Below, piece after piece: positions 1-33,302 of a stretch of 33,302 bases of DNA (position 1 is the stretch's first letter; each line of letters opens with the position of its first letter). Both the position numbers and the translations under genes were made by a program. The stretch spans positions 1 to 33,302 of the forward strand of contig JAPLSJ010000073.1 in NCBI GenBank assembly GCA_026398695.1, in the 5' to 3' direction. This DNA comes from Arenimonas sp. (lineage in GTDB: Bacteria; Pseudomonadota; Gammaproteobacteria; Xanthomonadales; Xanthomonadaceae). Under the pieces are notes generated by a model. It was not told the DNA's origin. It worked only from the letters and a program-made list of their open reading frames with translations, and made no database searches.

Positions 1-2172
1 GATGATGTTGCTGGCCGAGAACGCCGCTGGGTTGGTCACGTCGAGGAAATAGACGCCCTTGCCGCCGCGGCCCAGCGCACCCACCAGGATGTTCTTGTTG
101 GGCGTGTCGGCATAGCTCGACACCACCACCGGCCCGTCCACGAAGTACTGGTGGGCGTAGTTGGGGTCGGTGAGCGTCTTGAGCCTGGCGAGGCTGGCCG
201 ACGAAGTGGCGTTGGGGATGTAGGCGAACAGCTCGTCGCCCTTGTTGGAGCCGGTGCTGGCGAAGGCATGCAGCATGCCGTCGTTGGCGCCGACGAAGAT
301 GGTGTTGGTTTCCTTCACGAACGCCGGCGACGAATTGATGATGTCGCCGAGCAGATGGGGGCGGGTGCGGAAGGTGCCGCCGTTGCGGATCTCGTTGTTG
401 GTGGCGCCGGCGATGTAGGCCGCTTCATTCACGCCGAGCGCAGCCTGCTGGGTGGCGTGCGGGAAGGTCGACTTCGCGCTGCCGTACATGGTGAACACCT
501 TGCGCCCCGTGGTCGGGATGCCGAGCGAACCCAGCCAATCGGGCGTGGCGGAAACGCCCGCCGAGCTGATCGGGTACGAAGCCAGCTCACCGGTCCATTT
601 GCCGGCGACGTAGCTGGCCTGGAAGATGCGGGTCTCGGAGTCCAGGCGAACGGTGTTGGCCGCCACGTTGGAGCCGGACGCCGTGCGCTCGACGATGGCG
701 TTCAGCGCGTTGCGCAGGCCCTTGGTGAACTGCTCGGGATCGCTGGCGGCGACGAAGGAGCCATGGCCGTTCACGGCCGCATGCAGCAGGTCGTCGATGC
801 GCTCGAGGCCCGAGTTGTTGATCGGGTCAGGCCACTGCGTGGTGCCGGCGATCAGGCCCGGCATGTCGGTGACCGGATCGAGCGTGCCGCGCAGGCCGAT
901 CGAGATGCCGAAGGTCACCATATGCTGCCAGAACGCCGGGTTGGACGGCGTGGTGGGGACGATGTTGTCCAGCGTGCGCAGGTCGGTCTTCCAGTAGTGC
1001 ATGGCCACGTCGGCGAGCGTGTTGCTGTACTCGTCCTTGAACGGCGCGACGGGCGTGTAGGTGTAGCTGCCACCCCGGGGGTTCGGGATCGCCACGCCAT
1101 CGGAATTATCGGCGTTGCCGAGCGTGGTGGTGCCGCTGTTCCAGAAGCCGTCGGTGGTGAGGATGGTGAAGTTCTGCCGGCACGCGAGCTGGGCCGAGCC
1201 CGTCTCGGGACCCCACGGGCTGGTGGCGCCGGTGTCGTCGTACATTTCGCCGGCACGCGAGAGCGCGGGGATCAACGGCGTGACGCCCGAGCCCTTGGCG
1301 CCGAACAGCCGGGCGAACCAGGTGGAGCGGTTGGTCGAGGCGCCAAAGTTACGGAAGCGGCCGTTGTCGCTGCCCACCGGGATATCAAACTTGTTGCGGT
1401 CCCAGATGGTGGTGAAGCCCACGCGTACGTCCTGGGGGAGGTCACTGAAGGCATAGCTGGAACCCGCCTTCGCGACCTTCATGCGGGTGCGGTGGAAGGA
1501 GTACCAGATGGCGAAGTTCAGCTTCTCGGCGTCCAGGTCACGGGTGACGGTGTTGCCATCCTCGTCGGTCCACGTGAACGACGTGACGGCCACGCAGTTG
1601 CGCCAGCCCCAGGTCGTGGTGAACGTTCGCTCGCAGCGCGTAGCTTCGGCGCCGCCGGCGAGGATGCGCCAGCGATAATACTGGGTAGCATCGGCCAGGT
1701 CGGTCGCACCCGGCTTGGGCGCGTACCAGGTACGGTCGGCACTACGCAGGTCGATCACGTCGTTGGCCACGGCCGGGTCGTCAATCGCCAGGCTCAAGTC
1801 GTCGAACACCTTGTCGTAAGGCGTGTCCGGCATGTAGCTCTTGTCCCAGTTCTGCCAGGTCTTGTAGGTCTTGCGCGGGTCGTAGAAGACGACGTTGCTG
1901 GTGTAGGTAGAGTTGCCGATGTTGGTATCGCCGCCCACCACATCAGGCAGCGCGGGGTTTTCCATCACCCAGCCGCCGTCCGGCGCCATCGAGCCCGAGT
2001 CGTCCAGGATGAACCAGATGTTGGGCTCCACCACGTTGCCGGACTGCAGGGGCACGTTGGGAACCGTCAGGGCGGCCTGGACCGGCAAGGACATCAACGT
2101 GGCGGCAGCGCTGAACGCCACGGCCAACAGACGGGACTTGGCGGTATGGGTGCTGGAATGGATGTTGCTCAT
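1..2172 (-). CDS. pilY1: Type IV pilus tip/assembly adhesin PilY1 (partial, C-terminus off the window)
   Basis: PilY1 is secreted and caps the minor-pilin complex that primes type IV pilus assembly; it also acts in adhesion and surface sensing. The 724 codons present start with an ATG at 2172, preceded by GGAGCA. They encode a signal peptide (about residues 1-34, ending PVQA) and a von Willebrand A-like region with the metal-site motif D57-D-S59-G-S61. The visible end has the propeller-type text GANDGMLHAFAS and GALGRGGKGVYFLDV found in PilY1 C-terminal domains. The family is usually well over 1000 residues, so the rest of the propeller and any calcium loop lie beyond base 1. The frame stays open to the edge. 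It is the last visible gene of the minor-pilin operon, 38 bases after pilX. Confidence 0.93.
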   Translation of the reverse strand, partial: MSNIHSSTHTAKSRLLAVAFSAAATLMSLPVQAALTVPNVPLQSGNVVEPNIWFILDDSGSMAPDGGWVMENPALPDVVGGDTNIGNSTYTSNVVFYDPRKTYKTWQNWDKSYMPDTPYDKVFDDLSLAIDDPAVANDVIDLRSADRTWYAPKPGATDLADATQYYRWRILAGGAEATRCERTFTTTWGWRNCVAVTSFTWTDEDGNTVTRDLDAEKLNFAIWYSFHRTRMKVAKAGSSYAFSDLPQDVRVGFTTIWDRNKFDIPVGSDNGRFRNFGASTNRSTWFARLFGAKGSGVTPLIPALSRAGEMYDDTGATSPWGPETGSAQLACRQNFTILTTDGFWNSGTTTLGNADNSDGVAIPNPRGGSYTYTPVAPFKDEYSNTLADVAMHYWKTDLRTLDNIVPTTPSNPAFWQHMVTFGISIGLRGTLDPVTDMPGLIAGTTQWPDPINNSGLERIDDLLHAAVNGHGSFVAASDPEQFTKGLRNALNAIVERTASGSNVAANTVRLDSETRIFQASYVAGKWTGELASYPISSAGVSATPDWLGSLGIPTTGRKVFTMYGSAKSTFPHATQQAALGVNEAAYIAGATNNEIRNGGTFRTRPHLLGDIINSSPAFVKETNTIFVGANDGMLHAFASTGSNKGDELFAYIPNATSSASLARLKTLTDPNYAHQYFVDGPVVVSSYADTPNKNILVGALGRGGKGVYFLDVTNPAAFSASNII

Positions 2173-2210
2173 GGCGGTGCTCCGCTCGGGACGCTTGGGG
2201 GCGAGGGAAA

Positions 2211-2750
2211 TCATTCTGGCGAGGTGAAGCTGGACTGCAGGATCACTTGCGACCGGCCGGGGGCCGTGGCGCGCGCGGTGACCCGGTAACGCGGACCCAG
2301 GCAACCGGCCTGGATCGGGTTCTCGCGGTCACAGCCCGGCCAGTTGGGGGCCGAACCCATGTATTCGATGAAGTAGCCGGGCGTCACCGACAGCGAGCCC
2401 GAGGTCACCGTGGAGGCGGCCTTGTAAGGCGGGTTGGCGAGCAGCCAGCGGTTGACGAAGGTCACGTCGGCCGTGGTGACCGGGGCCGTGCACAGGCCGC
2501 CGGTGCAGGCGGCCGTGTATTGGCTGGGCTTGGTGGTGCCGGCGAAGTCCTCGCCCTGGCGCAGCGCGGCTTCGGCCGCCTGGAACATCAGGCCGCGGTC
2601 GAAGAGGTTGGCGCTCATGCGCTCCTCCATGATCGAGCCGCGCAGGCTGGCCAGACCGAGCAGGGTCATGATCAGCAGCAGCATCAGGACCACCAGCAGG
2701 GCGACGCCCTGCTGGCGATGGGGCACGCGGGAGTTCGGGGACTGGGTCAT
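2211..2750 (-). CDS. pilX: Type IV pilus minor pilin PilX
   Basis: This 179-residue protein is a PilX-type minor pilin, part of the tip complex that starts pilus polymerisation and presents PilY1. After a short basic leader ending QQG, a long hydrophobic helix (about residues 16-36) is followed by the PilX_N signature RGSIMEERMSANL and the FQAAEAALRQGE segment. As is usual in PilX, the glutamate at +5 of the mature helix is absent (it is valine here), unlike in the neighbouring pilins. The C-terminal part has cysteines likely to pair in the periplasm. Its ATG overlaps the pilW stop as ATGA, so translation is probably coupled. Confidence 0.93.
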   Translation of the reverse strand: MTQSPNSRVPHRQQGVALLVVLMLLLIMTLLGLASLRGSIMEERMSANLFDRGLMFQAAEAALRQGEDFAGTTKPSQYTAACTGGLCTAPVTTADVTFVNRWLLANPPYKAASTVTSGSLSVTPGYFIEYMGSAPNWPGCDRENPIQAGCLGPRYRVTARATAPGRSQVILQSSFTSPE

Positions 2751-3769
2751 GGCACGCGGTTCCGGAGCGTCACGGTGTGGAGGAGCGGGCGGTCGAGGGC
2801 GACGTTGTCGGTGCCGCGGATCTCGGCGGCGTTCAGGGCGCCGGCGGCCGCCTGGATGTCCATCTCGATGCGAACCGCCGCGACGGTTTTCCAGTCGTCG
2901 CCGGTGACGGTGGTGGCGTAGTTCGAGCCACCGATCTGCAGGTAGGACAGGCGCATGTCGTTGATGCCCTCGGTGATCTCCTCGGGCGCCTGGTTCAGCG
3001 CGCGCCGATAGAGCGAGCGGCCGCCGCGGGCGTTGTTGCCGATGTACCAGACCGTGGACGAGAACTTGGCGATGACGGCGTTGTCGCCGTACTGCTTGCC
3101 GTCCTTGGCCTTGTCGCCGACGCAGCTCGGGAAGCTGAGCGACTTGCAGTCGTTCACCATGCCGTTGAACTGCGGGCCCGGGTTGTTGCCGGTGTTGTGG
3201 TTGACGTGCAGCACGTTGTTCTGCGGGCCGGTCTGCAGGAAGATCGTGGCCTGCGTGTAGTCGCAGATCAGCAGCACGTCGCCGGGATTGAAGCCATGGT
3301 CCACGGTGTTGACGTGGATGGTGGCCGCGGCCGGGTTGTGCTTGGTGACGGTGACGTCGGCGGAACCGCCCGACTTGATCTCGATCGCATCGGTGGCCAG
3401 CACGCGCTGGCCGACGCCCGTGCCGTCAAGGCCCGCATACGCTTCGCCGGCGTCGTAGCCGCGCAGGCCGTCGCCGAACGACGTGGCCGAAGTCACCGGG
3501 ATGATGGTGTTGGCGACCGGGATGTTCTTGCCGCAGGGCGTGCCGCCGGCTTCGCGCAGCTCGCGCGCCAGCAGCTCGAACGCCACGCGCCCGTTTTCCT
3601 GCAGCCGGCCCAGGGTCTCGGTGGCGGCGTAGGTGCGCTTGTTGGCGATGAAGATGCCGCCGGCGGCCGCGACCACCAGCAGGCCGATCACCAGGGCGAT
3701 CATCAGCTCGATCAGGCTGAAGCCCCGCGCTGCGGCCGGGGTGCGGCGGATGTTTCGCTGATTGGTCAT
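2747..3769 (-). CDS. pilW: Type IV pilus minor pilin PilW
   Basis: PilW is a large minor pilin of the priming and tip complex. I place the start at the ATG at 3769, which overlaps the pilV stop as ATGA; the frame is open further upstream, but that text lies inside pilV and does not look like a leader. The 340-residue product has a classical prepilin site G16/F17 with the conserved glutamate at +5 (E21) in GFSLIELMIALVIG, then a transmembrane/assembly helix. The segment RLQENGRVAFELLARELREAG is the PilW signature. The periplasmic part is long and has several cysteines, normal for PilW. The operon order fimT-V-W-X-Y1 supports the call. Confidence 0.93.
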   Translation of the reverse strand: MTNQRNIRRTPAAARGFSLIELMIALVIGLLVVAAAGGIFIANKRTYAATETLGRLQENGRVAFELLARELREAGGTPCGKNIPVANTIIPVTSATSFGDGLRGYDAGEAYAGLDGTGVGQRVLATDAIEIKSGGSADVTVTKHNPAAATIHVNTVDHGFNPGDVLLICDYTQATIFLQTGPQNNVLHVNHNTGNNPGPQFNGMVNDCKSLSFPSCVGDKAKDGKQYGDNAVIAKFSSTVWYIGNNARGGRSLYRRALNQAPEEITEGINDMRLSYLQIGGSNYATTVTGDDWKTVAAVRIEMDIQAAAGALNAAEIRGTDNVALDRPLLHTVTLRNRVP

Positions 3770-4230
3770 ATCCGGCTCGTCGTGGTGAGGGTTTGCGCGG
3801 CGTTGCCGTCGCTGGCGCGGGAGTCGTTCCACTCCACTGTGACGCTGCACACGTTGTTGACGCACGCCGAGATCGTGCCGCAGGCCGACTGGCCCATCGT
3901 GTCCTTGAGCGACCGCAGCCACAGGTGCTGGTCGCGGCTGACCAGGGTGCCGCCGGCGCTGGGCACGGTGCAGGTCTTGGCGAGCGAGTAGCCGTTGGCG
4001 CGCGCCGCCGTGGCGTTGGCGCGCATGGCGTCGAACAGCGAGTAGCTGAGCACCACGGCCTGGGTGCGGTCGAAGGCGCTCTGGCTGTTGCGCAGGGTGA
4101 CGGCCTGCATGGCGGCGATGCCCAGCAGCCCGATGGCCAGGATGAGCGCGGCGATCAGCACTTCGATGAGGCTCAGGCCCCGCTGCGAGCCGCGCTGGGC
4201 GCTGGCGGAACGGCGTTCGTTGCGAATCAT
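3766..4230 (-). CDS. pilV: Type IV pilus minor pilin PilV
   Basis: This 154-residue minor pilin has a leader ending SQRG18, cleavage before L19, and the conserved E23 at +5 in GLSLIEVLIAALILAIGLLG. The segment AAMQAVTLRNSQSA continues the helix as in PilV proteins. Four cysteines lie in the C-terminal globular part. PilV joins FimT/FimU, PilW and PilX in the complex that initiates pilus assembly in the inner membrane. The gene follows fimT by 13 bases and its stop overlaps the pilW start. Confidence 0.92.
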   Translation of the reverse strand: MIRNERRSASAQRGSQRGLSLIEVLIAALILAIGLLGIAAMQAVTLRNSQSAFDRTQAVVLSYSLFDAMRANATAARANGYSLAKTCTVPSAGGTLVSRDQHLWLRSLKDTMGQSACGTISACVNNVCSVTVEWNDSRASDGNAAQTLTTTSRI

Positions 4231-4243
4231 GTCGTCCCCCTGG

Positions 4244-4852
4244 TCAGATGTTGGTGGGTGCGTTGCAGGCGCCGGCGCCGCTGCGCGCCTGCACCGAGAG
4301 GCGGCTGCCGGAACCGATCTGCACGTCGCGGATGTTCGCCGCCGGGCGCGTGGTCACGATGCAGACGCTGAACTTGCCGGCGAGGATCGCCGCCGCGTTG
4401 GTGACGTTGTCGCGCGCGCGGCCGTCGGACCGGAACACGATGCGGTTGGCGGCAGTGATGGCCGGGCTGCCCAGCACCTGGATGGCGGGGTTGATCTCGG
4501 TGTCGCGAAGCACCAGGGCATCGTCGGCGGCAACGTTGCGATCGGCGTCCACGAAGGAAATGTGGCGGCGCCAGTCGGTGCCGCCGCAGGTGGTGCCGTT
4601 CGCACTGGGGCACATCACCACCCGGGCGTTGCGCCGGATGGCCTCGGAGCGGGCGATCTGGAAGCTGGTCACCAGCTCGTTGGCGGCACCGGTCAGGCGG
4701 TTGCCGTTGATCATCCCCTGGAAATTCGGGAAGGCGATCGCCGAAACGACGCCGATGATAATGATGACCACCAGCAGCTCGAGCAGCGTGTAACCGCGTA
4801 CCCGGGGCCGCGGCATCGCGCCGGGCGAAGGTGGTTGGCGTTCTTGGCTCAT
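4244..4852 (-). CDS. fimT: Type IV pilus minor pilin FimT/FimU (GspH family)
   Basis: The 202-residue product begins with a basic leader ending VRG20, then YTLLELLVVIIIIG with the conserved E25 at +5 and the AFPNF turn typical of GspH/FimT pseudopilins. A GspH domain follows: the helix text FQIARSEAIRRNARVVMCPS is diagnostic. It is the first gene of the minor-pilin operon and probably the member that links the tip complex to the major pilin. Symbol choice between fimT and fimU is uncertain; the family is not. The 160 bases between this start and the divergent kinase must hold both promoters, but I saw no convincing -35/-10 pair there. Confidence 0.9.
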   Translation of the reverse strand: MSQERQPPSPGAMPRPRVRGYTLLELLVVIIIIGVVSAIAFPNFQGMINGNRLTGAANELVTSFQIARSEAIRRNARVVMCPSANGTTCGGTDWRRHISFVDADRNVAADDALVLRDTEINPAIQVLGSPAITAANRIVFRSDGRARDNVTNAAAILAGKFSVCIVTTRPAANIRDVQIGSGSRLSVQARSGAGACNAPTNI

Positions 4853-5012
4853 GGTTTCAACCCCAGGCTATCTGGGATGGAAGCCTAGCCCTGCCCCGAC
4901 CCGGGTGCCAGCCCGGACCGATGGGCGGCCCGATGGGCAGCGCCAGCGGGCGGCTTTGAAATCCCCCACCCGGGCGGCATGATGGCGCCTGCTTCCCTTC
5001 CCGTGGGCCCGA

Positions 5013-6035
5013 ATGGCTTCCAGCCCCGCACCTCCCAGCCCGCTCGAAGCCCTCTGGCAACCGCAGGCGCTCATCGCGGTGGTGCTGGCGGGCGAAGGGC
5101 TGGCGGCCCTGCTGGCGCTGGCGCCCGGGAACCAGTCCGACCGCTGGGTCCACTTCGGGCTGGCCTCGATCATGATCCAGTGGGTGGGACTGCTGACCCT
5201 GGCGGGCCTGTACTTCATGCGCCGGCCGCTGGCCAGGCTGGCACCGCCCCGCGTGGCCTGGATCGCCCTGTCCCTGCTGCTGATCAGCACCTGGCTGGCC
5301 GGTGCGGCGTCGTGGTGGATGCTGCAGGGGCCGGATCCGGCCAGGAACCAGGATTGGCCAACCTACCTGCTGCAGTTGAGCGCCATGGCCCTGACGGTCG
5401 GCGTGCTCGGGCTGGCGGCCTTCCAGAATTTCTGGCGCGCACGCCGCATGGCCCTGCTCGCCAAGCAGTCCGAACTCGAGGCGCTGCAGGCGCGCATCCG
5501 CCCGCACTTCCTGTTCAACACCCTCAACACCGGCGCCGCCCTGGTGCACGACCAGCCCGGGCAGGCCGAGCGGCTGCTGCTCGACCTGGCCGACCTGTTC
5601 CGGGCCGCCCTGTCGGGACCCCGTGACATCCCCCTGGCCGATGAACTGGCCCTCGCGCGGCGTTACCTGGAAATCGAATCACTGCGGTTCGGCGACCGCC
5701 TGCGGCTGGGTTGGGACCTTCCCGACCCGCTGCCGGGCGTGCTGATGCCCGCGCTGTCGATCCAGCCGCTGGTGGAGAACGCCATCCGCCACGGCGTCGA
5801 GCCTTCTGCCGGCGGCGCCCGCGTGGACGTGGCGGTGAAGGTGGACGGCGACGCCGTGTGGGTGGTCATCAGCAACGACCTGCCGCCGCGCGGCGCGGCC
5901 GCCGCGCCGGGCCACCACGTCGGGCTGGCCTCGGCGCGCGAACGCATCGAGGCCCTGAGCCAGGGACGGGGCAAGCTGGACACCGAAATCCGCGACGGCC
6001 GCTTCATCGCAACCATCCGCATGCCACTGGGCTAG
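5013..6035 (+). CDS. AlgZ/FimS-like LytS-family sensor histidine kinase
   Basis: The 340-residue protein has four probable membrane helices (about residues 19-38, 47-69, 81-103 and 118-140), a short coiled linker, and a His_kinase domain with the phospho-acceptor motif RPHFLFNTLN (H165). The N box of the ATPase domain is seen at ENAIRHG (255-261). The G1 region reads ISNDLPP rather than the classical DxGxG, and GHHVGL (300-305) serves as the glycine-rich lid, as in AlgZ/FimS-type kinases. In Pseudomonas aeruginosa the FimS-AlgR pair activates the fimU-pilVWXY1 operon. Here the kinase gene lies back to back with that operon. No response regulator gene is next to it: the following gene is convergent ppnN. 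Confidence 0.85.
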   Translation: MASSPAPPSPLEALWQPQALIAVVLAGEGLAALLALAPGNQSDRWVHFGLASIMIQWVGLLTLAGLYFMRRPLARLAPPRVAWIALSLLLISTWLAGAASWWMLQGPDPARNQDWPTYLLQLSAMALTVGVLGLAAFQNFWRARRMALLAKQSELEALQARIRPHFLFNTLNTGAALVHDQPGQAERLLLDLADLFRAALSGPRDIPLADELALARRYLEIESLRFGDRLRLGWDLPDPLPGVLMPALSIQPLVENAIRHGVEPSAGGARVDVAVKVDGDAVWVVISNDLPPRGAAAAPGHHVGLASARERIEALSQGRGKLDTEIRDGRFIATIRMPLG

Positions 6036-6053
6036 CCCCGGCGAGCGCCGGGG
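6036..6053. terminator. GC-rich hairpin between convergent kinase and ppnN genes
   Basis: CCCCGGC and GCCGGGG pair around a GAGC loop directly after the TAG of the kinase gene and 12 bases from the ppnN stop. Neither side has a clear T-run, so termination is inferred from position and symmetry only. Confidence 0.4.
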
Positions 6054-6065
6054 CCTGGCGAAACC

Positions 6066-7451
6066 TCAGCCGCCGACGATGCGGTAGCAGGGCTTGTAGT
6101 CGTCGGCGATCTTCATGCGCCGCTGGGCCACGAACGCGTGCAGCAGGCCGTCGAGCGCCTTCATCATGTCGGCGTCGCCGTCGATGGTGAACGGGCCGTG
6201 CCGCTCGATCTCGCGGATGCCCTCTTCCTTGACGTTGCCGGCGACGATGCCCGAGAAGGCGCGGCGCAGGTCGGCCGCCAGCAGGTGCGCCGGCTGGTCG
6301 CGGTGCAGGTTGAGGCCGGACATGGCCGCGTGCGTGGGCGCGAACGGCAGCTGGAACTCCACCGGCAGGTGCAGCGACCAGTTGAAGAAGAAGGCGTCCT
6401 GTTCCTTCAGGCGATGCTCGCGCACGCGGCGGATGCCCTGGCGCATGGCCTGGGCCACTTCGGCCGGGTTGTCGACGATGATGCGGTAGCGCGAGGTGGC
6501 GGCGTCGCCCAGGGTCAGGCGCAGGAACTGGTCGATCTGCTCGAAGTAGGCCGCCGATTCGCGCGGGCCGGTGAGGATCAGCGGGAACGGCAGCTCGGCG
6601 TTTTCCGGGTGCAGCAGCAGGCCCAGCAGGTACAGGATTTCCTCGGCCGTGCCGACGCCACCCGGGAAGACGATGATGCCGTGGCCCAGGCGGACGAACG
6701 CCTCGAGGCGCTTCTCGATGTCCGGCATGATCACCAGGTTGTTGACGATCGGATTGGGCGACTCGGCGGCGATGATGCCCGGCTCGGTGATGCCGATGTA
6801 GCGCGGGCGGCCGTGGCGCTGCTTGGCGTGGGCGATGGTGGCGCCCTTCATCGGGCCCTTCATGGCGCCCGGGCCGCAGCCGGTGCAGATGTCCAGGCCG
6901 CGCAGGCCCAGTTCGTAGCCCACCTTCTTGGTGTACAGGTATTCGTCGCGGTTGATCGAGTGGCCGCCCCAGCAGACCACCAGGTTCGGGTCCTGGTAGG
7001 ACTTCATCACGCGCGCGTTGCGCAGGATCTCGAACACGGCGCTGGTGAGGCCGGCGCTGGTGCCCAGGTCGAAGCGGCCGCTGCCGTGGATCTCGTTGGC
7101 GTTGTAGGCGATGTCGCGCACCACGGCGAACAGGTTCTCGGCGATGCCGCGGATGATCTCGCCGTCCACGAAGGCGGTGGCGGGCGCGGCGCGCAGCTCG
7201 ATCTTGATGCCGCGGTCCTGCTGCTGCACCTCGATGTCGAAATCGGGGTAACGCTGGGCGGCGGCGCGCGGGTCGTCGGATTCGCTGCCGGTGGTGAGCA
7301 CCGCCAGCGCGCAGCGGCGCAGCATGTCGCGCTGGCCGCCGGTGGAGGCGTCGCGCAGGCGCGCCACTTCGTCGCGCGAAAGGATGTCCAGGCCGCCGCG
7401 CGGGGAAATGCGCGTGTTGACGGTGGCGGGGTTGTTCAGGGTGTCGCTCAT
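6066..7451 (-). CDS. ppnN: Pyrimidine/purine nucleotide 5'-monophosphate nucleosidase PpnN (YgdH)
   Basis: PpnN hydrolyses nucleoside monophosphates to base and ribose 5-phosphate; in E. coli it is activated by (p)ppGpp. The 461-residue product matches the usual length of about 454. It has an N-terminal extension domain, a LOG (lysine-decarboxylase-like Rossmann) core with GCGPGAMKGPMKGA (191-204) and PGGVGTAEE (263-271), and a C-terminal domain. The ATG at 7451 is the first in-frame start. It is convergent with the kinase gene and downstream of the TonB receptor, from which it is separated by that gene's terminator, so it probably has its own promoter in 7452-7510. Confidence 0.93.
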   Translation of the reverse strand: MSDTLNNPATVNTRISPRGGLDILSRDEVARLRDASTGGQRDMLRRCALAVLTTGSESDDPRAAAQRYPDFDIEVQQQDRGIKIELRAAPATAFVDGEIIRGIAENLFAVVRDIAYNANEIHGSGRFDLGTSAGLTSAVFEILRNARVMKSYQDPNLVVCWGGHSINRDEYLYTKKVGYELGLRGLDICTGCGPGAMKGPMKGATIAHAKQRHGRPRYIGITEPGIIAAESPNPIVNNLVIMPDIEKRLEAFVRLGHGIIVFPGGVGTAEEILYLLGLLLHPENAELPFPLILTGPRESAAYFEQIDQFLRLTLGDAATSRYRIIVDNPAEVAQAMRQGIRRVREHRLKEQDAFFFNWSLHLPVEFQLPFAPTHAAMSGLNLHRDQPAHLLAADLRRAFSGIVAGNVKEEGIREIERHGPFTIDGDADMMKALDGLLHAFVAQRRMKIADDYKPCYRIVGG

Positions 7452-7510
7452 CGATGGCTCTTTGGTCGTCGTTTTATCGGAACGGCAGACTCTACCACCG
7501 GAAACCCGCC

Positions 7511-7546
7511 CAAAAGAAAACGGCCGGAGGTTTCCCTCCGGCCGTT
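7511..7546 (-). terminator. Rho-independent terminator of the TonB-dependent receptor gene
   Basis: A perfect 12-bp stem (7519-7530 with 7535-7546) closes a 4-base loop. Read on the minus strand it is followed by TTTTCTTTTG, a good U-tract, and it lies 22 bases after the receptor stop codon. Confidence 0.88.
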
Positions 7547-7568
7547 CCGTGTTGCCTTGCCGCTGCTA

Positions 7569-10500
7569 TCAGAACTCGTAGCGGATGGTGAACTGCGCGG
7601 CCCACGAAGACTCGCCCTTGGCCTGGCGGTTGACTTCGTTCTCGACGTTGCCGACGTTGTAGACGTAGTTGCCGGTGACGGCGTCGATGCCGTTGTACCA
7701 GACGAAGCTGCGGTTGGACGGGAAGCCGATCTCGTCGATCTGTCCCCAATCCTTGTTGATCAGGTTGCCGATGTTGAGGATGTCCAGGGAGATGACGGTC
7801 TTGTTGCCTTCGAAGAAGCCCGGCAGGTCCTGGCTGATGCGCACATCGAACGAGTTGATCCAGGGGTTGTAGTCGCTGTTGCGCTCGACCACGCCACCGA
7901 TGCTGCTGCGCAGCGCCGGGTTGGCGTTGACGATCGCCCAGAACGCGGCCGCTTCGTCGGCCGTGCCCGCGGCGGAACCGGCGCGGTCGCGGAACGAGAT
8001 CTGGTCCGGGTTCGGGATGTACATCAGGTCGTTGCCGGAGATGCCGTCGCCGTTGAAGTCGTTGATGTAGGTCCAGCTGTACGGCTTGCCGCGACGACCT
8101 TCATAGAACACGCCGATCTCGGTCTTGTAGCCCTCGAAGAAGTACTGGCGGAACTGCAGGGCGCCCGAGAAGCGATCCTTGACCAGATAGTTGGAGGTCG
8201 CTTCGACTTCCTCGTTCGGGTTGAAGATCATGCGGCCGTTCCAGTTCGAGTTCGAAGTGGACGAGGTCAGCGGGCTGACGTCGGTGGCATCGGCGTAGGT
8301 GTAGGCCAGGCTCCAGGCCCAGTCATTGGACATCGGCTTGGACAGCGACACGGTCAGCATCTCGCCGTGGCCCTTGTCGCTCGACTTGGCCAGCAGCACG
8401 TTGTTGAAGGCCGAGTTGCTGCGGGCGCGCGAAGTGACGCTGGTGGGCACGCCGGTGGCGCTCCAGTTGGCCGGGTTGTAGCCGTTGACGCTCCAGTACA
8501 GCTCGCGGCCGTCCGGGCCGATGCGGGTGGCTTCGCCCAGGTTCAGGTGCTCGTAGAAGATGCCGGTTTCGGTCTTCGTGAGCAGCAGCTCGGCCGAGGC
8601 AACCAGGCCCCAGAACGGAAGCTCATGCTCGAAGGCCAGGTTGGCCTTCCAGATCGACGGCTGCTCCAGGCCCGGGTCGATGATGTCGACGTTGGCCGCC
8701 GGCTGGACGCCGACCGGACGCGGCTGCGCATCCGGGTTCGCGCTGAAGATCGGCGTGGCGCAGGCCGGGGACGAGCCGCCGCAAGCGAAGATCTGCGTGG
8801 CCAGGCCGGTGTTGGAGTACGGGTTGGACAGCCAGACGTTGGCCGCCGCGCCCTGGAACAGGCCGAAGCCGCCGCGCAGCTGGGTCGGGCGCTCGCTGTC
8901 GAAGGTGTAGTTGAAGCCGAAGCGCGGCTGCAGCAGTTCCTTGCCGTCGATGGTGACGCTGTTGTCGTAGCCGAAGCCGCCGGTCTGGCGACCGAACGGA
9001 CCCGCGCCGGCGATGACGGCGGCGTTGGCGGCGGCGTTGTACAGCGGCGACTCGTCGATGTTCGGCGTGTCAAGGCGCAGGCCGGCCATCAGGGTCAGGT
9101 TGTAGTTGACCGACCAGGTGTCCTGGAGGAACACGCCGATGTTCTGGTTGGACCACTGCGCGGCACCGTCCTGCAGGGTCAGGCCGGTGCGCGGCTGCTG
9201 CGAGGTGTAGGTGAACGGGCGGCCGGACGCGAAGCTGTTGGCGCAGGTGATCTCGAGGCACGAGAACACGTAGCTGCCGTTGGTGTTCTGCAGGAACGCG
9301 TTGAAGATCTCGTTGTCGTCGTAGTCGACGCCGAACTTCAGCTCGTGGTCGCCCACGAACAGGTTGCCGGCGAAGTACGCGCTGAGCGTCTCGGTGTTGA
9401 GCTGGTTGAACTGGCGGCTGAGCTCGGTGCCCATCGTCAGCGTGGTGTTGCCGGTCGGCAAGCCCGGCACGGCCGGGTTGCTGAACTGGATGGCGATGCT
9501 GGGCAGGCGCGAAGCGTTGTTGAAGACGCTGTCGTAGTCGCGGCGGGCGACCTTGAGCTCGGTCGAGAAGTTCTCGGTCCAGTCGCTGAACAGCTGGCCG
9601 ACGACGCTCTCGAACAGCTTTTCCTGGGTGGTCCAATGCGAGGACAGCGACAGGTTGCGGATGCCGAAGCCGTAGTAGATCGGCTCGGACTGCTCGGTCT
9701 TGTTGTAGCGCAGGCTGAAGCGGTGGGCGTCGGTGATGTTCCAGTCAAGCTTGATCAGCGAGTCTTCGACGGTCAGCTCGTTGCCTTCCGGGAACTCGGA
9801 GGTGCCCACGTCCATGCCGTACAGGGTCTGGGCGAGGACGATGGCGCGGTCGATCTGCGCCTGGGTGATGTTGACGTTGGTGAACTGGCTGCCGATCGGG
9901 CCGAATTCCGGCGCGTTGCGCGAGCTGGAGAACTCTTCGTACGCGACGAAGAAGAACAGGCGGTCCTTGATCAGCGGGCCACCGAAGGTGAAGCCCATCG
10001 TCTCTTCCTCGAACGCCGGGGCATCGAAGAAGTCGCCGCTGGTGGTGTTGAGGCGGTCGCCGGCGAAGTTGTCGTCGCGGTAGACGTAGGTCAGCGAGCC
10101 CTTGAACTCGTTGGTGCCCGACTTGGTGACGGCGTTGATGTTGGCGCCGGTGTAGGCGGTCTGGGTGACGTCGTAGTTCGAGACGTTCACCTGCACCGAC
10201 TCGATGGTGTCGATCGAGATCGGCTGCTTGGCGGTCGGCAGGTTGTTGGCTTCCAGGCCGAAGGTGTCGCTGGTGTTCACGCCGTCAATGGTGACGGAGT
10301 TGAAGCGGCTGTTCTGGCCACCCAGCGAGATTTCGCCGCGCTCCTTGTCGGTCTGCGACAGGCGCGGATCGAGGCGGGCGTAGTCCTGCAGGTTGCGGTT
10401 GATCGAGGCGTAGGCGTCGAGCTGCTCGCGGTTGACCGAGGTGGTGGCGCCCATGTTGTCGGCGCTGAACACTTCGGACAACACGGCCGTGCCGGTGACT

Positions 10501-10871
10501 TCAACGGCCGCCAGGGTGGTGGCTTCCTCGCCGAGCGTGGCATCGACCGCGGTGGTCTCGGCCAGCTGCAGGTAAACGCCTTCGCGGGTTTCGCTCACGC
10601 CGTCCTTGACGATGGTGATCGTGTACGGGCCGCCGACGCGCAGGCCGCGCGCGGAGTAGCGGCCGTCAGCGCCAGTGGTGGCGTTGCTGACGGTGCCCGA
10701 CGGGGCGTGCACGATGGTCACCTGGGCGCCGACGACCGGCTGGGAATCGCTGCCGACAATGCGGCCGCCGAGGGCGGAGGTGGTGTTCTGGGCGAAGGCC
10801 GGCGCCGCTGCGAGGGCGATGGCGAGGCCGAGGGAGAGCTGCGACAGCCGAACCCGGTTGCGATTGGTCAT
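7569..10871 (-). CDS. Oar-like TonB-dependent outer membrane receptor with carboxypeptidase-regulatory-like N-terminal domain
   Basis: This 1100-residue protein has a signal peptide (about 1-27, ending PAFA), then a carboxypeptidase regulatory-like beta domain (about 33-110) with GRIVGSDSQPVVGAQVTIV. A plug domain follows (about 140-250), with IDTIESVQVNVSNYDV and INAVTKSGTNEFKGS, typical of Oar-like receptors. The rest is a long beta barrel ending in the aromatic residue F (TIRYEF), as needed for outer membrane insertion. Oar-like receptors import or export large or poorly known substrates in an energy-dependent way; the substrate cannot be told from sequence. No clear TonB box was recognised. 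The gene stands alone between a terminator and a leader of about 130 bases. Confidence 0.9.
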   Translation of the reverse strand: MTNRNRVRLSQLSLGLAIALAAAPAFAQNTTSALGGRIVGSDSQPVVGAQVTIVHAPSGTVSNATTGADGRYSARGLRVGGPYTITIVKDGVSETREGVYLQLAETTAVDATLGEEATTLAAVEVTGTAVLSEVFSADNMGATTSVNREQLDAYASINRNLQDYARLDPRLSQTDKERGEISLGGQNSRFNSVTIDGVNTSDTFGLEANNLPTAKQPISIDTIESVQVNVSNYDVTQTAYTGANINAVTKSGTNEFKGSLTYVYRDDNFAGDRLNTTSGDFFDAPAFEEETMGFTFGGPLIKDRLFFFVAYEEFSSSRNAPEFGPIGSQFTNVNITQAQIDRAIVLAQTLYGMDVGTSEFPEGNELTVEDSLIKLDWNITDAHRFSLRYNKTEQSEPIYYGFGIRNLSLSSHWTTQEKLFESVVGQLFSDWTENFSTELKVARRDYDSVFNNASRLPSIAIQFSNPAVPGLPTGNTTLTMGTELSRQFNQLNTETLSAYFAGNLFVGDHELKFGVDYDDNEIFNAFLQNTNGSYVFSCLEITCANSFASGRPFTYTSQQPRTGLTLQDGAAQWSNQNIGVFLQDTWSVNYNLTLMAGLRLDTPNIDESPLYNAAANAAVIAGAGPFGRQTGGFGYDNSVTIDGKELLQPRFGFNYTFDSERPTQLRGGFGLFQGAAANVWLSNPYSNTGLATQIFACGGSSPACATPIFSANPDAQPRPVGVQPAANVDIIDPGLEQPSIWKANLAFEHELPFWGLVASAELLLTKTETGIFYEHLNLGEATRIGPDGRELYWSVNGYNPANWSATGVPTSVTSRARSNSAFNNVLLAKSSDKGHGEMLTVSLSKPMSNDWAWSLAYTYADATDVSPLTSSTSNSNWNGRMIFNPNEEVEATSNYLVKDRFSGALQFRQYFFEGYKTEIGVFYEGRRGKPYSWTYINDFNGDGISGNDLMYIPNPDQISFRDRAGSAAGTADEAAAFWAIVNANPALRSSIGGVVERNSDYNPWINSFDVRISQDLPGFFEGNKTVISLDILNIGNLINKDWGQIDEIGFPSNRSFVWYNGIDAVTGNYVYNVGNVENEVNRQAKGESSWAAQFTIRYEF

Positions 10872-10912
10872 GGTGGTTAACCCTGATTTTTAGTGGCTAG
10901 AGAAAAGAGGTT

Positions 10913-10948
10913 GCGGCGTCCCGCCGCGGTGCCTGACGGGCCAGGCAC
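10913..10948 (-). promoter_or_regulatory. Two adjacent hairpins in the receptor gene leader
   Basis: GTGCCTG/CAGGCAC (10929-10935 with 10942-10948, 6-base loop) and GCGGCG/CGCCGC (10913-10918 with 10922-10927, 3-base loop) lie back to back 42-77 bases before the receptor start. They could form structure in its 5' leader, or end transcripts from the upstream yhgN operon: on the minus strand the second is followed by AACCTCTTTTCTC. Function is not known. Confidence 0.4.
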
Positions 10949-11008
10949 GGCTAGTCCTTGATGACTTGCCAGGATGGGTGTCCCCATGCGACCCGGGCAA
11001 TAACAAGA

Positions 11009-11038
11009 GTTTAACACGCTACCCCGGTCACATGTCAT
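11009..11038 (-). promoter_or_regulatory. Possible promoter of the TonB-dependent receptor gene
   Basis: On the minus strand ATGACA (11038-11033, five of six to the sigma70 -35) is followed after 18 bases by TTAAAC (11014-11009, three of six to the -10). It would start transcription near 11002 and give a leader of about 130 bases. The match is only fair. Confidence 0.35.
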
Positions 11039-11083
11039 TCAGGTGACAGGGAAAGGTCAGCCCCGCCGGACCCGTGACGCCCG

Positions 11084-11683
11084 TCACAGGCCAGGGGCGG
11101 CCCGGAAATAGGTGGCCACGCCGTCCAGGAGCATCTGCACCGAAATGGCCACCAGCAGCATGCCCATCAGGCGCTCCACGGCCACCAGCACCCGCATGCC
11201 CAGCACCTTGTAAAGGAAGGTGGCCGAGAACAGCAGCACCGCGGTGGCCAGCCAGGCCAGCACCAGGGCCAGGGTCCAGTCGCCCATCCGGGCCGGGTCC
11301 TGGCTGCCCAGCAGCATCACCGCCGCCATGCCCGAGGGGCCGGCCACCAGGGGGATGGCCATGGGCACGATGAAGGGCTCGCCGTCCGGCAGGTCGCCGA
11401 ACATGCCCTCGGAGCTCGGGAAGATCATCTTCAGGCCGATCAGGAACAGCACGATGCCGCCGGCGATCGACACCGACTCCTGGCGCAGGTGCATGGCCTC
11501 GAGCACGTACTTGCCGCCCCACATGAATCCCAGCAGCACCACCAGGGCGATCAGCAGCTCGCGGGCCAGCACCAGCCGGCGGCGGTGGGCCGGGAGCGGC
11601 TTGAGCAGGCCCAGGAACACCGGGATGTTGCCCAGCGGGTCGAGGATGAGGAACAGCAGCAGCGCGGCGGAGAGGGTGGTCAT
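11084..11683 (-). CDS. yhgN: MarC/YhgN-family inner membrane protein
   Basis: This 199-residue polytopic membrane protein resembles E. coli YhgN of the MarC family. It shows FLILDPLGNIPVFLGLLKPL near the N-terminus, RRRLVLARELLIALVVLLGF, and VPMAIPLVAGPSGMA and ERLMGMLLVAISVQMLLDG later, with about six hydrophobic segments. The family was once linked to multiple antibiotic resistance, but its transport role is not established. I choose the ATG at 11683, which overlaps the stop of the SDR gene as ATGA; a longer open frame upstream is only the antisense-like extension through that gene. It is the last gene of the grxD-SDR-yhgN operon. Confidence 0.88.
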   Translation of the reverse strand: MTTLSAALLLFLILDPLGNIPVFLGLLKPLPAHRRRLVLARELLIALVVLLGFMWGGKYVLEAMHLRQESVSIAGGIVLFLIGLKMIFPSSEGMFGDLPDGEPFIVPMAIPLVAGPSGMAAVMLLGSQDPARMGDWTLALVLAWLATAVLLFSATFLYKVLGMRVLVAVERLMGMLLVAISVQMLLDGVATYFRAAPGL

Positions 11684-12441
11684 GGCGAGGGCACCCGCGG
11701 GGCCCAGACCTGGCCGCGGTGGGCGGCGCCCGCCGGGGACAGCAGGTGCACGCAGGCCGGGGCGTAGGCCGCCGGGGCGGGCACCCGCAGCTGGGCCTCG
11801 TCGGCATAGGCGCGGGCCCGCAGGTCGGTGCGCATCGGACCCGGCTCCAGGCCGGACTCGCGCACCGGGGTGGCGTCGGTTTCGGCGCTGAGCTGGTGCA
11901 CCAGGTGGGCCAGACCCAGCTTGGCCAGGCCGTAGGCGCCCCAGTAGGGCTTGCCGATCCGGGCCGGGTCGTCGGTGACGAACACCACGGCGCTGTCCCC
12001 GGACTGGCGCAGCCAGGGCAGGCAGGCCTGCGTGAGCAGCCAGGGCGCGGTGAGGTTGACGTGCAGGCAGCGCACGAAGGCCTCCGGGTCGGTGGCCTCC
12101 AGTGGCGCCAGGCCGGTGAATTCGGCGGCGCAGTGCAGCAGGCCGTGCAGCCCGCCCAGTTCGGTGGCGACCTTTTCGGCCAGCGCCGCGTAGTCGGCCG
12201 GGTCGGCGCCCGCCAGGTCCAGCGGGTAGAGCGCGGGCTCGGGGCCCAGCGCCTTCACCGCGTCGTAGACCCGGTTGAGCTTGGGCACGCGGCGGCCGGC
12301 CAGAACCACCGTGGCGCCGGCGCGGGCGCAGGCCTTGGCGGCTTCGGCACCCAGGCCACCGTGGGCGCCCGTGATGATGACCGTGCGCCCGGCCAGGGCA
12401 TCGGCCGCGACCGCCGGCAGCGACGCCGGAGCGGGGTTCAT
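11680..12441 (-). CDS. YciK-like short-chain dehydrogenase/reductase with an altered active site
   Basis: The 253-residue protein has a Rossmann cofactor motif TGAHGGLG (24-31) and an overall match to the YciK group of SDRs (HVNLTAPWLLTQACLPWL, PYWGAYGLAK). The catalytic tyrosine and lysine are present (Y170, K174) and so is N129. However, the position 13 residues before the tyrosine, normally serine, is D157 (text VFVTDDPAR), and the NNAG motif is replaced by HCAAEF. Oxidoreductase activity is therefore in doubt. The start at 12441 is an ATG overlapping the grxD stop (ATGA), and its own stop overlaps yhgN, so all three genes look translationally coupled. Substrate unknown. Confidence 0.82.
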   Translation of the reverse strand: MNPAPASLPAVAADALAGRTVIITGAHGGLGAEAAKACARAGATVVLAGRRVPKLNRVYDAVKALGPEPALYPLDLAGADPADYAALAEKVATELGGLHGLLHCAAEFTGLAPLEATDPEAFVRCLHVNLTAPWLLTQACLPWLRQSGDSAVVFVTDDPARIGKPYWGAYGLAKLGLAHLVHQLSAETDATPVRESGLEPGPMRTDLRARAYADEAQLRVPAPAAYAPACVHLLSPAGAAHRGQVWAPRVPSP

Positions 12442-12761
12442 GCGGCCTTCTGCGCCTCGGCGACCATGCGCGCCAGCTCGCCGCTGTCGAGCAGTTCGAC
12501 CGTGATGTCGCAGCCACCGATCAGCTCGCCGTTGATGAAAAGCTGAGGGAAGGTCGGCCAGTCCGAGTAGCGCGGCAGGTTGGCGCGGATCTCGGGCTGC
12601 TCGAGCACGTTCACGGTGTGGAAGCTGCTGGCGCCGGCCGACTTGAGGGCCTGCACGGAGCGGCTGGAGAAACCGCACATCGGGAACTGCGGCGTGCCCT
12701 TCATGAAGAGCACGATCGGGTGGCCCTCGACCTCGGCCTTGATGCGTTCCAGGACACTCAT
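12438..12761 (-). CDS. grxD: Monothiol glutaredoxin Grx4 (Fe-S cluster carrier)
   Basis: Grx4 binds a [2Fe-2S] cluster with glutathione as a bridged dimer and passes clusters to target proteins, often with BolA. The 107-residue product has the monothiol CGFS active site (C29-S32) in [16 protein letters not shown], the [16 protein letters not shown] thioredoxin-fold segment with the cis-proline, and GGCDI for glutathione binding. Length and motifs match the single-domain class. It heads the operon with the SDR and yhgN genes and is divergent from sodB, which places two oxidative-stress genes around one 110-base intergenic region. Confidence 0.95.
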
Positions 12762-12809
12762 GGAAAACTCCGTTCAGGGCGCGTCCCGGAGGCGGGCGCG
12801 CGATAAGGC

Positions 12810-12819
12810 TAGAATTATA
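12810..12819. promoter_or_regulatory. Overlapping -10 elements between divergent grxD and sodB
   Basis: The minus strand has a perfect TATAAT at 12819-12814, about 50 bases before the grxD start. The plus strand has TAGAAT at 12810-12815, about 57 bases before the sodB start. No good -35 was seen for either. If both are used they would compete for polymerase. Confidence 0.42.
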
Positions 12820-12871
12820 CGGCCAACGCGGCGCCCGACGGCGCCCAGCCCCCTCGCAACCGGAGAACCCC

Positions 12872-13450
12872 ATGGCCATCGAACTGCCCGCCCTGCCCTA
12901 CGACCGCACCGCGCTTGAGCCGCATATTTCCGGCGAAACCATCGACTTCCACTACGGCAAGCACCACCAGGCCTACGTCACCAACCTCAACAACATGATC
13001 AAGGGCACCGAGTTCGAAGCCCTCGACCTGGAGGCCATCGTGCGCAAGGCGCAGGGCGGCATGTTCAACAACGCCGCCCAGGTCTGGAACCACACCTTCT
13101 ACTGGAACTGCCTCAAGCCCGACGGCGGCGGCGAGCCCACCGGCGCCCTGGCCGACGCCATCACCAAGGCCTTCGGCTCGTTCGCGGCGTTCAAGGAGCA
13201 GTTCACGCAGACCGCCCTCACCACCTTCGGTTCGGGCTGGGCCTGGCTGGTGCAGCGCCCGGACGGCTCGCTGGCCCTGGTCAGCACGCCCAACGCGGCC
13301 ACCCCGCTCACCGGCACCGACAAGGCCCTGCTCACCTGCGACGTCTGGGAACATGCCTACTACGTCGACTACCGCAACGCGCGCCCGAAGTACGTCGAGG
13401 CGTTCTGGAACCTGGTGAACTGGGACTTCGTCGCCAACCAGATGGCCTGA
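12872..13450 (+). CDS. sodB: Iron superoxide dismutase
   Basis: SodB converts superoxide to hydrogen peroxide and oxygen in the cytoplasm. The 192-residue protein carries all four metal ligands: H27 in [13 protein letters not shown]74 in [11 protein letters not shown]157 and H161 in DVWEHAYY. The text [18 protein letters not shown] has the glutamine characteristic of Fe-type enzymes, so iron rather than manganese is expected. The start at 12872 follows CCGGAGAACCCC, a good ribosome binding site. A REP hairpin lies just after the stop, between this gene and convergent purK. Confidence 0.97.
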
Positions 13451-13465
13451 AGACCCGCTTGACCC

Positions 13466-13529
13466 TGTGGGAGGGATTTCAGTCCCGATGCCTTTCGCGA
13501 AGGGCATCGGGACTGAAGTCCCTCCCACA
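13466..13529. repeat. REP-like 64-bp near-perfect palindrome
   Basis: Arms 13466-13492 and 13503-13529 are inverted copies that pair with only G-T wobbles, and the pairing continues through the centre (TTTCGCGAAG). The arm begins TGTGGGAGGGA and contains TTCAGTCCCGATGCC. It sits between convergent sodB and purK. A related element is at 30821-30883. The GTGGGAGGG-type head is like REP families of Xanthomonadales and pseudomonads; it may also end transcription from both sides. Confidence 0.8.
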
Positions 13530-13542
13530 TTCTTTTGGGCGG

Positions 13543-14697
13543 TCAGGGTTGGCGGGTTTCGGCCAGGCGCGCCAGCACCGGCGCCACCTGCGGCTCGCGG
13601 CCCAGCGCGCGCCCCGTGCGCTCGAGCGCGTCGGCCAGTTGGCCGGGCGTATCGGCGCGGAGCGTGGCGTGGCCGACCTTGCGGCCTTCCCGCGGCGACT
13701 TGCCGTAATCGTGCCAATGGCCACTGGCCTCGGCCAGCACCGGCAGTGACGACGGCATCTCACCGATCCAGTTGAGCATCACGCTGTGGCCGATGGCGCG
13801 GGTGTCGCCCAGCGGCAGGCCGAGCACGGCGCGCAGGTGGTTCTGGAACTGCGACGTTTCGGCGCCATCGATGGTCCAGTGGCCGGAGTTGTGCACGCGC
13901 GGCGCCATCTCGTTGGCCAGCAGCACGCCGTCGCGCAGGAACAGCTCGAGTGCGAACACGCCGACGTAGTCCAGCGCCTCCGCGACCTTGCGCGCGGCGG
14001 CCAGCGCCTGCGCCTGCAGCGCCGGGTCCACCGTCGCCGGGGCCAGGCTGGCCGACAGGATGCCGGACTCGTGCCAGTTCTCGGTGAGCGGCCAGGCGCG
14101 CAGCTCGCCGTCGCGACCCCGCACGGCCACCACGGACAGCTCGCGCTGGAAGGCCACGAAGCCCTCCAGGATCAGGCCCACCGTGTTGGCCTGCGGGCCC
14201 AGCGCCGCCCACGCCGCGTCGGCATCGGCCGGCGTGCGGAGCCGGAACTGGCCCTTGCCGTCGTAGCCCAGGCGGCGGGTCTTGAGGATGCAGGGCGTGC
14301 CGATGCGCACCAGCGCTTCGTCCAACGCCGCGCGGCTGGCGATGTCGGCGAACTCGGGCACCGGGATGCCCAGCTCGCGGAACAGCGATTTTTCGGCCAG
14401 CCGGTCCTGCGCCACGGCCAGCGCACGCGGGCTGGGGAACACCGGCACGCGGTCGGCCAGCCAGCGGGCGCTTTCGGCCGGCACGTTCTCGAAGTCGAAG
14501 GTCGCCACGTCCACCTGGTCGGCGAAGGCGGCCAGCGCTTCGTGGTCGCGGTAGTCGGCCTGCAGCAGCGGCACGAACTGGGCCGCGCAGGCGTCCGGGG
14601 TCGAGTCCAGCACCAGGAAGCGCAGCCCGAGGGGCGCGCCGGAAAGGGCGAGCATGCGGGCCAGCTGCCCGCCGCCGAGGATGCCGACGGTGGTCAC
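13543..14697 (-). CDS. purK: N5-carboxyaminoimidazole ribonucleotide synthase PurK
   Basis: PurK uses ATP and bicarbonate to carboxylate AIR to N5-CAIR in purine biosynthesis. The 384-residue product has the N-terminal [11 protein letters not shown] motif (5-15), an ATP-grasp domain with [30 protein letters not shown] and [20 protein letters not shown], and the C-terminal domain with ATLRAD. Length is normal. The ATG at 14697 overlaps the purE stop as ATGA, so the two enzymes of this step are co-translated. The 3' end is next to a REP hairpin facing sodB. Confidence 0.96.
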
Positions 14698-15218
14698 GGC
14701 TGCCGCGGGTCCGGACGGTCCAGCACGTCCTGGGTCTGGCGGGCGCGGAACCCGTCCAGCGCCCGGCGCACGGCGTCGTACTGCGGCGCCAGCAGCGCCG
14801 CGGCGAACAGGCCGGCATTGGCCGCACCGGCCGCGCCGATGGCGAAGGTGGCCACGGGCACGCCCGCCGGCATCTGCACGATGGACAGCAGCGAATCGAG
14901 ACCGTTGAGGGATTTGCTCTGCACCGGCACGCCCAGCACGGGCACCGGCGTCATCGCGGCGATCATGCCCGGCAGGTGGGCGGCGCCACCGGCGCCGGCG
15001 ATGATGGCGCGCAGGCCGCGCGACTGCGCCGACCGGGCGTATTCCACCAGCAGGTCGGGCGTGCGGTGCGCCGACACCACGCGCACCTCGTGCGGCACGC
15101 CCAACTGCTCGAGGCGGGCGACGGCGTGCTGCATCGTCTCCCAGTCCGAGCGCGACCCCATCACCACCCCGACCAGCGGGGAAGCGGCGTCCAGCGTAGC
15201 GGCGACACGTTCGTTCAT
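14694..15218 (-). CDS. purE: N5-carboxyaminoimidazole ribonucleotide mutase PurE
   Basis: PurE moves the carboxylate of N5-CAIR to give CAIR. The 174-residue product has GSRSDW (21-26), VVSAHRTP with H51, and [12 protein letters not shown], plus [20 protein letters not shown], all diagnostic of class I PurE. I prefer the ATG at 15218; a TTG at 15236 would add six residues with no better ribosome site. It is first in the purE-purK pair and divergent from the Trm112-like gene. On the minus strand TAGAAT at 15248-15243 may be its -10, but the distance to the start is short. Confidence 0.95.
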
Positions 15219-15280
15219 GGCGGGCGGCTTCGGCAAAACGCTATTCTAGACGCAAGCCCCCGCCGGACACAGCCACGCCC

Positions 15281-15547
15281 ATGGACCGCAAACTCCTCGA
15301 CATCCTCTGCTGCCCGGTCACCAAGCAGCCGCTGGCGCTGCTCACCGGGCCGGAGCTGGCGGCGGTGAACCGGGCCATCGCGGCCGGGGCCATGGCGCGC
15401 GCCGACGGCAGCGCCCAGTCCGAAGCGATCTCCGAAGGCCTGGTCACGCACGATCGCCGCACCCTTTACCGCATCGAGGACGGCATCCCGGTGCTGCTGG
15501 CCGACGAAGCGCTGGCCGTGTCCCAGGTCACCGACTTCCCGCGCTGA
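15281..15547 (+). CDS. Trm112/YcaR-family small protein (UPF0434-like)
   Basis: The 88-residue protein begins MDRKLLDILCCPVTKQPL and contains IEDGIPVLLADEA, the two conserved blocks of the Trm112/YcaR family. In eukaryotes Trm112 activates methyltransferases; bacterial members are small and poorly characterised. Here the two blocks are separated by roughly 25 more residues than in the 60-residue E. coli YcaR. Only adjacent C10 and C11 are seen, so a four-cysteine zinc site is absent. Its TGA shares one base with the nadC ATG (TGATG), which points to co-translation with NAD synthesis. Confidence 0.82.
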   Translation: MDRKLLDILCCPVTKQPLALLTGPELAAVNRAIAAGAMARADGSAQSEAISEGLVTHDRRTLYRIEDGIPVLLADEALAVSQVTDFPR

Positions 15548-16401
15548 TGGCCAGCCCCCTGACGCCGCCGCCTGCGGACCAGGTGCTGGCCGACGTCGCG
15601 CGCGCCCTGGCCGAAGACCTCGGCCCCGGCGACGCCACCGCCCAGCTGCTGCCCGACGTGCCCGCCCAAGCGTGGGTGGTCGCGAAGGAAGCGGGCACGA
15701 TCGCCGGGCGCCCGTGGTTCGACGCCTGCTTCCAGGCCCTCGACCCGGCCGTGCAGATCGATTGGCGGGTGGCCGAGGGCCAGGCCGTCGCCGCCGGCAC
15801 GGTGCTGGTGACCCTGGCGGGACGTACCCGTGCCCTGGTCAGCGCCGAGCGCCCTGCCCTCAATTTCCTGCAGACGCTGTCGGCCACCGCGACGCGCACC
15901 GCCGAATACGTGGCGGCCGTGGCCGGCACCCGCACCCGCGTTCTCGACACCCGCAAGACCCTGCCCGGCCTGCGGCTGGCGCAGAAATACGCCGTGCGCG
16001 CCGGCGGCGGCGTGAACCACCGCATGGGCCTGTACGACGCGGTGATGCTGAAGGAAAACCACATCCATGCCGCCGGGTCCATCGCGGCCGCGGCCGCGGC
16101 CGCGCGGGCCCTGCACCCGGAGCTGCCGCTGGTGATCGAGGTCGAGGACCTGCACGAGCTCGACCAGGCCCTGGCCACGGACTGCGACCGCATCCTGGTG
16201 GACGACTTCAGCCTCGACGCGCTGCGCGAGGCGGTGCGGCGCGCCGCGGGGCGCACCCCGCTGGAAGTGTCGGGTGGGGTCACGCTGCCCAGGCTGGCGG
16301 AGATCGCCGCCTGCGGCGTGGACTATGTGTCGGTCGGCGCCCTCACCAAGCACGTGCAGGCGCTGGACCTTTCGCTGCGACTGGGGCCGCCCCCGCGCTG
16401 A
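15547..16401 (+). CDS. nadC: Nicotinate-nucleotide pyrophosphorylase (quinolinate phosphoribosyltransferase) NadC
   Basis: NadC converts quinolinate and PRPP to nicotinate mononucleotide, CO2 and pyrophosphate in de novo NAD synthesis. The 284-residue product has the active-site text TRKTLPGLRLAQKYAVRAGG and NHRMGLYDAVMLKENH (135-172), the EVEDLHELDQAL strand, and the phosphate-binding EVSGGVTL and YVSVGALTKHV near the C-terminus. The start overlaps the stop of the upstream Trm112-like gene by one base. The stop codon lies in the loop of a strong GC hairpin shared with the convergent FHA gene region. Confidence 0.97.
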   Translation: MASPLTPPPADQVLADVARALAEDLGPGDATAQLLPDVPAQAWVVAKEAGTIAGRPWFDACFQALDPAVQIDWRVAEGQAVAAGTVLVTLAGRTRALVSAERPALNFLQTLSATATRTAEYVAAVAGTRTRVLDTRKTLPGLRLAQKYAVRAGGGVNHRMGLYDAVMLKENHIHAAGSIAAAAAAARALHPELPLVIEVEDLHELDQALATDCDRILVDDFSLDALREAVRRAAGRTPLEVSGGVTLPRLAEIAACGVDYVSVGALTKHVQALDLSLRLGPPPR

Positions 16402-16429
16402 GCGCGGGGCCCGGCCGCCTCAGCGGCCG
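16391..16429. terminator. Tandem hairpins over the stop codons of convergent nadC and FHA gene
   Basis: Hairpin 1 is CCCCGCGC / GCGCGGGG (16391-16398 with 16402-16409) and its 3-base loop is exactly the nadC TGA. Hairpin 2 is CGGCCGC / GCGGCCG (16412-16418 with 16423-16429) with loop CTCA, which contains the reverse complement of the FHA gene TGA. No T-run follows. Termination is inferred. Confidence 0.5.
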
Positions 16430-17211
16430 ATCAGCAGGGCGACCATCACCAGCACGGCCGCCGCGGTCAGCATGATCGGCACCCACTTGCTCATGCCGTT
16501 GCCTGCGGCCGCCGCCGGCTCCGCGGCCGCCTGGCGCGTGGCCTGCTGCGCCATCTCCTGGCCCGGCGCCACCACGATGAAGCGCACGGCGTCCAGGCGC
16601 AGCTCGTCGCCGGCGTTGAGGAAGCCCTGCTGCACGCGCTTGGCGTTGATGTAGGTGCCGTTGGACGAGCCCAGGTCCTCGACCGAGAGGCCGTCGGGCG
16701 TGGGTTTCACCAGGGCGTGGCGGCGGGAAATCTCCTCCGCGTGCACCGAGATGTCGCACTCCGGGGCGCGGCCGATCACCACCGGCCCGGCCACCGGGAA
16801 CACCTTGCCGAACACCGCGCCCGACACGCCGCGCAGTACGTACTTGGGCACGGCCATGCGCACGCGGGTGGCGCCGGAATCCTCGTCGGGGCCAGCGGCC
16901 GCACCGGCCGGGGACACGCTGCGCGCCGCCTCGACCACCGCGAAGCGGGCAACGACCGGGCCGAAGCCGATCTGGTCGCCGGCACGCAGCGCCATGATGT
17001 CGGGCACCGGCTTGCCGTTCACCGACACCGGGCCACCGCCCGCAGGCACCTGCAGGTTGGCGCCGGTGCTGGTGACGTGGATCTCGCAGTGCAGTTCGCC
17101 AATCGCCGGGTCGGTCAGGACAACGGCGTTGTCCGGGCCGGAGCCCACGCGGTTGACGCCGGAATTGAGCAGCACCTGCACATGCTCGCCATTGGGAAAC
17201 ACCAGTTTCAT
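16420..17211 (-). CDS. Two-FHA-domain protein with C-terminal membrane anchor
   Basis: The 263-residue protein has two forkhead-associated regions. The first (about 5-92) is degenerate: VGSGPDNAVV and GELHCEIHV correspond to the GR and SxxH motifs, but the arginine and serine are missing. The second (about 124-214) is intact, with IGRAPECDISV (R148), ISRRHALV (S162, H165) and LGSSNGTYIN (182-188), so it should bind phosphothreonine. An alanine-rich linker leads to a single transmembrane helix (about 244-261) at the extreme C-terminus. A role in Ser/Thr phosphorylation signalling is inferred; no kinase, phosphatase or secretion gene is adjacent. It is convergent with nadC and divergent from the DUF3301 gene. 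Confidence 0.85.
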   Translation of the reverse strand: MKLVFPNGEHVQVLLNSGVNRVGSGPDNAVVLTDPAIGELHCEIHVTSTGANLQVPAGGGPVSVNGKPVPDIMALRAGDQIGFGPVVARFAVVEAARSVSPAGAAAGPDEDSGATRVRMAVPKYVLRGVSGAVFGKVFPVAGPVVIGRAPECDISVHAEEISRRHALVKPTPDGLSVEDLGSSNGTYINAKRVQQGFLNAGDELRLDAVRFIVVAPGQEMAQQATRQAAAEPAAAAGNGMSKWVPIMLTAAAVLVMVALLIGR

Positions 17212-17337
17212 CTTCGCTCTCCTGCGAAACGGCGAGGGCCCGTCGGGCCGGCATCCGCGCCTATCTTAGCCATGCATTCGCCATCACGGCAGGGGGTAAG
17301 CCTTGCGGCCCGCCGGCCGCGTCCCCACACTGCGTCC

Positions 17338-17658
17338 ATGCTCACCACTCTGATCACCCTGGTCCTGGCCATGGCCGTGGCCGCCTTCTGGTATGCCGGG
17401 CGCGGCGCCGCTGAAATCGCCACCCGCGTCGGCCAGGCCGCCTGCGCCCGCGCGGGCGTGCAATGGCTCGACCAGAGCGTGCACCTGGTAACGCTGCGGC
17501 TCAGCCGCGGCAGCGACGGCTGGATCGGGCTGGAGCGCCACTTCGGCTTCGAATACTCCACCGGGGGCGACGACCGCCGTGCCGGCCGCATCGTCCTGCA
17601 CGGCCAGCGCCTGCGGTCGGTGGTCGGGCCGATGCCGCTGGAGCCGGCCCAGTCCTGA
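17338..17658 (+). CDS. DUF3301 family small membrane-anchored protein
   Basis: The 106-residue protein starts with a hydrophobic helix (LTTLITLVLAMAVAAFWYAG), then RVGQAACARAGVQWLDQSV, LRLSRGSDGWIGLERHFGFEYS and GRIVLHGQRL, which is the layout of gammaproteobacterial DUF3301 proteins. Function is unknown. The ATG at 17338 gives the helix directly at the N-terminus; the frame is open further upstream, but that text is proline- and arginine-rich and not typical. It is convergent with sspB, 12 bases away. Confidence 0.8.
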   Translation: MLTTLITLVLAMAVAAFWYAGRGAAEIATRVGQAACARAGVQWLDQSVHLVTLRLSRGSDGWIGLERHFGFEYSTGGDDRRAGRIVLHGQRLRSVVGPMPLEPAQS

Positions 17659-17670
17659 GCCGGGCTCGCG

Positions 17671-18072
17671 CTACTTGATGACCCGCAGGTGGCTGCGCTT
17701 GGGCGCGTCGCCGCCGGCCTCGGGGCCGGGCGCGGGATCGGGTGAGTCGTCGGGCAGCATCGCGCCGTCCTCGGGCAGCATCATGCCCTGCCCGGTTTCC
17801 TGGGCGTAGATCGCCATCACCGCCAGCACCGGCACCACCACCGACTGGCTGACGCCACCGAAGCGGGCCATGAAGCGCACCTCCCGGTTGTCCATGGCCA
17901 GGTGCGCGACGGCGCGCGGGGCGATGTTGAGCACCACGCGGCCGTCCTTGACCACCGACGCAGGCACCTGCACGCCTTCGCGCGCAGCGTCCACGAGCAG
18001 GTAGGGCGTCATGCCGTTGTCGTTGATCCATTCGTTCAACGCCCGCAGCAGGTACGGGCGGTTGGACGTCAT
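17671..18072 (-). CDS. sspB: ClpXP protease specificity-enhancing factor SspB
   Basis: SspB tethers ssrA-tagged and other substrates to ClpX. The product has the conserved N-terminal text MTSNRPYLLRALNEWINDNG and the substrate-binding fold (GVQVPASVVKDGRVVLNIAP, FMARFGGVSQSVVVPVLAVMAIYA). A flexible acidic and proline-rich linker follows, ending in the ClpX-binding XB motif RSHLRVIK. I take the ATG at 18072, preceded by GAGG at a good distance; a GTG at 18093 that overlaps the sspA stop (GTGA) would add seven residues and cannot be excluded. It is cotranscribed with sspA as in other proteobacteria. Confidence 0.92.
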   Translation of the reverse strand: MTSNRPYLLRALNEWINDNGMTPYLLVDAAREGVQVPASVVKDGRVVLNIAPRAVAHLAMDNREVRFMARFGGVSQSVVVPVLAVMAIYAQETGQGMMLPEDGAMLPDDSPDPAPGPEAGGDAPKRSHLRVIK

Positions 18073-18089
18073 CGCGGCCACCTCGTCGT

Positions 18090-18725
18090 TCACGGCGGCA
18101 GCTCGCGCAGCGCTTTCTCTTCAGGGGTGAGGCTGCGCAGGTAGGCCGGGTTGCGGAAGATCCGCATGCCGTAGTCCTCGATCAGCTTGGCGTCCTTGGG
18201 CAGCACGATGCCCAGGGCCGGCAGGCGCCAGATGATCGGGGCGATGGCGCAGTCGGCCAGGCTCATTTCCGGGTTCAGGAAGAACTTGGAGGCCTTGAAC
18301 AGCGGCAGCGAGGCCACCAGCAGCTCCTTCAGGCGCTTGCGGGCGGCGTCGGCATGGGCCTTGCTGCCGTTCTGGATGGCCTGCACCTGCGGCACCCAGT
18401 CACGCTCCAGGTGCAGCATGGCCAGGCGCAGGCGGGCGCGGGACAGCGGGTCCACGGGCATCAGCGGCGGGTGCGGGTAGCGCTCGTCGAGGTACTCGGA
18501 CACCACCGAGGCGCCGTAGAGCACCAGGTCCCGGTCCACCAGGGTGGGCACGGAATGGAAGGGATTGAGGTCCACCAGGTCCTCGGGCGGGTTGCCGGGA
18601 TCCACCGGGACCAACTCATAGGTGACGCCCTTGGCGGCCAGCACCAGCCGGACGCGGTGGCAAACCACGCAATCACGGGCGGAGAACAGCGTCAGGGCGT
18701 TGCGGATGCGCGGACTGGCAGCCAT
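18090..18725 (-). CDS. sspA: Stringent starvation protein A (GST-fold RNA polymerase-associated)
   Basis: SspA is a glutathione-transferase-like protein that binds RNA polymerase and alters transcription under starvation and acid stress. The 211-residue product has a thioredoxin-like N-terminal half with LFSARDCVVCHRVRLVLAAKG and NPFHSVPTLVDRDLVLYGASVVSEYLDERYP, then an all-helical C-terminal half. The start at 18725 follows GAGAGGGAAACCCG, a strong ribosome site, and matches the family; the open frame extends upstream without a better start. It precedes sspB with stop-start overlap. The 180 bases before it, up to petC, hold the petC terminator and otherwise nothing recognised. Confidence 0.94.
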   Translation of the reverse strand: MAASPRIRNALTLFSARDCVVCHRVRLVLAAKGVTYELVPVDPGNPPEDLVDLNPFHSVPTLVDRDLVLYGASVVSEYLDERYPHPPLMPVDPLSRARLRLAMLHLERDWVPQVQAIQNGSKAHADAARKRLKELLVASLPLFKASKFFLNPEMSLADCAIAPIIWRLPALGIVLPKDAKLIEDYGMRIFRNPAYLRSLTPEEKALRELPP

Positions 18726-18850
18726 CGGGTTTCCCTCTCGCGGCGCCGCAAGCCCCTGCTGGCGATCACCGGAAGCCCTAACCCTGCCCGAAACCCCCGG
18801 TCCGCCGCAAGCCGTCACCCCGCCGGGACCCCGCCCTGCCCGGTGGCCGG

Positions 18851-18881
18851 AAACGCACGAGGCCGCCCGAAGGCGGCCTCG
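18851..18881 (-). terminator. Terminator of the petABC operon
   Basis: A perfect 10-bp stem (18858-18867 with 18872-18881) has the loop TTCG on the minus strand, an unusually stable tetraloop. It is followed by TGCGTTTCC and lies 25 bases after the petC stop. Confidence 0.75.
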
Positions 18882-18905
18882 CGGAGGTGACCTGGCCCGA
18901 AGGGG

Positions 18906-19643
18906 TCAGTGCACGTCGCGCCAGTACTCAAGCTTGAGCAGGTAGGCGATGAAGGTGAAGAAGGCCAGGAACAGCACCACCCACACGCCCACCGATTCGC
19001 GCTTGAGCGCGGCCGGCTCGGCCACGTACTGCATGAAGGCGCTGATGTCGCGGGCCACCTGGTCGTACTGCTTGGCGTCCAGCCGGCCCGGCTTGGCCAT
19101 TTCCAGCTTGGCCACGTGCGGCTGGCCGTCGGCGCCCTGCTCGTAGACCGGGCGCTGGATGCCCTGCATCTCCCAGAGCACGTGCGGCATCGAGGCACCC
19201 GGGAAGACGGTGTTGTTCCAGCCCATGGGCCGGGTCTCGTCCACGTAGAAACCCTTGAGGTAGCCGTAGATCCAGTCCGGGCCGCCGAGGCGGGCGCGGG
19301 CGGTCAGGCTCAGGTCGGGCGGGGCCTTGCCGAACCAGGCGCTGCCGTCGCCGGCGGCGATGCCGGTGTTGATGTTCTCGCCGATCTTGGCGTCGCCCTG
19401 GATGAGGTTGGCTTCGACCACGGCCGGGTCCAGGTCCAGGTCGTCGGCGATGCGCGAGTACCGGTGCAGGGAAAGCGCGTGGCAGCCCGAGCAGTAGTTC
19501 ATGAACAGGCCGGCGCCGCGCTGCAGCGAGGCCTTGTCGCTCAGGTCGGTGCCCGACGGCTCCAGGTGCGGGCCGGCGCCGGCCGCGAGGCCGAGGGCCG
19601 GCGCGAACGCCAGCAGGAGGGCGAAGAAGCGCAGCTTAGTCAT
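18906..19643 (-). CDS. petC: Cytochrome c1 of the bc1 complex
   Basis: PetC is the membrane-anchored c-type cytochrome that takes electrons from the Rieske protein and passes them to cytochrome c. The 245-residue product has a signal peptide (1-20), the haem c motif CSGCH (C51, C54, H55) and a likely methionine ligand M152 in GASMPHVL. A C-terminal anchor helix reads GVWVVLFLAFFTFIAYLL and is followed by LEYWRDVH. Its ATG at 19643 overlaps the petB stop by 8 bases. It is last in petABC and followed by a terminator. Confidence 0.97.
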   Translation of the reverse strand: MTKLRFFALLLAFAPALGLAAGAGPHLEPSGTDLSDKASLQRGAGLFMNYCSGCHALSLHRYSRIADDLDLDPAVVEANLIQGDAKIGENINTGIAAGDGSAWFGKAPPDLSLTARARLGGPDWIYGYLKGFYVDETRPMGWNNTVFPGASMPHVLWEMQGIQRPVYEQGADGQPHVAKLEMAKPGRLDAKQYDQVARDISAFMQYVAEPAALKRESVGVWVVLFLAFFTFIAYLLKLEYWRDVH

Positions 19644-20883
19644 GCGTGGTCACCCGCTCGGGAACGTCCTTGGTCTGGCCCATCGCGGACCAGAAGGGCA
19701 TCAGGAGGAAGAAGGCGAAGTAGTAGGTGGTCAGGATCTGGGCCACCAGCTTCTGTGCGTCGGAACCCGACTGCGCGCCCAGCCAGCCCAGGATCACGAA
19801 GGACACCGCGAAGATGGCGACCAGGATCTTGTGCAGCATCGGGCGGTAGCGGATGGACCTGACCTTGCAGCGGTCCAGCCACGGCAGCGCGAACAGGATC
19901 AGGGTGGCGCCGCCCATCACGATCACGCCCAACAGCTTGTCGGGGATGGCGCGCAGCATCGCGTAGTAGGGGGTGAAGTACCACACCGGCTTGATGTGCG
20001 CCGGGGTCACCAGCGGATCGGCCTCGATGAAGTTGTCCCACTCCAGGAACCAGCCGCCCATGGTGGGCGCGAAGAACACGATGAAGGCGAACAGGATCAG
20101 GAAGAAGCCGGCGCCGAACAGGTCCTTCACCGTGTAGTACGGGTGGAAGGGGATGCCGTCCTTGGGCTTGCCGGTTTCCTTGTCCTTGACCTTCTTGATG
20201 TCCACGCCGTCGGGGTTGTTGGAGCCGACTTCGTGCAGGGCGCCCAGGTGCAGAACGACCAGCAGCAGCAGCACCAGCGGCAGCGCGATCACGTGCAGGG
20301 CGAAGAAGCGGTTCAGGGTGGCGTCGGCGACCAGGTAGTCACCGCGGATCCACTCGGTGAGGCCGTTGCCGACCACCGGGATGGCGCCGAACAGGTTGAT
20401 GATGACCTGCGCGCCCCAGTACGACATCTGGCCCCACGGCAGCACGTAGCCCATGAAGGCTTCGGCCATCAGCACCAGGAAGATCATCATGCCCAGCACC
20501 CAGACCAGCTCGCGCGGCTTCTGGTACGAGCCGTAGATCAGGCCGCGGAACATGTGCAGGTACACCACGACGAAGAACAGCGACGCGCCGGTGCTGTGCA
20601 TGTAGCGGATGAGCCAGCCCCACTCCACGTCGCGCATGATGTACTCGACCGAGGCGAAGGCCTCGGTGGCGCTCGGCTTGTAGTGCATCGTCAGGAAGAT
20701 GCCGGTGACGATCTGGTTGACCAGCACCAGCATCGCCAGCGAACCGAAGTAGTACCAGAAGTTGAAGTTCTTCGGAGCGTAGTACTCCGACATGTGCTTC
20801 TTGTACGCCGGCACCAGGCCGGGCGTGCGGTCATTGAACCAGACGATGAGGCTTTCGGCCTTGCGGGCGATGAGATTGGCCAT
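19636..20883 (-). CDS. petB: Cytochrome b of the bc1 complex
   Basis: The 415-residue cytochrome b carries both quinol sites and two haems b. The four haem ligands are H96 and H110 (helix B) and H197 and H212 (helix D); the second pair is one residue further apart than the first. The Qo-site motif reads PVWY (299-302) instead of the PEWY of mitochondria. About eight membrane helices are visible, including the C-terminal three. ATG at 20883 shares one base with the petA stop (TGATG), so PetA and PetB are translated together. Confidence 0.97.
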   Translation of the reverse strand: MANLIARKAESLIVWFNDRTPGLVPAYKKHMSEYYAPKNFNFWYYFGSLAMLVLVNQIVTGIFLTMHYKPSATEAFASVEYIMRDVEWGWLIRYMHSTGASLFFVVVYLHMFRGLIYGSYQKPRELVWVLGMMIFLVLMAEAFMGYVLPWGQMSYWGAQVIINLFGAIPVVGNGLTEWIRGDYLVADATLNRFFALHVIALPLVLLLLVVLHLGALHEVGSNNPDGVDIKKVKDKETGKPKDGIPFHPYYTVKDLFGAGFFLILFAFIVFFAPTMGGWFLEWDNFIEADPLVTPAHIKPVWYFTPYYAMLRAIPDKLLGVIVMGGATLILFALPWLDRCKVRSIRYRPMLHKILVAIFAVSFVILGWLGAQSGSDAQKLVAQILTTYYFAFFLLMPFWSAMGQTKDVPERVTTHD

Positions 20884-21488
20884 CAGACGGCTCCTTCAGG
20901 GGCGACACCGACGATAAGGTGGGTGTCGTCAACGAAGTGGTAGGGCGGCACCTCGAGGTTCGACGGGGCGGGTACGCCCTGGAACACGCGGCCGGCGAGG
21001 TCGAAGCGCGAGTTGTGGCACGGGCAGTAGAAGCCACCCTGCCACTCCGAATCGAACGCCTGCGGCTGCAGCTCGGGGATGTAGGACGGCGAGCAGCCCA
21101 GGTGGGTGCAGATGCCGACGATCACCGCCAGCTCGGGCTTGATGGCCCGGGACTCGTTCTTGGCGAAGGCCGGGGTCTGGTCGGCATTCTCGGACGCCGG
21201 GTCGCGCAGGCGGTCGTTGAGGGTCGGCAGCGCGGCCAGCTGTTCCTGGGAGCGCTTGAAGATCCAGACCGGCTTGCCGCGCCACTGCACGATCATGCGC
21301 ATGCCGGGCTCGCCGTCGATCTTGCTGATGTCCACGGAGACCGGCGCACCGGCCACCTGGGCGCGGGCACTGGGCTTCCAGGTGCTGATGAACGGCACCG
21401 CGACGCCGACCACGCCCACCGCGCCAACCACGGCGGTGGTGGCGGTCAGGAAGCGGCGGCGGCCTGTGTTGACCTCTTCGTTAGCCAT
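20883..21488 (-). CDS. petA: Rieske iron-sulfur protein of the bc1 complex
   Basis: PetA takes the first electron from quinol at the Qo site. The 201-residue protein has a twin-arginine-type N-terminus (TGRRRFLTATT) and an uncleaved anchor helix, then the Rieske fold. The [2Fe-2S] ligands are C127 and H129 (CTHLGC) and C155 and H158 (CPCHNS), with C132 and C157 placed to form the usual disulfide. The text SEWQGGFYCPCHNSRFDLAGRVF is normal for the family but is split here to stay short: key residues lie at 148-170. First gene of petABC, with GGAGAG a few bases before its start. Confidence 0.97.
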   Translation of the reverse strand: MANEEVNTGRRRFLTATTAVVGAVGVVGVAVPFISTWKPSARAQVAGAPVSVDISKIDGEPGMRMIVQWRGKPVWIFKRSQEQLAALPTLNDRLRDPASENADQTPAFAKNESRAIKPELAVIVGICTHLGCSPSYIPELQPQAFDSEWQGGFYCPCHNSRFDLAGRVFQGVPAPSNLEVPPYHFVDDTHLIVGVAPEGAV

Positions 21489-21561
21489 CAGGCTCTCCGA
21501 AATACTTGCTAAGTGGCTGAAAAACGAGATGCAGGACCGGCTGGCCCTGCAAAGACGCGCA

Positions 21562-21591
21562 ATTGTAGCGGAGGGACCGAGGCAGCGACAA
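21562..21591 (-). promoter_or_regulatory. Probable sigma70 promoter of petABC
   Basis: On the minus strand TTGTCG (21591-21586) and TACAAT (21567-21562) are 18 bases apart, giving a start near 21555 and a leader of about 66 bases before petA. Confidence 0.5.
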
Positions 21592-21605
21592 CGCCACCGG
21601 ACGGC

Positions 21606-22508
21606 TCACTGGGCCGACAGGGCCCCGCGGTAGCGTTCGGCCAGCTGGCCGACCCGCACGACGTAACGCTGGGTCTCGGCGTAGGGCGGCACGCCCCCGT
21701 GGCGGTCCACGGCGCCCTCGCCGGCGTTGTAGCCCGCCGCGGCCAGGGTCAGGTCGTTGTTGAAGCGCTTGAGCAGCCAGGCCAGGTACTGCACCCCGCC
21801 GCGGATGTTCTGGTTGGGGTCGAACACGTCGCCGACCCCGAAACGGCTGGCCGTGGCCGGGATCAGCTGCATCAGGCCCTGGGCCCCGGCATGGGAGACC
21901 GCGTTGGGCCGGAACGCCGATTCGGCGTGGATGATGGCCCGGACCACGGCCTCCTCCACCCCGAACTCCAGCGCGGCCGCCCGCACCTCGGCCGCGTAGG
22001 CCTCGGTGTTGAGGCGCACCGAGGAGAAGTCCACGCCGGGCAGCAGCCCGCAGGCGTAGCAGGTCTCGACGTAGCTGAACAACATCTTGGCGCCCGCGTC
22101 GCCGCCGGGCCGGACGTTGGTGTAGTGGACGATGCCGTCGCGCTCGTACTTGTACATGGCGCCCCGCGTGACCTTGGCGCCGCTGCCGGCCTTCACCGCC
22201 GGCAGGGCTTGGCCGGCCGAGGCCGTGCGGAACTGCACGCGCGCGGCGGCGGGCGTGGCGCGCGGGGTGCCGGACTGGCCACCGGCCCCGCCGGACGCCG
22301 CGGTGGCCGCCGGGGCGGGTGCCGGCCCGCGCGGCCGGGAATCGGCCGGGGTATAGGTGGAAACGACCTTGCAGCTGGCGCCCGCCACCTTGCTGCCCGA
22401 ATAGTTGGGAATGCCGTCGGCCCCGGTGCACTTGTAAAGCGTGCCCGCCCCGGCCGGCGAAGCGGCGAGGACCAGGCAGGCCAGTGTCAGCAGGCGGACG
22501 GGGAACAT
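21606..22508 (-). CDS. SLT-type lytic transglycosylase with DUF4124-like N-terminal repeats
   Basis: This exported enzyme should cleave peptidoglycan to 1,6-anhydro-muropeptides. The 300-residue product has a signal peptide (1-21), a DUF4124-like segment ([17 protein letters not shown], 22-38), and a proline-alanine linker. A second similar segment follows ([19 protein letters not shown], 116-134), and then an SLT domain from about 168. Catalytic glutamate is E196 in [29 protein letters not shown] and [11 protein letters not shown] (257-267) complete the family motifs. The ATG at 22508 gives the signal peptide directly. It is downstream of no obvious partner and divergent from miaB. Confidence 0.92.
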
Positions 22509-22555
22509 TGCCGCGAGGTTTACTCCAAGCCGGGCCCGTTGCCAAGCACCGGCGC

Positions 22556-22561
22556 TACAAT
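22556..22561 (+). promoter_or_regulatory. -10 element before miaB
   Basis: TACAAT lies 32 bases before the miaB start; no convincing -35 at 16-18 bases. Similar TACAAT boxes stand before petA and corC. Confidence 0.4.
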
Positions 22562-22593
22562 GGCGCCCCCCACGGAACGGATTAACCGCCGCC

Positions 22594-23952
22594 ATGCCCG
22601 TGAACTCGCCCGCCAAGGGCAAGCTCTTCATCAAGACCCACGGCTGCCAGATGAACGAGTACGACTCGGCCCGCATCGCCGACGTGCTGGGCGCCGAGCA
22701 CGGCCTGGAGCTCACCTCGGTGGAAGCCGAGGCCGACGTCATCCTGGTCAACACCTGCTCCATCCGCGAGCGCGCCGAGGACAAGATGTTCTCGCTGATC
22801 GGCAAGTGGAAGCACCTCAAGCGCGACAAGCCGGTGCTGATCGGCGTCGGCGGCTGCGTGGCCAGCCAGGAGGGCGAGGCCCTGCTCAAGCGCGCGCCCT
22901 GGGTGGACCTGGTGTTCGGCCCCCAGACCCTGCACCGGCTGCCCGGCATGATCGACGCCGCGCGCGCGTCCGGCCGGCCCCAGGTGGACATCAGCTTCCC
23001 CGAGGTGGAGAAGTTCGACCGCATGCCCGAGCCGCGCGCCGAGGGCGCCAGCGCCTTCGTGTCGGTGATCGAGGGCTGCAGCAAGTACTGCTCGTTCTGC
23101 GTGGTGCCCTACACGCGCGGCGAGGAAGTGTCGCGGCCGCTGGACGACGTGCTGGTGGAAGTGGCCAGCCTGGTGGCCCAGGGCGTCAGCGAAGTGCACC
23201 TGCTGGGCCAGAACGTCAACGCCTACCGCGGCCCGATGGCCGACGGCGACGTGGCCGACCTGGCCTTCCTGCTGCGCGCGGTGGCCCAGCTCGAGGGCGT
23301 GCAGCGCATCCGCTACACCACCTCGCACCCGGTGGAGTTCAGCGACGCGCTGGTGGAGGCGCACCGCGACATCCCGCAGCTGGCCAGCTTCCTGCACCTG
23401 CCGGTGCAGTCGGGCTCGGACCGCATCCTGGCGGCGATGAAGCGCGGCCACACGGTGCTGGAGTACAAGGCGAAGATCCGCCGCATCCGCGAGGCCAAGC
23501 CGGGCATTTCCATCAGCTCGGACTTCATCGTCGGCTTCCCGGGCGAAACCGACCGCGATTTCGAGGCCACGATGAAGCTGGTGGACGAGATCGGGTTCGA
23601 CCAGAGTTTCTCCTTCGCCTACTCGCGCCGTCCGGGCACGCCCGCCGCCAACCTGCACGACGAGGTGCCGGCCGATGTCGCCAATGCGCGCCTGCGCCGG
23701 CTGCAGGCCGCCATCAACGACAGCGCGCGGCGCATTTCCGAGGCCATGGTGGGCACCGTGCAGCGCGTGCTGGTGGAAGGCCCCAGCGCCCGCGACCCGC
23801 ACGAGCTCACCGGCAAGACGGAAAACATGCGCAACGTGAACTTCCCCGGGCAGCCGCGGCTGGTGGGCCGGTTCGTGGACGTGCGCATCACCGAGGCCCG
23901 CGCCAATTCGCTGCGCGGCGAAATCCTCACCCGCGAAGGCGTCGCCGCATGA
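22594..23952 (+). CDS. miaB: tRNA-2-methylthio-N6-dimethylallyladenosine synthase MiaB
   Basis: MiaB adds the methylthio group to i6A37 of tRNAs reading U-starting codons. The 452-residue product has an N-terminal UPF0004 domain with the auxiliary cluster cysteines C18, C55 and C88, and a radical SAM domain with C162-x3-C166-x2-C169 in [12 protein letters not shown]-terminal TRAM domain (about 380-448) has [10 protein letters not shown] and VDVRITEA. Start at the ATG at 22594; the frame is open upstream into the intergenic region without better support. It overlaps phoH by ATGA and begins the conserved miaB-phoH-ybeY-corC cluster. Confidence 0.97.
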
Positions 23953-24920
23953 GCAAGCCCCATCACCGCGATTTCGTCCTGGAACCCGAGGACAACGAAC
24001 GCCTGGCCAACCTGTGCGGCGCCTTCGACGAGCACCTGCGCCAGATGGAGCTGCGGCTGGGCGTGGAGATCGCCAACCGCGGCCACGTGTTCCGCGTGAC
24101 CGGCGAAGCCAAGGCCGCCGCCGCCGCGGAAAAGCTGCTGCACGCACTTTACGAAGAGGCCGCCACCGAGACGCTCGACGCCCACGCCATCCACAACCAC
24201 CTGGGCAGCGCCCACCTCGAGCGCGTGGTGGACGGTTACGAGCCGCAGGACGTGGCCATCAAGGTCAAGCGCGGCACCGTGCGCGGCCGCGGCGCCAACC
24301 AGGCCAAGTACCTGCACGCCATCACCACCCACGACATCAACTTCGGCATCGGACCGGCCGGTACCGGCAAGACTTTCCTGGCCGTGGCCAGCGCGGTCGA
24401 GGCGCTGAATGAATCGCGCGTGCAGCGCCTGCTGCTGGTGCGCCCGGCGGTGGAAGCCGGCGAAAAGCTCGGCTTCCTGCCCGGCGACCTGAGCCAGAAG
24501 GTCGACCCCTACCTGCGCCCGCTCTACGACGCGCTGTATGAAATGCTGGGCGTGGAGAAGGTGGCCAAGCTGCTCGAGCGCAACGTCATCGAGATCGCGC
24601 CGCTGGCCTACATGCGCGGCCGCACGCTCAACGACGCCTACGTGATCCTGGACGAGGCGCAGAACACCTCGGTCGAGCAGATGAAGATGTTCCTGACCCG
24701 CATCGGCTTCGGCAGCACGGCCGTCATCACCGGCGACCTGAGCCAGATCGACCTGCCCAAGCACCAGAAGTCGGGCCTGCGCGACGCCATCGACGTGCTG
24801 CGCGGGGTGGAGGGCATCAGCTTCACCTTCTTCACCGCCCACGACGTGGTGCGGCATCCGCTGGTGGCGCGCATCGTGCGGGCATACGATGCCCGGGACG
24901 GCAAGGAGTCGCAGGAATGA
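23949..24920 (+). CDS. ybeZ: PhoH family P-loop ATPase YbeZ
   Basis: The 323-residue protein has an N-terminal KH-like region (about 10-90) and a PhoH ATPase domain with Walker A GPAGTGKT (135-142), [16 protein letters not shown] (165-180), Walker B VILDEAQN (232-239) and [11 protein letters not shown]. YbeZ works with YbeY and is linked to rRNA processing; an RNA-related helicase or nuclease-partner role is inferred for the family. Stop overlaps the ybeY start as ATGA, and the start overlaps miaB in the same way, so the three proteins are likely made together. Confidence 0.96.
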
Positions 24921-25378
24921 CCCAGGGTCCCGTGCAACTGGATGTGAGCGTGAGCTACGGCCTGCCCCGCGCCGGCCTGCCGGCCGCGGTGAGTTTCCGC
25001 CGCTGGGCCGCCGCGGCCGCCCAGGGCCGCATCAAGCGCGCCGACCTGGCCATCCGGCTGGTGGACGCCAAGGAGGGCCGGGCCCTGAACCGGCACTACC
25101 GCGGCAAGGACTACGCCACCAACGTGCTGAGCTTCCCGGTGGAGCTGCCCCCGGGCGTGGTGCTGCCCCTGCTGGGCGACCTGGTGATCTGCGCCCCCGT
25201 GGTGGCCAAGGAGGCCCTGGAACAGGGCAAGCCCCTGGCCGCGCACTACGCCCACCTCACGGTGCACGGCGTGCTGCACCTGCTGGGCCTGGACCACGAG
25301 GACGAGCGCGAGGCCGAGGCCATGGAACAGCTCGAGCGCGACATCCTGGCCAAACTGGGCCTCCCCGACCCCTACTGA
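24917..25378 (+). CDS. ybeY: Endoribonuclease YbeY (16S rRNA 3' end maturation)
   Basis: YbeY is a zinc endoribonuclease needed for 16S rRNA 3' processing and 70S quality control. The 153-residue product has the metal site [11 protein letters not shown] (H117, H121, H127) and [17 protein letters not shown], which carries the conserved arginine. Length fits the family. It is third in miaB-ybeZ-ybeY. One base after its stop begins the 61-bp palindrome that separates it from corC. Confidence 0.96.
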
Positions 25379-25379
25379 A

Positions 25380-25440
25380 GAAAACATACCAGGTACATTT
25401 TCAGTCTCATTGAGACTGAAAATGTACCTGGTATGTTTTC
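25380..25440. repeat. Perfect 61-bp AT-rich palindrome after ybeY
   Basis: Arms 25380-25409 and 25411-25440 (30 bp each) are exact inverted copies about one unpaired base (25410). The arm begins GAAAACATACCAGGTACA and has 11 G/C of 30, far below the surrounding genes. Because the left end is A-rich and the right end ends GTTTTC, an RNA from either strand would form a long hairpin closing in a U-rich 3' side, so it can act as a two-way terminator. It may also be a dispersed or mobile repeat; no other copy is seen here. Confidence 0.9.
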
Positions 25441-25463
25441 GTCTTCCGCTCCCGTGGTGGGGT

Positions 25464-25469
25464 TACAAT
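25464..25469 (+). promoter_or_regulatory. -10 element before corC
   Basis: TACAAT stands 36 bases before the corC ATG and 23 bases after the palindrome. A -35 at the right distance is poor. It would let corC-DUF4105-corA be transcribed apart from ybeY. Confidence 0.4.
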
Positions 25470-25505
25470 CCGGGGCCCGCCCCCGTTGGCGCCTGCCTTA
25501 CCGAG

Positions 25506-26354
25506 ATGTCCGAAGATTCCCCTAGTAGCCCGCCGGAACGCCGCTCCTGGCTTGAACGCCTGAGCCTGGCCTTTTCCGGCGAACCCCAGACCCGGGAAGA
25601 CCTGGTCGAAATCCTGCGCGACGCCCAGGCCAACGGCCTGGTCACGCCCGACACCCTGAAGATGCTCGAGGGCGCCCTCTCGGTGTCCGAGCAGCAGGTG
25701 GGCGACATCATGGTGCCGCGTTCCCAGATGGTGTCCCTGCCGCTGGACTCGAAGTTCCTGGACCTGATGAAGATGGTGGTCGAGTCCGGCCACTCGCGCT
25801 TCCCGGTCCACGGCGAAGACCGCGACCAGATCCTCGGCATCCTGCTGGCCAAGGACCTGCTGCGCGGCATGGTGGCCGACGGCGGCCCGTCCACGGTGCG
25901 CGAACTGCTGCGCCCGGCGGTGCTGATCCCCGAATCCAAGCGCCTGAACGTGCTGCTGAAGGAGTTCCGGCTCTCGCGCAACCACATGGCCATCGTGGTG
26001 GACGAACACGGCGGCGTGGCCGGCCTGGTCACCATCGAGGACGTGCTGGAGCAGATCGTCGGCGAAATCGACGACGAGCACGACGACGCCGACGAGGCCA
26101 AGCTGATCGCCGCCCAGTCCGACGGCCAGTTCATGGTGGACGCATTGACGCCGATCGCCGATTTCAACGACCAGTTTGGCGCCGACTTCGACGACGACGA
26201 ATACGACACCATCGGCGGCCTGGTCACCTCGGCCATCGGCCACCTGCCGGAGGCGGGCGAGGAGCTGTCCCTGGGCCGCTTCCACTTCCGCGTCGGCCGG
26301 GCCGACGCGCGCCGCGTGCACACCTTCGTGCTGAGCGTGCATGCGCCCGACTGA
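25506..26354 (+). CDS. corC: CBS-domain protein CorC/YbeX
   Basis: The 282-residue cytoplasmic protein has two CBS domains (about 66-125 and 135-188) with DIMVPRSQM, ILGILLAKDLLRG and VDEHGGVAGLVTIEDVLEQIVGEI, then an acidic linker and a CorC_HlyC transporter-associated domain (about 203-280). It lacks the N-terminal DUF21 membrane domain of longer relatives, as in E. coli YbeX. It is linked to magnesium/cobalt efflux with CorA and, in newer work, to ribosome physiology. The start at 25506 fits the family; the frame reads back through the palindrome without support. It overlaps the next gene by 14 bases. Confidence 0.94.
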   Translation: MSEDSPSSPPERRSWLERLSLAFSGEPQTREDLVEILRDAQANGLVTPDTLKMLEGALSVSEQQVGDIMVPRSQMVSLPLDSKFLDLMKMVVESGHSRFPVHGEDRDQILGILLAKDLLRGMVADGGPSTVRELLRPAVLIPESKRLNVLLKEFRLSRNHMAIVVDEHGGVAGLVTIEDVLEQIVGEIDDEHDDADEAKLIAAQSDGQFMVDALTPIADFNDQFGADFDDDEYDTIGGLVTSAIGHLPEAGEELSLGRFHFRVGRADARRVHTFVLSVHAPD

Positions 26355-27522
26355 TCGGCGCGGCGCCTTCGCCCTCCTGCTGTGGCTGGCCCTGCTGCTG
26401 GCCCCGGCGCTGGCCGCCGCCGCGCCGCGCATCGGCGTGGTGACGATGGAGCCGGGCGGCATCTTCTTCGAGCGCTTCGGCCACAACGCGCTGCTGGTGC
26501 AGGACGACTCCGCCGGCACGGCCACGTCCTACAACTTCGGCTACTTCGACATGGACGAGCCGGACTTCTTCGGCAACTTCGTCCGCGGCCACATGAAGTA
26601 CTGGCTGGTGGCGCTGCCGCTGGACGACGACCTGGCGCGCTACGCGCAGACCGGCCGCGGCGTCGGCGTGCAGTGGCTCGAGCTCACGCCGGAAGCGGCC
26701 ACCGCGCTCGCCGCGGCGCTGGCCGAAAACGCCCGCCCCGAAAACGCGCAGTACCGCTACGACTACTACACCAGCAACTGCTCCACCAAGGTCCGCGACG
26801 CCATCGACGTGGCGCTGGGCGGCGCCCTGCAGCCCCAGCTGTCGGGCCGCTCGCAGGGCAATACCTACCGCAGTGAATCGGTGCGCCTGGCCTCGCCCGC
26901 GCCGTGGATGGCGCTGGGCTTCCACCTGGGCCTGGGCGGATTCGCCGACCGGCCCCTGTCGCGCTGGGACGAGTCGTTCATCCCGATGCGCCTGCGCGAC
27001 GCACTGCGCGAAGTGAAGCTGGCCGACGGCCGTCCGCTGGTGGCCAGCGAACAGGTCCTGCTGCCGCACCGGGTGGCCCCCGCGCCGGCCGAAGCGCCGC
27101 GGCTGCGCACCGGTGCCTTCTTCGCCGGGCTGGTGCTGGCCGGCCTGGCCCTGTGGTCGGCGCGCCGCGCGCCGCGCGCACTGGCGGCCGGCGCCCTGCT
27201 TTTCTGGACCGTTGCCGGCGTCGCCGGCACGGTGATGGCCCTGATCTGGCTGGCGACCGAGCACGTGGCCGGCCACGGCAACCAGAACCTGCTGCTGCTC
27301 AGCCCGCTGAGCCTGTTCCTGCTGCCCGGCGCCTGGGCGAAGCTGCGCGGCCGCGAGCCGTCGCAGCGCTTCCGCTGGCTGCTCTGGGCCGTTGCCGGCA
27401 GCGCCGCGCTGGCCGGCTTCCTCAAGTTCCTGCCGTTCGTGGTGCAGGAAAACGTCGAATGGGTGCTGCTGCTCCTGCCGCTGCACTGGGCCCTGCTGCG
27501 CAGTTTCGACCCACCGCGCTGA
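26341..27522 (+). CDS. DUF4105 (Lnb N-terminal domain) membrane protein, possible lipoprotein N-acyl transferase
   Basis: The 393-residue protein has an N-terminal signal or anchor helix (about 9-28). A periplasmic domain follows with GGIFFERFGHNALLV (H48) and DYYTSNCSTKVRDAID (C147), the His and Cys blocks of DUF4105. About five C-terminal membrane helices lie between 265 and 388. This domain is the N-terminal domain of Lnb, which in enterococci and relatives moves an acyl chain within lipoproteins to the N-terminal cysteine. The gene overlaps corC and precedes corA, in the place where E. coli has lnt (apolipoprotein N-acyltransferase). A lipoprotein-modifying role is inferred; a different thiol hydrolase or transferase role is possible. 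The other end of the protein has no recognised domain. Confidence 0.75.
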   Translation: MRPTDRRGAFALLLWLALLLAPALAAAAPRIGVVTMEPGGIFFERFGHNALLVQDDSAGTATSYNFGYFDMDEPDFFGNFVRGHMKYWLVALPLDDDLARYAQTGRGVGVQWLELTPEAATALAAALAENARPENAQYRYDYYTSNCSTKVRDAIDVALGGALQPQLSGRSQGNTYRSESVRLASPAPWMALGFHLGLGGFADRPLSRWDESFIPMRLRDALREVKLADGRPLVASEQVLLPHRVAPAPAEAPRLRTGAFFAGLVLAGLALWSARRAPRALAAGALLFWTVAGVAGTVMALIWLATEHVAGHGNQNLLLLSPLSLFLLPGAWAKLRGREPSQRFRWLLWAVAGSAALAGFLKFLPFVVQENVEWVLLLLPLHWALLRSFDPPR

Positions 27523-27562
27523 GCGCTTGCCCCGGGCGCTCGGCTCGGCCGATGATGTGCCG

Positions 27563-28573
27563 ATGAACGAAGCCCTGCCGCCCATTCCGCCGATTGCACC
27601 CGCCAGCGTGGTGAACTGCGCCGCCTACACGCGCGAAGGCAAACGCCGCGAGATCTCGCTGGAACAGGTGAGCGACGTACTGGCGGTGGACGACGGCAGC
27701 TGGGTGTGGGTCGGCCTGCATGAGCCGGACGAAATCCTGCTCGACCAGCTGCAGGATGAATTCGACCTGCACGACCTGGCCGTGGAGGACGCCCACCACG
27801 CCCACCAGCGCCCCAAGATCGAGGCCTACGGCAACTCCCTGTTCATCGCCGTGCACACCGCCCAGGGCGTGAAGGGCCAGGTGGCCTTCGGCGAAACCCA
27901 CGTATTCATGGGCGCGCGCTACCTGCTCACCGTGCGCCACGGCGCCTCCCTGTCCTACGCACCGGTGCGCAGCCGCTGCGAGCGTGAGCCCGAGCTGCTG
28001 GCCATGGGCCCGAGCTATGGCCTGTACGCCGTGCTCGACTTCATCGTCGACAACTACCTGCCGATCGTCGATGAGTTCCGCGAGAAGCTCAACGAACTCG
28101 AGCAGGACATCTTCGCCGAAAGCTTCAGCCGCGGCACCGTCATCAAGCTCTACGAGCTCAAGCGCGAACTCACCCGCCTGCGGCTGGCCGTGGCGCCCAT
28201 GCAGGACATCACCGGCCAGCTCACCCGCGTGCACACGGGCCTGGTGGGCGAAGAGATGCGGCTGTATTTCCGCGACGTGTTCGACCACACGCTGCGCGTG
28301 AACGACGCCACCGACACCCTGCGCGAAATGCTCACCGCCGCCATGTCCGTGAACCTGGCACTGGTGACCGTGGCCCAGGGCGAGGTGGTCAAGCGCCTGG
28401 CCGGCTGGGCCGGCCTGCTGGCCGCGCCCACGCTGGTCGCCAGCTGGTATGGCATGAATTTCAAGCACATGCCCGAGCTCGCCGGCCGCTACAGCTACCT
28501 GGCCCTGGTGGGCGTCACGGTGGCGATCGTGGCCGGGCTGTTCGTCGTGCTGCGCCGCGCCAAGTGGATCTGA
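27563..28573 (+). CDS. corA: Magnesium/cobalt channel CorA family protein
   Basis: CorA-type proteins are pentameric Mg2+/Co2+ channels. The 336-residue product has a soluble N-terminal domain with WVGLHEPDEILLDQLQDEFDLH, a long helix with ELEQDIFAESFSR and LKRELTRLRLAVAPMQD, and two membrane helices at the C-terminus. The signature YGMNF (296-300) lies at the end of the first. The basic tail LRRAKWI is typical. The ATG at 27563 gives the normal length; upstream in-frame text belongs to the overlap with the DUF4105 gene. With CorC two genes away, a metal-transport link is likely. Confidence 0.94.
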   Translation: MNEALPPIPPIAPASVVNCAAYTREGKRREISLEQVSDVLAVDDGSWVWVGLHEPDEILLDQLQDEFDLHDLAVEDAHHAHQRPKIEAYGNSLFIAVHTAQGVKGQVAFGETHVFMGARYLLTVRHGASLSYAPVRSRCEREPELLAMGPSYGLYAVLDFIVDNYLPIVDEFREKLNELEQDIFAESFSRGTVIKLYELKRELTRLRLAVAPMQDITGQLTRVHTGLVGEEMRLYFRDVFDHTLRVNDATDTLREMLTAAMSVNLALVTVAQGEVVKRLAGWAGLLAAPTLVASWYGMNFKHMPELAGRYSYLALVGVTVAIVAGLFVVLRRAKWI

Positions 28574-28586
28574 CACCCCGCCCCAC

Positions 28587-28600
28587 TTGACCGGCGTCAA
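28587..28600. promoter_or_regulatory. FNR/Anr-type box before hemN
   Basis: TTGACCGGCGTCAA is a perfect inverted repeat, TTGAC-N4-GTCAA, against the FNR consensus TTGAT-N4-ATCAA. It is centred about 42 bases before the hemN ATG. Confidence 0.8.
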
Positions 28601-28635
28601 GGACGAACCGACGGGAGGCATTTAGCCTTTCCGCC

Positions 28636-30030
28636 ATGACTGCCATTCCTCCCTTCGATGCCGAGCTGCTGCGCCGCTACGACCGCCCCGGTCCGCGGTA
28701 CACCTCCTACCCGACCGCGCCGCAATTCCACTCCGGCTTCGGCGAGGCGCAGTTCCGCCACGCCGCCCAGCTGAGCAACGACGACCCCATCCCGCGCCGC
28801 CTCTCGCTATACGTACACGTGCCCTTCTGCTTCAGCCCGTGCTTCTACTGCGGCTGCAACCGCATCATCACCCGCGACCACTCCCGGGCCGACACCTACC
28901 TGCAGCGCCTGGTGCGCGAGGCGTCGATGCTGGGCCCGCTGTTCGACCGCGACCGCGACGTGATGCAGGTGCACCTGGGTGGCGGCACGCCCAACTTCCT
29001 CACGCCCGGCCAGATCGGCGAGCTGCTGGAAACCCTGAGCCGCCACTTCCATTTCAGCCAGAGCCCGGCGCGCGACTTCTCCATCGAGATCGACCCGCGC
29101 TGCATCAGCAAGGGCGACATCGAGGCCCTGGCCTTCATGGGCTTCAACCGCGCCAGCCTCGGCGTGCAGGACTTCGACCCGGCGGTGCAGGAGGCGGTGA
29201 ACCGCATCCAGACCGTCGAGGAAACCCAGGCCGTCATTGACGCCTGCCGCAAGAACGGCTTCCGCTCGGTGAACGTGGACCTGATCTACGGCCTGCCGCG
29301 CCAGACGCGCGAAGGCTTCGGCAAGACCCTCGACACCATGATCGCCACCCGTCCCGACCGCCTGGCCGTTTACAGCTATGCGCACATGCCGCAGCTGTTC
29401 CGCCCCCAGCAGCGCATCAACGAGGCCGAACTGCCCAGCGCCGAGGAAAAGCTGGGCCTGCTGCAGCTTGCCATCGAGAAGCTGTCGGCCGCGGGCTACC
29501 AGTACATCGGCATGGACCACTTCGCACTGCCGGGCGACGACCTGGCCAAGGCCCAGGAGCAGGGCCACCTGCACCGCAACTTCATGGGCTACACCACCCA
29601 CGCCGACTGCGACCTGATCGGCCTGGGCGTGAGCTCGATCAGCCACATCGGCGACACCTACAGCCAGAACCCGCGCGACCTGCCGTCCTGGGAAATCGCC
29701 ATCGACAACGGCCGCCTGCCGACCTGGCGCGGCATGTCACTGGACGCCGACGACGTGCTGCGGGCCGACCTGATCCAGCAGCTGATGTGCCACGGCGAAG
29801 TCGACTTCGCCGCCCTCGAGCAGCGCCACGAAATCGAGTTCGAGGACTACTTCCGGGACGACCTGGCCCGGCTCCGGCCCCTGGAGGCCGACGGCCTGGT
29901 CGAACGCAGCCTGCGGGGCCTCAGGGTGACCTCGCGCGGCCGCCTCTTGCTGCGTATCATTGCGGCATGTTTCGACCGTTACCTCCAGCAGCCCCAGTCC
30001 GAGCCCGCGCGGTTCTCCAAGGCCATCTGA
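28636..30030 (+). CDS. hemN: Oxygen-independent coproporphyrinogen III oxidase HemN
   Basis: HemN is a radical SAM enzyme that converts coproporphyrinogen III to protoporphyrinogen IX without oxygen. The 464-residue product has the HemN cluster motif CFSPCFYCGC (C65, C69, C72, C74; the last is the extra cysteine of HemN), the SAM-binding GGGTPNFL (115-122) and the HemN C-terminal domain (about 370-440). RYDRPGPRYTSYPTAPQF at the N-terminus is the HemN signature that separates it from HemW. An FNR box lies upstream. The fnr-like gene begins 13 bases after its stop, so both probably form one low-oxygen operon. Confidence 0.97.
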   Translation: MTAIPPFDAELLRRYDRPGPRYTSYPTAPQFHSGFGEAQFRHAAQLSNDDPIPRRLSLYVHVPFCFSPCFYCGCNRIITRDHSRADTYLQRLVREASMLGPLFDRDRDVMQVHLGGGTPNFLTPGQIGELLETLSRHFHFSQSPARDFSIEIDPRCISKGDIEALAFMGFNRASLGVQDFDPAVQEAVNRIQTVEETQAVIDACRKNGFRSVNVDLIYGLPRQTREGFGKTLDTMIATRPDRLAVYSYAHMPQLFRPQQRINEAELPSAEEKLGLLQLAIEKLSAAGYQYIGMDHFALPGDDLAKAQEQGHLHRNFMGYTTHADCDLIGLGVSSISHIGDTYSQNPRDLPSWEIAIDNGRLPTWRGMSLDADDVLRADLIQQLMCHGEVDFAALEQRHEIEFEDYFRDDLARLRPLEADGLVERSLRGLRVTSRGRLLLRIIAACFDRYLQQPQSEPARFSKAI

Positions 30031-30043
30031 GCCCCACACAGCG

Positions 30044-30808
30044 GTGGGCGCCCTGAGTCCCGCGTCCCGCCGGCGCCCGCTGCCGTCCCCCGCCGCCGCC
30101 GACGACGGCGACCAGCTGCATTTCTGCAGCACCTGCGCCTTTTCAGACGCCTGCCTGTCCCAGGGCTACGACAAGTCCGCGTTGATGGACCTTCACGTGC
30201 TGGTGGAGCACGTGGGCCCGTTCCGCGAAGGCGAGCACATCTTCCGCGAGGGCGATGAGTTCAACGCTATCGCCGCCGTGCGCGCCGGCACCGTCAAGAC
30301 CTACGTACTCGACGCGGCCGGCCACGAACAGGTGCTGGGCTTCCACCTGCCCGGCGAGATCATCGGCCTGAACGCCATCAGCCAGTCGCGCTACCCCTGC
30401 AACGCGGTGGCGCTGGACACGGTGATGCTGTGCCGGTTCTCGTTCCCGAAGATGGCCATGCTGGCCACCCGCATGCCGGGCCTGCAGGCGCAGCTGTTCC
30501 GGCTGCTGAGCGAGGACATCGGCAAGGCCTCGCTGCTGGCCGGGGACTTCACTGCCGACGAGCGCATGGCCGCCTTCCTGGTGGCACTGTCTCGGCGCTT
30601 CGCGCGCCGGGGCTTCTCGTCCACGCGCCTGCACCTCACCATGACCCGCACCGACATCGCCAACTACCTGCGCCTGGCGCCGGAAACGGTGAGCCGCGTA
30701 CTCAAGCGCCTGCAGGACGACGGCCTGGTGCGCGTTGACCGACGCGAACTGGAAGTCCTCGACATGGCGCGCATCGAGGCACTGGCGCTCAACGTCCTGC
30801 GCCACTGA
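30044..30808 (+). CDS. fnr: Crp/Fnr-family oxygen-sensing regulator (Fnr/Anr type)
   Basis: The 254-residue protein has four cysteines placed as in E. coli FNR: C28-x2-C31-x5-C37 (HFCSTCAFSDAC) and C130 in VMLCRFSF, so it should hold an oxygen-labile [4Fe-4S] cluster. A cyclic-nucleotide-binding-type fold (about 52-145), dimer helix and winged helix-turn-helix follow. The recognition helix text ETVSRVLKRL has E214, S217 and R218, which read TTGAT half-sites. No ATG precedes the cluster; I take the GTG at 30044, though a TTG at 29960 inside hemN would add 28 residues. It lies between hemN and qNOR, both preceded by FNR boxes. Confidence 0.92.
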   Translation: MGALSPASRRRPLPSPAAADDGDQLHFCSTCAFSDACLSQGYDKSALMDLHVLVEHVGPFREGEHIFREGDEFNAIAAVRAGTVKTYVLDAAGHEQVLGFHLPGEIIGLNAISQSRYPCNAVALDTVMLCRFSFPKMAMLATRMPGLQAQLFRLLSEDIGKASLLAGDFTADERMAAFLVALSRRFARRGFSSTRLHLTMTRTDIANYLRLAPETVSRVLKRLQDDGLVRVDRRELEVLDMARIEALALNVLRH

Positions 30809-30820
30809 GCCCGCCCCAGG

Positions 30821-30883
30821 GTAGGAGGGCCTTCAGGCCCGAAGCCCTTCGCCAAAAAGCCTCGGGCCTGAAGGCCCTCCCAC
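30821..30883. repeat. REP-like hairpin between fnr and the NO reductase gene
   Basis: A perfect 19-bp stem (30824-30842 with 30862-30880) extends to 30821/30883 with one mismatch; the loop is about 19 bases. The arm GGAGGGCCTTCAGGCCCGA shares the pattern GGGAGGG-n-TTCAG-n-CCCGA with the element at 13466. It may end the hemN-fnr transcript. Confidence 0.78.
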
Positions 30884-30899
30884 AAATGGTTTTCCTGGC

Positions 30900-30913
30900 T
30901 TGACCTGGGTCAG
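30900..30913. promoter_or_regulatory. FNR/DNR-type box before the NO reductase gene
   Basis: TTGACCTGGGTCAG resembles TTGAT-N4-ATCAA, with TTGAC and GTCAG half-sites. A class II site centred here would start transcription near 30948, about 20 bases before the ATG, with GGAGAG as ribosome site. Confidence 0.7.
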
Positions 30914-30968
30914 GGACACACGCATGCCACGCGCCGAGCATGACGACATCCTGAACCGGAGAGTTGTC

Positions 30969-33251
30969 ATGAACAGTACACGCAAGCTATGGATCGCACT
31001 CGCGATCTTGCTCGGCGTCTCGTTTTCCGTCCTGCTTTGGGTCGGCGGCGAGATCCACCGGGAGATGCCACCGATGCCCGAGCAGGTGGTCACCCGCAGC
31101 GGCCAGGTGGTCTTCACCCGCGCCGACATCGAAACCGGGCGTCAGGTCTGGCAGTCCACCGGCGGCCAGCAGCTGGGCTCGATCTGGGGCCACGGCAGCT
31201 ACGTGGCGCCGGACTGGACCGCGGACTGGCTGCACCGCGAGGCCGTGGACATCCTCGACCAGTGGGCGCGCCGCGACCACCAGGTGGCCAACTACGCCGC
31301 GCTGGGCGCCCCTGAACAGGCCGCGCTGTCGGCCCGCCTGCAGGCGATGATGCGTCCGAACACCTTCGACCCGCAGACGCGCTCGGTGGTGATCGACGAC
31401 GAGCGCGCCATGGCCATCGCCAACGTCTCGGCGCACTACCAGAGCCTGCTGGGCAACGACCCCGCCACGGCCGAACTGCGCGAACAGTACGCAATGAAGA
31501 ACAACACCGTCGCCGACGCCGGCCACCGCCGCGCGATGACGGCTTTCTACTGGTGGACTGCCTGGTCGGCGGTCACCCAGCGCCCGGGCAAGGACATCAC
31601 CTACACCAACAACTGGCCGCACGAGCCGCTGGTGGGCAATACGCCGCCCGCGAACCTGTTCCTGTGGACGGTGTTCAGCGTGCTGTTCCTGATCGCGGGC
31701 ATCGCGCTGCTGGGCTGGCACTACGCCGTCAACCACAGCCGCGAGGAAGCGCCGCTGCAGCTGCCGGCCACCGACCCGCTGGCCGCGGTGGTGGTGACGC
31801 CTTCGATGAAGGCCACCGCGAAGTACTTCTGGGTGGTGATGGCGCTTTTCCTCGTGCAGATCCTGCTGGGCGCGATCACCGCCCATTACCAGGTGGAGGG
31901 ACAGGAAGCCTATGGCTTCTCGCTGGCCGAGTACCTTCCCTACGCGCTGACGCGCACCTGGCATACGCAGTTGGCGGTGCTGTGGATCGCCACGGCCTGG
32001 CTGGGCATGGGCCTGTACATCGGACCGGCGATTTCCGGGCATGAGCCGAAGTTCCAGGCCCTGGGCGTGCACGTGCTGTGGGTGTGCCTGATCATCATCG
32101 TGGTCGGTTCGTTCGCGGGCCAGTGGTTCGCGGTGATGCAGAAGCTGGGCCTGGCCAACAACTTCTGGTGGGGCCACCAGGGCTGGGAATACGTGGACAT
32201 GGGCCGGTTCTGGCAGTGGTTCCTGTTCGCGGGCCTGGGCATCTGGCTGACGCTGGTGGGTCGCTGCCTCGTCCCGGCCATCCGCGCCGGCGGCGAATCG
32301 CGCTCGATCACCACGCTGCTGTTCCTGTCCACCATCGCGATCGGCCTGTTCTACGGCGCCGGCCTGATGTGGGGCGAGCACACGCACCTGTCGATGGTCG
32401 AATACTGGCGCTGGTGGGTGGTGCACCTGTGGGTGGAGGGCTTCTTCGAGGTCTTCGCCGTCGCGGTGGTCGCCTTCCTGTTCACCAAGCTGGGCCTGAT
32501 CAAGGTGAAGACGGGCACGGTGGCCACCCTGTTCGCCACCATCGTGTTCATGGCCGGCGGCGTGCTGGGCACCCTGCACCACCTGTACTTCACCGGCACG
32601 CCGGTGGCGGTGATCGCGCTGGGTGCGTCGTTCTCGGCGCTGGAAGTGGTGCCGCTGGCGTACGTGGGCTTCGAGGCCTACCACACGTTCAAGCTGGGCC
32701 ACGCCACGCCCTGGATGCAGCGCTACAAGTGGCCGATCCTGTTCTTCGTGGCGGTGGCCTTCTGGAACCTGGTGGGCGCCGGCCTGTTCGGCTTCCTGAT
32801 CAACCCGCCGCTGCCGCTGTACTACATGCAGGGCCTCAACCTGACCCCGCTGCACGGCCACACGGCGCTGTTCGGTGTTTACGGCATGCTGGGCATCGGC
32901 CTGATGCTGTTCTGCCTGCGTGGACTGAAGCCGGATGCGATCTGGCCCGAAGCCCCGCTGCGCACGGCGTTCTGGTCGCTCAACATCGGCCTGGTGTGCA
33001 TGGCGCTGTTCACGCTGCTTCCGATCGGCATCCTGCAGTTGATCGCGGCGATCGACCACGGCTACTGGTTCGCGCGTTCGGCCGACTTCATGCAGCAGCC
33101 GCTGATCGAGATGCTGGTCTGGATGCGCGTGCCCGGCGACACGATCTTCAGCGTCGGTGCGCTGTCGCTGGCCTGGTTCGTGGCCCGCCTCTGGATCGCG
33201 CCCCGCAAGGCCCCGGCCAAGCTGGAAGGAGCGACCGAAGCCGCGCGCTGA
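30969..33251 (+). CDS. norZ: Single-subunit quinol-dependent nitric oxide reductase (qNOR)
   Basis: qNOR reduces two NO to N2O with quinol electrons. The 760-residue product has an N-terminal helix and a periplasmic NorC-like domain without a haem c motif (about 30-225), the mark of qNOR as opposed to cytochrome-dependent NorB. A catalytic domain of about 12 helices follows. Metal ligands are visible: H332 (TRTWHTQLAVLW), H486 with E490 (VVHLWVEGFFEVF), H537-H538 (GTLHHLYFTG), and H629 and H631 (PLHGHTALFG). The ATG at 30969 has GGAGAG before it; the open frame starts earlier in the FNR box, which is not coding. No norC, norD or norQ is adjacent, as expected for a stand-alone detoxifying qNOR. 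Confidence 0.95.
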   Translation: MNSTRKLWIALAILLGVSFSVLLWVGGEIHREMPPMPEQVVTRSGQVVFTRADIETGRQVWQSTGGQQLGSIWGHGSYVAPDWTADWLHREAVDILDQWARRDHQVANYAALGAPEQAALSARLQAMMRPNTFDPQTRSVVIDDERAMAIANVSAHYQSLLGNDPATAELREQYAMKNNTVADAGHRRAMTAFYWWTAWSAVTQRPGKDITYTNNWPHEPLVGNTPPANLFLWTVFSVLFLIAGIALLGWHYAVNHSREEAPLQLPATDPLAAVVVTPSMKATAKYFWVVMALFLVQILLGAITAHYQVEGQEAYGFSLAEYLPYALTRTWHTQLAVLWIATAWLGMGLYIGPAISGHEPKFQALGVHVLWVCLIIIVVGSFAGQWFAVMQKLGLANNFWWGHQGWEYVDMGRFWQWFLFAGLGIWLTLVGRCLVPAIRAGGESRSITTLLFLSTIAIGLFYGAGLMWGEHTHLSMVEYWRWWVVHLWVEGFFEVFAVAVVAFLFTKLGLIKVKTGTVATLFATIVFMAGGVLGTLHHLYFTGTPVAVIALGASFSALEVVPLAYVGFEAYHTFKLGHATPWMQRYKWPILFFVAVAFWNLVGAGLFGFLINPPLPLYYMQGLNLTPLHGHTALFGVYGMLGIGLMLFCLRGLKPDAIWPEAPLRTAFWSLNIGLVCMALFTLLPIGILQLIAAIDHGYWFARSADFMQQPLIEMLVWMRVPGDTIFSVGALSLAWFVARLWIAPRKAPAKLEGATEAAR

Positions 33252-33278
33252 TCCTGGCGCGAAGCAAGGGAAGGGAGC

Positions 33279-33302
33279 ACGGGGCCGCTATTGCGGCCCC
33301 GT
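33279..33302 (+). terminator. Probable terminator of the NO reductase gene (cut by window end)
   Basis: ACGGGGCCGC and GCGGCCCCGT form a perfect 10-bp stem with loop TATT, 27 bases after the stop. The window ends at the last base of the stem, so a T-run cannot be seen. Confidence 0.65.

Follow-up and report, generated by a model that had tools for sequence, protein, structure and literature searches.

A putative Lnb-type lipoprotein N-acyltransferase in place of Lnt at the corC-lnt site of Lysobacterales

In Proteobacteria, Lnt is regarded as the lipoprotein N-acyltransferase, and it is considered an antibacterial target. In Bacteroides the corresponding enzyme is Lnb (Armbruster 2024, PNAS, as described in the accessible text of PMC12994826, PMC13103446, PMC12345273, and PMC13251419), which acts on diacylated lipoproteins (PMC12994826) and adds a third acyl chain (PMC13103446). 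Because Lnb is an N-acyltransferase acting on diacylated lipoproteins, its product is expected to be a triacyl form, like that of Lnt. The Lit enzyme of Firmicutes also N-acylates lipoproteins, but by intramolecular transfer that leaves a lyso-lipoprotein (accessible text of PMC12345273 and PMC13251419). A preliminary description of the gene considered here had credited the lyso-lipoproteins of Firmicutes to Lnb; that part of it belongs to Lit, while its assignment of the gene product to DUF4105 stands, the protein being a member of the Lnb family with both an Lnb_N and a 5TMH_Lnb domain.

Two reports bear directly on the bacteria in question. In Xanthomonas campestris B100 no lnt gene was found, and diacyl anchors were assumed and modeled for LolA/LolB (Front Microbiol 2023, PMC10368991); the accessible text of that study does not mention DUF4105. 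A 2026 paper describes three genomic contexts in which Lnt has repeatedly displaced DUF4105 (PMC12994826), so the idea that the two are interchangeable is not wholly new. The main text of that paper, in the form accessible, names neither Xanthomonas nor Lysobacter nor Gammaproteobacteria, and the corC context may or may not be one of its three. A literature search whose coverage misses most subscription journals returned no report of Lnb in Lysobacterales. Lysobacterales is another name for Xanthomonadales.

The gene described below follows corC in a 33,302-nucleotide stretch of DNA, the whole of which we call the window. We estimate the probability at about 85% that it encodes an Lnb-type lipoprotein N-acyltransferase, with the activity predicted from sequence and structure modeling, and that, at the corC-lnt site of Lysobacterales, this enzyme has taken the place of Lnt, a nitrilase-type protein to which it is unrelated. 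The results are best read as an in-place replacement of Lnt by an Lnb-type enzyme across the order.

The corC-lnb locus

The window corresponds to contig C58 in an 89%-complete genome of 2.76 Mb and 137 contigs, and its nearest named relatives, among the best 80 of at least 564 named loci, are Arenimonas species. Its features are listed in Table 1. Identification of YbeY, CorC, CorA, and HemN rests on Pfam, and that of miaB and phoH on tblastn comparison with other genomes, that of E. coli among them. In E. coli K-12 the order is miaB-ybeZ-ybeY-ybeX-lnt. In the window a DUF4105 protein takes the place of lnt after the same four genes, with a 14-base overlap between the corC frame and its own, as had been noted at the outset and as the reading frames, Pfam, and the E. 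coli order confirm. Downstream, hemN (by Pfam) lies beyond corA.

Table 1. Features of the window around the lnb-like gene
Feature	Position	Strand	Basis and remarks
miaB (tRNA methylthiotransferase)	22594..23952	+	ORF; order as in E. coli and syntenic loci; start codon inferred
phoH/ybeZ	23949..24920	+	4-base overlap with miaB; start located; order conserved
ybeY endoribonuclease	24917..25378	+	PF02130, E = 6e-33
corC/ybeX (CBS + CorC_HlyC)	25410..26354	+	PF03471, E = 5.9e-20; longest frame; actual start may lie downstream
lnb-like gene, putative lipoprotein N-acyltransferase	26341..27522	+	ATG, 393 aa; PF13387 + PF25221; NF051878 over full length; hhalign
Lnb_N catalytic domain, permuted NlpC/P60-type fold	26437..26823	+	His48 at 26482-26484, Cys147 at 26779-26781
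5TMH_Lnb five-helix membrane domain	27106..27507	+	PF25221, residues 265-378; H308, N314, P322 conserved in every locus examined
corA magnesium transporter	27563..28573	+	PF01544, E = 7.9e-56; downstream neighbor; start inferred

A scan of named bacterial genomes found at least 564 stretches that encode a relative, of which the best 80 were taken. In all 80 of these, a same-strand corC lies immediately upstream of lnb, with a gap between matches of -11 to 551 bases (median, 97); because the loci were collected through Lnb, such counts tell of the gene's place and not of its frequency. The lnb-like gene is under purifying selection (dN/dS of 0.19 against the nearest Arenimonas copy), and this value, together with the corC that directly precedes it in 80/80 of the best of the named loci, argues that the frame is not a chance one.

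The same slot holds lnt elsewhere in the class. In four of five class genomes from other orders (G140, G174, G333, and G204), chosen by their lnt, the gene sits as in E. coli; in the fifth, G343, none of miaB, phoH, ybeY, and corC was found near it. Two members of the order that bear Lnt, G041 and G051, also have lnt directly after corC, ybeY, phoH, and miaB not being seen near the pair in G041. Conversely, G380, a genome from another order, has the arrangement miaB-phoH-ybeY-corC-lnb.

The predicted protein and its relatives

A Pfam scan of the window protein gave Lnb_N (62.5 bits against a gathering threshold of 22.2; E = 4.7e-17; residues 33 to 161) and 5TMH_Lnb (38.2 bits against 25.2; E = 1.8e-9; residues 265 to 378) and no further domain, LNT_N and CN_hydrolase being absent. 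The search with the Lnb N-terminal profile that the preliminary description had called for thus came out well above gathering. Absent from the same scan was the Lit domain, which we take to be DUF1461/PF07314. Both Lnb domains were matched in all 64 members of our alignment A2 (the window and 63 of the best 80 of at least 564 named loci), with 5TMH_Lnb at E ≤ 0.001. The NF051878 model matched the window protein at 177.5 bits (E = 3.7e-52) over positions 26 to 380 of 394, which is under the model's equivalog cutoff of 550 bits, so that the protein is not an NCBIfam equivalog. As a yardstick, a Bacteroides finegoldii protein scored 667 bits and a Hymenobacter homolog 220, below the cutoff; the cutoff would therefore seem to delimit the close relatives of that Bacteroides protein's enzyme type and not the family as a whole.

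The window protein aligns with Bacteroides Lnb (NF051878; PF13387 + PF25221) over nearly its full length. Both proteins are of about 390 residues, carry the two domains in the same order, and share the His/Cys pair and the H-N-P set of the membrane domain. Profile-profile comparison (hhalign) of 18 Lysobacterales proteins with four from Bacteroidota gave a probability of 100 and an E value of 7.2e-58 over 336 columns. They differ in that the window protein comes from a different phylum, has only 25 to 28% identity to its Bacteroidota homologs, and falls far under the equivalog cutoff; moreover, the B. finegoldii gene adjoins an alkaline-phosphatase-family gene, whereas the lnb-like gene of the window follows corC.

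In the window protein, H48 sits in the motif FGHNA and C147 in SNCST. These two residues, together with H308, N314, and P322, are shared with 4/4 Bacteroidota homologs and are conserved in all 50 loci found by profile HMM that match the window protein, some of which repeat a genome and one of which is the window itself. The 50 come from 57 such loci, the other 7 being Lnb_N matches without a tblastn match to the window protein. H48 and C147 were also conserved in 80/80 of the named loci (the best 80 of at least 564), which had been collected with patterns covering both motifs. An alignment of nine sequences has 27 invariant residues, including G47-H48, N146-C147, H308, N314, and P322; in alignments A1 and A2, most relatives had been retrieved or selected through patterns containing the H48 and C147 motifs, and invariance there is partly a product of selection. 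That the His and Cys blocks are intact, as first described, is borne out by the 50 HMM-found loci and the four Bacteroidota homologs.

The AlphaFold model of the window protein (pLDDT, 93.1; pTM, 0.86) has an N-terminal helix at residues 3 to 24, then a mixed domain in which a strand begins at H48 and a helix at C147, and then five helices of at least 14 residues beyond residue 255 (256-276, 278-305, 322-335, 342-362, and 373-389), in agreement with the five membrane helices originally proposed. Its best PDB fold match is TseH (6v98), with a probability of 1.00 but an E value of 0.016, so that none of the PDB matches is significant by E value; sequence searches for an Lnb structure returned nothing relevant among solved structures. 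TseH is one of the permuted NlpC/P60 group (TseH, Tox-Act1, LRAT, and YiiX), whose members are effectors or lipid enzymes, unlike the presumed lipoprotein role here, and to our knowledge lack the five-helix membrane domain. The accessible text of one study groups DUF4105 beside Tox-Act1 and TseH (PMC12994826). By membership in this superfamily, H48 and C147 would be the catalytic residues of Lnb.

Some DUF4105 proteins of about 640 residues (with DUF7840, DUF7842, and DUF7843) share Lnb_N with the window protein. Two of them, L147 and L153, have no 5TMH_Lnb, and Lnt is present as well in the genomes that encode them (G124 and G130). Bare Lnb_N was tried as a marker for Lnb and rejected, since it matched in 85/323 class genomes, many of them through frames of about 650 or 350 residues; four such proteins that were scanned (two of about 640 residues, one of 348, and one of 318) had no 5TMH_Lnb. 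Full-length NF051878 was used as the marker instead.

Distribution of Lnb and Lnt

Of 160 genomes of the order, 158 have full-length Lnb; G051 and G053 lack it and are also the only two in this sample with a canonical Lnt of about 300 bits. Together with the class and named-genome samples below, this gives the swap of one enzyme for the other, first read from a single locus, strong support in the order as a whole. An Lnt relative was found at E ≤ 1e-15 in 35 of the 160, 17 of them with a match over the cutoff, and in the remaining 125 there was none. A TIGR00546-passing Lnt-like gene was present in 15 of the 158 Lnb-bearing genomes; because the window genome and these 15/158 have such a gene, the exclusion is strict only for canonical Lnt.

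A sample of 61 relatives gave a similar picture. Lnb_N was matched in 56/61 and was absent from G007 and G015, which are 85% and 74% complete, respectively, and from G041, G051, and G053, the only genomes of this sample with an Lnt of about 300 bits; some Lnt relative over the cutoff was present in 22/61. The operon of G053 has 30 to 49% identity to the window genes, and its CorC branch is very long; so divergent an operon looks foreign to its order.

Across the class, Lnt was found at E ≤ 1e-30 in 301/323 genomes and full-length Lnb (E < 1e-40) in 6/323, namely, order members G000, G036, G206, G302, and G047 and the outsider G380. The other 27 class genomes that matched NF051878 did so over the N-terminal part of the model only. 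No Lnt was found at E ≤ 1e-30 in G036, G206, and G302 or at E ≤ 1e-10 in G380, and G000 and G047 had only a long Lnt-like form at E ≤ 1e-30. Where lnt is missing, Lnb is not always present, as 18 class genomes had neither Lnt (E ≤ 1e-30) nor full-length Lnb; three of these have genomes of 0.3 to 0.4 Mb. In a phylum sample, Lnb at E ≤ 1e-12 was found in 12/397 genomes, all in the order.

We also searched for Lnt in G380 and in 48 named genomes (isolates, not metagenome-assembled genomes, from the best 80 of at least 564 loci) of Lysobacter, Luteimonas, Pseudoxanthomonas, Arenimonas, and related bacteria. Forty of the 48, whose completeness is not stated, had no Lnt relative at E ≤ 1e-10; the other eight had a match at that threshold, six over the cutoff (frames of 820 to 873 residues) and two below it. 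Arenimonas metalli and A. caeni are among the species with both Lnb and the long Lnt-like gene. Since the genomes compared are related, none of these Lnb and Lnt counts represents independent events.

In a tree of 28 Lnb sequences, 21/23 order members group with G380 apart from four Bacteroidota rows (support, 98/95), the Lnb of G380 falling among those of Lysobacterales; the remaining two order members, of family f8, are placed unsurely. A CorC tree built to date the swap (24 of 32 sequences, with CorC of >200 residues by the start rule; eight were dropped) had a backbone without resolution, compatible with one origin or with several.

Competing explanations and lipoprotein export

Sequence comparison and structure prediction establish the family, architecture, conserved residues, and genomic position and, for the sampled genomes, that the protein and canonical Lnt exclude each other. 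The mechanism we infer is as follows. The window protein would be a thiol acyltransferase of the periplasm that works through a Cys/His pair and is anchored in the membrane by five helices. Lgt and then Lsp, both presumably present, would leave a diacylglyceryl-cysteine whose amino terminus is free; His48 would activate Cys147, which would accept an acyl chain from a phospholipid, carry it as a thioester, and pass it to the lipoprotein amino group, and the resulting N-acylated triacyl lipoprotein would enter an export system of the LolF type. The presumed reaction and the place after corC are those of Lnt (TIGR00546), whose LNT_N and nitrilase domains are unrelated to Lnb_N and 5TMH_Lnb.

The search of the genome for a normal lnt, which had been proposed earlier, did turn up an Lnt-like gene over the cutoff, at C100:9207-11666, but its product is a divergent paralog of 820 residues that most relatives lack. 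Were this protein the housekeeping N-acyltransferase, the DUF4105 protein would be an addition, for example for phospholipid or lipoprotein remodeling. In favor of such an arrangement, the 820-residue protein scores 183 bits on TIGR00546 against a cutoff of 132.9 has LNT_N and CN_hydrolase up to residue 491, followed by about 320 further residues, and keeps equivalents of E267, K335, and C387 of E. coli Lnt, and DUF4105 relatives of other architectures do coexist with Lnt. Yet long forms of 821 to 916 residues are sporadic, occurring in 12/160 order genomes, against 158/160 for Lnb and 125/160 without any Lnt relative at E ≤ 1e-15, and the site next to corC is held by Lnb and not by the 820-residue protein. 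W237, Y388, and E389, presumably needed in E. coli Lnt, are replaced in all 18 long forms aligned with it: position 237 holds L, M, Q, or R, position 388 L, and position 389 D (CLD for the CYE of residues 387 to 389), whereas the canonical Lnt of G041, G051, and G053 retains CYE. E267, K335, and C387, named as the Lnt triad in the accessible text of PMC8048626, are kept in the same 18/18. We consider a housekeeping role for the 820-residue protein unlikely and read it as a divergent paralog with another task, although to judge from its sequence the long form could act as an additional N-acyltransferase in those species, a minority, that carry it. A GDSL hydrolase gene lies near the 820-residue gene.

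It is also conceivable that the order has no lipoprotein N-acyltransferase and keeps diacyl lipoproteins, the DUF4105 protein being a membrane-lipid hydrolase that stands beside corC by happenstance. The X. campestris B100 study, with its missing Lnt and assumed diacyl anchors, would favor this, and LolF-type transport, if that is what the single LolC/E copy described below represents, would tolerate diacyl lipoproteins. That study, however, looked for Lnt, and DUF4105 is not mentioned in its accessible text (PMC10368991); Lnb in 158/160 genomes, with canonical Lnt only where Lnb is missing, is better explained by a shared function than by an unrelated one, and we regard this explanation as very improbable. 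Slightly less credible still is the possibility that the window protein N-acylates intramolecularly, as Lit does, to give lyso-lipoproteins, the product named in the preliminary description. It draws on the general link between N-acylation and a free amino terminus and on the ability of LolCDE to accept Lit products (accessible text of PMC11784454), and against it stand the two domains of the window protein, which has nothing in Pfam beyond those of Lnb, and the characterized Bacteroides enzyme, which adds a third chain (PMC13103446) to diacylated lipoproteins (PMC12994826).

A displacement of Lnt by Lnb therefore remains our preferred reading, and a broader proposal, to which we give somewhat better than even odds, is that nearly the whole of Lysobacterales, Xanthomonas included, N-acylates its lipoproteins with Lnb and not Lnt, through an old in-place displacement at the corC-lnt site made possible by a LolF-type exporter that tolerated an intermediate poor in N-acylation. 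By the family-wide result and our background knowledge of the genus, as opposed to a named record, Xanthomonas itself would carry lnb. The published diacyl assumption for Xanthomonas would then be wrong, and the structural study that modeled diacyl anchors in LolA/LolB (accessible text of PMC10368991) would be corrected. If true, the replacement would explain a "missing" lnt gene, bring a major group not previously included within the range of a known enzyme, and predict triacylated lipoproteins in Lnt-free bacteria of the Xanthomonas order. A Gammaproteobacterial order with a different enzyme would also change which inhibitors can work there, and it would offer a natural experiment on whether exporter or acyltransferase is the constraint on lipoprotein export.

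The preliminary description had called a swapped or added enzyme notable on the premise that the Lol pathway needs triacylated lipoproteins; this argument proves weaker than stated. A protein of the LolC/E family over the TIGR02212 cutoff was found in 58/61 relatives; each genome among the matches listed has a single copy of this kind, as would be expected of LolF. Species that tolerate loss of lnt have LolF, and LolF with LolD is the commonest form (accessible text of PMC11784454). If the ancestor was of the LolF type, it could have survived the change from Lnt to Lnb. Several of the 61 relatives, the window genome among them, have further LolC/E relatives below the cutoff.

Lnt-like proteins in genomes with Lnb

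The window's own genome encodes a long Lnt-like protein (C100:9207-11666, equivalent to locus L002:1303-3762) that, together with 17 relatives (L039-L055), forms a family that carries a C-terminal extension of ~320 aa and reads CLD in place of CYE in the catalytic Cys region; its complete members are mostly 800-850 aa long. A GDSL hydrolase gene lies close to the C100 gene.

Lnb also occurs together with a shorter, ~500-aa Lnt-like gene in three genomes, G005 (L056), G018 (C35:13388-14569), and G401 (L182); these Lnt-like genes score above the Lnt cut-off, and the catalytic region of the G005 protein reads CWES. Within the order sample, 16 genomes belonging to family f12 carry another group (L057, L183-L195, and others), made up of frames of 470-551 aa that match the Lnt model in part, the best match spanning its first ~278 positions at 84-114 bits.

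Atypical genomes and labels

Two Lnb_N frames of ~590-630 aa were found in the class-sample genome G102 (listed completeness, 100%), in which no Lnt was detected at an E value of ≤1e-30; this genome may possibly hold a further N-acylation variant. The miaB-phoH-ybeY-corC-lnt operon of G053 (L213:5348-11202) is just 30-49% identical to the window's genes and looks as if it were foreign or misclassified. Arenimonas-like corC-lnb loci also appear in MAGs labelled Rhizobium sp. (L069; 75% identity to the window's Lnb) and Ramlibacter sp. (L073; 96%), which are probably wrongly labelled or contaminated.

Other genes of the window

Further coding features of the window
Feature	Position	Strand	Remarks
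Outer-membrane beta-barrel protein, 1100 aa	7569-10871	-	CarboxypepD_reg domain present
NorB-type nitric oxide reductase	30900-33251		PF22085 and COX1; start listed as TTG
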